Notes under the pieces: generated by a model
What the model saw: the letters and a program-made list of their open reading frames with translations, nothing else
The model's database searches: none
What the model was told of the DNA's origin: nothing
Assembly (NCBI RefSeq): GCF_003583725.1
Contig: NZ_QXTF01000001.1
Span: forward strand, 248,001 to 312,000
DNA: 64,000 bases
Origin: Sphingomonas edaphi
GTDB lineage: Bacteria > Pseudomonadota > Alphaproteobacteria > Sphingomonadales > Sphingomonadaceae
Direction: 5' to 3'
Translations under genes and position numbers: made by a program
In this document: positions 1-64,000 of the stretch, piece by piece
How positions within the stretch are numbered: position 1 is the first letter of the stretch
Layout of the letters: each line of letters begins with the position of its first letter

Positions 1-330
1 ACGCTGAAGGGCTATGAGGCCGATATCGCCAAGCTTCAGGGGAAGCTGCGCGAGGCCCGGGCACGCCAGAATGCCATCGCGACCCGGATCGAGAGCGCTG
101 TGACCCGCGCCCGCACCCGCGAGATGCTGAACGGGGCACGGACGGAGGATGCATTTTCCCGTTTCGAACAGCTGGAGCGCCGGGCCGACTTCGCCGAAGG
201 GCGCGCGGATGCGCTGGGAATGACCGGGCCGAAAAGCCTGGAAGAGGAAATCGCCGAGCTCAAGGCGACCGACAAGGTCGACGCAGAGTTGGAAGCAATG
301 AAGGCCGCACTGAAGGCCAAGGGGGCATAA
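1..330 (+). CDS. pspA: Phage shock protein A (PspA/IM30), 3' part only
   Basis: Reading frame open from base 1 to a TAA at 328-330, giving the last 109 residues; the start lies outside the window. The visible part is charged, Ala/Glu/Arg-rich and almost entirely heptad-like, as expected for the PspA/Vipp1/IM30 coiled coil, with the typical segment SRFEQLERRADFAEGRADAL and an EEEIAELK tail. PspA is a peripheral inner-membrane protein that binds damaged membrane and, in enterobacteria, restrains the activator PspF. It is followed directly by pspB (GTG one base after its stop) and pspC, which supports the call strongly. Whether this organism regulates psp through PspF cannot be seen here. Confidence 0.93.
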   Translation, partial: TLKGYEADIAKLQGKLREARARQNAIATRIESAVTRARTREMLNGARTEDAFSRFEQLERRADFAEGRADALGMTGPKSLEEEIAELKATDKVDAELEAMKAALKAKGA

Positions 331-603
331 GTGGACGAAGTTTTTATTCCGTTGATCGCAATTGTTACGCTGTTCATCGGCCTCCCGTGGCTGGTGTTCC
401 ACTACATCACGCGCTGGAAGACCGCGGCCACGCTGACCGGATCGGACGAGAAACTGCTCGATGAACTGCACGACGCGGCCCGCCGGCTCGACGATCGGCT
501 GTGCACGATCGAGCGGATCATGACGGCCGAGAACCCCAACTGGCGCCAGCAATGCCTGCCGGAAACCAGCCGCCAGCGTCTCCTCCTGGAAGAAGAGAAG
601 TAA
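331..603 (+). CDS. pspB: Phage shock protein B
   Basis: A 90-residue protein starting with GTG immediately after the pspA stop, so the two are probably translationally coupled. Residues about 4-24 form one hydrophobic helix (FIPLIAIVTLFIGLPWLVF), followed by a basic stretch and an amphipathic zipper (KLLDELHDAARRLDDRL). This matches PspB: inner-membrane helix plus cytoplasmic coiled coil that works with PspC to sense envelope stress and recruit PspA. It is slightly longer than the roughly 75-residue enterobacterial protein. The C-terminal CTIERIMTAENPNW recurs in related form in the next four proteins of the operon. Confidence 0.93.
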   Translation: MDEVFIPLIAIVTLFIGLPWLVFHYITRWKTAATLTGSDEKLLDELHDAARRLDDRLCTIERIMTAENPNWRQQCLPETSRQRLLLEEEK

Positions 604-608
604 GAGCT

Positions 609-998
609 ATGCCCACGCAACCGCCAAGCCGCACGAAATTCTATCTCGACAAGCGTCACGGCAAGGTCATGGGCGTCTGCTCGGGGATTGCCGACTATAC
701 GGGCCTCGACGTCACCCTCGTCCGCATCATGGTCGTTGGCGCCGTCTTGATGAGCGGCGGCAGCGTGCTTCCGCTATACTTCGTCGCCGGCTTCATCGCC
801 GACGACAAGCCGCGCGAACTGGCGATCGAGGACCAGGAGCATCAACGTTTCTGGCAGGGCGTGCGCCAGTCGCCTGCCCGGACCGCTCGCGATATTCGCA
901 GCCGCATGCGCGACATCGATCGCCGTCTTGCCGACATCGAAAGCTATGTCACGACCGAAAACCGCAGCCTAGCCAGGGAAATTGAGCAGCTGCGCTAG
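609..998 (+). CDS. pspC: Phage shock protein C (PspC domain)
   Basis: 129 residues from the ATG at 609; an in-frame upstream extension to 501 would overlap pspB and is not used. Residues about 9-65 are a PspC domain (KRHGKVMGVCSGIADYTGL followed by a hydrophobic helix ending in LYFVAGFIADD). PspC is an inner-membrane sensor partner of PspB. The cytoplasmic tail is a long coiled coil, and its last 20 residues (ESYVTTENRSLAREIEQLR) resemble the tails of the downstream small proteins. It lies 5 bases after pspB and before three further one-helix proteins. Confidence 0.93.
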   Translation: MPTQPPSRTKFYLDKRHGKVMGVCSGIADYTGLDVTLVRIMVVGAVLMSGGSVLPLYFVAGFIADDKPRELAIEDQEHQRFWQGVRQSPARTARDIRSRMRDIDRRLADIESYVTTENRSLAREIEQLR

Positions 999-1018
999 AT
1001 AAGACGGGGGAAGTCATC

Positions 1019-1363
1019 ATGGATCCGGAAAAGCTGGAAACCTTTAGGTTCGTTGGAGAAATACTGCCCTACGTCGCGGTCATCGTGGCTGTCAGCGTCG
1101 GGGGCTGGGTCATGACAACCTGGCTCAGGATCAAGAATGGCTACCCGCTGGAAAATAGCTGGGGAAAGGCGCTCCACCCCCATACCGACCGGGAATCCCA
1201 GGAGCGGATCAAGCTGCTGACCACCGAGAACGCGCAGCTTCGCGCGGAGCTTGGCTCAGTCAAGGACCGGCTTGAAACGATTGAGCGGATCGTAACCGAT
1301 CAACCCTCGCGCCTCGCCCAGGAGATCGACCGGCTGGCGATGGACAAAGGAGGCCACGCCTGA
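1019..1363 (+). CDS. PspB-like small membrane protein, psp operon member 4
   Basis: 114 residues, ATG at 1019 after a GGGGAA-type ribosome site. One predicted transmembrane helix at about residues 13-35 (LPYVAVIVAVSVGGWVMTTW), then a charged segment and a heptad-rich tail (LLTTENAQLRAELGSVKDRL) ending in the motif ETIERIVTDQPSRLAQEIDR. The architecture is that of PspB (N-terminal anchor, cytoplasmic zipper), and the tail motif repeats that of PspB, PspC and the two next proteins. I infer a partner in the envelope-stress complex; no specific function is known to me. Its stop TGA overlaps the next start by one base. Confidence 0.8.
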   Translation: MDPEKLETFRFVGEILPYVAVIVAVSVGGWVMTTWLRIKNGYPLENSWGKALHPHTDRESQERIKLLTTENAQLRAELGSVKDRLETIERIVTDQPSRLAQEIDRLAMDKGGHA

Positions 1364-1644
1364 TGGGTCCGGGAGAAACCATTGCACTGCTAATCGTCGT
1401 CGGCATGCCGATGTTGATGATGATCATGTGGACGCGCAGTCACTTTCGCTACAAGGAAAAACAGCTGGAGGCTGAGACGTCGCTGGCTGCGGAAAAGGCC
1501 GCTCAATATGCCGCGTCGAACGCAGAGCTTGAAGCGCGGGTCAGAGTGCTGGAAAAGATCGTGACGGACGGCGGAATCGAAACCGCTGCCCAGATCGAGG
1601 CGCTGCGCACTCCCCGCCTCGCGCAAGGAGACAAGGTCCAGTGA
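1363..1644 (+). CDS. PspB-like small membrane protein, psp operon member 5
   Basis: 93 residues, ATG overlapping the previous stop (TGATG), so coupled translation is likely. A hydrophobic helix covers about residues 5-23 (TIALLIVVGMPMLMMIMW) with a possible periplasmic N-terminus. The rest is a coiled coil (KEKQLEAETSLAAEKAAQYA) ending in VLEKIVTDGGIETAAQIEAL, the same motif class as in its neighbours. Size and layout equal PspB. The next gene starts 4 bases before its stop. Function is inferred from context only: zipper partner in the Psp membrane stress system. Confidence 0.8.
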   Translation: MGPGETIALLIVVGMPMLMMIMWTRSHFRYKEKQLEAETSLAAEKAAQYAASNAELEARVRVLEKIVTDGGIETAAQIEALRTPRLAQGDKVQ

Positions 1645-1886
1645 ACCCCTTTGAAATGGTTGCGATCATCGTCGTGTCGGTAATGATCGCGACGGTACTG
1701 AAAGCGAAGTACAGCCACCGCAACCGCGATGACTCGGCCCGTGTTCCTCCCCAGGAACAGGCGGAAACGCTTCGCCTTCGAGACGAGGTCAAGCAACTAA
1801 AGGAGCGCATCCACGTGCTGGAGCGGATCGCGGTGGAGAAGGAAGACACGCTTTCCCGCCAAATCGAGCAGCTGCGCGACCGTTAG
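1641..1886 (+). CDS. PspB-like small membrane protein, psp operon member 6
   Basis: 81 residues from a GTG at 1641 that overlaps the upstream stop by 4 bases (GTGA). One transmembrane helix at about residues 4-21 (FEMVAIIVVSVMIATVLKA), a short polar linker, and a zipper (ETLRLRDEVKQLKERIHVL) that ends with ERIAVEKEDTLSRQIEQLR. This is the last gene before a 39-base gap and sufE. Of the three extra proteins it is closest in length to PspB. It could be a PspB paralogue or an independently acquired zipper protein; sequence alone does not decide. Confidence 0.8.
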   Translation: MNPFEMVAIIVVSVMIATVLKAKYSHRNRDDSARVPPQEQAETLRLRDEVKQLKERIHVLERIAVEKEDTLSRQIEQLRDR

Positions 1887-1925
1887 ATGACAGCTTGCCC
1901 GGGTCGCGCTAGGCGCTAGCCCCCC

Positions 1926-2345
1926 ATGTCTGACCTTCCTTCCCTTTCCGACCTCGCTGAAGAATATGAGTTTCTCGACAGCGAGGACCGTTACCGCATG
2001 CTGATTGAGCTGGGGCGCCGGCTGGATCCCATGCCGGAAGCGCTGAAGACGGACGCGACCAAGGTGCGCGGCTGCTCTTCCTCAACCTGGGTCTATCCGA
2101 CCCGGCTTCCTGACGGGCGGCTCCATTTCCTCGCCGACAGCAACGCGGCCATCACCAAAGGCGTCGTCGCATTGATCCTTGCTGCGGTTCAGGACCGATC
2201 GCCACAGGACGTAGCGGCGATTGATATCAAGGCGCTACTGGGCCCGTTCGACCTGACCCGCGAGCTGTCGTCGAACCGCACGCAGGGCGTCCCCAACATG
2301 ATCGCCCTCGTCCACGACACGGCCGCTCGGCTCGCCGCCGCATGA
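1926..2345 (+). CDS. sufE: Cysteine desulfuration protein SufE
   Basis: 139 residues, ATG at 1926. SufE accepts sulfane sulfur from the cysteine desulfurase SufS and passes it to the SufBCD scaffold for Fe-S cluster assembly in the cytoplasm. The acceptor cysteine is Cys50 in the motif KVRGCSSSTWV, followed by the family segments LHFLADSNAAITKGVVALI and the C-terminal RTQGVPNMI. Length and motif spacing are normal for the family. It stands apart from any suf operon in this window and overlaps the following thioesterase gene by 4 bases (ATGA), so the two are probably cotranscribed. Confidence 0.95.
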   Translation: MSDLPSLSDLAEEYEFLDSEDRYRMLIELGRRLDPMPEALKTDATKVRGCSSSTWVYPTRLPDGRLHFLADSNAAITKGVVALILAAVQDRSPQDVAAIDIKALLGPFDLTRELSSNRTQGVPNMIALVHDTAARLAAA

Positions 2346-2797
2346 GCGACATTCCTGAACTTGACGCGCAGCAGCGTGGCGGCGGGTTCGATCCCGAACG
2401 CTTCTTCGAGTTGGCGCGAAAGGTCGGTCACGGTCGCGCGCTCGGCATCGAATATCGATCCTCTGCCGACAATTGGGTCGAACTGGCCCTGCCCTGGCGC
2501 GAAGAGCTGGTCGGGGTTCCTGACAGCGGAATCCTAGCCTCGGGCGCGATTGTCAGCCTGGTCGACACGTGCGGAGGCACGTCCGTCTGGATGGCGCTCG
2601 GCCAGTTCCAGCCGCTCGTCACCATCGATCTGCGTCTGGATTATCTGCGGCCGGCGCTGAAGGGAGAGACCGTAATCGCCCGCTGCGAATGCTATAAGTT
2701 AACCCGGCAAGTCGCCTTCGTACGGGGCCTTGCGCATTGTGGCGATCCCGAACGTCCGGTGGCACATGCCACCGGCACGTTCATGCTTAATCCCTAG
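2342..2797 (+). CDS. PaaI-family hotdog thioesterase
   Basis: 151 residues, ATG overlapping the sufE stop. The protein has the hotdog-fold layout of PaaI/YdiI acyl-CoA thioesterases: an N-terminal LGIEYRSSADNWVELAL strand region, then SGILASGAIVSLVDTCGGTS containing the helix-capping Asp of the active site, then TIDLRLDYLRPALKGETVIA and a closing strand with VAHATGTFML. It probably hydrolyses a CoA thioester in the cytoplasm; the substrate cannot be read from the sequence. Its stop overlaps by 4 bases the stop of the convergent J-domain gene. Confidence 0.88.
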   Translation: MSDIPELDAQQRGGGFDPERFFELARKVGHGRALGIEYRSSADNWVELALPWREELVGVPDSGILASGAIVSLVDTCGGTSVWMALGQFQPLVTIDLRLDYLRPALKGETVIARCECYKLTRQVAFVRGLAHCGDPERPVAHATGTFMLNP

Positions 2798-3333
2798 AGC
2801 TTGGCGCCCGTCTTCCGCTCCTCGGCGCGGCGAAGCAAGTCGTAGGCCGCCTGGACTGTCTGGAATTTCACCGCGGCTTCCTGGTCACCTTGGCGCCGGT
2901 CTGGATGATATTCCTTGGCCAGCCGCCGGTAGGCCGCCTTGATCGCCGCGAAATCTACATCCGGGTCGAGGTCGAGCGCGCTCAGCGCGCGCATCTCGTC
3001 ACGGCTGCGGGTACCGTCGCCGGGACCCGCCCACTCGTAATGCGCGCTCTTTCGAAAGGCGGAAGCGCCGGCCTCCTCCTCCGCTGCCCGCTTCGCAGCT
3101 TCTTCGGCACTGAGACCTGCGAAGTAGTTCCAATTCTTGTTGTACTCCGCGGCGTGCGCCTCGCAGAACATCCAGCGTTCCGGGCTGTTTGGCGCCTTGG
3201 GCGCCGGCCGGTCGCCCGGCTCACCGCAGCCTTCGCGGTCGCACAGGCGAACGCGCACGGCTTCGCGGCCTTTGGCACCATAGGGGCGCCAGCGAGGGAA
3301 TCCCCAGTCGTCGGATCGGGTTTGGCGGGCCAT
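2794..3333 (-). CDS. J-domain protein with C-terminal DnaJ domain
   Basis: 179 residues, start ATG at 3333. The C-terminal 60 residues form a J domain (LSALDLDPDVDFAAIKAAYR) with the HPD signature at residues 143-145, the part that stimulates the DnaK ATPase. The N-terminal half is not G/F-rich; it carries Cys31, Cys36, Cys57 and His60 around CDREGC and WMFCEAHAAEYNKNWNYF, which could bind a metal, then an alanine/glutamate linker. I recognise this arrangement from other alphaproteobacteria, where it is a separate DnaK co-chaperone of unknown client. It is read in the same direction as rnpB, whose 3' end lies 62 bases upstream. Confidence 0.88.
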   Translation of the reverse strand: MARQTRSDDWGFPRWRPYGAKGREAVRVRLCDREGCGEPGDRPAPKAPNSPERWMFCEAHAAEYNKNWNYFAGLSAEEAAKRAAEEEAGASAFRKSAHYEWAGPGDGTRSRDEMRALSALDLDPDVDFAAIKAAYRRLAKEYHPDRRQGDQEAAVKFQTVQAAYDLLRRAEERKTGAKL

Positions 3334-3395
3334 TCACTCTTACACCTAATGGTCGCGCTACCGCTTCGCCAGCGCTTCGAAAACTTAAAGTGCCA

Positions 3396-3772
3396 GGGGA
3401 CCTGTAAGCCGGGTTCTGTCCACCCCCGCGAACGCGGGGGATGGGCGACCATTCGTCTAGGACGGACGTTACCGACCGCCTCAAGCAACCAACCCGGGCG
3501 ACGAGCCGGAACAGGCCCATGTGCCACCCCTATTCGGTCTTGCTCCCGGTGGGGTTTGCCATGCCGCATACCGTTGCCGGCCGCGCGGTGCGCTCTTACC
3601 GCACCCTTTCGCCCTTACCTGCCCGAAGACAGGCGGAATTCTTTCTGTGGCACTTTCCCTGACCCCGGCTCTCGCCGAGGCCGCCGGGTGTTACCCGGCA
3701 CCGTTGTTCCGTGGAGCCCGGACTTTCCTCGCCCCCGCAACAAGTGCGGGGCCGCGGCCGCCCGGTCCCCTG
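3396..3772 (-). ncRNA. rnpB: RNase P RNA, bacterial class A
   Basis: Read on the minus strand, the 5' GGGGACC near 3764-3770 pairs with the 3' GGTCCCC at 3396-3402 to form helix P1. Just inside the 5' end is the conserved GAGGAAAGTCCGGGCTCC, and near the 3' end the conserved ACAGAACCCGGCTTA. Other hallmarks include GGTAAGAGCGCACCG and a GC-rich hairpin at about 3421-3434. The length of about 377 bases is right for an alphaproteobacterial class A catalytic RNA, which with RnpA trims tRNA 5' leaders. The 5' end lies only about 17 bases after the amidase stop codon, so its promoter would have to lie inside that gene, or the RNA is processed from a longer transcript. Confidence 0.96.
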
Positions 3773-3789
3773 ACAGTGCGGGATATGGG

Positions 3790-4485
3790 CTATTGCGGAC
3801 GGGGCAGCAAGAGCGCGAGCAGTTTGGCCCGGCACTCGCCATCGATAATCCCGTCGATCAAGTCTGGCCGAAAGCGCCGCTGAAACGCGATGACGGCCTT
3901 CTGCGTGTCGGTGACCTCATAACCGAACCGCTCCAGCGCCAGCAGGAACCCAGCGTCGGTCCAGTAGGGATCCATCAGGTCCCGCGATGGGCTGGGCAGC
4001 GCCAGTCGCCGCTTGGCCAATTCCCACCAGGGAAATAGTTCGCCCGGATCTTCCTTGCGCGATGGCGCGATGTCGGAATGACCGACAATATTGCCCCTGC
4101 CGATGCCGTGACGCGCCTTAATGTCGGCAACAAGCGGGATGACCGAGGCCATTTGCTCGTCCGGAAAGGGCCGATAGCCGAACTCATGACCGGGATTGAC
4201 TATCTCGATGCCAACGCTGGCCGAATTCACGTCGGTGATGCCGCGCCAATAGCTTTTTCCGGCGTGCCATGCCCGCTTGTCCTCTTCGACAAGCTGGATG
4301 ATCTCGCCATCTTCCTTGATGCAGTAATGGGCCGAGACCTTCGCGTCTGGCGAGGTCATCCGGTCGAGCGCGCCCTCGGCGTCCGGCATCCCGGTATAGT
4401 GAAGGACGATCATCGACACGGGCAGCGCGCGTTCGTCGAAGTTTGGCGATGGCCGGCGCGTCACTCGCATTGCCACATGGCGCAT
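3790..4485 (-). CDS. N-acetylmuramoyl-L-alanine amidase (AmpD/AmiD type)
   Basis: 231 residues from the ATG at 4485; an ATG at 4470 is also possible, while longer starts would enter cheR. The amidase_2 zinc ligands are visible: His29 in VLHYTGM, His136 and Asp146 in GHSDIAPSRKEDPGELFPW. The C-terminal 70 residues look like a small peptidoglycan-binding domain (FQRRFRPDLIDGIIDGEC). The enzyme cuts the bond between MurNAc and L-alanine. No clear signal peptide is seen, which favours a cytoplasmic AmpD role in recycling, but the two-domain layout is that of AmiD, so I leave the symbol blank. It follows cheR by 16 bases and precedes rnpB. Confidence 0.9.
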   Translation of the reverse strand: MRHVAMRVTRRPSPNFDERALPVSMIVLHYTGMPDAEGALDRMTSPDAKVSAHYCIKEDGEIIQLVEEDKRAWHAGKSYWRGITDVNSASVGIEIVNPGHEFGYRPFPDEQMASVIPLVADIKARHGIGRGNIVGHSDIAPSRKEDPGELFPWWELAKRRLALPSPSRDLMDPYWTDAGFLLALERFGYEVTDTQKAVIAFQRRFRPDLIDGIIDGECRAKLLALLLPRPQ

Positions 4486-4501
4486 GCCAGATGGAGTCGG
4501 G

Positions 4502-5353
4502 TCAAGCCCCCAGCGCGACCTGGCCGACATCTGCCCTGGCAGCCAGACGGTACAAGCCCCTGGTTTCGCTATCGGCTTCGAAGCGCCGCGTCTGGCCGAT
4601 GACCGTCTCGCCAGCGCCAAGCATCAGATATCCGTCTGCCGGCAGCGCACCCGCAATTCGATCGAATACCTGGGTACGGCGATCACCGTTCAGGTATAGC
4701 AGCACGTTACGGCACAAGACGATGTCGAACTCGCCCGGGTGCGGCGCCGGCTCCAGAAGGTTGTGGACCTGGAAACGGACGTTGCGACGCAGCGCCTCGA
4801 CCGCGCGCCAGCCGCCCTCATGTTCCTCGAACCATTTGATCATCTGCGCAATCCCGAGGCCTCGCTGCACCTCGAACTGGCTATAACTTCCATCGCGTGC
4901 CCGCCGAACGGCCGACTCGCTGACATCGCTGCCCAGAATGTCGATCGTCCACCCCGACCAGCGCAGCGGGTCTTCCGCGAACATCATCGCAAGCGAATAG
5001 GCTTCCTGCCCAGTTGAACAGCCGGCTGACCAGATTCTCAGCCGCTTCGTCGACTGCCGATGCTGAATCAGCTTCGGGAGAGCGGATTTGGCGAGTAAAT
5101 CGAACGGCGTGCGGTCACGGAAGAAATAGGTTTCGTTGTTCAGCAACGCCTCCACCACCTGCGTGGCAAGGCTCGGTTCGCGGCCCATGACCAAAATCGT
5201 GATCAGCTCGTCGAGGCTCGGGATGCCGCGTTCGCGGAGCAGGGTGGACAGCGCAGTTTCGATGCGCCAGCGGCGGCTCATCGTCAGCTGCTGACCGGTA
5301 CGGGCTTCTAACAGACCGGCGAGGATCCGGCTGCTGCTGTCGCTTACTTGCAC
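4502..5353 (-). CDS. cheR: Chemotaxis protein methyltransferase CheR
   Basis: 283 residues from a GTG at 5353, chosen because an AGGAGG lies 4 bases upstream inside the end of cheB; the open frame runs further back but only through cheB. CheR methylates glutamates on chemoreceptors using S-adenosylmethionine. The N-terminal helical domain contains ALLNNETYFFRD, followed by the SAM site WSAGCSTGQEAYSLAM and the IVLCRNVLLYL strand. No pentapeptide-binding beta insertion can be judged. It overlaps cheB by 10 bases and is the last gene of the che operon. Confidence 0.95.
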   Translation of the reverse strand: MQVSDSSSRILAGLLEARTGQQLTMSRRWRIETALSTLLRERGIPSLDELITILVMGREPSLATQVVEALLNNETYFFRDRTPFDLLAKSALPKLIQHRQSTKRLRIWSAGCSTGQEAYSLAMMFAEDPLRWSGWTIDILGSDVSESAVRRARDGSYSQFEVQRGLGIAQMIKWFEEHEGGWRAVEALRRNVRFQVHNLLEPAPHPGEFDIVLCRNVLLYLNGDRRTQVFDRIAGALPADGYLMLGAGETVIGQTRRFEADSETRGLYRLAARADVGQVALGA

Positions 5354-6450
5354 ACGGCCTCCTGAACACGACCGCTTACGCGTCGGGCAAGCTTGGCGGG
5401 CGGCAGTACGGCGCATGTCAATCCGGCCTCAGTGACAGCCCGAGGCATGCCCCATACAGCGCAGCTGGCCTCGTCCTGGGCCATGACGGCGCCACCAGCT
5501 TCGACGAGGCGCTTGGCGCCTTCGGCGCCATCACGGCCCATGCCCGTCAGGACGATGCCTAGCGCTCCTGCCCCTAGGACTCCGCCAGCCGAAGCCAGCA
5601 TCGGGTCAACCGAAGGCATGCAGCCGCTACTCACCTTGTGCTTCAACAACCGCGCGACCAGCGTTCCGCCGATATCGTCGACGACCAAGTGAGCATCGCC
5701 CGGCGCGATGACGATCCGATCGGGGAGCAATTTCATTCCGTCCTCCGCGACCAACGCCTCGCGATTGGCGGTCGCGGAAAGTTGTCGGGCAAACACGCTC
5801 ATGAAGGCGGGCGGCAAATGCTGGGTGATAAGGATTGGAACGCCGATCCGGTTGGGCAACTCTGCGAAGAACGCGCCCAGCGCATGGATGCCGCCTGTCG
5901 ACGCGCCGATTGCCAGCAGCTGCAGCGGAACGTCGGTGTTGGAAGGCAACTGCCGCGCCACGGGCGGAGGTGCTGGGCGGGCCATTCCTCGATCCGCGTA
6001 TCCCAGCGCCCTAAGCTTGCCGAGCAGCACCTCAGAAAAGCGCCCGTTGAAGCGGCCGGTTCCTGGCTTGGGCAAGGTATCCGCTGCGCCTAAAGCAAGG
6101 GCGGCGACGGTTTCTTCCGCTCCTTCCTCGGCCAGCGAGGACACAATCAGAACCTTGGCGCCCTTGGCAGCTTCAAGGATACGGGGAATCGACTTCAGGC
6201 CGCCGACGCCAGGCATTTCCAGGTCGAGCAAGACGATGTCCACCATGACCTGGCCAAGCGCATCGATCGCATCCTCGGCCGTACCCGCGACACCGACGAT
6301 CTCGAAATTGCGGTCCGCGTCGATCATCCTGCTCAGCACCGCCCGGGCGACCATCGAATCGTCGACGATCATCAGGCGGATCGGCCTTGGCAAGGCTGGC
6401 CCGGATCCGAGGTTCTGCCCCGTCCGCGAGGTGGCGAGCGCCCCCGTCAT
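5344..6450 (-). CDS. cheB: Chemotaxis response regulator methylesterase CheB
   Basis: 368 residues, ATG at 6450, 10 bases after cheY. The N-terminal receiver has acidic residues in LMIVDDS and the phospho-acceptor Asp76 in IVLLDLEMPG. The C-terminal methylesterase carries the catalytic triad segments: Ser in IGASTGG, His in ITQHLPPAF and Asp in TGMGRDGA. It removes methyl groups from, and deamidates, chemoreceptors when phosphorylated by CheA. Length and domain order are typical. The N-terminus has a 24-residue extension before the receiver; a later start is possible but no better ribosome site was found. Confidence 0.95.
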   Translation of the reverse strand: MTGALATSRTGQNLGSGPALPRPIRLMIVDDSMVARAVLSRMIDADRNFEIVGVAGTAEDAIDALGQVMVDIVLLDLEMPGVGGLKSIPRILEAAKGAKVLIVSSLAEEGAEETVAALALGAADTLPKPGTGRFNGRFSEVLLGKLRALGYADRGMARPAPPPVARQLPSNTDVPLQLLAIGASTGGIHALGAFFAELPNRIGVPILITQHLPPAFMSVFARQLSATANREALVAEDGMKLLPDRIVIAPGDAHLVVDDIGGTLVARLLKHKVSSGCMPSVDPMLASAGGVLGAGALGIVLTGMGRDGAEGAKRLVEAGGAVMAQDEASCAVWGMPRAVTEAGLTCAVLPPAKLARRVSGRVQEAVCK

Positions 6451-6460
6451 CAGGCGGACC

Positions 6461-6826
6461 TCAGGCGACGCCGACGAGCTGCAGCTTGATGTGGAGCGTT
6501 TCGCGGTCGAACGGCTTCATTACATACTCGTCCGCACCCGCCTCCAGGGCGGCACGGATGTGCGCCATGTCGTTTTCCGTCGTGCAGAAGACCACCTTCG
6601 GCTGGTCCGAATGGCCGCGCTGGCGAAGGAGTTTCAGGAACTCCATGCCACTCATAACGGGCATGTTCCAGTCGAGCAGAACGACGTCGGGCATCTTCGC
6701 CTCGCAGCGGTCGAGCGCCTCGCGCCCGTCCCCTGCTTCGTCGACCTGGAAATCGAGCGTCTCGAGAATATGCCGGGCGACCTTGCGAATGACCTTGCTG
6801 TCGTCGACGATGAGGCAGGTTTTCAT
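6461..6826 (-). CDS. cheY: CheY-type single-domain response regulator
   Basis: 121 residues forming one receiver domain. The acid pocket is in CLIVDDSKVIRK, the phospho-acceptor is Asp52 in VVLLDWNMPVMSG, the conserved Thr is in VVFCTTEND and the Lys in YVMKPFD. Position between cheW and cheB in the che operon and the MSGMEFLKLLR segment support CheY, the diffusible output protein that CheA phosphorylates. Whether its output is flagellar switching cannot be told; no flagellar gene is in the window. Confidence 0.9.
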   Translation of the reverse strand: MKTCLIVDDSKVIRKVARHILETLDFQVDEAGDGREALDRCEAKMPDVVLLDWNMPVMSGMEFLKLLRQRGHSDQPKVVFCTTENDMAHIRAALEAGADEYVMKPFDRETLHIKLQLVGVA

Positions 6827-6881
6827 GTGGACTTTCCGTAAGTTTCAACCGGTTCAGTACGCGACAAGGGTAACGAAGCTC

Positions 6882-7328
6882 TTAAGCTGCCCGAGCTTCC
6901 GTGGCCGGGCCTGCGATAATCGCCGGAATATCCACCAGCAGCAGCGGGCCCTCTTCCGTCTCCACCATGCCCTTGGAAACACGCTCCCACCCGTCGCCCA
7001 TCGCCGCACGGATCGGAGCGGGTTCGGACAAGGCCTCTACGACGTCTTCGACGACGTCGACAGTCAGCGCATAATGATGTCCGTCCAGCTCGACGACCGC
7101 CGCCTCCTGCAAACTGCCGTCGTCAAGCACGGTGGCGCCAAGCTCGAGTGAACGTCGGCAGTCGATCACTGTCAGCACCCGGCTGCGGAGAGCAGAGAGT
7201 CCGGCGACATGGATCGGCGCGCGCGGCACCGGGATCAGCGCCTCCAGTTCGACAACGCTTTCGACCGCGGCGGCTGGAAGCGCAACCCGACTACCGGCGA
7301 TCGACACGATGAGCAGCAATTCGTTCAT
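6882..7328 (-). CDS. cheW: Chemotaxis coupling protein CheW
   Basis: 148 residues; its ATG shares a base with the cheA stop (TAATG). A single CheW domain of normal length, with the opening strand LLLIVSIAGSRVALPAAAVE, the segment SALRSRVLTVIDCRRSLELG and the YALTVDVVEDVVEAL strand. It couples chemoreceptors to the CheA kinase. The coupled start and the operon position leave little doubt. No chemoreceptor gene is present in the window. Confidence 0.92.
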   Translation of the reverse strand: MNELLLIVSIAGSRVALPAAAVESVVELEALIPVPRAPIHVAGLSALRSRVLTVIDCRRSLELGATVLDDGSLQEAAVVELDGHHYALTVDVVEDVVEALSEPAPIRAAMGDGWERVSKGMVETEEGPLLLVDIPAIIAGPATEARAA

Positions 7329-9670
7329 TAGCGGTTCCCTCCGCTGGCCGACTTGATCGCAAGAAGCAGCCCCGTCCGGTCGTACCGATAAATGCTGTCT
7401 TGGCCGTTTACCTGGTCCGGGTCCGTTGCGAGGCGAAGGACCCTGCCTGACTGCGCGGACTGGACCGGTTCGCCGTGCGAGACGATGGTCAGGTCGGCGG
7501 ACAGTTCGTCACCGTCACCTATCACCAGATAGCCTGCCGCCTCCACAATGGGCCGCAGCATGTTTTGCATCCAGGCGTCGCCCTCGGGCAGGCGGCAAAC
7601 CAGTTGCGTCTGCGGACGGGCCGCGGTGCCAAGATGCTCCGCGAACAACCAGTGCGCGTCGACCAGTTCAGCCGGCTCGCCGCCGATCAGCGTGACCCCG
7701 TTTATCGCGCCGGGAACATCCGCCGGGATGACGTCGCGCTCGATGGACATCAGGTCAATGACTTCGCGGAAGGCGTAGCCGATCTCATGAGTGCCGTCGT
7801 TCAGGCGGAACACGCGCACCTTGCCGTCGAGTTCGTCCGGACGCTCGACGCCCGCCAGCGGCAGGATCGCTTCGCCAAGCTGGACCCGAAGCCGACCGGC
7901 GCTCGGGCGGATGGCGTCCGCGGCGACTTCCTCGATGCGGTCCACGACGCCCAGGCGAAGCGCTCGGCGCGCTCCATCCAAGCCGCGGAACAGCAGAACG
8001 GGAATCTCGTTCGAATTGACTGCCACGGGAACATCGGCGGTGTGCCCTCCCCGTTCCAAGGTTTCCAGCCGCACGCCACCGACCTGGGCCAGGCCCGCCG
8101 GATCGAACAGCAGGATGGGGCTGCCATCGTCGGCCAGCGTCGTGCCGGCATAAAGGCCAGTCGCCATAACGGCCGGCGCCGCCGGCTTCACCACCAGCTC
8201 CTCGTGGTCGTGAATGCGGTCGACGGCCAGCGCATATACATCGCCGCCCGCCGGACGAAGGACGATCAGCGTTCGCTCCTGGTCGTTCATGGCGCTCGGC
8301 AAGCCGAGGACGTCGGCCAGCGCGACTTCGGGTACGCGCCGACCACGAATGGTCGCGACCCCTGCGCCGCCGATGCGTTCCAGCGTGACACTGCCGCCGT
8401 TAGCGCGGACGATCTCTTCGATCGCGGAACGAGGAATGGCGAAGTGCTGGCTGCCTATTGAAACGGTCAATGCCGGGATAATCGTCAGCGTCAACGGAAC
8501 GCGTAGCACCATTCGCGTGCCCTTGCCCGGCGTCGAATCCAGCTCGACCAAGCCGCCGATGCGTTCGACGTTGGAGCGCACGACATCCATTCCTACGCCA
8601 CGTCCGGAGATCGCGGTCACTTCCTTGGCGGTGGACACGCCGGCTTCGAAGATCAGCGCCAGCTGCTCTGACCGGCTGAGTCGTGAAGCCACCTCGCGTT
8701 CGATCACTCCGTTGGCAACTGCCTTTTCGACCAGCTTCGACGCTTCGATTCCTTTGCCGTCGTCGGCGATCTCGATTAGGATCTGGTTGCCCGATTGGCG
8801 CGCCGAGACCGACAACAGGCCGATCTCGCGCTTGCCCGCCTTCAGCCGTTCCGCCGGCGTTTCGATGCCATGATCGACCGCGTTGCGAATGATGTGGGTC
8901 AGCGGATCGCGGATCATCTCAATCATCTCGCGGTCCAGCTCGACATCCCCGCCGTCGATATCGACCAGCACCTGCTTGCCAAGTTCCGTGCACAGGTCGC
9001 GAACCATGCGCGGCAGCGCGACGAACAAATTCTCGATCCGCTGCATGCGGGTGCGCGTAATCGCATCGCGCATTTCGGCGATAATGCCGGACAGTCGCTC
9101 GAACGCGCCGTCGACCGCGACGTCATCCGGCGCCTCTCGCAGCCGGCGCGCAAGCTCGTTGCGGGCCAGCACCATATCCGACACACCGGACATCACCCGG
9201 TCCAGCAATTCGACCGACAGGCGGATCGTCCGCGGCGTCGAGCTCGCCTTGCTCGCGGCATCGACGGCTGCCGGCATTGCAACTTGCTGCGCGGGCCCTT
9301 CCGCTCCGGGCGCCAGCGCGTCGATCAGTGCCGAATCATCGCCCTCAGGAACACCATCACCGGCGTCGATCGAGGCAATCATCTCGCCAATGCGGTCGAT
9401 AACGGCCAGCACCGCGCTGACCAGCGCTCCATCGGGATGACGGCGGCCAGCGCGGCAATCCGCCAGCGCATCCTCAGCCGCATGGCTAAGCGTCTCGAGG
9501 CGCGGAAAATCGAAAAAGCCGCAATTGCCCTTCACCGTGTGGACAAAGCGGAAGATGCTGTCGAGGCGGGCGCGATCGTCGGGATTGGCCTCCCACGCGA
9601 CGATTTCCCCGCCCAAAGCTTCGAGCATCTCCCGGCATTCCGCCACGAAATCGGCAATCAGGTCGTCCAT
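7328..9670 (-). CDS. cheA: Chemotaxis histidine kinase CheA, extended C-terminus
   Basis: 780 residues, ATG at 9670. Domains in order: Hpt at about 1-105 with phospho-accepting His44 in RFVHTVKGNCGFFDF; a short linker of about 40 residues where the usual P2 CheY-binding domain would be; dimerisation helices at about 145-205; the ATPase at about 205-395 with N box IIRNAVDHGIE, G1 IADDGKGI and G2 ISGRGVGMDVV; a CheW domain at about 395-525; a second CheW-like region at about 555-690; and a C-terminal segment of about 90 residues resembling a receiver without an evident phospho-Asp. The enzyme phosphorylates CheY and CheB. The last two modules are additions to the classical five-domain plan. Confidence 0.93.
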   Translation of the reverse strand: MDDLIADFVAECREMLEALGGEIVAWEANPDDRARLDSIFRFVHTVKGNCGFFDFPRLETLSHAAEDALADCRAGRRHPDGALVSAVLAVIDRIGEMIASIDAGDGVPEGDDSALIDALAPGAEGPAQQVAMPAAVDAASKASSTPRTIRLSVELLDRVMSGVSDMVLARNELARRLREAPDDVAVDGAFERLSGIIAEMRDAITRTRMQRIENLFVALPRMVRDLCTELGKQVLVDIDGGDVELDREMIEMIRDPLTHIIRNAVDHGIETPAERLKAGKREIGLLSVSARQSGNQILIEIADDGKGIEASKLVEKAVANGVIEREVASRLSRSEQLALIFEAGVSTAKEVTAISGRGVGMDVVRSNVERIGGLVELDSTPGKGTRMVLRVPLTLTIIPALTVSIGSQHFAIPRSAIEEIVRANGGSVTLERIGGAGVATIRGRRVPEVALADVLGLPSAMNDQERTLIVLRPAGGDVYALAVDRIHDHEELVVKPAAPAVMATGLYAGTTLADDGSPILLFDPAGLAQVGGVRLETLERGGHTADVPVAVNSNEIPVLLFRGLDGARRALRLGVVDRIEEVAADAIRPSAGRLRVQLGEAILPLAGVERPDELDGKVRVFRLNDGTHEIGYAFREVIDLMSIERDVIPADVPGAINGVTLIGGEPAELVDAHWLFAEHLGTAARPQTQLVCRLPEGDAWMQNMLRPIVEAAGYLVIGDGDELSADLTIVSHGEPVQSAQSGRVLRLATDPDQVNGQDSIYRYDRTGLLLAIKSASGGNR

Positions 9671-9724
9671 CTGCGGCAGGGCCCCACGCTCAAAAGCTGA
9701 TGGGTCCTCTATGCCGTCAAGGAG

Positions 9725-9739
9725 TTAACGGCTCGTTAG
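9725..9739. promoter_or_regulatory. Candidate CtrA box upstream of cheA
   Basis: TTAA at 9725-9728, seven bases, then TTAG at 9736-9739: one mismatch from the alphaproteobacterial CtrA consensus TTAA-N7-TTAA. It overlaps the chpT stop codon and lies about 55 bases before the cheA start. CtrA is the regulator phosphorylated through CckA and ChpT, both encoded in this window. This is a motif match only; such a sequence can occur by chance. Confidence 0.4.
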
Positions 9740-10377
9740 CCCTGTGCGGGCAGCGTCACGCCGATCAGCAGCACGTCGGCGCCAGGGTCGCTGAGCCGAA
9801 TCGTCCCGCCCCCTTGGGCGGCCAAGCTGTGCGCCAGCCAGGCTCCCGCGGCGCGCGGCTCGACCTCGCCGCCGGAATGGCCGTTAGAGATAGTCTCGCG
9901 GAGCTTGGGATCGAGCAAGATGCGCGGCCCCTCGGCGCGAATGACCATTTCAAGCGCTCCGTCCCGCCGCTCCGCACCGACGTCCAGCCGCCCACCCCTT
10001 ACCAAGGCATCACCCGCGATCATTGCCAGGTTGAGGAGCAGCTTGACCGCCCCCTTCTCCATCTTGTCGTCGGCGACCATCCAACCAAGCTCGGTCCGCT
10101 TGTCCGCGCCGTAGAGACCTTCCAGTGCCGCCTTAGCCTCGCGCGTGTCGATCTCGTCGCCAAACCCACCGGCCGCGCCGAATGCCAGCCGGAAGAACTT
10201 TAGCTTGTTCGCGCTCGCCTTGGCGCTTTCGGACAGCAGTTCCAGGCAGCGCTCCCGCATCTCGGGATCCTGCTCGTCGGCGAGCAACTCGATCCCGTTA
10301 TTGAGCGCCCCGACCGGCGAGAGGAGATCGTGGCAGAGACGCGAGCACAACAGGCTCGCCAGATCGATAGCGTTCAT
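9736..10377 (-). CDS. chpT: Histidine phosphotransferase ChpT
   Basis: 213 residues from the ATG at 10377; the open frame extends to 10452 but that would run almost into the divergent rluD. The N-terminus MNAIDLASLLCSRLCHDLLS with His16 in CHDLLSPVGALNNGIELL is the signature of ChpT, which takes phosphate from the CckA receiver and passes it to CtrA and CpdR in the cytoplasm. The rest is a degenerate ATPase-like domain without G boxes. The presence of cckA at 21117-23513 agrees. The gene is 65 bases upstream of cheA on the same strand. Confidence 0.9.
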   Translation of the reverse strand: MNAIDLASLLCSRLCHDLLSPVGALNNGIELLADEQDPEMRERCLELLSESAKASANKLKFFRLAFGAAGGFGDEIDTREAKAALEGLYGADKRTELGWMVADDKMEKGAVKLLLNLAMIAGDALVRGGRLDVGAERRDGALEMVIRAEGPRILLDPKLRETISNGHSGGEVEPRAAGAWLAHSLAAQGGGTIRLSDPGADVLLIGVTLPAQG

Positions 10378-10463
10378 GGGATTGCCAATGCGCGAGACTT
10401 TAACCTGAAGCAAGGCTCTAGCGCCATTGAACAGCCGCCACTCAGTCCCCAAATAGGACTGGC

Positions 10464-11417
10464 ATGGCCGGGGGGCAGACCATCATCGAAGTCGCGTTGG
10501 ACGACAGCCAGGCCGGTTGGCGACTCGACCGTGCGCTAGCCGTGCAGGTTCCCACTCTTTCGCGCGAGCGGCTCAAGGTTCTAACCAAGGCTGGCGCGCT
10601 CACTAACGACGGCGGCGCAGTGCGCGATCCAGCGGTTAAGGTGAAGGGCAACGAGCGGTTCAAGCTGGCCATCCCCGATCCTACACCGGCGCATAACGAG
10701 CCACAGGAAATCCCGCTCGTGATCGCTTATGAGGACGAGCATCTGCTGGTCGTCGACAAGCCCGCGGGCCTCGTCGTCCATCCGGCAGCCGGAAACCGCG
10801 AGGGGACTTTGGTCAACGCGCTGCTCCATCATTGCGGCGGAAGCCTCAGCGGCATCGGCGGAGTAGCCCGGCCCGGCATCGTCCACCGCATCGACAAGGA
10901 CACATCGGGGCTGCTCGTGGTTGCCAAACATGATCGGGCGCACGAGGGTCTGGCAAAGCAGTTCGCCGACCATTCGATCGACCGCCGCTATCTTGCGATC
11001 GTGTCGGACGTGCCGCGTTTTGCGGAAGGCGCGGTCGACGCTCCGCTGGCCCGGTCCAGCCACGATCGGAAGAAGATTGCGATCGTCAGTGAAGGCAAGG
11101 GCAAGCGCGCGGTGACGCACTGGCGCAAGCTCAAGGATTTGAAGGACGCGGCACTGGTCGAATGCCGGCTGGAAACTGGCCGTACCCACCAAGTGCGCGT
11201 CCATATGGCGTCGATCGGCCATCCGCTGGTGGGCGACCCGGTCTACGGCCGCACTAAGAAGGCGCACCGCGAATTGCTGAAAAGCCTCGGCTTTCACCGG
11301 CAGGCGCTGCACGCAGCGCACCTCGGCTTTATTCATCCGGTCACGAAAGACCGTTTGTCGTTTGACAGTGCCCTTCCGTCGGACATGCAGGAACTGTTCA
11401 GCGCGCTTGGTGTATAG
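10464..11417 (+). CDS. rluD: 23S rRNA pseudouridine synthase RluD family
   Basis: 317 residues, ATG at 10464. An N-terminal S4 RNA-binding domain (about 15-75, GWRLDRALAVQVPTLSRERL) is followed by the RluA-family catalytic domain. The catalytic aspartate, about residue 144, sits in GIVHRIDKDTSGLLVVAK; the ECRLETGRTHQVRVHMASIG motif and the GDPVYG loop are also present. RluD makes pseudouridines in helix 69 of 23S rRNA. It is divergent from chpT and upstream of rpoH, a neighbourhood seen in other alphaproteobacteria. RluD against RluC is assigned from length and motifs. Confidence 0.93.
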   Translation: MAGGQTIIEVALDDSQAGWRLDRALAVQVPTLSRERLKVLTKAGALTNDGGAVRDPAVKVKGNERFKLAIPDPTPAHNEPQEIPLVIAYEDEHLLVVDKPAGLVVHPAAGNREGTLVNALLHHCGGSLSGIGGVARPGIVHRIDKDTSGLLVVAKHDRAHEGLAKQFADHSIDRRYLAIVSDVPRFAEGAVDAPLARSSHDRKKIAIVSEGKGKRAVTHWRKLKDLKDAALVECRLETGRTHQVRVHMASIGHPLVGDPVYGRTKKAHRELLKSLGFHRQALHAAHLGFIHPVTKDRLSFDSALPSDMQELFSALGV

Positions 11418-11432
11418 GTTTTAAACGGGTAA

Positions 11433-11453
11433 GGAGCGCGGCTCAGCCGCTCC
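11433..11453 (+). promoter_or_regulatory. Hairpin in the rluD-rpoH gap
   Basis: GGAG at 11433-11436 pairs with CTCC at 11450-11453, and CGGC at 11439-11442 pairs with GCCG at 11446-11449, separated by a two-base bulge. No T tract follows, so it is a weak terminator candidate for rluD; alternatively it is a leader structure of rpoH, ending 23 bases before its ATG. Confidence 0.3.
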
Positions 11454-11476
11454 GGCCCTTGGGAGTGAACGATACG

Positions 11477-12385
11477 ATGGCGAATGGAAAAGGGGTTGTG
11501 TCGATTCCCGCTTCGGGCGGGGAAGCCGGGCTCAACCGCTACCTCAGCGAGATCAAGAAATTCCCGATTCTCGCTCCCGAAGAGGAATATATGCTGGCCA
11601 AGCGCTGGCGCGAGCATAACGACACCGATGCTGCGGCGCGGCTCGTCAACTCACACCTTCGTCTCGTCGCGAAAATCGCAATGGGCTACCGCGGATATGG
11701 CCTGCCGGTCAGCGAGCTGATTTCCGAAGGCAATATCGGCCTGATGCAGGGTGTGAAGAAATTTGAGCCGGACCGGGGCTTCCGCCTCGCCACTTACGCC
11801 ATGTGGTGGATCCGCGCCTCAATCCAGGAATTCATCCTCCGCTCGTGGAGCCTCGTGAAAATGGGCACCACCGCGGCGCAGAAGAAGCTATTCTTCAACC
11901 TTCGCCGGATGAAGAACCAGATCGATGCGTTTGAGGAAGGCGACCTGAAGCCCGAAGCCGTCGCCAAGATAGCCACCGACCTCGGCGTGACCGAGGAAGA
12001 GGTCATCTCAATGAACCGCCGGATGGGCATGGGCGGCGATACGTCACTCAATGCGCCCCTGCGCAGCAGCGAGGATGGCGAAGGCCAGTGGCAGGATTTC
12101 CTCGTCTCCGAAGCGCCGCTCCAGGACGAAATCATCGCCGACGACGAGGAACGCCGCGTTCGCCACGACTTGCTCGTTGAGGCAATGGACAGCCTCAACG
12201 ACCGCGAGAAGCACATCCTGACCGAACGCCGGCTGATCGACGAGCCGAAGACGCTCGAAGATCTGAGCCAAGTCTACGGCGTGAGCCGCGAACGCATCCG
12301 CCAGATTGAGGTTCGTGCATTCGAAAAGCTGCAGGCCGCGCTCATCCGCCTAGCCGGCGAGCAAAGGTTGCTCCCCGCCGCTTAA
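11477..12385 (+). CDS. rpoH: RNA polymerase sigma-32 factor RpoH
   Basis: 302 residues from the ATG at 11477, which has GGGAG 11 bases upstream; GTG 11465 and TTG 11459 are poorer alternatives. Heat-shock sigma factor directing transcription of chaperone and protease genes. The family-specific RpoH box QKKLFFNLRRMK is present, with region 2 (LVAKIAMGYRGYGLPVSELI, then ATYAMWWIRASIQEFI) and the region 4 helix-turn-helix YGVSRERIRQIEVRAFEKL. The length matches. Alphaproteobacteria often have two rpoH paralogues; only one is here. Confidence 0.96.
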   Translation: MANGKGVVSIPASGGEAGLNRYLSEIKKFPILAPEEEYMLAKRWREHNDTDAAARLVNSHLRLVAKIAMGYRGYGLPVSELISEGNIGLMQGVKKFEPDRGFRLATYAMWWIRASIQEFILRSWSLVKMGTTAAQKKLFFNLRRMKNQIDAFEEGDLKPEAVAKIATDLGVTEEEVISMNRRMGMGGDTSLNAPLRSSEDGEGQWQDFLVSEAPLQDEIIADDEERRVRHDLLVEAMDSLNDREKHILTERRLIDEPKTLEDLSQVYGVSRERIRQIEVRAFEKLQAALIRLAGEQRLLPAA

Positions 12386-12391
12386 CGCCAT

Positions 12392-12459
12392 CGTCATTGC
12401 AAGTATCGCGAAGCAATCCAGCCGCAAAACTGGGTTGCTTCGTCGCGTTCGCGATGACG
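12392..12459. repeat. Palindromic intergenic repeat
   Basis: The arm CGTCATTGC...CGCGAAGCAATCCAG is followed after a short loop by its imperfect inverted copy CTGGGTTGCTTCGTCGCG...GCGATGACG. Elements of this type, ending in (C)GTCATTGCGA and carrying GAAGCAATCC, are dispersed in many alphaproteobacterial genomes. The RNA would form a long stem just after the rpoH stop and could end or protect that transcript. Only one copy is seen in this window. Confidence 0.7.
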
Positions 12460-12689
12460 GCAGTGGGTCGAAGGAAATCATAGCGACGGGACTGCACTCG
12501 GTAGAGTGGTGAAGTTGGCGAAGCGCCCAACCCCTGCGCCCGCCAGACGGTGACAATGTTGCGGCGCGCGGCCGCCGTGCCCTCTTGCCTTCGCATGCAA
12601 AGAGTCCGACGCTCCTTGCTTGGAGAGCGCTGGCCGCTCGACGCGCGACTCGCGCCCCCGCCACAAGCAGACGGAGGAAGGAGAGTCGC
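12460..12689. other. Gap between rpoH repeat and EF-G-like gene
   Basis: No convincing gene. It contains a small hairpin at about 12513-12531 (GTTGGCG/CGCCCAAC) and, at the end, the strong ribosome site GGAGGAAGGAGAG of the next gene at 12673-12685. Open frames crossing it on both strands have no recognisable product. A promoter for the EF-G-like gene must lie here or further upstream, but no motif stands out. Confidence 0.5.
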
Positions 12690-14732
12690 ATGCCTAATTC
12701 GGCAAAAGGGGGAGAATCCACGGGCACGAGGGTCATTGCGCTGGTTGGACCGGCCGGCGCAGGAAAGACTAGTCTGGCGGAAGCAATGCTGTTCGCCAGC
12801 GGAACGACCGACCGGCAGGGTTCGGTCGGAGCCGGCACATCCATCGGTGACAGCAGCGCGGAAGCGCGCTCCCGGGGAGGATCGACCGAAACCAACCTCT
12901 ACAACTTCACCTATCTCGGCGGTAAATTCGCGATCATCGACGCGCCTGGCTCGATCGGCTTTTCAGCCGACGCCGCGCGCGGCATTGCCGCTGCGGACGT
13001 CGCCATCGTCGTCGTCGATCCCGATCCCTCGCGCGCCGCGCTTGCCGCGCCGGCCCTTAGGATGCTCGACGAACAAGGCATACCTCACATCCTCTTCGTC
13101 AACCGCATAGACCAGGCTCATGGCCGCATCCGCGACCTACTTACCGCCCTGCAACCGATGAGCGTGTCGCCGCTCATCGCCCGGCAAATTCCGATCCGCG
13201 AAGGCGACAAGGTCACCGGCTTCGTTGATGTCGCGCTTGAACGGGCGTTTCATTACGTCCCCGGCAAGCCGTCTGAGCAGATTGCGCTGCCCGATGACCT
13301 CGCCGAGCGCGAGGCGGAGGCGCGCACCCATCTGCTGGAACAACTCGCCGACCATGACGACGCCCTCCTCGAACAATTGCTGATGGACGAGGTACCCGAA
13401 CCGGGGACGATCTTCGCCGACCTTAAGCGCGAGACGGGCGACAATCTGGGAGTGTCGGTCTTGTTCGGTTCGGCTGAGAACGGTTGTGGCGTTCGCCGTC
13501 TGTTAAAGGCGCTCCGCCATGAAGCGCCGGGACCGGAATCGACGGCCAACCGCCTCGGTGTCGAGTCCCCGGCCCTCTATGCCTTCAAAATCTCCCACGG
13601 CGGCTCCGTCGGCCGGCTGGCGATGACCCGGGCGCTTGGCGGCGCGATCCATGAAAGCTCCGACTTCAATTCGTCCAGCGATCATTCTGGTCGTCTCGGC
13701 GCGCTGTTTAGCGTCCAGGGCGACAAAACTGCCAAGGTCAGCGAAGCGCAGGACGGTGACATCGTCGCGGTGGCCAAGGCCGATGGTGTCCGCGCCGGCG
13801 ACTGGCTGGGCAGCGCCGCCTTGCCCCAACCGATCGAACTCTCCTTGCCCTCACGCAACTGCGCGCTGGCAATCGAACCTGCCGACCGGAAGGACGATGT
13901 GCGTTTGTCAGGAGCGCTTGCCCGCATTCTCGAGGAAGACCCCAGCCTGTCGCTCGAACAGGACGAATCCAGCCACGAAATGAGGTTACGCGGCGTCAAC
14001 GATGAGCATCTCAAGACGACGCTGGCCAAGCTCAAGCGGCGCTACGGCGTCGAAGTGAAGCATCACGCGCCGTCAATCGGCTACCGGGAATCCATCCGGA
14101 AACCGGTGACGATGAAGGGACGGCACAAGAAGCAGTCTGGCGGCCACGGCCAGTTCGGCGACGTCATCATCGAAGTGCGCCCACTGGGCCGTGGCGACGG
14201 ATTCAACTTCGACGAGAAAATCCACGGCGGCGCCATCCCGAAGCAGTGGATTCCTGCAGTCGAACAGGGCGTGCGTGACGCGATGGGCAAAGGGCCGCTT
14301 GGCTTCCCCGTCGTCGACGTCGCCGTAACCCTCATCGATGGCAGCTACCACAGTGTCGATTCCAGCGAACTTGCCTTCCGCCTTGCCGGCCGGATCGCGA
14401 TGCAGGAAGCGCTTGCGCAGGCAGCCGCGCATCTGCTTGAGCCGGTTCAGAAACTGGTGCTCGTGACGCCGGCGGCGTCAAGCAGCCGAGTGTCCTCGGC
14501 CGTTGCCAGCCGCCGGGGCCAGATGCTGGGCATGGGCCCGCGCGATGGCTGGACCGGCTGGGACCGGATCGAAGCGCTGATTCCGGAGAGCGAGCTCGAT
14601 GGACTCGAGGCTGAACTCCGCTCCCTAAGCCAGGGCCTCGCCAGCTACGAGGCGGAGTTCGACCATCTGGCCGAGCTCAACGGTCATTTGGCCGAGAAGG
14701 TGATGAAGCAGCACGTGGCCGAACCGGCCTGA
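12690..14732 (+). CDS. Elongation factor G-like protein (EF-G2 type)
   Basis: 680 residues from the ATG at 12690, chosen for its strong ribosome site; the frame runs back to 12585 without family similarity. All EF-G domains are present: a GTPase at about 14-270 with P-loop GPAGAGKT (20-27) and G4 VNRID, then domains II to V, including GRHKKQSGGHGQFGDV in domain IV. It is shorter than a translocating EF-G (about 690-700), and the switch II motif is DAPGSIGF where EF-G has DTPGHVDF, so the catalytic His is Ser88. The P-loop also differs from the EF-G AHIDAGKT. It therefore belongs to the EF-G2 group of accessory GTPases. Its role is not known; no tufA or rpsL operon is nearby, so it is not the housekeeping fusA. 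Confidence 0.88.
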   Translation: MPNSAKGGESTGTRVIALVGPAGAGKTSLAEAMLFASGTTDRQGSVGAGTSIGDSSAEARSRGGSTETNLYNFTYLGGKFAIIDAPGSIGFSADAARGIAAADVAIVVVDPDPSRAALAAPALRMLDEQGIPHILFVNRIDQAHGRIRDLLTALQPMSVSPLIARQIPIREGDKVTGFVDVALERAFHYVPGKPSEQIALPDDLAEREAEARTHLLEQLADHDDALLEQLLMDEVPEPGTIFADLKRETGDNLGVSVLFGSAENGCGVRRLLKALRHEAPGPESTANRLGVESPALYAFKISHGGSVGRLAMTRALGGAIHESSDFNSSSDHSGRLGALFSVQGDKTAKVSEAQDGDIVAVAKADGVRAGDWLGSAALPQPIELSLPSRNCALAIEPADRKDDVRLSGALARILEEDPSLSLEQDESSHEMRLRGVNDEHLKTTLAKLKRRYGVEVKHHAPSIGYRESIRKPVTMKGRHKKQSGGHGQFGDVIIEVRPLGRGDGFNFDEKIHGGAIPKQWIPAVEQGVRDAMGKGPLGFPVVDVAVTLIDGSYHSVDSSELAFRLAGRIAMQEALAQAAAHLLEPVQKLVLVTPAASSSRVSSAVASRRGQMLGMGPRDGWTGWDRIEALIPESELDGLEAELRSLSQGLASYEAEFDHLAELNGHLAEKVMKQHVAEPA

Positions 14733-14735
14733 TGC

Positions 14736-15536
14736 TCAGGCCAGTCCCGGCACCGTTATGATGGGATGCCAATCGCCAAGCCCGTGCCGGCGTGCAAAAT
14801 CGTCCGGCACGGGTTCACCTTCATGAATGCCGTGACTGACGAACACCGCGTCGATCCCGTACCGCGCCGCGCCAAGAATGTCGGTTGGCAGCCCATCGCC
14901 AATGGCAAGCATTGCCTCTTTCGACGTGTTTCCGGCGAGCTTCCGGGCATGGTCGTAAATCGGTCCGTGCGGCTTCCCGTACCAGACGACCTCCCCGCCG
15001 AGCCCTTCGTAAATATCTGCCAGCGCACCCGCGCACGCCTCGCGGCGGCCCTGATGGATAACGACCCGATCAGGATTGAGGCAGTGCATCCGCACATGGT
15101 GAGCTGCAAGCGTCTCTAGCCGCTCGGTGTAGTCGGCCGGATCGCCCGACGGCTCGTCCAGCCCGGTGCAGGCAAGCTCGGTGAACTGCTCATCCGCTAG
15201 CATAACGCCATGCCGCAGGAGGTCGGAGCGATCTGCCTCGGTTCCAATGAACCCCACCGGACGCGTTGGATCGGTCAGCGCGGCAATACCCGCCTCTCCG
15301 CTACTAGTGATGGCGGCATACAGGTCGCGTGGGAGGCCGAACCGATCAAGCTGAGCTTGAACGGTATCCGCCGGCCTTGGCGCGTTGGTTAAAAGGACGA
15401 CCGTTCGTCCTTCGCTCCTGAAACGCTCGAATCGCTCAAGTACGCCTGGCAGCAATCCGGCGCCGTCATGCACGACACCCCAAATGTCGCAAAAAATCGC
15501 AGTGTATCGGCGATCGAGCCGGTCTAGCGGGCTCAC
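14736..15536 (-). CDS. HAD-superfamily class IIA hydrolase (TIGR01459 type)
   Basis: 266 residues from a GTG at 15536 that overlaps the symporter stop by 4 bases (GTGA); the longer open frame lies in that gene. The HAD motifs are visible: nucleophile in AIFCDIWGVVHDG, the second motif VVLLTNAP, the lysine in VVWYGKPHGPIY and the acidic motif AIGDGLPTDILGA. The layout is that of NagD/4-nitrophenylphosphatase-like class IIA enzymes; the DIWGV variant marks the TIGR01459 group common in alphaproteobacteria. The substrate is unknown. It is cotranscribed with the transporter, which may or may not be functionally related. Confidence 0.85.
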   Translation of the reverse strand: MSPLDRLDRRYTAIFCDIWGVVHDGAGLLPGVLERFERFRSEGRTVVLLTNAPRPADTVQAQLDRFGLPRDLYAAITSSGEAGIAALTDPTRPVGFIGTEADRSDLLRHGVMLADEQFTELACTGLDEPSGDPADYTERLETLAAHHVRMHCLNPDRVVIHQGRREACAGALADIYEGLGGEVVWYGKPHGPIYDHARKLAGNTSKEAMLAIGDGLPTDILGAARYGIDAVFVSHGIHEGEPVPDDFARRHGLGDWHPIITVPGLA

Positions 15537-16852
15537 GCCGGCGTTGGCGGCGCGGCAGGCGTGAGGTCCTCCGGCGCCTCGCGGTCTTCGCCCCGGCTGA
15601 CGACCGTCGCACAGGCCAAATCGCCAGTAACATTGAGCGTCGTTCGGCACATGTCGAGGAAGCGATCCACGCCGAGCACGAGGCCAATGCCTTCCGGCGG
15701 CACTCCAATCATTCCGAGGATCAACGCTACGACGGGCAGCGATCCTGCCGGAACGCCGGCTGTGCCGATGCCTCCCAGAATACAGATGAACAGCACCAGC
15801 GCCTGCTGCGCCAGCGTCAGCTCCACGCCGAAGAATTGGGCAAGAAACAGCACGGTGACGCCTTCGAAGATGGCCGTTCCGTTTTGGTTGGCGGTCGCGC
15901 CGATGGTCAACACGAACCTAGCTACCCGCCGCGGCAGGTTTAGCTTGTCTTCGGCTACGCGAATGGCCGTCGGCAGCGTCGCATTGGACGACGCGGTTGA
16001 AAAGGCCATGACCATGGCTTCCTGGCTCTGGCGGAAAAACCAGACCGGCGAAACGCCGCCCGCGACCCTGAGGACGATTGGATAGACGACAAACATATGC
16101 ACGCCGAGCGCAAGCAGCACGACGCCGACATAGGCGCCCAGCCTGACCAGAAGGTCCCACCCGAATACCGACGCCAGGTTGAACATGAAGCAGGCGATGG
16201 CAATGGGCGCGAGGCGAATAATCAAGCCGATTAGGCGCATCGACACGTGGAAGATGCCCTCGATGCCATTCTGCAACATTCGCGCCTGGGGCGTATCGGT
16301 CAGCAGGAGGCCGATGCCGAAGATCAGCGCGAAGACCATTACCGCGAGTATGTCGTTGGCCGACATTGCTGCGACGACGTTATTCGGGATGATCGCTAGC
16401 ACTGCGGCGACGCCCGACGGCTTGTCGGCCTGCCCCGCAAGAATTGCGCCAGCCCCTTCCCGCGCATCGGCCAGCAGTTGCTGCGCCAACGCCTGATCCA
16501 CTCCCGCGCCCGGCTGGAAAAAATTGGTGACGAACAGCGCCAGGACGACCGCGATGCCCGAGACCACGATGGTGAAGGCCAGTGTCTTCAGCCCGACGCG
16601 CTTCAAGGCGCCGATGTCACCCATTTCCGCAATGCCGACCACCAAGGCCGAAAACAGAAGCGGGATCACCAGCATAAAGATGAGGCGGAGGAAAATCTGG
16701 CCGACGGGTCCAGTAATGTACGTCGACAGCCACTCGACCCAGGCCGCGTCACCCGCCGCGGCGTTCGCAATAAGGCCGAAGACAAGTCCGACGAGGAACC
16801 CTATCAGCATCTGCCACTGCAGGGCGATGCCCTTCTGCTCGCTCGTCGTCAT
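15533..16852 (-). CDS. Dicarboxylate/amino acid:cation symporter (DAACS family)
   Basis: 439 residues from the ATG at 16852, which has GAGGGAAG just upstream; the frame runs back to 16879. The protein is strongly hydrophobic with about 8 membrane helices and two re-entrant loops, and carries family signatures: FSTASSNATLPTAIRVAEDK (serine-rich HP1), FVLTIGATANQNGTAIFEG (the NMDGT-like site, here NQNGT), GTAGVPAGSLPVVALIL (HP2) and GVDRFLDMCRTTLNVTGD. It would import dicarboxylates or acidic/neutral amino acids with Na+ or H+. The exact substrate cannot be assigned. Confidence 0.9.
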   Translation of the reverse strand: MTTSEQKGIALQWQMLIGFLVGLVFGLIANAAAGDAAWVEWLSTYITGPVGQIFLRLIFMLVIPLLFSALVVGIAEMGDIGALKRVGLKTLAFTIVVSGIAVVLALFVTNFFQPGAGVDQALAQQLLADAREGAGAILAGQADKPSGVAAVLAIIPNNVVAAMSANDILAVMVFALIFGIGLLLTDTPQARMLQNGIEGIFHVSMRLIGLIIRLAPIAIACFMFNLASVFGWDLLVRLGAYVGVVLLALGVHMFVVYPIVLRVAGGVSPVWFFRQSQEAMVMAFSTASSNATLPTAIRVAEDKLNLPRRVARFVLTIGATANQNGTAIFEGVTVLFLAQFFGVELTLAQQALVLFICILGGIGTAGVPAGSLPVVALILGMIGVPPEGIGLVLGVDRFLDMCRTTLNVTGDLACATVVSRGEDREAPEDLTPAAPPTPA

Positions 16853-16904
16853 TAAACTTCCCTCTGTTGTGCCGCCCAACGCATTGCGGGTGGCGCCCGA
16901 TGCG

Positions 16905-18170
16905 TCAAGCGGCCGAGCGCCCGATCGGGTCCTCCAACGACTTTGGCGGCTCGGTAAACCACTTCGGGCCGCTCGCTGTCATGTGGAAGCAATCCTCCAG
17001 CCGGATGCCAAACTTACCGGGCAAATAGAGGCCTGGTTCGTTGGAGAAGCACATGCCGGGCGCCAGTGGCGTTTGCTCGCCACGGACGAGATTGATTGGC
17101 TCATGCCCCTCCATTCCGATCCCGTGACCGGTGCGGTGTGACAGGCCGGGCAGCTTGTAGCCGGGGCCATAGCCCCAGCTTTCGTAAGCCTTCCGCACGG
17201 CTTCATCGACGCTGCCCGCTGATGCACCCACGTTAGCGGCCGCCATGGCGATGTCCTGGCCCCGACGCATCTGCTGCCATACCACTCGCTGCTCCGACGT
17301 AGGATCCGCGCCCCAGACGAAGCTGCGAGAAATATCCGATTTGTACCCATGAACGTCGCAACCGCAGTCAAAGAGCACATTGGTCCCGCGCTCGATCACC
17401 TGCGGCTTGTGCGTTCCATGGGGATAGGCAGTCCCCTCGCCCAGCAATACAAGCCCGCCATCGTAGCTTCCGCCGAGCGCGCGCGTGGCGGAACCGATTA
17501 TTGCGTCGATATCCGCCGGGGTCATACCAGCCTTCAGGCGCGCCCAGCTATGGGCGAAGGCTGCCAGCGTGATGTCGGAAGCTGCCTGCATCAGCGCGAT
17601 TTCGGCCCCCGTCTTGATCATCCGGCAACCGCGCACGACAGGGTTCGCACTGACGAGTTTCGCGGTCGGTAGCTGCTGTGTCAGCCGGTCTATGATGAAG
17701 TAGCGGTTTGTTTCCTCCATCCCGATCCGCGAAGCACCGAGACCGCGCGAGCGCAGAAATTCAGCGACAAGCTTCAGCGGCTCCTCATGCTCGTCCCAGG
17801 TCCGCACCTCGGCGGCTATGCCGAGGCTTTCCTCGACCGATGGCTTTTCGAAGAAGGGAGTGACGATAATTGGATCGCCCGTGACAGGGATGACGGCTAC
17901 AGTCAGGCGCTCTGACCGCCACCATTGGACGCCCGTGAAATAATCGAGGCTAGCGCCCGGCTCGACGACGATTGCACCGATATTCTCCTTAGCCATCAGA
18001 GTACGCGCCCGGGCCAAGCGGGCCATGCGCTCGTCGCGGCCGATCGGCGGGGGAAGCTTCATTGGCCGCAGATCGCCGGCGTCTTGGGCGGCCGCCTTGG
18101 CCAGCCCGGTCATCGAGGCGGCTGCGAGCAGGCCGCTGCCTGCCAGAAGTTGGCGACGGTGAAGACGCAT
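16905..18170 (-). CDS. Tat-exported M24 family metallopeptidase (Xaa-Pro type)
   Basis: 421 residues, ATG at 18170. The N-terminus has a twin-arginine signal (RRQLLAGSGLLAAASMTGLA), so the enzyme should be folded before export to the periplasm. After a creatinase-like N-domain, the pita-bread domain holds the metal ligands: Asp in LFDCGCDVHGYKSDISRSF (two), His in HRTGHGIGMEGHE, Glu in CFSNEPGLYL and Glu in GIRLEDCF. It is probably an Xaa-Pro dipeptidase or aminopeptidase. The gene is 52 bases upstream of the symporter, so peptide breakdown and uptake of a product are a possible link. Confidence 0.9.
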   Translation of the reverse strand: MRLHRRQLLAGSGLLAAASMTGLAKAAAQDAGDLRPMKLPPPIGRDERMARLARARTLMAKENIGAIVVEPGASLDYFTGVQWWRSERLTVAVIPVTGDPIIVTPFFEKPSVEESLGIAAEVRTWDEHEEPLKLVAEFLRSRGLGASRIGMEETNRYFIIDRLTQQLPTAKLVSANPVVRGCRMIKTGAEIALMQAASDITLAAFAHSWARLKAGMTPADIDAIIGSATRALGGSYDGGLVLLGEGTAYPHGTHKPQVIERGTNVLFDCGCDVHGYKSDISRSFVWGADPTSEQRVVWQQMRRGQDIAMAAANVGASAGSVDEAVRKAYESWGYGPGYKLPGLSHRTGHGIGMEGHEPINLVRGEQTPLAPGMCFSNEPGLYLPGKFGIRLEDCFHMTASGPKWFTEPPKSLEDPIGRSAA

Positions 18171-18241
18171 ATCCCCCTCTTATTGTCGTCGACGTAGGCG
18201 TATCTGTTGCACGGCCGCGCGCAATGCGCCAGCAGGCAACA

Positions 18242-19474
18242 ATGCCCATCGCCCTGCCCGAAACGCCCGGCGAGCGCCGGTCCGGCCCTCGCGAGACCGT
18301 TGCCCTTCTCGCGGGTCTGATGGCGCTCAACGCATTTGCCATTGACGCGATGATCCCCGCATTGCCGGCGATCGGCGACGCTCTCGGTGTGGAAACCGAA
18401 AATCGCCGCCAACTTGTCGTTGTCGTCTATTTCTTCGGTTTCGGTATCGGCCAGATTTTCTGGGGACCGCTGGCCGACCGGTTCGGCCGCAAGCCTATTC
18501 TGGCGATCGGCATCGCCCTCTACGCAGCATTTGCTTTGTTATGCGGGATCGCGGCTTCTTTCCCGTTGCTGATTGCAGGCCGGTTCGCCATGGGCGCTTC
18601 CGCCGCTGTTACGCGTGTGCTGGTTACCGCCATGGTACGTGACCTGTTCGAAGGCGAAGAGATGGCTCGGGTGATGAGCCTGGTCTTCATGGTCTTCATG
18701 CTCGTGCCGGTGCTGGCCCCTTCCGTCGGCCAGCTGATCCTCCTGTTCGGACCGTGGCGGCTGATCTTCATGGTGCTGGCGGGCTATGGTGTGTTGATGT
18801 GGGTGTGGAGCTTCTTTCGCCTTCCCGAGACACTTCGTCCCGAATATCGCCGCGCCCTTGATGCAGGCGCAATTGGGCGAGCCGTTAGCGAAGCCGGAAG
18901 CGACCGCCTGTCGGTTGGATACACCCTAGCGCTGACCGCAATTTTCGGTGGCCTGACCGCGTATATCGCCTCGATCCAGCAAATCGTGTTCGACGTGTTT
19001 AAGGCGCCCGATATGATCGGTGTTGTGTTCGCGGCCGTTGCTGCGCCCATGGCGCTGGCCAGTTGGACCAATTCCCGGGTCGTGGGACGTTTTGGTTTGA
19101 GGCGGGTTGGACACGGCGGATTGATTGGCTTTGTCGTGGTGGCATCACTCCACGCACTCTTCGCGGCCACCATTGTTGAGCCGCTCTGGCTGTTCGTACT
19201 GATGATGAGTCTGACGTTCGTGGCCTTCGCATTTACGACATCAAATTTCGGTACGCTTGCCATGAGTAACATGGCGTCGATCGCCGGCACGGCTTCGTCG
19301 GTACAAGGCGTGACAGGCACGATCGGCGGCGCGCTGATCGGCCTCGCCATCGGCCAGTTGTTCGACGGGAGTCATGTGCCCTTTACGACCGGGCTAGCCG
19401 TTTGCGGAGTAGCGGCACTGGTTCTGGTGTTGCTCACGGAACGCGGCCGTCTGTTTGCGCGGTTGGAGCGATAG
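18242..19474 (+). CDS. Bcr/CflA-type MFS drug efflux transporter
   Basis: 410 residues from the ATG at 18242 (ATG 18224 also possible); the upstream part of the frame overlaps the divergent peptidase gene. Twelve hydrophobic helices are apparent. Signatures of the Bcr/CflA group: NAFAIDAMIPALPAIGDALG in helix 1, GQIFWGPLADRFGRKPIL for motif A, and AVTRVLVTAMVRDLFEGEE after helix 4. It is an inner-membrane proton antiporter for drugs or small metabolites. It converges on recA, separated by a terminator-like hairpin. Confidence 0.9.
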   Translation: MPIALPETPGERRSGPRETVALLAGLMALNAFAIDAMIPALPAIGDALGVETENRRQLVVVVYFFGFGIGQIFWGPLADRFGRKPILAIGIALYAAFALLCGIAASFPLLIAGRFAMGASAAVTRVLVTAMVRDLFEGEEMARVMSLVFMVFMLVPVLAPSVGQLILLFGPWRLIFMVLAGYGVLMWVWSFFRLPETLRPEYRRALDAGAIGRAVSEAGSDRLSVGYTLALTAIFGGLTAYIASIQQIVFDVFKAPDMIGVVFAAVAAPMALASWTNSRVVGRFGLRRVGHGGLIGFVVVASLHALFAATIVEPLWLFVLMMSLTFVAFAFTTSNFGTLAMSNMASIAGTASSVQGVTGTIGGALIGLAIGQLFDGSHVPFTTGLAVCGVAALVLVLLTERGRLFARLER

Positions 19475-19487
19475 CGCAGCGACGAAA

Positions 19488-19513
19488 AAGGGCGCCCTGT
19501 GAGGGGCGCCCTT
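19488..19513. terminator. Bidirectional terminator-like hairpin between MFS gene and recA
   Basis: AAGGGCGCCC at 19488-19497 and GGGCGCCCTT at 19504-19513 form a perfect 10-base-pair stem with a 6-base loop. It is preceded by AAAA, which gives a T run for the minus-strand recA transcript. Placement in a 61-base gap between converging genes fits a shared terminator. Confidence 0.8.
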
Positions 19514-19535
19514 AGTCCATTGCGTCAGGTATAAG

Positions 19536-20615
19536 TTAGGCGTCGTCGCCGGCGTCCGGACCGACCATCAGCGCTTCGCCCACTTCTTCGGTTTTGCCGC
19601 GGATGGCATTTTCCAGCCGCTGTGCAACCTCCGGATGATCCTTAAGGTATTGCTTCGCGTTCTCGCGACCTTGGCCGATACGGATCGAGTCATAGCTGAA
19701 CCATGCGCCGGACTTTTCGACCAGACCTGCCTTGACGCCGAGGTCCAGGATTTCGCCAACCTTGGAAACGCCCTCACCATACATGATGTCGAATTCAACC
19801 TGTTTGAAGGGCGGTGCCACCTTATTCTTGACGACCTTCACGCGGGTGGCGTTGCCGACGATATCGTCCTTGTCCTTGATCTGACCCGTGCGGCGGATAT
19901 CGAGACGGACCGATGCATAGAATTTCAGCGCATTTCCGCCTGTCGTCGTTTCCGGATTGCCGTACATGACGCCGATCTTCATGCGCACCTGGTTGATGAA
20001 GATGACGGTGCAGCGCGAACGGCTGATCGAACCGGTCAGCTTACGCAGCGCCTGGCTCATCAGGCGTGCCTGGAGGCCGACGTGGCTGTCACCCATCTCG
20101 CCCTCGATTTCCGCCCGCGGAACGAGAGCGGCGACCGAGTCGACCACCAGCACATCGATGGCATTCGACCGAACCAGCGTGTCGACGATTTCCAGCGCCT
20201 GTTCGCCGGTGTCGGGCTGCGACACAATCAGCTCGTCGATGTCGACACCCAGCTTCTTGGCATAGACCGGATCGAGCGCATGTTCAGCGTCGACGAATGC
20301 CGCCGTGCCACCGGTCTTCTGCGCTTCGGCAATCGAATGCAGCGCCAAGGTCGTCTTGCCCGAGCTTTCCGGTCCATAAATCTCGATAACGCGGCCGCGC
20401 GGGAGTCCACCGACCCCCAGCGCGATGTCGAGGCCGAGCGATCCTGTCGATACCGTTTCGATTTCGATCTTCTCGCGGCTACCCAGCTTCATGGCCGAGC
20501 CTTTGCCGAACGCGCGATCAATCTGCGCGAGCGCTGCCTCTAGTGCCTTCTGACGATCAGTATTCACGCTGTCTCCACTCACTCCGACGACCTTGAGTTG
20601 CGCTGACATGAACAT
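19536..20615 (-). CDS. recA: Recombinase RecA
   Basis: 359 residues from an ATG at 20615 preceded by GAGGGGAAC; an ATG at 20609 is nearly as good, and upstream frame is leader. RecA forms filaments on single-stranded DNA for homologous recombination and triggers LexA self-cleavage. Visible are the Walker [11 protein letters not shown], the [17 protein letters not shown] segment, LLVSQPDTG-type L(I)[11 protein letters not shown], the [17 protein letters not shown] loop 1 and [17 protein letters not shown] with loop 2. The acidic C-terminus GPDAGDDA is typical. An SOS box lies about 70 bases upstream. Confidence 0.98.
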
Positions 20616-20684
20616 GTTCCCCTCGTCAATCGGGAGCCGAGATTCCCCCCGCAATGACAAAGATGTATCCTATTTGTTCTCGCG

Positions 20685-20699
20685 GAACAAGAGGAGAAC
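20685..20699 (-). promoter_or_regulatory. LexA (SOS) box upstream of recA
   Basis: On the minus strand this reads GTTC-TCCTCTT-GTTC, an exact match to the alphaproteobacterial LexA consensus GTTC-N7-GTTC. It lies 70 bases before the recA start, in the gap after the response regulator gene, so recA has its own LexA-controlled promoter here. Confidence 0.85.
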
Positions 20700-20712
20700 T
20701 TCCTGCCCGCTT

Positions 20713-21078
20713 TCAGCCTTCAGCCTGTGCAAGCGCGGCATCGATGACCGGCGTGACCCGGTCGATCGTATAGGGCTTTTCGATCATCGGCACGTCGACG
20801 AATTCGGCGGGCGGCGGATCGACATGGCCGCCGCTTGCAAGAACAAATGGTGTTCCCTTCTCACGTAGCGCCGCTGCAACCGGCCAGACGCTTTCGCCTT
20901 TGAGGTTCACGTCGAGGATCGCGAGATCGAACGTACCGCTCTCCACTTCCTTCAGCGCAGAGGGCACACTGTCGCAGCTGCCACTGACTTCATGCCCGAG
21001 CGAGAGGATGAAATCCTCCAGCATCATGGCGATCAATGGCTCGTCTTCGACGATCAGGATGGAACGCGAAACAGACAT
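20713..21078 (-). CDS. Single-domain response regulator
   Basis: 121 residues, receiver only. Acid pocket in ILIVEDEPLIAMMLEDF, phospho-acceptor Asp56 in LAILDVNLKGE, and Lys in MIEKPYTI. The ILDVNLxGE and PFVLASGG segments resemble the short receivers of sphingomonads related to the FATGUY group (for example SdrG), but the canonical FATG is LASG here. No output domain, so it should act as a phosphate shuttle or sink. It lies 38 bases downstream of cckA, which suggests but does not prove a link with that kinase. Confidence 0.85.
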   Translation of the reverse strand: MSVSRSILIVEDEPLIAMMLEDFILSLGHEVSGSCDSVPSALKEVESGTFDLAILDVNLKGESVWPVAAALREKGTPFVLASGGHVDPPPAEFVDVPMIEKPYTIDRVTPVIDAALAQAEG

Positions 21079-21116
21079 GGCGACCGAAATAGCAGCCGTT
21101 ACGCTGGAGGAAAGAA

Positions 21117-23513
21117 CTATTTATCAGTCAGTGCCTTGCGGACCGCTTCAGCCAATTCCTGGACCGAGAAGGGCTTAGGAAGAAAGGCAACGTTGGCGAT
21201 GTCGATCGACTTCCTCAGCTGCTCTTCGGCATAGCCCGACATGAACAGGATCGGGAGGTCGGGCCGCGACTTACGCGCCTCTCGCACCATCGTTGGTCCA
21301 TCCATCAGGGGCATGACCACGTCCGAAATCAGCAGCGCGATCTCGTCGCCCCGGTCGACGATCTCCAGTGCTTCCTCGCCATTGTTGGCGGTCAACACCT
21401 TGTAGCCATGACGGGTGAGGGCCCGCTCGGCGACGGTCCGCACCATCGGCTCGTCTTCCACCAGCAGGATCGTGCCCGTACCCCAAAGCTCGTTTTCCGC
21501 GTCGGCGGCCTTGGGTTTCTTCGCTCCGGCCTGCTTGTCCTCATCGACATGATGGACAGGGAGGTAAATGGTGAAGCGCGTACCCGATCCGACCTTGGAA
21601 TCGGCAAAAATGAACCCACCGGACTGCTTGACGATGCCGTAAACGGTCGACAGCCCAAGTCCCGTCCCCTTGCCGACTTCCTTGGTCGTGAAGAAGGGCT
21701 CGAACACCTTACCCAGGATGGAAGCCGATATGCCCGTACCCGTGTCGGCGATCGACAGCGCGGAATAGTCGGCGATGGGCAAGATGTCGCTGCCAAGGTC
21801 CGCGACTTGGTCCGCCTTCACCGCGTAGGTTTGGATAGTAAGCGTTCCGCCGCCCCCGCCTGCCATTGCATCTCGGGCGTTGACCGCGAGGTTGACAATG
21901 ACCTGCTCAAGCTGCCCAGGATCGGCGCGCACAGCTCCAAGGTCGCGGCCGTGCTTGACGACTAGTTGCACGGTTTCGCCGAGCAGGCGCTTTAACAGGT
22001 GCGACACTTCACTGACCACGTCGGGAAGCTGAAGGATCTGCGGCCGCAACGTCTGCTGCCTGGAGAATGCAAGCAGCTGCCGCGTCAGGCCTGCCGCGCG
22101 GTTCGAGTTCGACTTGATCTGCTGGATGTCGTCATAGTCGGTATCACCCGGCGTGTGCCGCATCAGCATCAGGTCGCAATGGCCAATGATAGCTGTCAGA
22201 ATATTGTTGAAATCGTGTGCCACGCCGCCCGCCAGTTGGCCGACGGCCTGCATCTTGGTCGCCTGGGCGACCTGCCGCTTGAGTTTTGCTTCCTCGCTAT
22301 TGTCCTTGAGCAGGAGCAGGACCGCGGCGTCGCCAAGGCCTCTCAGGCCCGCAACCGTCAGCGCGACGGGCTCTGTCGGCTGATGCTTCAGGCGGACCGG
22401 CAAATCGCCAGACATCGCCGGGCCGCGGGCATTGCGCCGGACGGCGTCGGCCACGGCCGCCTTGTCTTCCTTGACGACAAGGTCCCCTGGGTAGGCCGGC
22501 ATGTCGTCGAGCTTCAGTCCACCTGCGATACGAAACGCCTTGTTCATGGTCAGGAACCGACCGTCGCGATCAACTAGCGCCAAGCCAATCGGAAGCATCT
22601 CCAGCAGCACTTGAACATTGGTGGAATTAGCCAGGCTGGGCCCGTCATTCGATTCGAAAAGCAGCAGGGTTCCCGCACCGCCCTCGCCGCCAAGGTCCAG
22701 CGGGACATGAACACCCCGGAACGTCGGACCGTCCGGCCCTTCTGCTATGAGGCGCAGCAAGCCGCCTTCGGAATGATCGACAAGCTGGTCGAACGTGGGC
22801 GGATGCAAAGCTTGCGGAGTTCCGCCCAACGCCCGGTTTGCAAACGGCCGATTGGCCGCCACCAGGCGGCCGTCGTCATCGACCAGCGCGGCAAGTACTC
22901 CCGCCGATGCCAACCGCTCACCTGTCGCGCCCGCTACGCGCTCAGCGGCGACGTCGATTAGGTCGGGTTCGGCCGCGCCCGAGAACCGCCACAGCAGCAA
23001 GTCCTGCCGCGCTCCGGCCCGCGCTACACTGACCGCGACGGTTCCGCCGATAAGCGGCACATCAGCGAGCTGGTGCTGGCCATCGCGAAGAGCTGCGTCC
23101 CGTGCCGATGCTAACTGGCCGCGAACGCTCTCATCGTCTCCAAGGTCCGTCGGGGACGTAAGCGACGGAAAGCGAGCACGGTAGGCGGCGTTGACGGATT
23201 TTAGCTCGCCGTCTGCGCCGGTCATCGCGACCGGGTCGGTGGACAGCGCCAAGGCCGATCCCACAAGCTCAAGGTCCGGAACGAGGAGCGGCGCTACTTC
23301 GATGGAACGCGCACCGCGCCGATCGATCACGAACGCCGCCACTAACATCGCGACGAAACCGGCGAGAAAGAGGCCGGCAAATATTGGTTCGCCGATAGAG
23401 TAGAAGAGCAGCGCCCCGCTGGCTGCCGCTGCGGCGACCAACGCTGGAACGAGCCAGCGCAGGCCGCCGTCAAACGGCTTGGAGTCAGTGAAGTCGATCT
23501 GCTCGTAGATCAA
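21117..23513 (-). CDS. cckA: Cell-cycle hybrid histidine kinase CckA
   Basis: 798 residues from a TTG at 23513 that directly follows the stop of the upstream peptidase gene. Two membrane helices at about 20-63, PAS-like regions at about 80-400, a dimerisation domain with His433 in GGVAHDFNNILTAIIGHCDL, an ATPase domain at about 525-655 (NLAVNARDAM, DTGTGIS, GKGTGLGLSTVYG) and a C-terminal receiver at about 675-795 with Asp in ALLISDVVMPLMDGP. The HDFNNILTAI motif and this order are those of CckA, which phosphorylates ChpT and then CtrA and CpdR. chpT is in the same window. Start choice is uncertain because no strong ribosome site is seen. Confidence 0.93.
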   Translation of the reverse strand: MIYEQIDFTDSKPFDGGLRWLVPALVAAAAASGALLFYSIGEPIFAGLFLAGFVAMLVAAFVIDRRGARSIEVAPLLVPDLELVGSALALSTDPVAMTGADGELKSVNAAYRARFPSLTSPTDLGDDESVRGQLASARDAALRDGQHQLADVPLIGGTVAVSVARAGARQDLLLWRFSGAAEPDLIDVAAERVAGATGERLASAGVLAALVDDDGRLVAANRPFANRALGGTPQALHPPTFDQLVDHSEGGLLRLIAEGPDGPTFRGVHVPLDLGGEGGAGTLLLFESNDGPSLANSTNVQVLLEMLPIGLALVDRDGRFLTMNKAFRIAGGLKLDDMPAYPGDLVVKEDKAAVADAVRRNARGPAMSGDLPVRLKHQPTEPVALTVAGLRGLGDAAVLLLLKDNSEEAKLKRQVAQATKMQAVGQLAGGVAHDFNNILTAIIGHCDLMLMRHTPGDTDYDDIQQIKSNSNRAAGLTRQLLAFSRQQTLRPQILQLPDVVSEVSHLLKRLLGETVQLVVKHGRDLGAVRADPGQLEQVIVNLAVNARDAMAGGGGGTLTIQTYAVKADQVADLGSDILPIADYSALSIADTGTGISASILGKVFEPFFTTKEVGKGTGLGLSTVYGIVKQSGGFIFADSKVGSGTRFTIYLPVHHVDEDKQAGAKKPKAADAENELWGTGTILLVEDEPMVRTVAERALTRHGYKVLTANNGEEALEIVDRGDEIALLISDVVMPLMDGPTMVREARKSRPDLPILFMSGYAEEQLRKSIDIANVAFLPKPFSVQELAEAVRKALTDK

Positions 23514-25577
23514 TTACCACATCCGAACGCGCTGTTCGGGGGCAAGATACAGTTTCTGGCCCGGCTGTACATTGTAGGCCTGGTACCATGGATCCAGGTT
23601 GCGAACGACGGCCGCGCGCTGCTCCGAGGGCGAATGCGGATCGGTGATCAATCGCTGCCGAAGGTTGGCCTCGCGATAATTGCGCCGCCAGACTTGCGCC
23701 CAACCGAGGTAGAAACGCTGGTCGCCGGTCGTGCCGTCGATCACCGGAGCGTCCTGCCCGTTCAGCGAGTGCTTGTAGGCGTCATAGGCGACCGTCAGGC
23801 CGGCGAGGTCGCCGATATTTTCGCCTAGCGTGAAGGCGCCCTGGACACGTGCGCCCGGGAATATCTCATAGGCATCATATTGGGCGATCAGCGCCTTGCC
23901 GGCCGCTTCGAAAGCTTTGCGGTCGGCATCAGTCCACCACTCGTTGAGACGACCGTTCTCGTCGTACTTCGCGCCTTGGTCGTCAAAGTGATGACTGATT
24001 TCATGCCCGATCACCGCGCCGATACCACCATAATTGATTGCCGGGTCCGCGTGCGGATCGAAGAAAGGCGGCTGCAGGATTGCCGCCGGGAAGACGATCT
24101 CGCTCATGTTGAAATTGGCGTAAGCGTTGATGGTCATGGGAGTCATCAGCCACTCCCATTTGCGGACCGGGCCACCAAGCTTGCCGAGCTGATATTCATG
24201 CTCAAACTCGGCGGAGCGCATCGCGTTGCCGAGAGCATCGCCCGCACGAATGTCGAGGCCCGCATATTCGCGCCACTGATCCGGATAGCCGATCTTGGCG
24301 TTGAAGTTCGCAAGTTTGGCCCGGGCGCGCGCCTTGGTTTCCGGCGCCATCCAGGCCAAGCCGTCGATCCGGCGGCCCATTGCTGCCAGAACATTTTTGA
24401 CCAGCTCGTCAGCGGCCGCTTTCGTTTCCGGTGGGAAATAGCGCTGGACGTAGACTTGGCTGACCTCGTCGGCCAGCGCCGCGCTGGTGAAGCTCACGCC
24501 TCGCTTCCAGCGCTCTTCCTGCTGGGGTGTGCCCGACAGCGCGGTGCCGTAGAAAGCGAAAACGGTGTCGTCGACGTTCTTGGGTAGCACCCCCGCATAG
24601 GTCGACATCGACCGGACGAGCAGCTGGTCCTTCAGCACGCCAAGCGGGGCCTTGGCAACGGCCGCCGCAATGCCGGTGAAGGCCGACGGCTGGTATACGA
24701 TGACCTGGTCGCCCTTCGCGCCGACGCCATTGAGATAGGTCCGGAAATCAAAGCCTGGGGCACGGCGCTGCAACTCGGCGATGGTCAGCTTATTGTACGT
24801 CTTGGTCGCGTCGCGGCTCTCGACCTGCGTCCAGTGCGCCTTGGCGACCGTGGTTTCGTAATCAAGGATTGCCTTGGCGCGGGCCTGAGCATTGGATTCA
24901 CCGGCCAGCGTCAGTATGCTGGTCAGGAACTGGAGATATTTGCCGCGGGTCTCGGCGATCTTGGCGTCGGTCTTCAGGTAGTAGTCGCGATCGGGCATGC
25001 CGATCCCGGCCTGGACCATGTTCAGGATGTACTGGTCGTTCTGCTTGTCATCGAGGTTGACGAACTCGCCGAATGGGCCACCGATACCGAGGCGATCGGC
25101 CTTGGCAGCAAGCGCGGCATAGCCCGACTTGCTCGAAAGGGAGCGGATTTCGTCCAGCCACGGCTTCATTCCGTCCAGACCGCGAGCATCGATCGCAGCG
25201 GTATCGAGATAGCTGTTATAAGCGATGCCGATCTTGCTGTTTGGATCCTTCGCCGCATCTTCAATTATCGAACGGGTCCGCTCCTTTGAAAGGTCGTCCA
25301 GCTTCGTGAACATGCCATAGTTGGACTTATCGGCCGGGATTGGCGTGTTCTTCGCCCAAGTGCCGTTAGCAAACTGGTAGAAATTGTCGCCCGGAAGGAC
25401 GGTGCGATCCATGCCTGCCACGTCGAAGCCAAAGGTTCCGATCTCAGGAGCAGCCGGCGGTACTGGCGCCGGAGCCGGAACCTCGACAGGCGTCGCCGGT
25501 ACCGGTTCGCTAGTCGTCGCCGTGGTGCAACCGGCCAGCGCGGTTCCCGCAGCCAGGATCGCAATATACTTCCGCAT
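23514..25577 (-). CDS. M13 family (neprilysin-like) metallopeptidase, lipoprotein
   Basis: 687 residues, ATG at 25577. A lipoprotein signal ends in the lipobox LAGC at about residue 16, then a Pro/Ala-rich linker. Zinc site HEISHHFDDQG at about residue 525, third ligand Glu in ENIGDLAGL at about 585, and substrate-binding NAYANFNMSEIVFPAAILQP, all as in neprilysin/PepO. It should cleave oligopeptides in the periplasm, anchored to the inner or outer membrane. It is read before cckA with no spacer, so its translation may affect cckA expression. Confidence 0.93.
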   Translation of the reverse strand: MRKYIAILAAGTALAGCTTATTSEPVPATPVEVPAPAPVPPAAPEIGTFGFDVAGMDRTVLPGDNFYQFANGTWAKNTPIPADKSNYGMFTKLDDLSKERTRSIIEDAAKDPNSKIGIAYNSYLDTAAIDARGLDGMKPWLDEIRSLSSKSGYAALAAKADRLGIGGPFGEFVNLDDKQNDQYILNMVQAGIGMPDRDYYLKTDAKIAETRGKYLQFLTSILTLAGESNAQARAKAILDYETTVAKAHWTQVESRDATKTYNKLTIAELQRRAPGFDFRTYLNGVGAKGDQVIVYQPSAFTGIAAAVAKAPLGVLKDQLLVRSMSTYAGVLPKNVDDTVFAFYGTALSGTPQQEERWKRGVSFTSAALADEVSQVYVQRYFPPETKAAADELVKNVLAAMGRRIDGLAWMAPETKARARAKLANFNAKIGYPDQWREYAGLDIRAGDALGNAMRSAEFEHEYQLGKLGGPVRKWEWLMTPMTINAYANFNMSEIVFPAAILQPPFFDPHADPAINYGGIGAVIGHEISHHFDDQGAKYDENGRLNEWWTDADRKAFEAAGKALIAQYDAYEIFPGARVQGAFTLGENIGDLAGLTVAYDAYKHSLNGQDAPVIDGTTGDQRFYLGWAQVWRRNYREANLRQRLITDPHSPSEQRAAVVRNLDPWYQAYNVQPGQKLYLAPEQRVRMW

Positions 25578-25612
25578 GATGTTCCCCTCCCGAAATACTT
25601 GAACTTAGAGCG

Positions 25613-26170
25613 TTATTCCGATCGCGCGTAACGTTGCCGCCATTTGCGACCGACCCACCAGCGCCATCCGACGAGCGACACTAGATATCCGATCAACGCA
25701 AGACCCAGTCCTATGACGAAAAGACCTGATACGAGCGCCGGCGCCGCGTCGGACAGCAACCAGGAGAACCAGCGCCCCACGCTCGCCCCGCTTGTCCTCA
25801 ACCGCTCAAAGGCAGCGAGGTCGGCATGGAATCCGAGCCGATTGCCGACGTCGATCGCCGCCACCAAGAAAAAGGGCGTCGTTGCTGGATTGGATAGAAA
25901 GGTCATTGCAGCCGCGATCGGAATATTCCCGCGCATTGGTATGCACAGCAGCGCCGCTCCGACGATCTGCAAGCCCGGAACCATTAGGAAAATACCGATG
26001 AACAGACCTGCGAACACCGCGCGCGGGACCGATCGACGCGTGAATCGCCAAAGTTCGGAATGAGCGACGCGATGACCGAAAGGCTTCAGCCAGCGGCTGG
26101 CAAGAACTTCCTCTCGCGATGGTGCATTCTTGTGCAGGAAGCGCTGCCAGAAATTGGGACGACTAGCCAT
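25613..26170 (-). CDS. DUF2062 membrane protein
   Basis: 185 residues, ATG at 26170, overlapping the smpB stop by 8 bases. The central region has the DUF2062 pattern: [20 protein letters not shown], then [20 protein letters not shown] and TTPFF, with further helices at about 150-175. An N-terminal basic cytoplasmic segment precedes the membrane part. The family is of unknown function and is often found next to envelope or lipid genes. Here it sits between smpB and an exported peptidase. Confidence 0.85.
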
Positions 26171-26648
26171 TATGCCTCAACAAACGGCCCTGTTCCCTCT
26201 TCCAGTCACGTTCCTTGATCGTCTCGCGCTTGTCGTGGACCTTCTTGCCCCGCGCCAGCGCCAGTTCGACCTTCGCGCGCCCCCGCGAATTGAAATAGAT
26301 CGACAAGGGGACAAGCGTCAGCCCCTGCCGGTTGATTGCGCCGTACAGCTTCGCAATTTCCCGCCCGCGCATCAGCAACTTGCGGCGCCGGCGTGGTTCA
26401 TGGCTGCTGTAACCGGCATTGCCATATTGCGGGATTGAGGAGTTGATAAGGAAGACCTCCTCGCCCTCGACCAGCGCATAACTTTCGGCGATCGATCCCT
26501 CGCCGGTACGAAGCGCTTTGACCTCGGTGCCTTTCAGCTCGATTCCCGCTTCGAACCGGTCTTCGACGAAATAGTCGTACCGCGCCCGCCGGTTCTCGGC
26601 GACCACCTTGGCCTTGTCGAATTCCTTGACGGGGAGCGGCTTGGACAA
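26163..26648 (-). CDS. smpB: SsrA-binding protein SmpB
   Basis: 161 residues from a TTG at 26648 with GAGGG four bases upstream; this gives the family's usual N-terminal length. An ATG at 26672 inside dapA would add 8 residues. SmpB binds tmRNA and brings it to stalled ribosomes. Conserved parts: [40 protein letters not shown] and the C-terminal basic tail [19 protein letters not shown]. It is cotranscribed with dapA. No tmRNA gene was seen in the window. Confidence 0.95.
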
Positions 26649-26655
26649 ATTACCC

Positions 26656-27528
26656 TCAGACGAGCCCCGCATGCGCCAGGGCCTGATCGACCGCCGCCTT
26701 GGACGCAGCCGACGCCTCGGTCAATGGCAGCCGAAGCTCGGCCGGAAAGTCGACCATGACTTTCGACAGGGCATATTTGACTGGGCCCGGCGAAGCATCG
26801 GTAAATAGCGCCGCGTGCAGCGGATAAAGCCGGTCCTGCAACGCCAGCGCATCTTCCCAGCGATCTTCCCGCATTGCTGCCTGGAATTGCGAGCAAAGCG
26901 CGGGCGCGACATTGGCAGTAACCGAAATGCAGCCAACCCCGCCCATGGCGTTGAAACCAAGCGCCATGTCGTCATTACCCGAAAGCTGGACGAACTCCGC
27001 TCCGCAGGCCAGGCGCTGCGCTGACACGCGAGCCAGGTTTCCGGTCGCGTCCTTCACGCCGACCACGTTTGGCAGGCGCGCCAGCGTGGCCATCGTCTCG
27101 ACAGCGATATCGGTGATCGTGCGGGCCGGCACGTTGTAAAGCACGATGGGAATGTCGAGGTCCGCCACAGCAGAGAGGTGGGCGTAGATGCCCTCCTGGT
27201 TGGGACGGTTATAATAGGGCGGCACGTGCAATGCCGCGTCAGCGCCCACTTCCTTGGCGTTTTTCGTCAGCTCGATCGCATGAGCAGTATTGTTCGACCC
27301 GCAACCGGCGATGACCGGCACCCGCCCACGCGCGATTTCGACGGTTAACTCGATCAGCTTGCGATGCTCGTCGGTTGAAAGTGTCGCGGATTCCCCGGTC
27401 GTGCCGCACGGCACCAGCGCATTACTGCCCTCGTCGATCTGCCATTCAACCAACTCTCGGAATATCGCATAATCGACTCGTCCCGCCGCAAAAGGCGTCA
27501 CCAACGCCGGGATCGATCCGAAAAACAT
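26656..27528 (-). CDS. dapA: 4-hydroxy-tetrahydrodipicolinate synthase DapA
   Basis: 290 residues, ATG at 27528. First enzyme of the lysine/diaminopimelate branch: condenses aspartate semialdehyde with pyruvate. The pyruvate-binding [10 protein letters not shown], Tyr131 in [10 protein letters not shown] and the Schiff-base Lys159 in [11 protein letters not shown] are in place, and the length is normal. It heads a minus-strand series with smpB and a DUF2062 gene, and is divergent from the lytic transglycosylase gene across a 92-base gap. Both genes serve the cell wall. Confidence 0.97.
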
Positions 27529-27620
27529 GAATTTTTTCCTTCACCTAGACTAGTCTGCGGGGTTAGGTTGCCCCGGCTACGACGCGTCGTTCACCGCCTG
27601 ATAAGGACGGGTCCTGCAGG

Positions 27621-29597
27621 ATGTCCAGCATGAGGAGTATGACGATTATCGTTCCGCTTTTGCTTTCCGCTGTCGCTGGTGCTGCAGTCCAGCCTGTGAT
27701 TCAGACCAGTCCGCCGCGACCGGCCGTTTCCGCCGCCGTTTCGCAGGACATTAACTACGCGCTGGCCGACTGGCGCCGCCTTCGCTCCGCCAGCGGCTAT
27801 GCTTTCGCTGACTACGCACGCTTCGTGACCTCTAACCCCGGCTGGCCCGGGGAAAGCGCGCTTCGCCGCAATGCCGAAAAGCAGATGCGGCCCGGCGAGA
27901 ATGCGCTGACCGTCATTTCCTTCTTCCGAACGGATGAACCGACGACCGGCAATGGCTGGGCACGTTTGGCAGAATCCTTCTTGGCAACTGGCAAGCCGGC
28001 CGAGGCGCTCGCTGCCGCCCGCCGCGCCTGGACTTCCGCCGACCTATCCGCTTACGACGAGCAATCTCTGTTCGCGCGTTTCGGCTCGCAGATGACGGCC
28101 AACGACCATGACCAGCGGGTTGACGCGCTTCTGTTCGAAAAGAAGACCACCGACGCTTACCGCATGATGCCGTGGACGACGCCGACCCGGCGCGGCGCCT
28201 TCAACGCACGTATCGCCATGCTGTCGAAGATGGCGGACGCAGATACGCGCTATCAGGCCGTAGCGGGGACCGTGACGTCCGATGCGGGCCTGATGATGGA
28301 TCGTGCGCGCTACCTGCGCGAGTCGGGTTACGAGACCGCGGCTCGCCAGTTGTTCGCACGACCGCACAATTTCACCTACCGGCCTACGGACGCGGATCGT
28401 TTCTATGAAATGATGCAGTTGCTGGCCCAAGGCGCCATGTCCGACCGCCAGTACCAGGTGGCCTACGACATCGCCCGCCAAGTCGATGATGTTTTTGCGC
28501 CCGGTGCGGACATCAGCATGAAAAGCTATGGCGTTCGCGACAAATATACGACCCTGACTTGGCTTGCCGGCACCGCCGCCATCGAGCGACTCAACCGCCC
28601 GCGCGACGCCGTCGGCTTGTTCGACAAATACGCCAAGGGCGGGCGCTCGCTGCAGGTTGCGACCAAGGGATGGTACTGGGCAGGCCGGGCAGCGGCGCAA
28701 GCCGGCGACCCTATGAACGCCCGAGCTCATTTTGAGCGGGCGGCGGCAACGCCTGAGCTGTTCTATGGCCAGTTGGCTCTGGAGCGTCTGGGCCGCATCG
28801 TCCCCACTCCCGCCGGAACACCTTCGCTGCTGGTTACTCCGGCGCAGCGCTCGGCTTTTTATCAGAAGCGGCTGGTCCAGGCACTCCGCGCCTTGGGCAG
28901 CCAGGGGCGCTGGGACGACCAAACCCTTTTCATCCGAGCCTTGTCCGAAGATGTGACCACTGACGCCGACCGGCTGCTCGCTGTCGAACTCGCGACGGCG
29001 TCGGGGCGTCCGGACCTGGCCGTCTGGACTGCCCGTTCCGCTCGCAACGCGGGGTCCGCATTTTACTACAAGGCTGCCTTCCCGACACACGCCTACAGCG
29101 TCCCTTCGGGTCGAGCCTGGTCACTGGTCCACGGCATCACCCGCCAGGAATCGAGCTTCGACAAGCGTGCCGTCAGTCACGCGGGTGCGCGCGGGATGAT
29201 GCAGCTCATGCCCGGCACCGCCAGGGAGCAAGCCGGCAAGATGGGCTATGGCTACGATTATGCGCGCCTGACGTCTGACCCCAATTACAATGTTATGCTC
29301 GGCAGCGCTTACTTCCAGCGCTTGGTCAATGCGTGGGACGGCAATTATCCGCTCGCCGTCGCTAGCTATAACGCCGGTGCGGGTAACGTTCGCAAATGGG
29401 TCCGCGCCTACGGCGACCCGCGACGTAACGTCGACATCATATCCTGGATCGAAAAAATCCCGTTCATGGAGACGCGCGGCTATGTGCAGCGCGTTCTGGA
29501 AAACAGCGTTGTCTACGATCGGCTGAATCCTAGCCTGCCGGGACCGCAACCGGTTCACATCTCCGCATACCTCGGCAAGTCTTCACGACCGGGCTGA
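27621..29597 (+). CDS. Soluble lytic murein transglycosylase (Slt-like)
   Basis: 658 residues, ATG at 27621 (an ATG three codons later is possible). A signal peptide covers about residues 1-24 (TIIVPLLLSAVAGAAVQ). The long middle part is alpha-helical and repeat-like, as in the U-domain of Slt70. The C-terminal catalytic domain has Glu at about 510 in ITRQESSFDKRAV, then HAGARGMMQLMPGTARE and VASYNAGAGNVRKW. It cuts the MurNAc-GlcNAc bond, leaving 1,6-anhydro ends, whose products the amidase at 3790-4485 might help recycle. Confidence 0.93.
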   Translation: MSSMRSMTIIVPLLLSAVAGAAVQPVIQTSPPRPAVSAAVSQDINYALADWRRLRSASGYAFADYARFVTSNPGWPGESALRRNAEKQMRPGENALTVISFFRTDEPTTGNGWARLAESFLATGKPAEALAAARRAWTSADLSAYDEQSLFARFGSQMTANDHDQRVDALLFEKKTTDAYRMMPWTTPTRRGAFNARIAMLSKMADADTRYQAVAGTVTSDAGLMMDRARYLRESGYETAARQLFARPHNFTYRPTDADRFYEMMQLLAQGAMSDRQYQVAYDIARQVDDVFAPGADISMKSYGVRDKYTTLTWLAGTAAIERLNRPRDAVGLFDKYAKGGRSLQVATKGWYWAGRAAAQAGDPMNARAHFERAAATPELFYGQLALERLGRIVPTPAGTPSLLVTPAQRSAFYQKRLVQALRALGSQGRWDDQTLFIRALSEDVTTDADRLLAVELATASGRPDLAVWTARSARNAGSAFYYKAAFPTHAYSVPSGRAWSLVHGITRQESSFDKRAVSHAGARGMMQLMPGTAREQAGKMGYGYDYARLTSDPNYNVMLGSAYFQRLVNAWDGNYPLAVASYNAGAGNVRKWVRAYGDPRRNVDIISWIEKIPFMETRGYVQRVLENSVVYDRLNPSLPGPQPVHISAYLGKSSRPG

Positions 29598-29608
29598 GAA
29601 ACGAGATT

Positions 29609-30109
29609 ATGGCGGACCGTCCGCCGCGCTTCATCACGCCGGAAGGCTTCGCGCGCATCCGCGGCGAATATGAGCAACTGTTCGGTACCGAGCGGCCCAA
29701 GCTGGTTGATACTATCGCGTGGGCCGCGGGAAATGGCGACCGGTCGGAGAATGGCGACTACATTTACGGTCGAAAGCGCCTGAGGGAAATTGATCGCCGC
29801 CTGTCCTACCTGTCGAAAGTGATGAAGCAAGCAAAGGTCGTGGATCCGGCAAATCAGGAGCAGCGCGATACCGTTCGCTTCGGCGCGACGGTCGAACTGG
29901 CCGACGAACAGGACGAGCGCCGGATTCTGACATTGGTAGGCGAGGACGAAGCCGACGCATCGGCCGGACGGATCAGTTGGTCAGCGCCGATTGCCCGTGC
30001 ATTGGTCGGCGCAAAGGTAGGCGACGAGCGGATCGTTCGCTTGCCCGCGGGCGAAAAAAGCTACGAAATCATGGAAATTCGATATCCGGACGCAGGGCTT
30101 TCAGCTTAG
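29609..30109 (+). CDS. greB: Transcription elongation factor GreB
   Basis: 166 residues, ATG at 29609, 11 bases after the transglycosylase gene. GreB rescues backtracked RNA polymerase by stimulating transcript cleavage. The signature GDRSENGDYIYGRKRLREID separates GreB from GreA; the coiled coil is followed by an FKBP-like domain with VRFGATVELAD and ISWSAPIARALVGAKVGDE. The length is normal. Its stop overlaps by 4 bases the stop of the convergent PPK2-like gene. Confidence 0.95.
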   Translation: MADRPPRFITPEGFARIRGEYEQLFGTERPKLVDTIAWAAGNGDRSENGDYIYGRKRLREIDRRLSYLSKVMKQAKVVDPANQEQRDTVRFGATVELADEQDERRILTLVGEDEADASAGRISWSAPIARALVGAKVGDERIVRLPAGEKSYEIMEIRYPDAGLSA

Positions 30110-30897
30110 CTTGCCTTCTGCTGCGGCGGAAATTGCACCACCGTGTCGCCGTCAGCGGGCGGCTCGGCCGGCATCGCTTTTGCGAACAAGTCGGCAATGA
30201 CAGTCAACGCCGAGATACACCCGCCCTGTGCGTCGCCACCATCGATCACATGCCACGGTGCCCAGCGCGTATCGGTCTGCTTGAACAGGTCATGCAGCAC
30301 GTCGACGGTCCGCTCCCGCTGCCCCAGCCCGGCGACATCTTCTTCTGACAGCAGGTGCCGCTTCCACGGATCGGCCTGCCGCTCGCGCAAATTGGCCATC
30401 TGCCGCTCGGCCGAGACGTGGAAGAACAGCTTGGCAACAAGCGTCCCGTGGTCACGCTGCTGCGCCTCGAATTCGTTGACCTCGTCGCACGCCCGAGCCC
30501 AGCGCTTGTCGTCCAGCCGGCCCGCAACACGTTCCTCGACAATGCGGCGGTACCAGCTGCGATAGAAGATTGTTGTATCTCCCGCCGCCGGCAGGCCGCT
30601 CCAGAACGGCGCCAGCCAATGGCGATCGTCGTCCGCCGCGTCCGCGCCGCCGACGTTCCGCACCCGCACATGCGTTGGGTCCCATGCTCCGACCAGCCTG
30701 CGAAGCGCGCCCTTCTTGCCCGATCCGATCCAACCTTCGAACAGGATGATCGATCGCTTGCGATGAATGATCTGCGAAGTTTGCAGGCGCGCCAACCGGT
30801 CCTGCAACGCAGCTAATGCTGCATCAGGATCGCCGTCGAACGGCGTCGCCCGTTCAAATTCTGTTAAATCAATCGGCACAGGCGAGGCGTAACTCAA
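30106..30897 (-). CDS. PPK2-family protein lacking two canonical aspartates
   Basis: 263 residues, ATG at 30897. Overall sequence follows polyphosphate kinase 2: SIILFEGWIGSGKKGALRRL (Walker A), a lid-like segment, IFYRSWYRRIVEERVAG (Walker B), VNEFEAQQRDHGT, KLFFHVSAERQMANLRER and YAPW-like RWAPWHVIDGGD. But active PPK2 enzymes have EGWDAAGKGG and FDRSWY; here the aspartates are Ile57 and Tyr112, while Lys61 is kept. Those aspartates help bind metal and phosphate, so kinase activity is doubtful. It may be a regulatory or polyphosphate-binding paralogue. ppk1 and ppx lie 4-7 kb away. Confidence 0.8.
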   Translation of the reverse strand: MSYASPVPIDLTEFERATPFDGDPDAALAALQDRLARLQTSQIIHRKRSIILFEGWIGSGKKGALRRLVGAWDPTHVRVRNVGGADAADDDRHWLAPFWSGLPAAGDTTIFYRSWYRRIVEERVAGRLDDKRWARACDEVNEFEAQQRDHGTLVAKLFFHVSAERQMANLRERQADPWKRHLLSEEDVAGLGQRERTVDVLHDLFKQTDTRWAPWHVIDGGDAQGGCISALTVIADLFAKAMPAEPPADGDTVVQFPPQQKAS

Positions 30898-30979
30898 AGG
30901 ATTCTGCCCGGCAATCGGGGAGAGTCCTCGATCCGACGCCTTATTCGTCCCAACGTGGCACGAATGCCACGAGCCGTTG

Positions 30980-32767
30980 TCAGGCCTTGGGCGTTCCGTC
31001 CGCGATCACCCGGATAGACAGCTCTTTCAGCTGCTTGGCCGTCACCGGCGCCGGCGCGTTCATCATCAGGTCTTCCGCCTTCTGATTCATCGGGAAGAGG
31101 ATGACTTCGCGAATGTTCGGCTCGTCGGCTAGCAGCATGACGATCCGGTCGATTCCCGGCGCTGATCCACCGTGTGGCGGCGCGCCGAACTTGAACGCAC
31201 CGATCATGCCCGGGAAGCTGGTATCGACTTCCTCGCGGCTGTACCCGGCGATCTCGAACGCCTTGTACATGATATCGGGCCGGTGGTTCCGGATAGCACC
31301 GCTGCTTAGCTCCACGCCGTTGCATACGATGTCATACTGCCATGCGAGGATGTCGAGCGGATCCTTCGTTTCCAGCGCTTCCATTCCGCCCTGCGGCATC
31401 GAAAAGGGATTGTGGCTGAAGTCGACCTTCTTCTGCTCGTCGTTATACTCGAACATCGGGAAGTCGACGATCCAGCAGAAGCGGAAGGCACCCTCCTCGA
31501 TCAGGCCGAGCTGCTCGGCCACACGGGTGCGCGCAAAGCCCGCCAGCTTTGCAGCTTCCGTTTCCTTGCCCGCGGCGAAGAAGATCCCGTCGTCAGGACC
31601 GATGCCCATCTGCTCCGCGATGTTGTCCATGCCGTCGGCGCCATGGTTCTTGGCGATCGGACCACCCCACTCGCCGCCCTTGCGGGTCGCGTAGCCTAAC
31701 CCCGCGAAGCCTTCGCTCCGCGCCCATTCGTTCATGTCATCGAAGAACTTGCGGCTCTTTTCAGCGGTTCTCGGGGCTGCCACCGCGCGGACGGCCATGC
31801 CCTTTTCGACCAACCCTGCAAACAGTCCGAAGCCCGAACCCTTGAAGTGCTCGCCGACGTCATGGATGATCAGCGGGTTGCGCAGGTCCGGCTTGTCGCT
31901 GCCATATTTCAGCATCGCTTCCTTGTATGGGATACGCGGATACTCACCCGCCGGAGTGACAGACTTGCCCCCGGCGAACTCGCTGAACACGCCGGACAGT
32001 ACCGGTTCGATCGCCGCGAACACATCGTCTTGCGTCACAAAGCTCATTTCGAAGTCGAGCTGGTAGAATTCGCCCGGGCTACGGTCGGCGCGAGCGTCCT
32101 CGTCGCGAAAACAGGGCGCGATCTGGAAATATCGGTCAAACCCGGCAACCATCAGCAGCTGCTTGAACATCTGCGGCGCCTGCGGAAGCGCGTAGAACTT
32201 GCCTGGATGGACGCGGCTGGGCACCAGGTAATCGCGCGCGCCTTCGGGCGACGAGGCGGTCAGAATTGGCGTCTGGAACTCGGTGAAGCCCTGCGCGATC
32301 ATCCGCTGACGGATCGAAGCGATAACCTTGGATCGCAGCAGGATATTCGCGTGCAGCCGCTCGCGGCGCAGGTCCAGATAGCGATAGCGAAGCCGGATTT
32401 CCTCCGGATAATCCTGCTCCCCGGCCACCGGCATCGGCAATTCGTCCGCGCGAGATTGGACCTCGACCTCGCGAGCCACGACCTCGATATCGCCGGTTGC
32501 CAGCTTGGCGTTCACTGCCCCGCCCTCGCGCATCACCACATCGCCCGTGATCGTCACCACCGATTCGGCGCGGAGCGCATCCAGCGTCTTCAGCGCCTCG
32601 CTCCCTGCTGCGGCAACGACCTGGGTCAGGCCGTAATGGTCGCGCAGATCGATGAACAGAACGCCACCATGGTCGCGCTTGCGATGGATCCAGCCGGACA
32701 GGCGGACGGTCGACCCGACGTCGGAACCGCGAAGGTCGGCGCAAGTGTGGGTGCGATAGGCGTGCAT
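30980..32767 (-). CDS. aspS: Aspartyl-tRNA synthetase
   Basis: 595 residues, ATG at 32767. Class II synthetase of the long bacterial type: an N-terminal anticodon-binding OB fold at about 1-110 ([20 protein letters not shown]), motif 2 with [16 protein letters not shown], a GAD insertion in the middle (about 290-415), and motif 3 [17 protein letters not shown]. It charges tRNA-Asp and, in organisms with GatCAB, possibly tRNA-Asn as well; this cannot be decided here. The gene is 82 bases upstream of the PPK2-like gene. Confidence 0.97.
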
Positions 32768-32881
32768 GCGTAAATTCTCTTGGGATAAAGGCTGGCGATA
32801 AGCGGAAAAATTCGCGCCGTCGCTTCACCTTCCGTCATGGCCTTTGTCAAGGCGCGCCGGTGTCGCTATGGCCCGCCGCAG

Positions 32882-34084
32882 ATGAAAATTCACCCGCTTA
32901 TCAGTTCCACGGACGACCTCGCCGCCCTCGTTTCCCGCATAAAAGACCATGACTTTGTCGCGGTCGATACCGAATTCATGCGCGAGAACACCTATTGGCC
33001 GGATCTTTGCCTGCTGCAGATCGCCAGCCCGGACGAGGCAGCCGCCATCGACCCCAAGGCCGACGGCCTCGACCTCGATCCGTTGCTCGACCTGCTTGTC
33101 GACAATGACCAAGTGCTCAAGGTTTTCCACGCCGGTGGCCAGGACCTGGAAATCATTCACAACCTGACGGGCAAAGTGCCCAACCCGCTATTCGATACGC
33201 AGATCGCCGCCATGGCGCTCGGCTACGGCGAACAGATTGGCTATTCGAACCTCGTCGAAAGCGTCCTCGGGCATAATCTCGACAAGGGCGCGCGTTTCAC
33301 CGACTGGTCGCGTCGCCCGCTCGACAAGCGACAAATCGACTATGCCATCGCCGACGTTACCCATCTTGCGACGATTTTTCCCAAGCTGGTGAAGAAGCTG
33401 ATGAAGACCGGACGGGGCGCCTGGCTAGACGAGGAAATGGAGCGACTCGCCGACCCGTCCAGCTTCGCCTTCGAACCGGAAGATGCCTGGCGCCGCCTGA
33501 AGCTGCCAAGCCGCAACCCGGCGGTTCTAGGCCGGTTGAAGGCGCTCGCCGGCTGGCGCGAAACCGAGGCGCGGTCGAAGAACCTGCCGCGCGGCCGCAT
33601 CATCAAGGACGACACGCTCAACGACCTGGCCGGCCATCCGCCCAAATCGCAGGACGATCTCGGCAAGGTTCGCGGCCTGTCCGCTGGGTGGCGAAACAAC
33701 GACATCGGCGCCCGGCTGATGGTCGCTCTCTCCAGAGCTACCCCGCTCGACCCGGAAGAACTGCCGGCCCGCGAGCCGCGCCGTCCGGGCCTGACGAAGG
33801 ATGCCGCGCTAGTGAGCGACCTATTGAAACTGTTGCTCAAAATCCGCGCCAAGGAAGCCGGCGTCGCCGCCAAGCTCATTGCCCGCTCGGACGAGCTTGA
33901 GGCGCTGGCAGCTGGTGTGCGCAGTGAACTTAACATCCTGTCTGGCTGGCGGTTCGAGGAATTTGGCCGCGACGCGCTCGACCTCGTCGAAGGTCGCCTC
34001 GCTTTCGCAATAGAGAACGGCAAGCTCAAGATGAGCCGTATTCAGCAAGACATTCAGGAACCGGACAGCGCCGCCATCGCTTGA
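32882..34084 (+). CDS. rnd: Ribonuclease D
   Basis: 400 residues from the ATG at 32882; the frame extends to 32837 without family similarity. 3'-5' exoribonuclease for tRNA maturation. The DEDDy residues are visible: Asp and Glu in FVAVDTEFMREN, Asp in AGGQDLEIIHN, and Tyr/Asp in QIDYAIADVTHL. HRDC domains follow (AWRRLKLPSRNP, RALLxLAGWRE-like LKALAGWRETEARSKNLPRG). Slightly longer than the E. coli enzyme. It is divergent from aspS across 114 bases, and its stop is 35 bases before the I78 lipoprotein start. Confidence 0.95.
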   Translation: MKIHPLISSTDDLAALVSRIKDHDFVAVDTEFMRENTYWPDLCLLQIASPDEAAAIDPKADGLDLDPLLDLLVDNDQVLKVFHAGGQDLEIIHNLTGKVPNPLFDTQIAAMALGYGEQIGYSNLVESVLGHNLDKGARFTDWSRRPLDKRQIDYAIADVTHLATIFPKLVKKLMKTGRGAWLDEEMERLADPSSFAFEPEDAWRRLKLPSRNPAVLGRLKALAGWRETEARSKNLPRGRIIKDDTLNDLAGHPPKSQDDLGKVRGLSAGWRNNDIGARLMVALSRATPLDPEELPAREPRRPGLTKDAALVSDLLKLLLKIRAKEAGVAAKLIARSDELEALAAGVRSELNILSGWRFEEFGRDALDLVEGRLAFAIENGKLKMSRIQQDIQEPDSAAIA

Positions 34085-34119
34085 TGCCCTCGAAACCGAT
34101 CACGCGGGAGGACTTTTCG

Positions 34120-34413
34120 ATGCGTAGCTTGATGATTGCCCTGGGCATGGTACCCCTTTCCGCCTGCATGACTACTCCGTCCGGCCATCCCGGCACCGGT
34201 GAGCCGGTAATGGCCTGCAATAACGAGGCGCTCGAACAGTTCGTCGGCCAACCCGCCAGCCAGGAACTAGGCGGGCGGATGCTTGCTGCGTCTGGCGCGC
34301 GGATGATCCGTTGGGTTCCCAAGGGCGGGGTAGTCACGATGGATTTCCGCGGCGACCGGCTGACGATCGGGCTCGACGACGCCAATCGGGTCGAGACCGC
34401 GCGCTGCGGTTAA
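34120..34413 (+). CDS. I78-family peptidase inhibitor-like lipoprotein
   Basis: 97 residues from the ATG at 34120, chosen for its GGGAGGAC ribosome site; the frame runs back to a TTG at 34081. A lipoprotein signal ends in PLSAC at about residue 17. The mature part has the I78 pattern: Cys in MACNNEALEQFVGQPAS, the ARMIRWVPKGGVVTMDFRG core with a surface loop, DRLTIGLDDANRV, and Cys in the terminal ARCG. Family members inhibit serine peptidases; activity here is inferred. It ends overlapping ppx by 4 bases, convergent. Confidence 0.8.
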   Translation: MRSLMIALGMVPLSACMTTPSGHPGTGEPVMACNNEALEQFVGQPASQELGGRMLAASGARMIRWVPKGGVVTMDFRGDRLTIGLDDANRVETARCG

Positions 34414-35873
34414 ACGAAGCGGACTTCGCCTACGCGGCCCAGCGTCTTTGCCAATTGGGTCAGCCGCCGCTCGACCGCATCGGAATAAAGCTCGCGATAT
34501 TTTGACGGAACCGACAGGACGACCTGCTTGGGGGCAAGGGCGATACTGGTCTTGCGAAGCAGCGGCTCAGTCCCACCGCTCAGGCGCTGCGCAAGACGGA
34601 GCGCTTTTCCCCATGCTATGACGCGGACTGTCTCATCTTCCGGCAGCAGCGCGCCTAGGTCCTCGCTGAACCCACCATCGCCGCCGAATGCGCTGCACAG
34701 GGCGCGGCCCAGCATGGCCCGACCGTACGCGTCGATCCCAACCCAATTGCCGTGGATGGCCATGTCGACCGCACGCTCCGCCCGGTAATCGGGGTGAGCG
34801 TTCCATGCGATGTCTCCCAACAGGCAAGCGGCCAGCCGGAGCCGTTGCATTTCTGTCGGCTCGTCGGGAAACAAAGGATCCATCCACTGGTCCAGCGCCG
34901 CGCCATGATCACCAAAGCGGCCAAGCTTCTCCCCGACCTCCAGCGCCGCAGCTAGCAACGGGTCTTCATCGCGCGTCGCGTCGTCGAGGTCGCGGTACAG
35001 AAGGCCCTCGCGCAGCCCAAACGCCGACACCGTCACGCGTCTGGGTCCAAGCACGTCGATTAGTGCCTCAAGGATAGTCACTGCCGCCGGCAACGTCGGG
35101 ATGCGCGAGGAAGTGATGCCGGTAAGCGCTTTGAGTTCGGCAAGCTCCAGCGTCTGCAGGACGCCGCGCAAATCCTTCAGCCGAGACTGGGGAATTCGGT
35201 GATGGTGAATGATCGGAAGCGGATGGCCGGCTGTTTTCATGTCCAGTTGTGCAAGCGCCCGAAACGATCCCCCGACAAGATAGAGGCTATGTCCTCGCGC
35301 CGCGTCCTTCAGTCGGCTCGATTTCAGGGCTGACCGGATGCTGCGCACCAGCTCTCCTAGGTCCGGGTCCGTGCCGACGCGCAAGACGCCCAGCGGCAGG
35401 GAAATCCCCTCGCCCGCCCCGCCTCGCGCGACCCCGATCAACTCCAGGCTTCCGCCGCCCAGGTCGGCAACGACACCGTTCGCTTTGGGAATGGCCGAGA
35501 TCACCCCCAAGCCCGACAGCTCGGCCTCTTCCGGCCCGGGAAGCACCCTAGGCTTCAGTCCGACCGCCGCGACCTTCTTCAGGAATGCCGGCCCATTGCT
35601 GGCATCGCGCACCGCCGCTGTCGCCACCGCATGGAGCTTTTTCAGGCCCATTTCGCTGGCGAGCCGCCGAAAACGGGCCAGCGCCTGAAGCGTCTTTGCC
35701 ATCGCTTCGTCGTCAAGCTTGCCGTCCCTTGGCAGCCCGCGGCCGAGCGCCGCCATGACCTTCTCGTTGAACAGCACCGACGGCACCCGCGCTGCGCCGC
35801 CATAGGCGACGAAGCGGACGCTGTTGGACCCGATGTCGATGATCCCGACCGGGCCAAAACGCTTGATGGCCAT
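34410..35873 (-). CDS. ppx: Exopolyphosphatase, Ppx/GppA family
   Basis: 487 residues, ATG at 35873. The N-terminal actin-like fold has the P-loop IIDIGSNSVRFVAY, the second phosphate loop VVADLGGGSLELIGV and EEAELSGLGVI with the catalytic Glu region. A C-terminal HD-like helical part follows (LLGDIAWNAHPDYRAERA). It releases phosphate from polyphosphate chain ends and/or acts on pppGpp. It follows ppk1 by 4 bases, so synthesis and breakdown enzymes are made from one transcript. Confidence 0.92.
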   Translation of the reverse strand: MAIKRFGPVGIIDIGSNSVRFVAYGGAARVPSVLFNEKVMAALGRGLPRDGKLDDEAMAKTLQALARFRRLASEMGLKKLHAVATAAVRDASNGPAFLKKVAAVGLKPRVLPGPEEAELSGLGVISAIPKANGVVADLGGGSLELIGVARGGAGEGISLPLGVLRVGTDPDLGELVRSIRSALKSSRLKDAARGHSLYLVGGSFRALAQLDMKTAGHPLPIIHHHRIPQSRLKDLRGVLQTLELAELKALTGITSSRIPTLPAAVTILEALIDVLGPRRVTVSAFGLREGLLYRDLDDATRDEDPLLAAALEVGEKLGRFGDHGAALDQWMDPLFPDEPTEMQRLRLAACLLGDIAWNAHPDYRAERAVDMAIHGNWVGIDAYGRAMLGRALCSAFGGDGGFSEDLGALLPEDETVRVIAWGKALRLAQRLSGGTEPLLRKTSIALAPKQVVLSVPSKYRELYSDAVERRLTQLAKTLGRVGEVRFV

Positions 35874-35877
35874 GGCG

Positions 35878-38004
35878 CTAGCCTCGCTGCGTCAATCGAA
35901 GTTTCGGCACGGCTTTGCCTGCCAACGCCTGTCCGCGGCCGGACAAGGACGGATTCGTCATGAAGTAGCGATGCAAGTTGAAGTGGCGCTTCCCGGGCTT
36001 CAACCGGCTGTAGCTGCCGTCAGCGCCCAGGACCCAACTCTGCTCATTATCGATAAGGTTGGCGATCATGACCTGGTCGAGCACCTGTGCATGGACGGTG
36101 GGGTTTTCCACTGGAAGCATATATTCGACTCGCCGGTCGAAGTTCCGCGGCATCCAGTCCGCCGAACTGATGAAGACCTTGGCCTTGCGATGCGGCAGTC
36201 GCGCTCCGTTTGCAAAAACGAATATTCGGCTGTGCTCCAAGAAGCGGCCGACAATTGATTTCACCCGAATGTTGGATGACAGCCCCGGCACGCCGGGCCG
36301 CAGGCAGCAGACGCCCCGCACGATCAATTCAATCGACACCCCCGCCTCGCTTGCCTCGTACAGCTTGTCGATCACTTGCCGGTCGACCAGGCTGTTCATC
36401 TTCGCCCAGACGGCCGACGGCTTTCCTTCCTTGGCGTTCGCGATTTCCGCATCGATCAGCGCCAGTATCTTTTCCCGGAGCCCGCGCGGACTGAGGGTTA
36501 AGAGCTCCAGGCCCTTGGGCTGCACGTAGCCGGTGGTCAGGTTGAATAGCTTGGCGGCGTCTCGCGCCGCGCGCCGCGAAGCCGTGAAATAGCTCAGGTC
36601 CGTGTAAATCCGCGCCGTCGTAGGATGGTAATTGCCCGTTCCAAAGTGGCAGTAGGTCCGCATCACCGCGCCCTCGCGTCGGATGACCATCGAGATCTTG
36701 GCGTGCGTCTTCCACTCCACGAAGCCGTAGATTACCTGAACGCCCGCCCTCTCGAGCCGGCTTGCCCACAACAGGTTCTGCTCCTCGTCGAAGCGCGCCT
36801 TCAGTTCGACGACCGCGGTGACCGACTTTCCGGCTTCCGCTGCTGCAACCAGCGCGTCGATAATCGCCGATTGCTTGCCCGCCCGGTAAAGCGTTTGCTT
36901 GATCGCGACGACATTGGGATCCTCGGCCGCTTGCCGCAGGAAGGCGACGACCACTTCGAAACTTTCGTATGGATGGTGAACGATGAAATCCTTGCCCCGA
37001 ATGGCGGCAAAGCAGTCGCCGTCATGCTCAATGATCCGCTCCGGAAAGCGTGGCGTGTAGGGCGGAAACTTTAGGTCCGGCCGTTCAACCTCGACCAACT
37101 GCCCCAAGTCGGCGATCCCGATGAAGCCGGCGCTTTCGACAACCAGCGCCGAGTCCGCTCCGACACCCTCGCGAACCATTGCTTCCAGGTCTCCGGGCGT
37201 GTCAGCCGCGAATTCGATACGGATGACCCGCCCGCGCCGCCGCCGCTTGATGGCACTGCGGAAATACCGAACCAAGTCCTCAGCGTCTTCCTCGACCTCG
37301 ATGTCGCTGTCGCGCAGGAGGCGGAACGCGCCGGCGCCGACCTTCTCGAAGCCTGGGAATATCTGGTCAAAATGCGCGCGGACGACATTCTCCATGGCAA
37401 TGAAGCGCATCTCCTTGCCCGGCAGCTTCAGGAAGCGCGGCAAGGTCGGCGGGATCATCAGCAGTTCGACGACCGGCTCCGCCCGCTTACCGCGCCTGAG
37501 GTCGAACACTAGGCTGAACCCGCCATTGGGGATGAAGGGAAACGGATGCGACGGGTCGATCGCTTGCGGGGTGAGTACTGGCAGGACTTGCTCGCGGAAG
37601 TGATCCGCTAGCCAAGCCCGCTCTTCGCCGGTCAGTCCCCCCTCCTGCACAACCTGCAATGCGGATTCGGCCAGTGCCTCGCGAAGGACCAGCCATTCCG
37701 CCTGTTGCGACACGACCAGAGCGTCCGCTTCCTCGGCGATAGCGTCGAGTTGCTGCGTCGCGGTCATCCCGTCAGCGCTAAGGTCGTCGATACCCTGCAA
37801 CTGATGCGCCTTCAGGCCCGCAACGCGCACCATGAAAAATTCGTCCAGATTGGTGCCTGAAATCGACAAGAACCGCAGCCGCTCGAGCAGCGGATGGGCG
37901 CCATTGGTCGCTTCCTCCAGTACGCGCCGGTTGAACGCGAGCCAGCTCAGCTCGCGGTTAAACAGGCGGGCCGGCGCTTCGGCGATCTTGCGCTCCACGT
38001 TCAT
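35878..38004 (-). CDS. ppk1: Polyphosphate kinase PPK1
   Basis: 708 residues, ATG at 38004, overlapping hdaA by 4 bases. Four-domain PPK1: N-terminal FNRELSWLAFNRRVLEEA, the head domain, and two phospholipase-D-like catalytic domains with the phospho-histidine in YCHFGTGNYHPTTARIYTD and the second His in GRFLEHSRIFVFANG. It builds polyphosphate from ATP, and in reverse makes ATP, at the membrane. Length is normal. Order hdaA-ppk1-ppx suggests co-regulation. Confidence 0.97.
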   Translation of the reverse strand: MNVERKIAEAPARLFNRELSWLAFNRRVLEEATNGAHPLLERLRFLSISGTNLDEFFMVRVAGLKAHQLQGIDDLSADGMTATQQLDAIAEEADALVVSQQAEWLVLREALAESALQVVQEGGLTGEERAWLADHFREQVLPVLTPQAIDPSHPFPFIPNGGFSLVFDLRRGKRAEPVVELLMIPPTLPRFLKLPGKEMRFIAMENVVRAHFDQIFPGFEKVGAGAFRLLRDSDIEVEEDAEDLVRYFRSAIKRRRRGRVIRIEFAADTPGDLEAMVREGVGADSALVVESAGFIGIADLGQLVEVERPDLKFPPYTPRFPERIIEHDGDCFAAIRGKDFIVHHPYESFEVVVAFLRQAAEDPNVVAIKQTLYRAGKQSAIIDALVAAAEAGKSVTAVVELKARFDEEQNLLWASRLERAGVQVIYGFVEWKTHAKISMVIRREGAVMRTYCHFGTGNYHPTTARIYTDLSYFTASRRAARDAAKLFNLTTGYVQPKGLELLTLSPRGLREKILALIDAEIANAKEGKPSAVWAKMNSLVDRQVIDKLYEASEAGVSIELIVRGVCCLRPGVPGLSSNIRVKSIVGRFLEHSRIFVFANGARLPHRKAKVFISSADWMPRNFDRRVEYMLPVENPTVHAQVLDQVMIANLIDNEQSWVLGADGSYSRLKPGKRHFNLHRYFMTNPSLSGRGQALAGKAVPKLRLTQRG

Positions 38005-38630
38005 GCCGCCCCCCTAGCCTCCAGAATGCCGCCGTCACCAAGGGCCCGGCGGATAGTTGGCAGCGTCAGCCGTGCCCGCTCGGCAATGGCGAAACGGTCT
38101 ATGGTCTCCACCACCCGCTCGGCCATCCAATAGGTTCGTTCTACCCGCTCGGAGATATATTTCAGCGCCTCCTCCGGAATATGGACGCCCCGGTCGGCAA
38201 ACAGCAGCCGGATGACCGACCGGAACAGCTCGTCATCGGGCAGGCCAATCCGCGCGATCGGGGTAATCGCCAGCCGCGTCCGCAAGTCCGGAAGCGCGAT
38301 TTCCCACTGCGGTGGCACCTCGTCGGCAATCATCACCAGGGGCCGCCCGTCATCCTGCGCGGCATTCCAGGCATGGAACAGGTCCGCCTCGTTCTGCCGT
38401 TCCGCTCGGTCGTAAAGCCGCCCGTGTACCCGCTCGACGAAGGCCCGCGCGAGAAGGGACCGACCCGACCGCGGAGGACCCGTCAGGATCGTTGCCTTTA
38501 CCGGCCAAAGGCTCCAGCCGCGGAAATGCTCAAACGCCTCGCGGTTCGCGTCGGCAATGATGAAGCGGCTGTCTGCTTGGACCTGCGGCCAGTCGAGCGG
38601 CAGCGCGATCTGGTCCGGGCGACCCTTCAC
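38001..38630 (-). CDS. hdaA: DnaA-inactivating AAA+ protein HdaA (Hda homologue)
   Basis: 209 residues from a GTG at 38630 (GTGA overlap with the upstream gene); the longer frame is inside that gene. It opens with a clamp-binding motif QIALPLDW, as in Hda, which binds the DNA polymerase sliding clamp. The AAA+ core has Walker A GPPRSGRSLLARAF, with Arg in place of Lys as in E. coli Hda, and a sensor-2-like helix ERTYWMAERVVETIDR. There is no C-terminal DNA-binding domain, which separates it from DnaA. It promotes hydrolysis of DnaA-bound ATP after initiation. Confidence 0.9.
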   Translation of the reverse strand: MKGRPDQIALPLDWPQVQADSRFIIADANREAFEHFRGWSLWPVKATILTGPPRSGRSLLARAFVERVHGRLYDRAERQNEADLFHAWNAAQDDGRPLVMIADEVPPQWEIALPDLRTRLAITPIARIGLPDDELFRSVIRLLFADRGVHIPEEALKYISERVERTYWMAERVVETIDRFAIAERARLTLPTIRRALGDGGILEARGAA

Positions 38631-39829
38631 GGCGATGGGCTGCTCTGCGGCGCCGGGCTGGGATTGAGCGTGGCGGGCGCCGACGTGACGCTGATCGATG
38701 TTCCCGAAGCGCTGGCGCTGAGCCCGCGTGCGATCAACTGGTCCCGGAGCGCCGACGGCCCGCCACTGTAGGTCACGGTAATCACATTGCCAGACCCGGA
38801 AATCCGCGCGCCCGGGATCGATCGGATAACGGCCAGACCGTAATCCAACCATGCGGCGTTGGGCGAGCTGATCGATACCGACATGACGGCAGGGACGCTC
38901 GGCGCCTCCTCGACAACCTCTTCCTCCTGGACCGGCGGCGGTTGGATTATGAGGTCGGGATCACCACGAACAATTCCTGCCGCCAGCGCCTGCGCGAACA
39001 GCTCGTCCATTCGCTGGACTCCCTCGTTCATCATGCGCGGCAAGTCAGCGTTGTCCTTGGCGGTCAGTTCGAAGCTTCCCAGCACTTTCCCGTCCGGCCC
39101 GAACTTTCCGATAAAGCGCCCCTTGCTCGGCCCACCCGGATAGAGCCGGTCCAGCCGCACTTCCGCGACCAGGATGTTCGCCGCGCCGTACAGGTCGAGC
39201 ACGTTGCGCCACCATCCGCGCGCGGGCCGCCGGGTCTGCGCCGCATTGACCAGCAGCGGATCGACGCCGAGTCCGCTAACGCGGACGTAGTCGATCGGGC
39301 TTTGCGAGGTGCGGAACTGGGCCCAGGCGCGCTGCCACGGATTGCGCAGCTCGACGCTTGTCTCCGCCCCGCCCATCGTCACGACAGGGATCAGCAGCAT
39401 TGGCGCAGATCGCGTTGTCTGGCCCGGGACACCCAGCAACTCGCCAGCCCGCGCGCGATCGAACAGCACGCCCAGCGTCGCAATGTATCGCGTCGGCCCG
39501 ATCTGCTCCCGCTCGACGACGATCGAGCTGACCAGCGTGTCCAACACCGAATCCGACAGGTTGGGCGCTTCGCTCAACGGCCGCTTGTTGGTCTTGGCCC
39601 ACAGCGCCTTGAAGCCTTGCCTCTGCGCCTCACGCCAGCCCGCATATCGCGCAGAATTGGCATCCTTGCCCGGCACATCGACCTTGATCCCGCTGATTTC
39701 CAGCGTTCCCGAACTGTCGATGGGAAGGATACCGCGCTCCGCGCCCTCCATCTGGGCAACGAGAGTCCCGCCCCCGGCGAGGGCGAGGACGGCAGCGGAA
39801 AGGAGGACAGCAGGCCGGCGAAAAAGCAT
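38627..39829 (-). CDS. Exported protein upstream of hdaA, DUF2066-like position
   Basis: 400 residues from the ATG at 39829; a TTG at 39865 is possible. Signal peptide [20 protein letters not shown]. The middle part ([20 protein letters not shown], then [18 protein letters not shown]) resembles DUF2066 proteins, which in gammaproteobacteria lie between hda and purM exactly as here. The C-terminal 65 residues ([20 protein letters not shown]) look like a small ferredoxin-like domain, followed by a Pro/Ser tail. No function is known to me; family assignment is tentative. It is the first gene of the operon with hdaA, ppk1 and ppx. Confidence 0.65.
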
Positions 39830-39891
39830 CAGGGCGCTTTTGGCGACAATGGCGTGGAATTCCAAGCAGGATATGGCTAGGCGGCTTCGAC

Positions 39892-40983
39892 ATGACGCAA
39901 AAGCCGCTCACTTACGCCGATGCTGGCGTGTCGATCGCCGCCGGCAACGCTCTGGTGAAAGCCATCGGCCCACTCGCAAAGTCCACTGCCCGCCCTGGCG
40001 CGAATGCCGAGCTTGGTGGATTCGGCGGTTTTTTCGACCTGAAGGCGGCGGGATATGAAGATCCGCTGCTGGTCGCCGCGAACGACGGCGTCGGCACGAA
40101 GCTCAAACTCGCAATCGAGACAGGCCGCCACGACGGCGTCGGCATCGATCTTGTCGCGATGTGCGTAAACGACCTTATCGTGCAGGGCGCGGAGCCGCTC
40201 TTCTTCCTCGACTATTACGCCACCGGGAAACTCGACAACGCCACCGCCACCGCGGTTGTCGCCTCCATCGCCGAAGGATGCCGCCAGGCCAACTGCGCGC
40301 TGATCGGCGGCGAAACCGCGGAAATGCCCGGCATGTACAGCGAAGGCGACTACGACCTCGCCGGTTTCTGTGTCGGCGCGGTCGACCGCGCGAAGGCGCT
40401 CACAGGCAACGACGTTAGGCCCGGCGATGTTATCCTCGGTCTCGCCAGCTCCGGCGTGCACAGCAATGGCTTCAGCCTCGTCCGCCGGCTCATCGCCGAC
40501 AACGGGTGGAAACTCGATCGACCCGCTTTGTTCGACCAGGACCGTCTCCTCGGCGACCTGCTGCTCGAACCGACCCGTATCTACGTGAAGAGCCTGCTTC
40601 CGCTTGTCCGCGGCGGGAAAATCGCCGCCCTCGCTCACATCACTGGCGGCGGCCTACTCGAGAACATCCCGCGCGTGCTTCCCGAAGGCGCCCACGCGAC
40701 GGTCGACGCCGACGCATGGCCCCTGCCCCGCCTGTTCGCCTTCCTCCAGGCCGGAGGCGCGATCGAGCCGGGTGAACTGGCTCGCACCTTCAACTGCGGC
40801 ATTGGCATGATCGCTGTAGTCCGCGCCAATCTGGCCGACGATGTCACCTCCACACTCGAAGCTGCCGGTGAGACCGTCCATCACATCGGCTCGATCCAGG
40901 CGGGCGAAAAAGGCTGCACCGTAAGGGGCAGCGCCGAGACCTGGAGCGCTCGCGAAGACTGGTCCGCCATTCATCATGGATAA
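39892..40983 (+). CDS. purM: Phosphoribosylformylglycinamidine cyclo-ligase PurM
   Basis: 363 residues, ATG at 39892. Fifth step of purine synthesis, closing the imidazole ring of FGAM to AIR using ATP. Conserved segments: [60 protein letters not shown] and [16 protein letters not shown]. Slightly longer than the E. coli protein. It overlaps purN by 8 bases. The 62-base gap to the divergent hdaA operon must hold promoters for both. Confidence 0.97.
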
Positions 40984-41935
40984 GGCGCGCGTCGCGGTCC
41001 TGATTTCGGGCCGCGGCTCGAACATGGCGGCGCTCCTCTACGCTAGCCGCGCTGACGATTGCCCTTATGACGTCGCGCTCGTCACTGGAGACAAGCCCGA
41101 CGCTCCAGGCCTCGCGCTGGCGGAGGCAGAAAGGGCGCCGGTCATCCGTCTTGATGCGAAGTCGCTCGGCGCCGACTACTGGGAGGTGCTGCACTCAGCG
41201 CTGGAAAAGGCCGGCGTCGATCTCATCGCCCTCGCCGGCTTCATGCGCATCATCCCTAGCGCGTTCGTCGCGCGCTGGGCGGGCCGCATCGTGAACATCC
41301 ATCCCTCGCTACTCCCGAAGTACAAGGGCCTGCACACGCAGCAACAGGCGCTCGACAATGGCGACACGATCACCGGCGCGACCGTCCACCTAGTGACCCC
41401 CGAACTGGATTCGGGCGAAATCCTCGGCCAGGTCGAGGTCGCCGTCCTGCGCGGCGACACGGCGGAAACGCTTGCAGATCGAGTACTGATCGCGGAACAT
41501 CAGCTCTACCCGCGCATCCTCGGCCGCTACGCAGCCCGCCCGTTCGACGCGGGCTGGATCGAGCAACAGGTCGACGCACTCGCCTCTCGCCTGCCGGAAG
41601 TCATACGCAAGACAAGTCATGGGTCGCCCGGCTGGGGCGTCGGCAACGAAAAGACCGCGAAGCTGTTCGCCATCATCGCGGACCATCACCATGGCGAGAA
41701 AGCGGTCGGCCTGCTCGTTAAGGCGAGCGGCCCCGACGAAATGACCGGCCTGATCGAGGCGCAGCCAGACATTTACTACTGGCCCAAATACTACGGCGCG
41801 AACGGCTGGCTAGGCCTCAAGCTCAACCGCCGCGACGTCGACTGGGGCCAAGTGAACGACTGGCTGGAACGAAGCTGGCGCCAATGCGCCCCGCAACGAT
41901 TCACCAAATTGATGCGGGCCGCGGACGAGTTCTGA
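40976..41935 (+). CDS. purN: PurN formyltransferase fused to a MmcQ/YjbR-type domain
   Basis: 319 residues, ATG at 40976. Residues about 1-200 are glycinamide ribonucleotide formyltransferase: [13 protein letters not shown], the active site [35 protein letters not shown] and the final [11 protein letters not shown]. Purine step 3 with 10-formyl-tetrahydrofolate. A usual PurN ends near 190-215; here the frame continues with about 110 residues that match MmcQ/YjbR proteins ([20 protein letters not shown], then [19 protein letters not shown] and WRQCAPQRF). No stop or frameshift separates the parts. The role of the second domain is unknown. Confidence 0.92.
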
Positions 41936-42180
41936 ACGTCTGAACCCGCAACCCATTTCGGTCACTAGGTCGGGCGCTATTCTGCCTCTATGACCATTTA
42001 TGAACTTGCCGCGCTTGAGGCGCTTCACAAGGCTGAATCACGCTAGTTGGCTACCATCTCGTTTCCGGTCGTTCATTCATCAAACTGCGTTACGTCCGGC
42101 GCCGACTCATTGCTGAAGTTGAACATCAACCGCGAGCAAGACCTCTTCGGATTCTCCAGAGTTTGGCTTAGGCTAACCTT
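41936..42180. other. Gap after purN, no gene seen
   Basis: About 245 bases with lower G+C than the surroundings. It holds only a short frame (41989-42045, 18 codons) with no recognisable product. It marks the left edge of a stretch with a possibly acquired gene and a transposase remnant. Confidence 0.5.
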
Positions 42181-42738
42181 ATGGGATTATTGACCTTCAG
42201 CATCAACGTCACCCTAGACGGCTGCGTCGACCACCAGGAGGGAGTTGCCGACGACGAGACGCACGCCTTCTTCACCCATCTTATGGGCGAGAGCGGGGCG
42301 ATGCTGTGGGGTCGGGTCACCTACGAGATGATGGAGAGCTACTGGCCAGCAGTCGCCCGCGGCGACGAGGAGGCGCCTTCGGCGTTACGCGAGTGGGCGA
42401 TCAAGCTGGAGGCCAAGCCGAAGTACGTGGTGTCGTCGACGCGAAAGGCCTTCCCGTGGACCAACAGCCACCACATCGCCGGCGACCTGCGCACGGACGT
42501 GCAGAGGCTCAAGGACGCGACCCCGGCCGGCGTGCTCCTCGGGAGCGGCAAGCTCGCGACCGAGCTGGACCGGCTAGATCTGATCGACGAGTACAAACTC
42601 CTCGTCCACCCCAGGATCGCCGGCCACGGCCCAACCCTTTACCAGAGCGGGCTGCCAAGCACGCGACGGCTCGAGCTGATCTCGGCCACGCCGCTCCGCA
42701 GCGGCGCCGTCGCCATGCATTACAAACGCGCCCGCTAA
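42181..42738 (+). CDS. Dihydrofolate reductase-like protein (RibD C-terminal type)
   Basis: 185 residues, ATG at 42181. The pattern is that of YwjB/YyaP-like stand-alone RibD-C/DHFR-fold proteins: GLLTFSINVTLDGCVDHQEG at the N-terminus, MLWGRVTYEMMESYW, KYVVSSTRKAFPWTN, PAGVLLGSGKLATELDRLDL and DEYKLLVHPRIAGHGPTLY. A reductase using NADPH is likely, with unknown substrate. It stands alone between purN and an IS30 fragment, which suggests it may have been acquired. Confidence 0.87.
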   Translation: MGLLTFSINVTLDGCVDHQEGVADDETHAFFTHLMGESGAMLWGRVTYEMMESYWPAVARGDEEAPSALREWAIKLEAKPKYVVSSTRKAFPWTNSHHIAGDLRTDVQRLKDATPAGVLLGSGKLATELDRLDLIDEYKLLVHPRIAGHGPTLYQSGLPSTRRLELISATPLRSGAVAMHYKRAR

Positions 42739-42883
42739 TCCAGAGAAGCCTCTTCGCGCTCGGCTCGCGGGCCTGCCGGCCGTAGGATGCGTTCTTTCCG
42801 CGTAACACGGTATACCCGCTGATCCTGCTGCCACGGGAGCTCGGTTGATCGGACCGGAGGCCTAAAGCATCCGCAATCATCCC
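42739..42883. other. Short gap before the IS30 remnant
   Basis: No gene recognised. The last 40 bases (from about 42845) may be a more decayed part of the transposase, as GCATCCGCAATC can be read as the ASAI of the family segment just before its LVERHSR, but this is weak. Confidence 0.4.
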
Positions 42884-43287
42884 TTGGTCGAGCGGCACTC
42901 ACGCTACGTGCTGCTGGCCAAGGTGAGTAGCCGCGGCGCCAGCCAGCCGGTGTTCACGGCCCTGCTCAAACAGGCGCATCGCCTCCCGGCGAGCTGGTCA
43001 AATCGCGAACCTGGGATCGCGGCAAGGAGATGGCGCGCCACAAGGAGTTTACGCTTGCGACCGATGCCGCAGTCACTTTTGCGACCCGCATAGTCCGTGG
43101 CAGCGCGGCTCGAACGAGTACACGAACGGTCTCCTGCGGCAGTACTTCCCAAAGGGCGCCAACCTCAGCGTCCACTCACAGGAGCGCTTGGACGAGATCG
43201 CCAGACAGCTTAATGGACGCCCTGAAGACGCTTGGCTTCTAAGCTCCCATCAAGCATTTCGAAGCGTGTGTTGCGATGACCCACTAA
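42884..43287 (+). pseudogene. IS30-family transposase remnant, frameshifted
   Basis: Read across three frames this gives the C-terminal half of an IS30 transposase: [20 protein letters not shown], then [20 protein letters not shown], then [40 protein letters not shown] and a terminal [10 protein letters not shown] before TAA at 43285-43287. Single-base losses are evident near 42989 and 43078, a third frameshift near 43220, and a stop replaces a sense codon near 43243. The N-terminal helix-turn-helix part is missing. No terminal inverted repeats were recognised. The element is dead. Confidence 0.85.
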
Positions 43288-43363
43288 AACGGCGGCCCTT
43301 CTCGGACAGCCCGCTTCCAATCTGGTACACCCAGAAGCAGACGTCCAATCTCGGAGCGCTCGC

Positions 43364-43789
43364 ATGTTGGCCATCATACTCGCCCTTGCCGAACCTTCAG
43401 CCAACCTGCCGCTGCCGGCCTTCCTTGCGGGCTGCTGGATCGAACGGAAAGCCGATGACTGGACCGAGGAGTGCTGGACGGCGCCTAAGGGCGGCCAGAT
43501 GATGGGCTCCGCCCGCACCGGGAAGGGAGACCGCGTAACTCATTGGGAATGGATGCGCATCGAACGGGACACTTTGGGCAATCCCGTATTCCACGCCTCG
43601 CCGAAAGGCGCTCCGGTCGCCTCATTCCCTGTCGTTCGCGCCACGGCGACCGAAATCGAATGGCGCAACCACGTGCACGATTATCCGCAGCGGATAATTT
43701 ATCGCCTGACCGCCGACGGTATCTACGCCGAAATCAGCCTCGTGGACGGCAGCAAGCCCAATCGCTGGACTTATCGCCGTTCCAACTAA
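43364..43789 (+). CDS. DUF6265 family protein
   Basis: 141 residues, ATG at 43364. A short hydrophobic N-terminus ([12 protein letters not shown]) could be a weak signal. The body follows the DUF6265 pattern: [33 protein letters not shown], the [19 protein letters not shown] strand region and [20 protein letters not shown]. The fold is probably a lipocalin-like beta barrel; function is unknown. Its stop overlaps by 4 bases the end of the convergent protease gene. Confidence 0.82.
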
Positions 43790-44853
43790 TAACGGTCTCT
43801 CCGGCACACCTCTTCATTGTCGCCAGACGACAGTTTGGTCGACCAGAAGGATGACGCCGTGCTGATGACCACGCCCGACGTCCCGCAACGCCGCAGTTGA
43901 AATCGAACCTTTCGCGCCCGGAAATCCAGGGAAACCCGGCGGAACGTCGCCAGCAGGTCCGTGCCAAGCAACAGCGAAGGCTGGTCGGACAGGCCGAAAA
44001 CCTTGAACGGCGGCACGTCGGCAAAGGCGATCGGCACATTGCTTAACGTGACCGATCCAAGCTGAAGCCGCTCGATCCGCGCAATCTGAATTGGCACCGT
44101 AACACCGGTGACGCCGGTCACCTCGACCGTTTCGAATTTCTGTCGCTTGCGCAGCAGTTTGTCCCGCAGGGCCGTGTTACCGATGGAGATTTCAGATCCT
44201 GTGTCGACCACCGCGTCCACGCGCTGTCCTGCTGCCTTGACCTGCGTCAGGATCAGTTGGCCACGGTGACGCCGCGCCGTCACAACAATCTCGCCTGCCA
44301 GCATTTTCGCCGGCTGCCGCGCATCCTCGGCCTTGATAACCCTCTTCTCGAAATCCATCATCAGCCGCTGCTGGACCAACGCGTCGATCCCGATCATTCC
44401 CTCGCCGCCCAAATCCTCTTCGCGAAGCGCGGGCATCTGCAGGTCGCGAATGGTGCTCTGCCCCATCGACAATTCGGCAACCTGGACCGTGTCGACCCGC
44501 GCGCTCGCCGTCATCGCGTGCAACGTGACCGCATTGCCCATCGGCAGCGACAGGTCGCGGGCGATCCGCTGCCCCACCACCGACGTGTCGGCTCCGCTGT
44601 CCACCAGGAAGCGATAGGGTCCGCGGCCGTTCACCCGCACCTCTACCGTCATTCGCGTGTTGCTTTTGCGCGCGTTGATGTCCTCCCCGCCTATTGCCAG
44701 CTTGTCGTCGATGATCGCGGGCGGCAGAGCCGGCATGGGCGTCGTCGGGACGGGTTGGGGGCGCTGAATCTTCGGGGCGTGCACGGCGCCCACGGCACCG
44801 GCGGCCAGTGTCGGAAAGGCGGTCAATACGACCAACAGGAACGAACGAGGCAT
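43786..44853 (-). CDS. Retropepsin-like aspartic protease with two catalytic motifs
   Basis: 355 residues from the ATG at 44853, with AGTGGAGG upstream; the longer open frame runs through the ndk terminator and is not used. Signal peptide SFLLVVLTAFPTLAAGAV. Two retropepsin-type motifs: Asp85 in FLVDSGADTSVVG and Asp217 in AVVDTGSEISIG, each followed by its own beta-rich domain with GMIGIDAL and LLLGTDLL flap partners. Bacterial homologues usually have one or two such domains; with two, a single chain could form the active dimer. Likely periplasmic; substrate unknown. Confidence 0.85.
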   Translation of the reverse strand: MPRSFLLVVLTAFPTLAAGAVGAVHAPKIQRPQPVPTTPMPALPPAIIDDKLAIGGEDINARKSNTRMTVEVRVNGRGPYRFLVDSGADTSVVGQRIARDLSLPMGNAVTLHAMTASARVDTVQVAELSMGQSTIRDLQMPALREEDLGGEGMIGIDALVQQRLMMDFEKRVIKAEDARQPAKMLAGEIVVTARRHRGQLILTQVKAAGQRVDAVVDTGSEISIGNTALRDKLLRKRQKFETVEVTGVTGVTVPIQIARIERLQLGSVTLSNVPIAFADVPPFKVFGLSDQPSLLLGTDLLATFRRVSLDFRARKVRFQLRRCGTSGVVISTASSFWSTKLSSGDNEEVCRRDRY

Positions 44854-44933
44854 CACCAATGCGCCTCCACTCCTTGACGTTACCAGCCGAATGATATGCC
44901 TCGCCAAGGACTCCCGCCACCGCCGTTGGTCGA

Positions 44934-44969
44934 AAAGAAAAGGCCGCCGGGGAATTTTCCCCGACGGCC
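44934..44969 (-). terminator. Rho-independent terminator of ndk
   Basis: GGCCGTCGGGG and CCCCGGCGGCC on the minus strand form an 11-base stem (44942-44969, one mismatch) with an AAAATT loop, followed by CTTTTCTTTT. It lies 42 bases after the ndk stop. Confidence 0.85.
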
Positions 44970-45010
44970 ATCCTCTCCCGGATATGACTTCCGGTTTAGC
45001 GTATCGGCTT

Positions 45011-45433
45011 TTAGCCGACGATTTCTTCATCCTTGAAGAAATAGGCGATCTCGATCGCCGCATTCTCGTCGCTGTCCGAACCATGGACGCTGTTCTCGCC
45101 GATCGACAGCGCGTGGGTCTTCCGGATCGTGCCTTCGGCGGCGTCGGCCGGGTTGGTCGCACCCATGATATCGCGGTTGCGAGCGACGGCGTCTTCGCCT
45201 TCCAGCACCTGGACCACCACCGGCTCGCTGATCATGAACTCGACCAGCTCGCCGAAGAAGGGACGCTCCTTGTGGACCGCGTAAAAGCCTTCGGCCTGAT
45301 CTTTGGTCATGTGGATGCGCTTCGACGCTACGACGCGCAGACCAGCTTCTTCCAGCATCTTAGTGACCGCGCCGGTCAGGTTGCGGCGGGTAGCGTCGGG
45401 CTTGATGATTGAAAAGGTGCGGGTAACCGCCAT
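45011..45433 (-). CDS. ndk: Nucleoside diphosphate kinase
   Basis: 140 residues from the ATG at 45433; the frame runs on upstream but [20 protein letters not shown] is the family start. Ndk transfers phosphate from ATP to other nucleoside diphosphates. The active His is in [32 protein letters not shown] and [15 protein letters not shown] are also typical. Length is normal. Its transcript ends at the hairpin 44934-44969. holC lies upstream on the same strand with a 75-base gap. Confidence 0.97.
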
Positions 45434-45508
45434 GGGAAGCTCCAAAAAATCGTGATGGAATGAGAAGTTGGCCGCGCCCCTAGCCGGAGCGGGTCGGAAG
45501 GGCAAGGC

Positions 45509-45946
45509 TCAGGCCTTCTTCACCCACTTCCCCTCTTCCTGCGCCCAGTAATGGCGCTCCACACCGTCCCGCCCGGACAACAACTTCCACGCCAGTCGGG
45601 CGCCCTCCAGCGTTTCCGCGTCAAAGAGGTAGAAGGCGCGGTCATAGGCCAGTGCCGCGTCACGCCACTCGCCGTCGGCGATCAGCATGTTACGCGCACG
45701 GTTTGGCGCGTCCGTCCCTAGCGACAGCAGGATTGGCTGAGAGGCATCGTCCGCCCCGCCGGCCAGTCCGTGCGGCAGGAAGCTCGCCGCGCTTTGGTCC
45801 CACAATTGCCGGTCGAGCCGCGCCAGTGCGCCCTCATCGGCCGAAACGATTAGCAGCCGCTGGCCCTCGTCGATCAGCTTGGCTGCGATCGACGCCACGA
45901 TGCCGTCCGACGGTGCGCCGCCAAGCTGGTAGAAGTCCACCTGCAT
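45509..45946 (-). CDS. holC: DNA polymerase III chi subunit
   Basis: 145 residues from the ATG at 45946, MQVDFYQLGGAPSDGIVASI. The chi subunit links the clamp loader to single-strand-binding protein. LIVSADEGALARLDRQLWDQ, SFLPHG and AYDRAFYLFDAETLEGARLA fit the family. It lies 20 bases downstream of pepA; pepA-holC order is also found in E. coli. The upstream frame extension (to 46231) lies inside pepA. Confidence 0.92.
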   Translation of the reverse strand: MQVDFYQLGGAPSDGIVASIAAKLIDEGQRLLIVSADEGALARLDRQLWDQSAASFLPHGLAGGADDASQPILLSLGTDAPNRARNMLIADGEWRDAALAYDRAFYLFDAETLEGARLAWKLLSGRDGVERHYWAQEEGKWVKKA

Positions 45947-45966
45947 CGCGGCGCGCTCCGTCCGGA

Positions 45967-47430
45967 TCAGACGTCGACGGTGTCGGCGATATACTGGTCT
46001 AGCAGACGCACGCCGTAGCCGGTCGCGCCCTTGTCGTAAGTTGCCGACGCCTTGTTCGACCAGGCCACCCCGGCAATGTCTAGGTGCGCCCAGGTCACGC
46101 CTTCGTCGACGTAGCGCTTCAGGAATTGCGCGGCGGTGATCGAACCGGCCTCGCGCGGGCCGACATTCTTCATATCGGCAATGTCCGAATCGATCAGCCG
46201 GTCGTAGGCCTCGCCCAGCGGCTGCCGCCACAATTTGTCGCCGCTTTTGTCGGCTGCCGCGATGAGGCTAGCCGCCAGCTTATCGTCATTGGAAAAGATG
46301 CCGGCATATTCATGGCCCAGCGTGATGACCATCGCGCCGGTCAGAGTCGCGAGGTCGATCATCACCTTCGGGTTGAATTGCTTTTGCGCCCAAGTCATCG
46401 CGTCGCACAGCACCAGCCGCCCCTCGGCGTCAGTGTTGATTACCTCGACTGTTTGGCCCGACATGGTCGTGACCACGTCGCCCGGGCGCTGCGCATTGCC
46501 GTCGGGCATGTTCTCAACCAGCCCGCAGATGCCGACGACATTGGCCTTCGCCTTGCGCGCCGCCAGCGCCTTCATCGCGCCGGCGACGGCACCCGCGCCG
46601 CCCATGTCCCACTTCATCCCTTCCATACCAAGCGCCGGCTTGATCGAAATGCCCCCCGTGTCGAACGTTACGCCCTTGCCCACGAAAACCACCGGCGTGT
46701 CACCGGCATTTCCGCCATTCCACTTCAAAATCAACAACTTAGGTTCGCGCACAGAGCCCTGCGCCACGCCGAGGAGCGCGCCCATGCCCAGCCGCGCCAT
46801 CTCATCGCGGCCTAGCACTTGCGCCTCGATGCCCACGCCCTTGATGCTTTCCAACACGCGCTCGACGAAAGTTTCGGGATAGATGATGTTGGCCGGTTCC
46901 GTTACCAGCTCCCGCGTCAGCGCCACGCCCTCGACCACACCCGCGTAGCGTGTGGCATAGCGTTCCTCGGCCCCGGTCCCGCCGCCGACGATCGTCACGG
47001 TTGTCAGCGTCGGCTTCTGCTTGTCCTTCAGCTTCGTGCGATACCGGTCGTAACGCCAGCTACGCAGCGCCGCCCCGAACGCCACCCGCGCTGCCGCGTC
47101 CGCATCATAATCCATTCCCGTCAGGTCGATGACCGCCGACGCCTCCCCGGAGGTGAGCAGCTTCGCGACCGCATTACCGCCCAGCTTCTCGGCAGCGTCC
47201 TTACCCTTGGGATCGGTCCCAACGACCAGCAGGCGGCGCCCGCTATCGCTGGCGAGGAAATGCTCCACCGCCGAACCGCTATCACCTTCGAAGCGGCTCC
47301 GTTTCAGAGCGGCCTCGACGCTCGCCTGCTCCGCACCCAGTGCGTCGACGGCCGGGCGGCTCTTTCCCGCGGACGGAATGACAACGGCGAAGTCGCCGGT
47401 CGGGCGAGTGTCGGCAAAGCGGATCTGCAT
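45967..47430 (-). CDS. pepA: Leucyl aminopeptidase (PepA)
   Basis: 487 residues from the ATG at 47430 (MQIRFADTRPTGDFAVVIPS); the longer frame has no family match. M17 aminopeptidase with two-metal site: VFVGKGVTFDTGGISIKP carrying Lys and Asp ligands, MKWDMGGAGAV, and the signature VINTDAEGRLVLCDAM. Removes N-terminal residues from peptides in the cytoplasm. It is divergent from lptD across a 135-base gap that must hold both promoters. Confidence 0.96.
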   Translation of the reverse strand: MQIRFADTRPTGDFAVVIPSAGKSRPAVDALGAEQASVEAALKRSRFEGDSGSAVEHFLASDSGRRLLVVGTDPKGKDAAEKLGGNAVAKLLTSGEASAVIDLTGMDYDADAAARVAFGAALRSWRYDRYRTKLKDKQKPTLTTVTIVGGGTGAEERYATRYAGVVEGVALTRELVTEPANIIYPETFVERVLESIKGVGIEAQVLGRDEMARLGMGALLGVAQGSVREPKLLILKWNGGNAGDTPVVFVGKGVTFDTGGISIKPALGMEGMKWDMGGAGAVAGAMKALAARKAKANVVGICGLVENMPDGNAQRPGDVVTTMSGQTVEVINTDAEGRLVLCDAMTWAQKQFNPKVMIDLATLTGAMVITLGHEYAGIFSNDDKLAASLIAAADKSGDKLWRQPLGEAYDRLIDSDIADMKNVGPREAGSITAAQFLKRYVDEGVTWAHLDIAGVAWSNKASATYDKGATGYGVRLLDQYIADTVDV

Positions 47431-47565
47431 GAATTTCCTCGAATGCGATGAAGCCAAAGTTTTCGCCCCCTTACGGCGTGCGCCGCGCCAAGGCAAAGGG
47501 GCACCTCGTCCCAAGGCGGATTGCCGGTTCGCGGACAAGCTGCAATAGGCGGTTCTTCAACCAGA

Positions 47566-49812
47566 ATGGGACCGGGCGGAAACTTGCGGGCAGTGCGATC
47601 GATTGGCCTGGGCTTGACGGCATTGCCGCTGTTCCTTGCGTTGGCACCGGCGGCCCGTGCGCAGGACGACGCGCCCGCGGCTGAGCCGGCTGCCGAACCC
47701 ACGGTCGACTTCAGCGCAGACGAGGTGATTTACGACAGCGGCGCGGAGCAGCTTACCGCGTCAGGCCAAGTCCGCATGTCCCGCGACGGCAACTACTTGG
47801 CCGCCGATCGGGTCAGCTGGGACCGCAACAGCGGCCGGGTCGTAGCCGAAGGCAATGTGGTGGTCATCAATCCGGGCGGCGACAAGTTGATCGGTGATCG
47901 CGTCGACCTGACCGACACCCTGCGCGATGGCACGATCGACAACCTCCTAATCGTCCTGGAAAGCGGTGGCCGCATCGCCGCGGTTAGGGGCACGCGCAGC
48001 GGCACGACGACCGAACTCACCAACGCCGTCTACTCGCCCTGCCCGGTCACAACGCCGGCAGGCTGCCCGAGAAATCCGAGCTGGAAGATCAATGCCGCGC
48101 GGGTAGTGCAGGATTCCTCGACCGGTCGGGTGCGGTTTGCCGGCGGACGGCTAACTATCCTCGGCATGACGATCCCGCTGTTGCCGATCTTCAGTATCGG
48201 CGACGGCTCGCAAAAGGGGGGCGTCACCGGCGCCCTCGTTCCAAGCATTCGCGTCGACAGCAATAATGGGCTTGAACTCAGCCTCCCTTATTATTGGCGC
48301 GTCGACCGCGATCGCGACCTGACCGTTACGCCCCATCTTTATACCCACTCCGCGCCTGCGTTTGAGGCACGTTGGCGTCACCTGACTTCAAAGGGCGCGT
48401 ATCAACTTGGAGCGTTCATTACCTACGGCGATATTCCGGATGCCGATCCCGACCCGGCCGCGACAACCCTCAGCGATCGCAACGGCATTCGGGGCTATTT
48501 CGAAGGAAATGGTCGGTTCCAGCTGGACCCGTATTGGACGGTCACCGGATCATTCCGGGTCGCAACCGACAAGACAGTGGCGCGGCGCTACGATATCACC
48601 CGCGACGACCGCCTGCGTAATTTCATCAATGCCGAGCGGATTTCGCTCGACAGTTATGTGTCGATCAGCGGATGGGCATTCCAGGGCCTCCGCTCAAGCG
48701 ACGACCAGGAACAAATCCCAATCGCGCTTCCAGCAGTGGACGCTCGGTTCCGGCTGGACGACCCCTGGCTTGGCGGCAAATTCGAAGTACAGGCAAACAG
48801 CCTCGCTATTCTGCGCCGGGATGGCCAAGACACCCAGCGCGCATTCGCGAGCGCGAAATGGGAACTACGCCGCATCACCAGCATGGGCCAGGAACTTCTC
48901 CTGACGGCCTACGCCCGCGCCGACGCCTATCACACGGACGAATCCAGCGAGACGCCGGTCGCCATCTACCGTGGCGAGGACGGCTGGCAGTTCCGGGGCA
49001 TCGGCGCGCTCGCCGCAGATCTCAAATGGCCGCTGATTGGTGAGTTGTGGGGCGGCACGCAGCGGCTGACCCCTCGCGTCCAGCTCGTCCTGACACCGCC
49101 CACGCCCAACCTCAGCATTCCGAATGAGGATGCTCGCGCGGTTGACCTGGAGGATAGCAACTTGTTCGCGCTCAACCGCTTCCCCGGCTACGACCGCTGG
49201 GAAGACGGATCGCGCATCACATACGGATTTGAATGGGCGGTCGACCGTCCGAAATGGGCGATCCACACGGTTGTCGGGCAAAGTTACCGCCTGACCCGGG
49301 AACCGAGCATTTTCCCGGACGGCACGGGTCTCACGGATAGCTTTTCCGATATCGTAGGACGCACGCGCGTACAGTTCGGGCGGTTTATCGACCTGACGCA
49401 TCGCTATCGCCTCGATAAGGACAACTTCGCCGTCCGCCGCAACGAGCTTGACCTCACCGTCGGCACGGATCTCACTTATGCCCAGATCGGCTATCTCCGA
49501 CTGAACCGGGACATCTCGCCGACCGTCGAGGATCTGCGCGACAAGGAAGAGTTGCGACTTGCCGGCCGGTGGCAATTCCATCGCTACTGGTCAGTATTCG
49601 GATCTACCGTCCTCGACCTCACTGGTGAGGATGAAGACCCATTGAGCCTCGCAGATGGCTATGAGCCTGTACGACACCGGCTGGGCATCGCTTACGAGGA
49701 CGATTGCCTGGAACTTGGCGTCGCGTGGAAGCGCGACTATGAACGCATCGGGGAGTTCCGGAAGGGCAGTACGTTTTCGATCAATTTCGCGCTTAAGGGC
49801 ATCGGCCGCTAA
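47566..49812 (+). CDS. lptD: LPS-assembly protein LptD
   Basis: 748 residues from the ATG at 47566 (the frame extends to 47521). Signal peptide ending near AARAQD. The N-terminal OstA-like domain (VDFSADEVIYDSGAEQLTAS) is followed by the outer-membrane barrel with LTVTPHLYTHSAPAFEARWR and a final NFALKGIGR. A pair of cysteines in YSPCPVTTPAGCPRNPSW may form the disulfide. With LptE it inserts lipopolysaccharide into the outer leaflet. It is the first gene of the conserved set lptD-surA-pdxA-rsmA. Confidence 0.95.
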   Translation: MGPGGNLRAVRSIGLGLTALPLFLALAPAARAQDDAPAAEPAAEPTVDFSADEVIYDSGAEQLTASGQVRMSRDGNYLAADRVSWDRNSGRVVAEGNVVVINPGGDKLIGDRVDLTDTLRDGTIDNLLIVLESGGRIAAVRGTRSGTTTELTNAVYSPCPVTTPAGCPRNPSWKINAARVVQDSSTGRVRFAGGRLTILGMTIPLLPIFSIGDGSQKGGVTGALVPSIRVDSNNGLELSLPYYWRVDRDRDLTVTPHLYTHSAPAFEARWRHLTSKGAYQLGAFITYGDIPDADPDPAATTLSDRNGIRGYFEGNGRFQLDPYWTVTGSFRVATDKTVARRYDITRDDRLRNFINAERISLDSYVSISGWAFQGLRSSDDQEQIPIALPAVDARFRLDDPWLGGKFEVQANSLAILRRDGQDTQRAFASAKWELRRITSMGQELLLTAYARADAYHTDESSETPVAIYRGEDGWQFRGIGALAADLKWPLIGELWGGTQRLTPRVQLVLTPPTPNLSIPNEDARAVDLEDSNLFALNRFPGYDRWEDGSRITYGFEWAVDRPKWAIHTVVGQSYRLTREPSIFPDGTGLTDSFSDIVGRTRVQFGRFIDLTHRYRLDKDNFAVRRNELDLTVGTDLTYAQIGYLRLNRDISPTVEDLRDKEELRLAGRWQFHRYWSVFGSTVLDLTGEDEDPLSLADGYEPVRHRLGIAYEDDCLELGVAWKRDYERIGEFRKGSTFSINFALKGIGR

Positions 49813-49876
49813 GCTGCCGTTCAGCACCGGTGCGTAAAGGGCAACTCTCTACAGCGTTGGCGACAAAGGGAATTTA

Positions 49877-51235
49877 GTGGTGGGATTGAAGCAAACGACG
49901 TTCAAGGCGCGCTTGGTTCGCGGCGTTCCGCTGGCACTTGGCCTCGCGCTCGCGACGACAGTGGCCGCTCAGCAGAATGCGGCTCCGGCGAATTCGGCCG
50001 CGACGCTTAAGCTTCCAGAGGCACCCCAACTTTTCGGCACGACGCTGCCCTCGGTCGTCAAGGCTACGGCAATCGTCAACGGCGAGGTCATAACCCAGAC
50101 CGACGTCGACCAACGTCTCGCCTTGCTGACCATCGCCAACGGCACCGATATTCCCGCAGAGGAAGTCGATCGCCTTCGCCAACAGGTCCTTCGCAACCTG
50201 ATCGACGAAACGCTCCAGATCCAGGCCGCCAAGGCTGAGGAAATCGAAATTACTGACGCCGAAATCGACAAGACCGTCGAGCGCGTGGCGGGCAATGTGA
50301 AGCAGACACCTGACCAGATGGCGGTCTACCTCAAGTCGCGCGGCTCCTCGATCCGTTCGATCCGTCGCCAGGTGTTGGGCGAAATGGCGTGGCGCCGATT
50401 GCAGTCAAAGAAAATCGAAAGCGGCATTAGCGTCGGTGATGACGAAGTGAATGCCGTGATCAACAAGCTCAATGCCTCCAAAGGCACTGAAGAATTCCGC
50501 GTCGGCGAAATCTTCCTGTCGGCGACGACCGCCAATGAGCAGCAGGCAGCCGCCAACGCCCAGAAGATCATGGCAGCGCTCGAACAGGGCGGATCTTTCG
50601 TCGCCTATGCGCGGCAGTTCTCCGAAGCATCGACCGCCGCCGTCGGCGGCGACCTCGGCTGGGTTCGACCGGAACAGCTTCCGGAACAGCTAGCCATAGC
50701 CGTGCGCCAGATGCGCCCCGGCATGGTCTCTTCGCCAATCAAGGTGCCGGGTGGCTATTCCATCATTGCCGTCCAGGACGTCCGAAAGATTCTGACGGCC
50801 GATCCGCGCAGCGCCGTGCTGACGCTCAAGCAGGTCTCGATCCGCTTCCCGCAGGGTGCGACCCGTGCCCAGGCAGAACCGGTCGTTGGCCGTTTTGCGG
50901 CGGCGAGCCAGAACATTGGCGGATGCGGCGGAGCCGAAAAACTCGCGAGCGAGTTCAACGGCGAAGTGGTTGAGTCCGATCAGGTCAAGATGCGCGACCT
51001 TCCCACTGCTTTGCAGGACATGATGATGGAAATGCAGGTTGGCCAGGCAACCCGACCCTTCGGCTCAATTGAGGAAGGCGTGCGGATCCTCGTCCTGTGC
51101 GGCCGCGACGAGGTCGATCCGACTGCGCCGAGCTTTGACCAGGTCTATGCGCAGCTGAATGAGGAGCGGATCAACCTGCGTTCCCGCCGTTACCTGCGCG
51201 ACCTTCGCCGTGACGCGGTGATCGACTTCCGTTAA
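49877..51235 (+). CDS. surA: Periplasmic peptidyl-prolyl isomerase SurA
   Basis: 452 residues, GTG at 49877. A signal-like N-terminus (PLALGLALATTVAAQQ), then the SurA N-domain (AIVNGEVITQTDVDQRLALL and LRQQVLRNLIDETLQIQAAK), then a parvulin domain (EEFRVGEIFLSATTANEQQ to YSIIAVQDV) and a second, weaker parvulin-like region and the C-terminal helix. SurA chaperones outer-membrane proteins, including LptD encoded just upstream. Longer than E. coli SurA (428). Spacing to pdxA is 9 bases. Confidence 0.92.
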   Translation: MVGLKQTTFKARLVRGVPLALGLALATTVAAQQNAAPANSAATLKLPEAPQLFGTTLPSVVKATAIVNGEVITQTDVDQRLALLTIANGTDIPAEEVDRLRQQVLRNLIDETLQIQAAKAEEIEITDAEIDKTVERVAGNVKQTPDQMAVYLKSRGSSIRSIRRQVLGEMAWRRLQSKKIESGISVGDDEVNAVINKLNASKGTEEFRVGEIFLSATTANEQQAAANAQKIMAALEQGGSFVAYARQFSEASTAAVGGDLGWVRPEQLPEQLAIAVRQMRPGMVSSPIKVPGGYSIIAVQDVRKILTADPRSAVLTLKQVSIRFPQGATRAQAEPVVGRFAAASQNIGGCGGAEKLASEFNGEVVESDQVKMRDLPTALQDMMMEMQVGQATRPFGSIEEGVRILVLCGRDEVDPTAPSFDQVYAQLNEERINLRSRRYLRDLRRDAVIDFR

Positions 51236-51244
51236 GCGGAAACG

Positions 51245-52240
51245 ATGTCGACAATGATAAGGCCGTTGGCCGTTTCGCTGGGCGATCCCGCCGGGATCGG
51301 CCCGGAAGTGGTCGGGAAATGCTGGGACCATCGACAACAGTTCGGCTTGATGCCGTTCGTTGCGGTCGGAAATCCACGCAGCCTTGCGGCGGTTTGGGAC
51401 GGCCCGATCGCCGTCATCGACGATCCCTCAGAGGCCTTGCAGGCGTTCCATGACGGCCTTCCGGTCCTGGCGATCAACTCTTCCGACACCGATCTACCTG
51501 GGCATCCCAGCGTAGCGGGCGCCCATTGCTCGCTAGACGCTCTTGAACTGGCGGTCGGACTTGCAAGGTCAGGCTCGGCGGCGGCGGTCGTCACGGGCCC
51601 GGTATCCAAGCAGCAGCTGTACGGCATCGGCTTTTCCCACCCCGGCCAAACCGAGTTTGTTGCGGAGCGATGCGGCATTTCGCCCGGCAATGTCGCGATG
51701 ATGCTGGCTGGCCCCAGTCTGCGGACGGTTCCGGTCACGACGCACGTGCCTTTGCGCCGGGCAGCGGAAATGCTGACGCCGGGTCTTATCGAGATGCGGG
51801 GCCGGGCGGCGTTGCGGGGGCTGCAGCGTACCTTCGGCATCGCTGACCCGCGCCTCGCCGTAGCCGGTCTCAATCCGCACGCCGGCGAAGGCGGTACGCT
51901 AGGCACCGAAGAACTCGACTGCATTATGCCAGCGATCGACGCGCTCAGGGCGGAAGGCTGGCGGGTAACTGGCCCGCATCCGGCAGACACCATGTTTCAC
52001 GCCGCGGCACGCGGTCAGTATGATGCCGCGTTGTGCATGTATCATGACCAAGCGCTCATCCCCCTGAAGGCCCTGCATTTTGAAGAAGGCGTCAACATCA
52101 CGCTAGGCCTTCCCATCGTCCGGACCGCTCCTGACCATGGCACGGCGTTCGACATCGCCGGACAGGATCGCGCCGATCCGCGAGCGATGGCTGCCGCGAT
52201 CAATATGGCCGGCGACTGCGCTCGCAATCGCGCCGCCTGA
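51245..52240 (+). CDS. pdxA: 4-hydroxythreonine-4-phosphate dehydrogenase PdxA
   Basis: 331 residues, ATG at 51245. Step of pyridoxal phosphate synthesis from erythrose 4-phosphate. Typical segments: LAVSLGDPAGIGPEVVGKCW, VVTGPVSKQQLYGIGF, PGQTEFVAERCG, GLNPHAGEGGTLGTEELD and the metal-binding MYHDQALIPLKALHF. Length is normal. It precedes rsmA by 3 bases in a conserved order. Confidence 0.96.
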   Translation: MSTMIRPLAVSLGDPAGIGPEVVGKCWDHRQQFGLMPFVAVGNPRSLAAVWDGPIAVIDDPSEALQAFHDGLPVLAINSSDTDLPGHPSVAGAHCSLDALELAVGLARSGSAAAVVTGPVSKQQLYGIGFSHPGQTEFVAERCGISPGNVAMMLAGPSLRTVPVTTHVPLRRAAEMLTPGLIEMRGRAALRGLQRTFGIADPRLAVAGLNPHAGEGGTLGTEELDCIMPAIDALRAEGWRVTGPHPADTMFHAAARGQYDAALCMYHDQALIPLKALHFEEGVNITLGLPIVRTAPDHGTAFDIAGQDRADPRAMAAAINMAGDCARNRAA

Positions 52241-52243
52241 TCG

Positions 52244-53062
52244 ATGGTCGAACCACTCCGCGACATCATCGCGCGCCACGGGCTGCAGGCCACCAAGGCG
52301 CTCGGCCAGAATTTCATTCTCGATAGGCATTTGTTGGCGCGGATTGCCGCCATTCCGGGACCGCTCGACGGCGCGAATGCTTATGAAGTCGGCCCTGGCC
52401 CCGGCGGGTTGACCCGGGCGATCCTCGAGGCGGGCGCCTCGCTGGTGGTTGTCGAGCGCGACCGCCGCTGCATCCCCGCCCTTGCTGAGCTTGAGGAGGA
52501 ATTTTCTGGGCACCTTAAGGTCATCTCCGGCGATGCGCTGGAGGTGGACGAGCAAGCCCAAGTCGGGCGCGGTGCCCACATCATCGCCAACCTGCCGTAC
52601 AATGTCGGCACGGCACTGCTGCTTCGCTGGCTCGGCGGCGAATGGCGACCTTGGTGGGCGTCGCTAACCCTGATGTTCCAGCGGGAGGTCGCCGAGCGCA
52701 TCGTGGCGAGGGCCGGCAGCAACCATTACGGCCGACTGTCGGTCGCTGCCCAGTGGCGTTCGACGCCGCGCATTGCGATGGCGGTGCACCGTTCCGCCTT
52801 CGTGCCGCCGCCCAAGGTTGCTTCGGCTGTCGTCCACATCGTCCCCGCAGACGAGCCTGAAGGCGTCGACCCAGTCGTCCTCGAGCGGCTCACCGCCGCA
52901 GCGTTCGGGCAGCGTCGCAAGATGCTCCGCTCAAGCCTGAAGGCCATGCCGGGGGCGCTCGATGCCTTGGAGGCGCTCGGTATCGACCCGGAACGGCGCG
53001 CGGAAACGGTCGACGTGGACGAATATGTCGCCCTCGCCCGCTACCTCACCGCGAACGCTTAG
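52244..53062 (+). CDS. rsmA: 16S rRNA dimethyladenosine transferase RsmA (KsgA)
   Basis: 272 residues, ATG at 52244. Dimethylates two adenines near the 3' end of 16S rRNA. Motifs: ALGQNFILDRHLL, YEVGPGPGGLTRAILEAG (SAM site), VVVERDRRCIP, ISGDALEVD and IIANLPYNVGTALLLRW (catalytic NLPY). The C-terminal helical part is present. Its stop overlaps the end of the convergent TPR gene. Confidence 0.97.
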   Translation: MVEPLRDIIARHGLQATKALGQNFILDRHLLARIAAIPGPLDGANAYEVGPGPGGLTRAILEAGASLVVVERDRRCIPALAELEEEFSGHLKVISGDALEVDEQAQVGRGAHIIANLPYNVGTALLLRWLGGEWRPWWASLTLMFQREVAERIVARAGSNHYGRLSVAAQWRSTPRIAMAVHRSAFVPPPKVASAVVHIVPADEPEGVDPVVLERLTAAAFGQRRKMLRSSLKAMPGALDALEALGIDPERRAETVDVDEYVALARYLTANA

Positions 53063-53556
53063 TTCTTCTTTTCGACCGGTTCCGTCTTCGCCGCCGCTAG
53101 CGCCGGCCCACGCGCGATCGCCGTCGACAGCGTCGCGACCTGCGGACAGCCCGCCGTCCCGCACAGCTTCCGCAGCTTCGCTAGATTTTCCTTTGCGCGC
53201 GGAAGAGCGCCCAGCTCGACCATCGCCTCGCCTTGGACGGCTAGCGCCTCGCGGTCGGTCGGCTCCAACGTCAACGCGCGGTTCGTCAGGCGGATCGCCT
53301 GCCCGTAAAGCTGCTGCTTGATCGCCACACGGGCCATGGCGTTGAAGGCCGCTCGGTTCTTCGGATCGACCACCAGCGCCGTTTCTAGCGCATCGTCGGC
53401 TTCGATCAGCTTTCCCTGCCCCAGCAAGGTCTCTCCCTGCTTCAACAGCGCGATGGATTGCGGCGCGACCTGGTCGTCAGGCCGTTGGCCGATGACCGCG
53501 ACAGGAACGGCCGAAGCGGCGAGGCCAAGGCACAGAACGAGCGGCGTTAGGCGCAT
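53059..53556 (-). CDS. TPR-repeat exported protein
   Basis: 165 residues from the ATG at 53556. Signal peptide LTPLVLCLGLAASAVPVAVI. Three tetratricopeptide repeats follow (LLKQGETLLGQGKLIEADDA, FNAMARVAIKQQLYGQAIRL, LAVQGEAMVELGALPRAKEN), with two cysteines in LCGTAGC that could pair in the periplasm. The C-terminus is basic and short. TPR proteins mediate protein contacts; the partner is unknown. It is 26 bases downstream of the methyltransferase gene. Confidence 0.8.
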   Translation of the reverse strand: MRLTPLVLCLGLAASAVPVAVIGQRPDDQVAPQSIALLKQGETLLGQGKLIEADDALETALVVDPKNRAAFNAMARVAIKQQLYGQAIRLTNRALTLEPTDREALAVQGEAMVELGALPRAKENLAKLRKLCGTAGCPQVATLSTAIARGPALAAAKTEPVEKKN

Positions 53557-53582
53557 TATCTTCTCCAACCAATCGCGCTGGC

Positions 53583-54758
53583 CTAGCACGGCCTGACAAA
53601 GCGCGCGACGAAAAACCCGTCGGTGGCATCGTGGGCCGGAGTGAGCAGCTTTCCCGGCCCATCGGTACGACCACCATCGAACGGCACATCTTGCGCCATC
53701 CAAGATGAATGACGGCCTAAGAAACTTGCGGCCTGGCCCGCGCCCTCGCGATGAAGGATCGAGCAGGTCGCATAGACCAGCGCCCCGCCCGGCTTCACCA
53801 GTGGAGCGGCCATATCCAGGAGATGCTTCTGTAGGGCGACCAGCCGATCGAGCCTATCCGGCGTTAGCCGCCAGCGGCCCTCCGGGTTGCGCCGCCACGT
53901 TCCCGACCCGCTGCACGGAGCATCCACCAGCACCACGTCCGCCTGTCCCGCCAAGTCGGCAAGCTGCTGTTCCTCGCGGCCTCCGTCGAGCAGGCGCGTG
54001 GCAATTGACGCGCCGGCCCGTTCCGCTCGCGGCCCAAGCTGGGCAAGGCGGGCTCGATTATTGTCGCTCGCGATGATTCTCGCTCCAGGCGCCGCAGCGG
54101 CCAGTGCCAGGGCCTTGCCGCCTGCTCCAGCGCACAGGTCGAGAATGTCGTGTCCATCGGAAGACTTGCACGCTAACGCAATCAGCTGGCTGCCCTCGTC
54201 CTGCACTTCGACCAGACCATCGGCGAACGCCGGATGATCGTCCACTTTCGTGTCCGCCGGTAGCCGCAGCCCCCAAGGACTGAGCCGGGTCGCAACTGCC
54301 CCGTCGAAGATTGCTTCGACGTCATCCCGGGACGCCCGCGCGACATTTACGCGCAGGTCGAGCGGCGCCCGTTCGAGCAAGGCCGGCCATTCCTCCGGCC
54401 CGACGAGGGGAGACAACTCGGAATTCACCCACTCGGGCACGTACGAGACTGTCGAGGACGCTTCGTCGCCACGAGCCGCGGGCCCGTGCGCCGATCCATC
54501 GAATGCCGCCGCAATATCCGGATCATCGTCCGCGACGCCCAGCATCGCCATGCGGCCACTGCCGGGCCGCTCGGCAGTTCGCCGGATGGCGCGATAGACG
54601 AGCTCGCGAACGGCGCGTCGGTCCTTCGACCCAGCATAGCGCCGGATCTTGAAATAGCGTTGGACGATCGTATCCGCCGGCGGACCGTCGTCCCGCGCCG
54701 ACGCGATCACCTCATCGACGATGTCGATCGCCGCCTGCACCCTCGCGGATGGCGTCAT
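53583..54758 (-). CDS. RsmB-type rRNA (cytosine-C5) methyltransferase
   Basis: 391 residues, ATG at 54758. An N-terminal NusB-like helical part, then a SAM domain with ILDLCAGAGGKALALAAAAP, motif IV VDAPCSGSGTWRRNPEGRW and motif VI YATCSILHREGAGQ with the catalytic cysteine. This is the RsmB/NOP2 family; RsmB (C967 of 16S rRNA) is the best guess, but related enzymes with other targets exist, so I leave the symbol blank. guaB lies 3 bases upstream, so the two are cotranscribed. Confidence 0.88.
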   Translation of the reverse strand: MTPSARVQAAIDIVDEVIASARDDGPPADTIVQRYFKIRRYAGSKDRRAVRELVYRAIRRTAERPGSGRMAMLGVADDDPDIAAAFDGSAHGPAARGDEASSTVSYVPEWVNSELSPLVGPEEWPALLERAPLDLRVNVARASRDDVEAIFDGAVATRLSPWGLRLPADTKVDDHPAFADGLVEVQDEGSQLIALACKSSDGHDILDLCAGAGGKALALAAAAPGARIIASDNNRARLAQLGPRAERAGASIATRLLDGGREEQQLADLAGQADVVLVDAPCSGSGTWRRNPEGRWRLTPDRLDRLVALQKHLLDMAAPLVKPGGALVYATCSILHREGAGQAASFLGRHSSWMAQDVPFDGGRTDGPGKLLTPAHDATDGFFVARFVRPC

Positions 54759-54761
54759 GGC

Positions 54762-56276
<1,515 letters not shown>

Positions 56277-57083
56277 TCAGGCACGTCGCGCCCTCGCCAG
56301 CAGCCGCTCTGCCGCCTCGACATGCATCCGCTCGACCATCTCGCCCTCGAACCGCTCCGCCCCGCCGGTCGCTGCGGCGATGAGCCGCTCAGCCCGGGAA
56401 ATCTCGTCGTCGGTTGGGGCAAAGGCGGCGTGACATGGTCCGATCTGCTTGGGATGGATCAGCGACTTGCCGTCGAAGCCGAGCCTCCGTCCTTCCACAG
56501 CCTCCGCCGCGAAGCCCTGCTCATCGTCCAGCCCATTAAATACCCCGTCGAACGCCGCAATGCCTGTCGCCCGGGCCGTCAGCAGGATCGACTGCAGCGC
56601 CATCTGCAACGGTGACCGCCCCGCATCGCGCGGAAGGCGCAGGTCCGCCGCAAGGTCATTCGTCCCGGCGATAAGCGCCGCCGCTTCCTTCGCAATTTCT
56701 CCCGCCGCCAGCACGCCGCGCGCCGTTTCGATCATCGCTGCGATCGGGCGCCCTGTCTGGTTGCGGACAAAGGACAGGTCCTCTCTAGTTTCGGTGCGGG
56801 GCACGACGATGACGTCGACCCTCGAATGCATCATCGCCACCACGTCGCGCCCTTGCCACTCCGTCTTTGACCCGTTGATCCGGATCGCGACGGGCATCGG
56901 CCAAGGCTCGGCAACCGCATGGACCGCCGCGTCGCGGGCCGAATCCTTGTCTTCCGGCTTCACCGCATCCTCAAGGTCGAGAATCACCAGATCCGCCCTG
57001 CTTTCCCGCGCCTTCGCGATCGCTCGCGCGTTGCTTGCCGGTAGGAACAGCACCGCCGGCCTGTCGAAAAGCGACAGCGTCAT
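56277..57083 (-). CDS. HpcH/HpaI-type CoA ester lyase (CitE-like)
   Basis: 268 residues from the ATG at 57083; the frame runs back to 57110. TIM-barrel lyase/aldolase with [37 protein letters not shown] (metal-binding Asp), [25 protein letters not shown] (metal-binding Glu) and GTNDLAADL. Family members cleave malyl-, citramalyl- or citryl-CoA. Substrate cannot be fixed here. It is 39 bases upstream of guaB on the same strand. Confidence 0.87.
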
Positions 57084-57146
57084 GCGGATTTTCCTTCCCC
57101 ATGGCGCCAACGCTTTGCATCATGGCGGCGATCAAGGGGGACTATC

Positions 57147-58112
57147 ATGCTGACCTTTCTTTCCATTCTCGCTTTCCTGGTGCTGCTCATCGTCATGATG
57201 AGCGTCAAGATCGTCCGCCAGGGCTATCGTTACACCATCGAGCGGTTCGGCAAGTTCGTGCGCGTGGCCGAACCGGGTTTCAACCTCGTCACGCCCTTCG
57301 TCTACCGCGTCGGCCACAAGATCAATATGATGGAGCAGGTGGTCGATATTCCGGGCCAGGAAATCATCACGAAGGACAACGCCATGGTCGCGGTGGACGG
57401 CGTTGTCTTCTTCCAGGTGCTCGACGCTGCCAAGGCCGCCTATGAGGTCAGCGACCTTTACACTTCACTCCTCGCCCTGGCGACGACCAACCTCCGCACT
57501 GTCATGGGGTCGATGGACCTCGACGAGACCTTGTCGAAGCGTGACGAGATCAACGCCCGACTGCTCGCAGTAGTCGACCATGCGACGGAGGCGTGGGGCG
57601 TGAAGATCACCCGCGTCGAGCTCAAGGACATCCGCCCGCCAGCCGACATCGTGAACGCAATGACTCGCCAAATGAAGGCCGAGCGCGAAAAGCGCGCCTC
57701 CATCCTCGAAGCGGAAGGCATGCGCGCTTCCGAAATCCTCCGGGCGGAAGGCGAAAAGCAGTCGAAAATCTTGTCCGCCGAAGGCCTAAAGGAAGCCGCC
57801 TTCCGCGAAGCCGAAGCGCGCGAGCGCGCCGCGCAAGCCGAAGCCAACGCGACCAAGTCGGTCAGCGACGCGATCGAGGGCGGCAGCACTCAGGCGATCA
57901 ATTATTTCATCGCTCAGAAATATGTCGAGGCGCTCGGCAAGTTCGCCACGTCGCCCAATGCCAAGACCATCCTCTTCCCGGTCGAAGCTACGCAGCTGAT
58001 CGGATCGCTCGGCGGGATTGGCGAGCTGACCAAGTCTGTGCTCGGCAATGACAAACCCGCCCCGACCGCCTCCTCCGCAGTTCCCCGGGTTGAAGCGCGT
58101 AAGGGCGAATGA
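57147..58112 (+). CDS. SPFH/stomatin membrane protein (QmcA-like)
   Basis: 321 residues, ATG at 57147. An N-terminal membrane helix ([17 protein letters not shown]) precedes the SPFH domain ([20 protein letters not shown] to about residue 190), including [20 protein letters not shown] and [21 protein letters not shown] coiled coil of [20 protein letters not shown] repeats follows. Paired with an NfeD-family gene, as is common; such pairs are thought to organise membrane microdomains. The pair overlaps by 4 bases (ATGA). Confidence 0.92.
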
Positions 58113-58567
58113 TGGGCCTCGATCTCCATGCCGGCTGGCTCTGGGCGATCGGCGGCCTGCTGCTGCTGATCGCCGAGATTATTGCTCCCGGCTTCTTTCT
58201 CGTATTTCTCGGCGTCGCGGCCATCGCCACCGGCCTCTTCACTCTTTTGTTCGACCTTGGCCTGGGTCCACAGCTTGCGCTGTTCGTCATCTACACCGCG
58301 CTGGCGGTAATGTTGGGCAAGCGCTGGTACGCGGAACCGAACCATCAAGACCAGTCGATCAAGCTCAACGATCCCGCAAAGCGGCTGGTCGGAAAGACCG
58401 TTACCGTCGTCTCACCGGTCGACGATCATGGCGGCCGGGTTCGCGTCGGCGACAGCGAGTGGAGCGCCCGTGGCGGCCCGGCTGCGGCTGGAGAGCGCGT
58501 GACCGTCACCGGGGTTGACGGCAACTGCCTGACCGTCGAGCCTGTCCGCACCCTGCCCCCAGCGTAA
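58109..58567 (+). CDS. NfeD-family membrane protein
   Basis: 152 residues, ATG at 58109. Two to three hydrophobic helices in the first half ([20 protein letters not shown], then [19 protein letters not shown]), then a C-terminal OB-fold domain ([20 protein letters not shown] and [20 protein letters not shown]) typical of short NfeD proteins. It should act with the upstream SPFH protein at the inner membrane. It has no ClpP-like protease domain. Confidence 0.92.
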
Positions 58568-58584
58568 GTCCCGGAGTAGCCTTA

Positions 58585-60426
58585 GTGAACGACCTCAGCT
58601 TTTCGCGCCGCCAGGTGATCGGCACCCTTTCGGCCGGCGCCGCTGCCCTCACCCTGCCCGGCTGCGCGCCAACGTTGGCCAGCGGCCCGATTCCCTCCGG
58701 TGAGGGGGGGGTCAAGGCACTGCTTGACTCGATTGGCGAAAATCTCCTCGCCTTGTCGCCGGAAAGCGCAACCAGCCTCGGCCTCGACACCGGCCCGCGC
58801 GCCATCCTTCGCTCGCGCCTCGCCGACCGCAGTCAGGCGGGGCAGGACCGGCTCGCCGCCGTGCTGCGCACCGACCTAGCCCGTGCCGAAGCTATTGAAA
58901 CCGCCGGCCTCACCCACGCGACGCGCACCAGCGTTGAAGTTGTCCGCTCCGCCTATCGCACTGCGCTGGAAGGCTTTGCTCAGCCCTATGGCGACGTTGC
59001 CGTCGGCGGCTGGCGCAACACGCCCTACGTCGTCATCCAAAATGTCGGCGCCTATCTCGACGTGCCGCGCTTCCTCGACAGCGACCATCCGGTGAAGAAC
59101 GCCGCCGATGCCGAAGCCTATCTGTGGCGCCTCGATGGCTATGCCGCGCAACTCGACGGGGAGCTTGGCCGGCTGAAGGCGGCGGGCGACCAGGGACTCA
59201 TCGCCCCTGCGTTCCTGATCGACAAGGCGGTCAGCCAGATGACCATGACACTCAAGGGCACCCGCGAAGGCGGCGGACTGGTCGAATCTATCCAACGGCG
59301 CACGAAGGACATCCCCGGTGACTGGGTCGCCCGCGCCCGCTCTATCGCCCAGCAGAAAATCGCCCCAGCCCTCGAACGGCAATTGGCGGAGCTACAGGGC
59401 CAGCGCGCACGAGCGACGATGGACGCAGGCATGTGGGCACGGCCCGGAGGCCCCGAATTCTACCGCTGGGCGCTGAAGGCCTCGACCACCACGACCATGA
59501 CCCCGGACGAAATTCATCAGATGGGCCTCGAACAGGTGGCGGAGCTTCACGGGCGAATGGATGTCATCCTGAAAAGCCTCGGCTACACGCAGGGCACCGT
59601 CGGCGCCCGCATGACCGCTCTATCCGACGACGCGCGCTACAAGTTCAGCGAAGGCGACAAGGGCCGCGCCGAAATCATGGCGTTTATCCAGGAACGGCTG
59701 CAGATCATCCGCGCCCAGCTCCCCCGCGCATTCCGCACGTTGGTGCGCGGCAATCTGGAAGTGAAGCGCCTACCGCCCGAGGAAGAACCCGGCGCGCCCG
59801 GCGCCTATGGCGGTGCCGGTTCGATCGACGGTTCAATTCCCGGCAAGTTCTGGATCAACCTGCGCACCACCGATTTGCACCGCAAGTACGACCTCGCCGA
59901 TCTCACCCACCATGAGGCGATTCCTGGCCACGTCTGGCAGGGCGAATATTCGAACCAGCTGCCGCTCATCCGCACCATGCTGGCCTTCAACGCCTTTTCC
60001 GAAGGCTGGGCGCTCTACGCGGAACAGTTGGCGGACGAACTTGGCGTCTATGACGGCTTCGAGGTCGGCCGGCTGGGCTACCTGCAAAGCCTCGCCTTCC
60101 GCGCCATCCGCCTCGTCGTTGACACCGGTCTGCATCACAAGCGCTGGACCCGCGAACAGGGCGTCCGGTTCTTCGTCGAAAAGAACGGCTCCAAGCCGGA
60201 CGAAGTCGCAAGCGAAGTCGATCGTTACTGCAGTTGGGTCGGCCAGGCTTGCGGCTACAAGATCGGCCACACCGAAATCGTCCGCCAGCGCTCCCGCGCG
60301 CAAGCCGCGCTCGGCGCCAAATACGACCTGCGCGATTTCGACGACGCGGTGGTCAAGGGCGGCAACGTCCCAATGGACGTCCTCGCCAAGAACGTGGACG
60401 AGTATATCGCGAGCAGCCGGACGTAA
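58585..60426 (+). CDS. DUF885 family exported protein
   Basis: 613 residues, GTG at 58585. The N-terminus has a twin-arginine motif (FSRRQVIGTL) and a lipobox ending LPGC at about residue 27, so it is a candidate Tat-exported lipoprotein. DUF885 proteins are predicted metallohydrolases; the signature HHEAIPGHVWQGEY (about residue 440) and the EGWALYAEQL segment are visible. Related proteins are annotated as peptidases, but activity is unproven. It follows the NfeD gene by 17 bases. Confidence 0.85.
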   Translation: MNDLSFSRRQVIGTLSAGAAALTLPGCAPTLASGPIPSGEGGVKALLDSIGENLLALSPESATSLGLDTGPRAILRSRLADRSQAGQDRLAAVLRTDLARAEAIETAGLTHATRTSVEVVRSAYRTALEGFAQPYGDVAVGGWRNTPYVVIQNVGAYLDVPRFLDSDHPVKNAADAEAYLWRLDGYAAQLDGELGRLKAAGDQGLIAPAFLIDKAVSQMTMTLKGTREGGGLVESIQRRTKDIPGDWVARARSIAQQKIAPALERQLAELQGQRARATMDAGMWARPGGPEFYRWALKASTTTTMTPDEIHQMGLEQVAELHGRMDVILKSLGYTQGTVGARMTALSDDARYKFSEGDKGRAEIMAFIQERLQIIRAQLPRAFRTLVRGNLEVKRLPPEEEPGAPGAYGGAGSIDGSIPGKFWINLRTTDLHRKYDLADLTHHEAIPGHVWQGEYSNQLPLIRTMLAFNAFSEGWALYAEQLADELGVYDGFEVGRLGYLQSLAFRAIRLVVDTGLHHKRWTREQGVRFFVEKNGSKPDEVASEVDRYCSWVGQACGYKIGHTEIVRQRSRAQAALGAKYDLRDFDDAVVKGGNVPMDVLAKNVDEYIASSRT

Positions 60427-60458
60427 CGGAGCGTGCGATCGGCGTTAATTCCTGTCTG

Positions 60459-60482
60459 GACGGCTTGCAGGGTTGAGCCGTC
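60459..60482 (+). terminator. Weak terminator-like hairpin after DUF885 gene
   Basis: GACGGCT at 60459-60465 pairs with AGCCGTC at 60476-60482 across a 10-base loop. Only a short, T-poor tail follows, so termination is uncertain. It lies 32 bases after the DUF885 stop. Confidence 0.35.
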
Positions 60483-60584
60483 TCGTTGGTCCGCCGGTCT
60501 ACTCCACCCATCACCAATCATCTTCTTTACGCCTGACAGATCGACTTGGTTCAGGCTAAGCAGCTTCATGCGTCCGGAAGAAGC

Positions 60585-61004
60585 GTGACCCGCCGTAATC
60601 AGCCTCTAAAGATCTTCTACGATGGCGGCTGCCGGCCCAATCCGGGGCGGATCGAAGTCGCCGTTGTCGCATGCGGTCAAACCCGTTTCTTCGATAACCT
60701 CGGCGAGGGCAGCAGTAGCGACGCCGAATGGCTCGCCCTGTGCCTCGCGCTTGAAGTCGCCCAGTCGCTCGCCGAACCGATCTTCGATCTTGTCGGGGAC
60801 AGTCGCAGCGTCGTCGAGCAGGCCAGCGGAGCGGCGCCGTGCCGCAGCCTATCAGCCCGCCATCACCGCGCCCGTTACGAGGCCGCAGCTGCCGCTTGGC
60901 CGCCAAGGCGGCTGCGCTGGATTCCCCGGCAGCAAAACCTCGCCGGAATTGCCCTCACTCGTCGCCACAATTGTGCCAAGCGTGGCGACGTAACTGACAC
61001 GTAA
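60585..61004 (+). CDS. Ribonuclease H-like protein
   Basis: 139 residues from a GTG at 60585, which has GGAAGAAG just upstream. An RNase H fold is indicated by KIFYDGGCRPNPGRIEVAVV, SSDAEWLALCLALEVA and FDLVGDSRSVVEQASG, giving acids Asp13, Glu48 and Asp72 at the spacing of RNase HI. The fourth acid is lost: the final WIPRQQNLAGIALTRRH has Gly where LAD is usual. Activity may be reduced or changed. No other cellular RNase H gene is in the window to compare with. Confidence 0.75.
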   Translation: MTRRNQPLKIFYDGGCRPNPGRIEVAVVACGQTRFFDNLGEGSSSDAEWLALCLALEVAQSLAEPIFDLVGDSRSVVEQASGAAPCRSLSARHHRARYEAAAAAWPPRRLRWIPRQQNLAGIALTRRHNCAKRGDVTDT

Positions 61005-61055
61005 TCAGGACATCACGTCTGCTCTCGATCCATTGCAACCGAGAAGATTCCACGA

Positions 61056-61496
61056 CTAATTTGAGGTCTTCGGCTGGCGCTTGCTCGCTACGTTGTACAG
61101 TTTGTGGACGATAAGCCATCTGCCATTACTGCGAATGAGCGACATATGATCCGTCGTCAGCGCCCTCGGATAGTCGAGCACGATCGTGGCGACGGCAGCG
61201 TCGCCAGTAACGACAACATTGCTCACTGTACGCTTCCGCTGGCCCTCGTCGGCTGCCGGCCGGCCTGATTGAAGCGCCAAATATTCGGACAAGGTTCGCT
61301 GTTCGGGTCTGCCGTCTCGAACGCCACTCAATCTGGCGTCCGGATGGAACGCCTGACGATAAAAGTCAGCGTTACCGGTCGCTTGGCCCTTCAAGTACAG
61401 CGAGATCGTGTTCTGGACTCCAACGTCGTCAAGAGTTGGCGCCGACCCAAGTTGCATTGCGCTGAAAGCAAGCATCAATGCCGTTCCGATGCCCAT
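61056..61496 (-). CDS. NTF2-like (lumazine-binding type) exported protein
   Basis: 146 residues, ATG at 61496. An N-terminal hydrophobic stretch (GIGTALMLAFSAMQLG) is a likely signal. The body has the NTF2-like pattern of Lumazine_bd_2 proteins: TISLYLKGQATGNADFYRQA, FHPDARLSGVRDG, VVVTGDAAVATIVLDYPRAL and NGRWLIVHKLYNV. Function is unknown; related proteins are small secreted ligand-binding or enzyme domains. It stands alone, with a 190-base gap on its upstream side in which I see nothing. Confidence 0.75.
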   Translation of the reverse strand: MGIGTALMLAFSAMQLGSAPTLDDVGVQNTISLYLKGQATGNADFYRQAFHPDARLSGVRDGRPEQRTLSEYLALQSGRPAADEGQRKRTVSNVVVTGDAAVATIVLDYPRALTTDHMSLIRSNGRWLIVHKLYNVASKRQPKTSN

Positions 61497-61686
61497 CTTT
61501 TTGCTTCCTTCGCCCAGGAACGTTGTTGAAGCTACTTAGCGCTGCTCAGTGGACATCAGCAACAGTCCGAGGGAGGGTGTCGCTCTGGGACTGCACTAAC
61601 GGCTAGTACCCATCCAACGGAGCGGCATCCAACAAATGGCTGTCCTACAGGCAAAGGCCTGCGAAATGCCGCCTCACGCGAAAACT

Positions 61687-62145
61687 TCAAGGCAAGGCCG
61701 CAAGGTCCGGTTTCAGCCAGCTCCGCCGCGCGTCGACGCTCATCAGCCGCTCCTTCGACCAGAACCGCAGCGGCCAGTCGCGGCGGCCAATAGGCGAATG
61801 AAGCAGTTCGTTGACCAATTCATGGATCGGACGGTTCGTGCCCGCCACTTCCAGGAAATGCCGGACGCCCCTTAGGTAAGCCCGCGTTATCGTGTCGTGA
61901 TAGCCCTGCATGTCGTTGTTCACGCCGCCGACGCTGACATTGTAGCGGCGGATCAGGTCCGGAAGCTCGGCATCAAGGTCGATCTCCGGGCACCCCAGGA
62001 TCAAATAGGTCGTCGCGGCCAAGTGCGCTTCATGCGTCCATTCGGCTCGCGGGAGACTGCGCGCCAGTAGGCCCTCGCCCACACGGGCGACGGCTTCGTC
62101 GGACAGGAAATGGCGAATAGGAAACGCGGTCATCGGATCGGACAT
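61687..62145 (-). CDS. Conserved protein of unknown function
   Basis: 152 residues, ATG at 62145 (ATG 62133 possible). I do not recognise a named family. The protein is mostly helical and has two notable histidine motifs, AEWTHEAHLAATTYLI and DMQGYHDTITRAYLRG, which could bind a metal or form an active site, and a tryptophan-rich RRDWPLRFWSKERLMS near the C-terminus. No signal peptide is seen. It lies 36 bases after pckA on the same strand and may be read from the pckA transcript. Confidence 0.6.
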   Translation of the reverse strand: MSDPMTAFPIRHFLSDEAVARVGEGLLARSLPRAEWTHEAHLAATTYLILGCPEIDLDAELPDLIRRYNVSVGGVNNDMQGYHDTITRAYLRGVRHFLEVAGTNRPIHELVNELLHSPIGRRDWPLRFWSKERLMSVDARRSWLKPDLAALP

Positions 62146-62181
62146 TCTTCCAAAGATTGCCCGATCTGATGAACGGGCAGG

Positions 62182-63789
62182 TCAGGCGGCGGCGCTTACT
62201 TTCGGCCCCGATTGCCGCACGCCCTCTTCGACATGGTCCGCGAACTCCGCAAAATTCTCGACGAACAGGTCCACCAGCTTCGCCGCCGTACGGTCGTACT
62301 CGGCCTTGTCGGCCCAGGTCGACCGCGGGTCGAGGATCGAGCTGTCGACGCCCGGAACCGCCACCGGCACTTCGAAGCCAAAGTTGGGATCCTTGCGGAA
62401 TTCGACATTCTTCAGGCTGCCGTCGAGCGCGGCATTGAGCAGCGCGCGGGTTTCCTTGATCGGCATGCGCTTGCCCGTGCCGTACTTGCCGCCGGTCCAA
62501 CCGGTGTTGACGAGCCAGCAGTCGACGCCGCCCTTGGCGATTCGCTCCTTGAGCAAGTTGCCGTAGACCGACGGGTGACGCGGCATGAACGGCGCGCCGA
62601 AGCAAGTCGAGAAAGTCGCTTCCGGCTCGGTCACGCCGATCTCGGTGCCGGCAACCTTCGCGGTGTATCCGGACAAGAAGTGGTACATTGCCTGATCGGG
62701 CGTCAGCTTTGCGATCGGAGGCAGCACCCCGAACGCGTCGGCGGTCAGCATGACGATGTTGCGCGGGACCGGCCCCATGTTCTCGTCGGAAGAATTGGGG
62801 ATGAAGTCGATCGGGTAAGCACCACGGCTGTTTTCGGCCAGGCTATTGTCGTCCAGATCGAGTTCGCGGGTCGTGGGGTCCATTACGACATTCTCCAGCA
62901 CCGTTCCGAAGCGCTTGGTCGTCGCATAGATTTCCGGCTCACTCTCGGCCGACAGGCGGATCATCTTGGCGTAGCAGCCACCTTCGAAATTGAAGACAGC
63001 CGTATCCGACCATCCGTGCTCGTCGTCCCCAATGAGCGTACGGCTGGGATCAGCCGAGAGGGTCGTCTTGCCGGTTCCCGACAAGCCGAAAAAGATGGCC
63101 GTGTCGCCGTCCTTCCCGATGTTGGCCGAGCAATGCATCGGCATGATTCCCTGCGCCGGAAGCAGGTAATTGAGCAGCCCGAACACCGACTTCTTCATTT
63201 CGCCGCCATATTCCGTACCGCCAATCAGGATCAGCTTTTCGGTCAGGTTGACGGCAATAACCGTCTCGCTGCGGCAACCATGCTTCGCCGGATCCGCGCG
63301 GAAGCTCGGCAGGTCGATGATCGTGAATTCGGGAACGAAACCGGCCAGCTCCACCGTTTCGGGGCGAACCAGCATCGTCCGAATGAACAAGTTGTGCCAA
63401 GCATATTCGTTGACCACCCGCACCTTAACGCGATGTTCCGGCTGCGATCCGCCGAACAGGTCGGCAACAAAGAGTGTATCGAGCGATTTCAGGTGGGCTA
63501 GGAAATCGGCCTTCAGCGCCGCAAAGGCCTCGGGGGCCATCGGCTTGTTCGACTTGCCCCACCAGACCGTGTTTTCCGTCTCCGCATCGCGGACGGTGAA
63601 CTTGTCCTGGGCCGAACGGCCGGTGTGGCGCCCAGTCTTGACGACGATCGGGCCATCCTTGGCGAGCTGTCCTTCACCACGCGAAACCGCCTGCTCGACC
63701 AGCGGCGCGGTCGTAAGGTTCCAGTGGACGGTGGCACCGGTTTCAATGCCCTGTGTCGCCAACTGGTGCGCGGGGATGCGCTCGCTCAC
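62182..63789 (-). CDS. pckA: ATP-dependent phosphoenolpyruvate carboxykinase
   Basis: 535 residues from a GTG at 63789 with AGGGAGAA upstream; the longer frame crosses the intergenic region. Converts oxaloacetate to phosphoenolpyruvate with ATP, the entry step of gluconeogenesis. The P-loop [16 protein letters not shown], the [20 protein letters not shown] segment, the second metal site LIGDDEHGW and [15 protein letters not shown] are all present. The length is normal. It is divergent from chvI, a pairing known from rhizobia, with a 170-base gap containing a palindrome. Confidence 0.97.
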
Positions 63790-63838
63790 ATCGATTCTCC
63801 CTGAAATTTCAAAGGCGAAGCCTGTCCCCAGACCTCGC

Positions 63839-63852
63839 CGCATACGTATGCG
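63839..63852. promoter_or_regulatory. Perfect 14-base palindrome between pckA and chvI
   Basis: CGCATACGTATGCG reads the same on both strands and has a central CG, as in LacI-family operators. It lies 50 bases before pckA and 107 bases before chvI. The symmetry suggests an operator for a dimeric regulator; which one is unknown. Confidence 0.5.
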
Positions 63853-63959
63853 ATGGGGCCTATACATACCAGAAGCAGGACGGTCAAAGCAGCCCTTCTC
63901 GCCCTTGTTTCGACGAACGGCGCTGGCTATCCCATGGGACGACACGCATAGGAGCGGGC

Positions 63960-64000
63960 ATGAGCCAAGTGATCGCGCTCGTCGACGACGACCGCAATAT
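63960..64000 (+). CDS. chvI: Response regulator ChvI, 5' end only
   Basis: ATG at 63960 followed by [12 protein letters not shown] up to the end of the window (13 codons). The N-terminus with VDDDRN is characteristic of ChvI, the OmpR-type regulator paired with the sensor ChvG in alphaproteobacteria, and the divergent neighbour pckA agrees with the order known in rhizobia. With so little sequence the call rests partly on that context. Confidence 0.7.

Follow-up and report, generated by a model that had tools for sequence, protein, structure and literature searches.

A putative lineage-specific expansion of the psp operon in Sphingomonadaceae by tandem small membrane proteins related to PspB and PspC

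The psp operon serves the repair of stressed membranes, with PspC as a known sensor. PspB and PspC of enterobacteria are joined in an inner-membrane complex, and ESCRT-III has bacterial relatives in PspA and Vipp1. A standing question is how PspA finds its way to damaged membrane. Here, we analyzed a 64-kb stretch of the Sphingomonas edaphi genome (hereafter the window), whose psp operon raises a question of its own: what are the three additional small genes that directly follow pspC, and how are the C-terminal tails of their products related to those of PspB and PspC?

This genome has the usual psp layout, with pspF divergent from pspA-pspB-pspC. The pspF gene lies on the minus strand upstream of pspA (L003 5454-6542; pspA starts at 6663), and only the 3' part of pspA falls inside the window (1-330, plus strand, as are all of the following psp genes). 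Its start is upstream of the window, and the complete ORF of 222 aa (L003 6663-7331) matches PF04012 with an E-value of 1.1e-35 (G000:C1:247665-248309). Five consecutive small genes had been proposed at positions 331-1886, namely pspB, pspC and three others designated here O3, O4 and O5, and both their coordinates and the gene calls proved correct on the basis of the ORFs, PF06667 and TIGR02978. PspB (331-603, 90 aa) has one transmembrane (TM) helix and is above the cut-offs of both PF06667 (E=4.5e-25) and TIGR02976 (2.9e-24). PspC (609-998, 129 aa) combines the PspC domain (PF04024, 5.2e-16; TIGR02978, 3.7e-37) with a C-terminal helix bearing the tail RLADIESYVTTENRSLAREIEQLR. The three remaining genes encode proteins with one TM helix each: O3 (1019-1363), which has an invariant juxtamembrane G-Y-P-L...W-G...P motif and a helix-kink-helix tail and belongs to the conserved family A2/A3; O4 (1363-1644), which contains an AEKAAQYAA segment; and O5 (1641-1886). 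Downstream of O5, a SufE-like ORF and then a thioesterase-like ORF were named by eye from their sequences. Directly beyond this region, the minus strand carries a bacterial class A RNase P RNA (3389-3773; Rfam RF00010, 292.5 bits).

None of O3-O5 was above the curated cut-offs in a search of Pfam and NCBIfam models. PF06667 gave 19.0 bits for O4 (E=0.0015) and 20.4 bits for O5 (5.5e-4) against a cut-off of 25.6, and did not match O3; TIGR02976 gave at most 24.6 bits for the three proteins against a cut-off of 51.7, with an E-value of 2.3e-5 for O5. O3 only weakly matched the C-terminal part of the PspC model (E=0.0045). The PspC domain itself (PF04024) was absent from O3, O4 and O5, and their likeness to PspC is limited to the C-terminal tail. 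When compared with a genome of the same genus, the dN/dS ratios were 0.06 for PspC, 0.16 for PspB, 0.17 for O3, 0.38 for O4 and 0.12 for O5. Thus, O3, O4 and O5 are under purifying selection (0.12-0.38), and the possibility that they are pseudogenes or spurious ORFs was ruled out by the ratios of all five genes (0.06-0.38) together with their conservation.

The original prediction was that all five proteins end in one and the same motif. In the six-frame translation of the window, the core R-x3-[LIV]-E-[RKS]-[IY]-[VMA]-[TVA] has exactly five matches, one in each gene from pspB to O5. The spacing first proposed (R-x-x-[LI]-E) is not found at all in the window; the true register, R-x-x-x-[LI]-E, is one residue longer. 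The distal half of the tail, T/S-D-x4-L-x-x-[EQ]-I-E-x-L-R, is common to PspC and the array subfamilies A, B and C, which are represented in the window by O3, O4 and O5, respectively. PspB has the core alone (RLCTIERIMT), which continues into ENPNWRQQ without the distal L-x-x-E-I-E-x-L-R. In other words, as read from the sequences, the tail is a two-part element, and the idea of one shared motif holds for the core in all five proteins and for the full tail in PspC and O3-O5, but not for the full tail in PspB.

To evaluate these tails, some 100 sphingomonad loci were used to build profiles for PspB, PspC and the four array subfamilies, and the tails were compared by hhalign, with a null in which the tail columns were shuffled within heptad positions so that the coiled-coil character was preserved. 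The tails of subfamilies A, B and C matched each other with z values of 13-17, the PspC tail with 6-8 over 32-41 columns and the PspB tail with 4-8, and in no case did any of 60 shuffles reach these scores; subfamily D, which does not occur in the window, shared the core only. When PspB and PspC from non-sphingomonad Alphaproteobacteria were used, the similarity persisted in weaker form (against PspC, z of 6.6 for A, 3.3 for B and 2.9 for C, the last attained by 1 of 40 shuffles). Direct comparison of the PspB and PspC tails was not significant (z 1.8 in the sphingomonad set, where 3 of 60 shuffles scored at least as well, and 1.8-1.9 over both sets), which implies that the link between them runs only through the array. 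At full length, alignments of the A-C profiles to the PspB profile from other Alphaproteobacteria spanned 57-61 columns and covered the TM helix (E from 1e-6 to 1.5e-7).

Could similar heptads simply have converged on unrelated small membrane proteins? Weak family matches of the array do include bZIP, ZapB and other coiled coils, and PspB against PspC stays within the shuffled null. Nevertheless, the array tails of subfamilies A-C scored far above the heptad-preserving shuffles in all array-array, array-PspC and array-PspB comparisons, the core has no matches in the 64 kb other than the five in this operon, and the best of all PDB chains reached only E=0.008 against the array profile, with no array-like or PspB structure among them. 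Chance coiled-coil similarity of the array tails was ruled out by the shuffles, and convergence as a general explanation appears very improbable; the predicted homology withstood the profile comparison.

What might such tails do? In enterobacteria, the C-terminal domain of PspC binds PspA in the on state (PMC5596341, PMC3068692), and a putative leucine zipper of PspC is required for both the interaction with PspA and psp induction (PMC3068692). The array proteins combine homologs of this domain with single-pass anchors and are most simply read as additional subunits that bind PspA and/or PspC and would enlarge or diversify PspA docking. In our view, it is somewhat more probable than otherwise that the array expands the pspF-pspABC membrane-stress operon in a lineage-specific manner and supplies additional PspA- and/or PspC-tail-binding subunits. 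Each array protein has a PspB-like anchor and a tail in which a T/S-D break separates a zipper-like helix from a short second one, the tail being homologous along most of its length to the PspC C-terminal domain and in its core to PspB. Such proteins, made with PspA from one operon, would give PspA more docking sites at the membrane and may substitute for PspB or PspC in mixed complexes, akin to the mixed bundles originally proposed to tune PspA recruitment. Differences in the anchors and juxtamembrane segments (GYPLE..WG in A, for instance) would suit different membrane damage or lipids. Mixing of tail with tail is only one option in this respect, considering that the contact between PspB and PspC in Escherichia coli is made by the membrane helices and not by the zipper (PMC3068692).

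The main rival to docking is that the array proteins hold PspC off as PspB does, so that their tails would sequester the PspC tail and set the induction threshold instead of recruiting PspA. The resemblance of the anchors to PspB (PF06667, E from 5e-4 to 1.5e-3) speaks for such an off-state lock, but in its distal half the array tail resembles PspC, to which PspA binds, and not PspB, and we regard this explanation as possible but rather doubtful.

Membrane topology is in agreement with the docking role. Hydropathy analysis found one strong N-terminal hydrophobic helix in each of O3, O4 and O5, and a strong hydrophobic helix in 98% of the array proteins. Lys and Arg residues were more numerous after this helix than before it in 466 of the 475 array proteins, which by the positive-inside rule places the tails in the cytoplasm and is consistent with their predicted position on the cytoplasmic face; O3, alone among O3-O5, is one of the even cases, with two such residues on either side of its best window. 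In the AF2 model of O3 (pLDDT 78, pTM 0.31), a TM helix (3-39) is followed by helices at 57-94 and 96-111, which are separated by a break at the conserved T-D, and the linker between the TM helix and the first of these (40-56), which contains the invariant G-Y-P-L...W-G motif, is of low confidence. The PspC model has a single C-terminal helix (89-128). These are single-chain models (pTM 0.31 and 0.52) and are uninformative on oligomers.

The array is not an oddity of the window, a possibility ruled out by its occurrence throughout the family. In Sphingomonadaceae, the array profile A1 matched 188 of 200 genomes, although this profile includes one PspB row and may also catch PspB or PspC tails; with a best E-value below 1e-10 as the definition of a clear array, 181 of the 200 were retained. 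The objection that the gene set might be absent from close relatives therefore does not hold, and the psp operon is genuinely expanded, as had been proposed, by extra genes directly after pspC. Relatives of O4 were found in 148 of the 200 genomes. PspB was present in 185, and none of the 12 genomes in which A1 had no match contained it; the array is restricted to genomes carrying psp genes. Seven genomes had weaker A1 matches (G024, G050, G076, G098, G118, G171 and G191), and the six inspected (all but G171) include cases of pspABC alone (L219), of pspABC with only subfamily D (L220, L225) or with one C gene (L218), and of loci clipped by contig ends (L224, L226). That a few family members have pspABC only, or pspABC with one array gene, implies that the psp system can do without the array. 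In the wider class, PspB was above cut-off in 42 of 385 genomes, and outside the family a strong A1 match was found in one genome only (G380). A scan of named genomes for subfamily A gave 474 relatives, and the 80 listed were sphingomonads or unassigned alphaproteobacterial MAGs.

This distribution also bears on the idea that the array proteins are effectors independent of PspA, which would occupy or stabilize damaged membrane as PspB and PspC do at mislocalized secretins in Yersinia, with tails serving merely for mutual oligomerization. PspB and PspC by themselves indeed prevent secretin toxicity (PMC5596341), and subfamily-specific juxtamembrane motifs, such as GYPLE..WG in A, are conserved about as strongly as the tail. 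On the other hand, the array sits after pspABC and is missing where PspB is missing, and we consider this role unlikely.

The composition of the array was examined in 99 loci, which had been selected for having array genes and some of which are shortened by contig ends; in these, one to nine genes directly follow pspC, with a mode of five; a tandem run of 3-6 genes is usual in Sphingomonadaceae. Similarity clustering divided them into the four subfamilies A-D. The commonest order was A-A-B-C-D, the window has A-B-C, and D occupied the final position in 54 of 55 cases. The genes are tightly packed: of 368 within-array junctions, 125 are overlaps and 342 are not longer than 50 bp. Within the genus of the window, we observed A-B-C, A-B-B-C-C-C and B-C-A-A-C, a variety that implies that genes are often duplicated and lost. 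In some members the array consists of C alone, D alone or C-D (L218, L220, L227, L228); judging from this gene content, A and B may be later additions. One detached array was also noticed (L118 4227-4709), with two array-type genes approximately 80 kb from their own pspBC locus and beside dut- and coaBC-like genes (named by eye).

Regarding regulation, a sigma54-like -24/-12 site, TGGCACAAGCCCTGC (TGGCAC-N5-CTGC), is located 54 bp before pspA in the genome of the window and has one mismatch to TGGCAC-N5-TTGC. Similar sites were found 52-67 bp upstream of pspA in close relatives (L003, L039-L041, L138-L150), and pspF adjoins pspA in every surveyed locus with enough upstream sequence. However, in many other sphingomonads no such site could be recognized before pspA although pspF is present, and co-induction is therefore only presumed. 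In Zymomonas, a relative of the sphingomonads, ethanol induces pspABC (PMC3495753). The array genes were not mentioned in any paper found, the Zymomonas study included.

Taken as additional docking subunits, the array proteins suggest that PspA in these bacteria probably has several membrane partners rather than one or two. More tentatively, and with considerable doubt on our part, the array might be a modular and fast-evolving docking platform for PspA, in which tandem single-pass adaptors, with one interchangeable tail on diverse anchors, would assemble combinatorially with PspB and PspC and connect different lesions to one PspA effector. Copy number and subfamily content would then set the range and strength of the response. 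A bacterial family in which a presumed docking tail has been multiplied three- to sixfold offers a natural experiment on PspA targeting, with copy number varying even inside one genus.

With regard to known systems, a 2024 survey of the PSP system reported that PspB is duplicated in some operons and that a divergent PspB can be fused to the PspC C-terminus (PMC11237479). The claim that this operon departs from the classical set of one PspB and one PspC is justified by the expansion, but the departure is not wholly new: it shares with those variants the theme of several PspB-like units in one operon and of a PspB-like stretch ending PspC. The difference is that the survey text gives one example accession for each, among them AOL22920.1, does not mention sphingomonads, and does not describe the size of the array, the four subfamilies or family-wide conservation (PMC11237479). 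Sphingomonads are also unmentioned in the main text of a 2022 survey (PMC9239133), and a literature search found no paper linking PspB, Sphingomonas and phage shock. As far as the literature searched shows, the array is a variant of a known system whose family-wide occurrence, four subfamilies and two-part tail are apparently undescribed.

Related arrangements exist elsewhere. In another alphaproteobacterial family (f51; L120 4063-4552, L121 5326-5814), single-TM genes also lie directly after pspC, and their tails are of the PspC type in one protein and of the PspB type in the other; unlike in Sphingomonadaceae, there are only two extra genes and the PspB-type protein exceeds the Pfam PspB cut-off, and this is apparently a separate expansion on the same theme. 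A locus of family f14 (L125 3454-4552) alternates pspB, pspC-like, pspB-like and pspC genes. The genome of the window itself contains another pspA with a pspC-like gene behind it, but neither pspB nor array there (G000:C2:197086-197727 and L004 6970-8149), and the PspC-like protein (PF04024, 5.9e-13) also has a related C-terminal tail, MMAIDHHLNSQNDELAREIEALREEK.

Compared with PspB (PF06667/TIGR02976), the array proteins are similarly small, have an N-terminal TM helix and a predicted cytoplasmic helical tail, belong to the same operon and, in subfamilies A-C, align over most of PspB; they differ in that O3-O5 are under both cut-offs, that the PspC-type distal tail is not found in PspB and that A adds GYPLE..WG. 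With the C-terminal domain of PspC they share full tail homology (z 6-8 over heptad-preserving shuffles), whereas the PF04024 domain is replaced by a single TM anchor. In this way, several hundred or more small proteins missed by current family models gain names, and the distal half of the tail is singled out as the element that PspC and the array share and PspB lacks.
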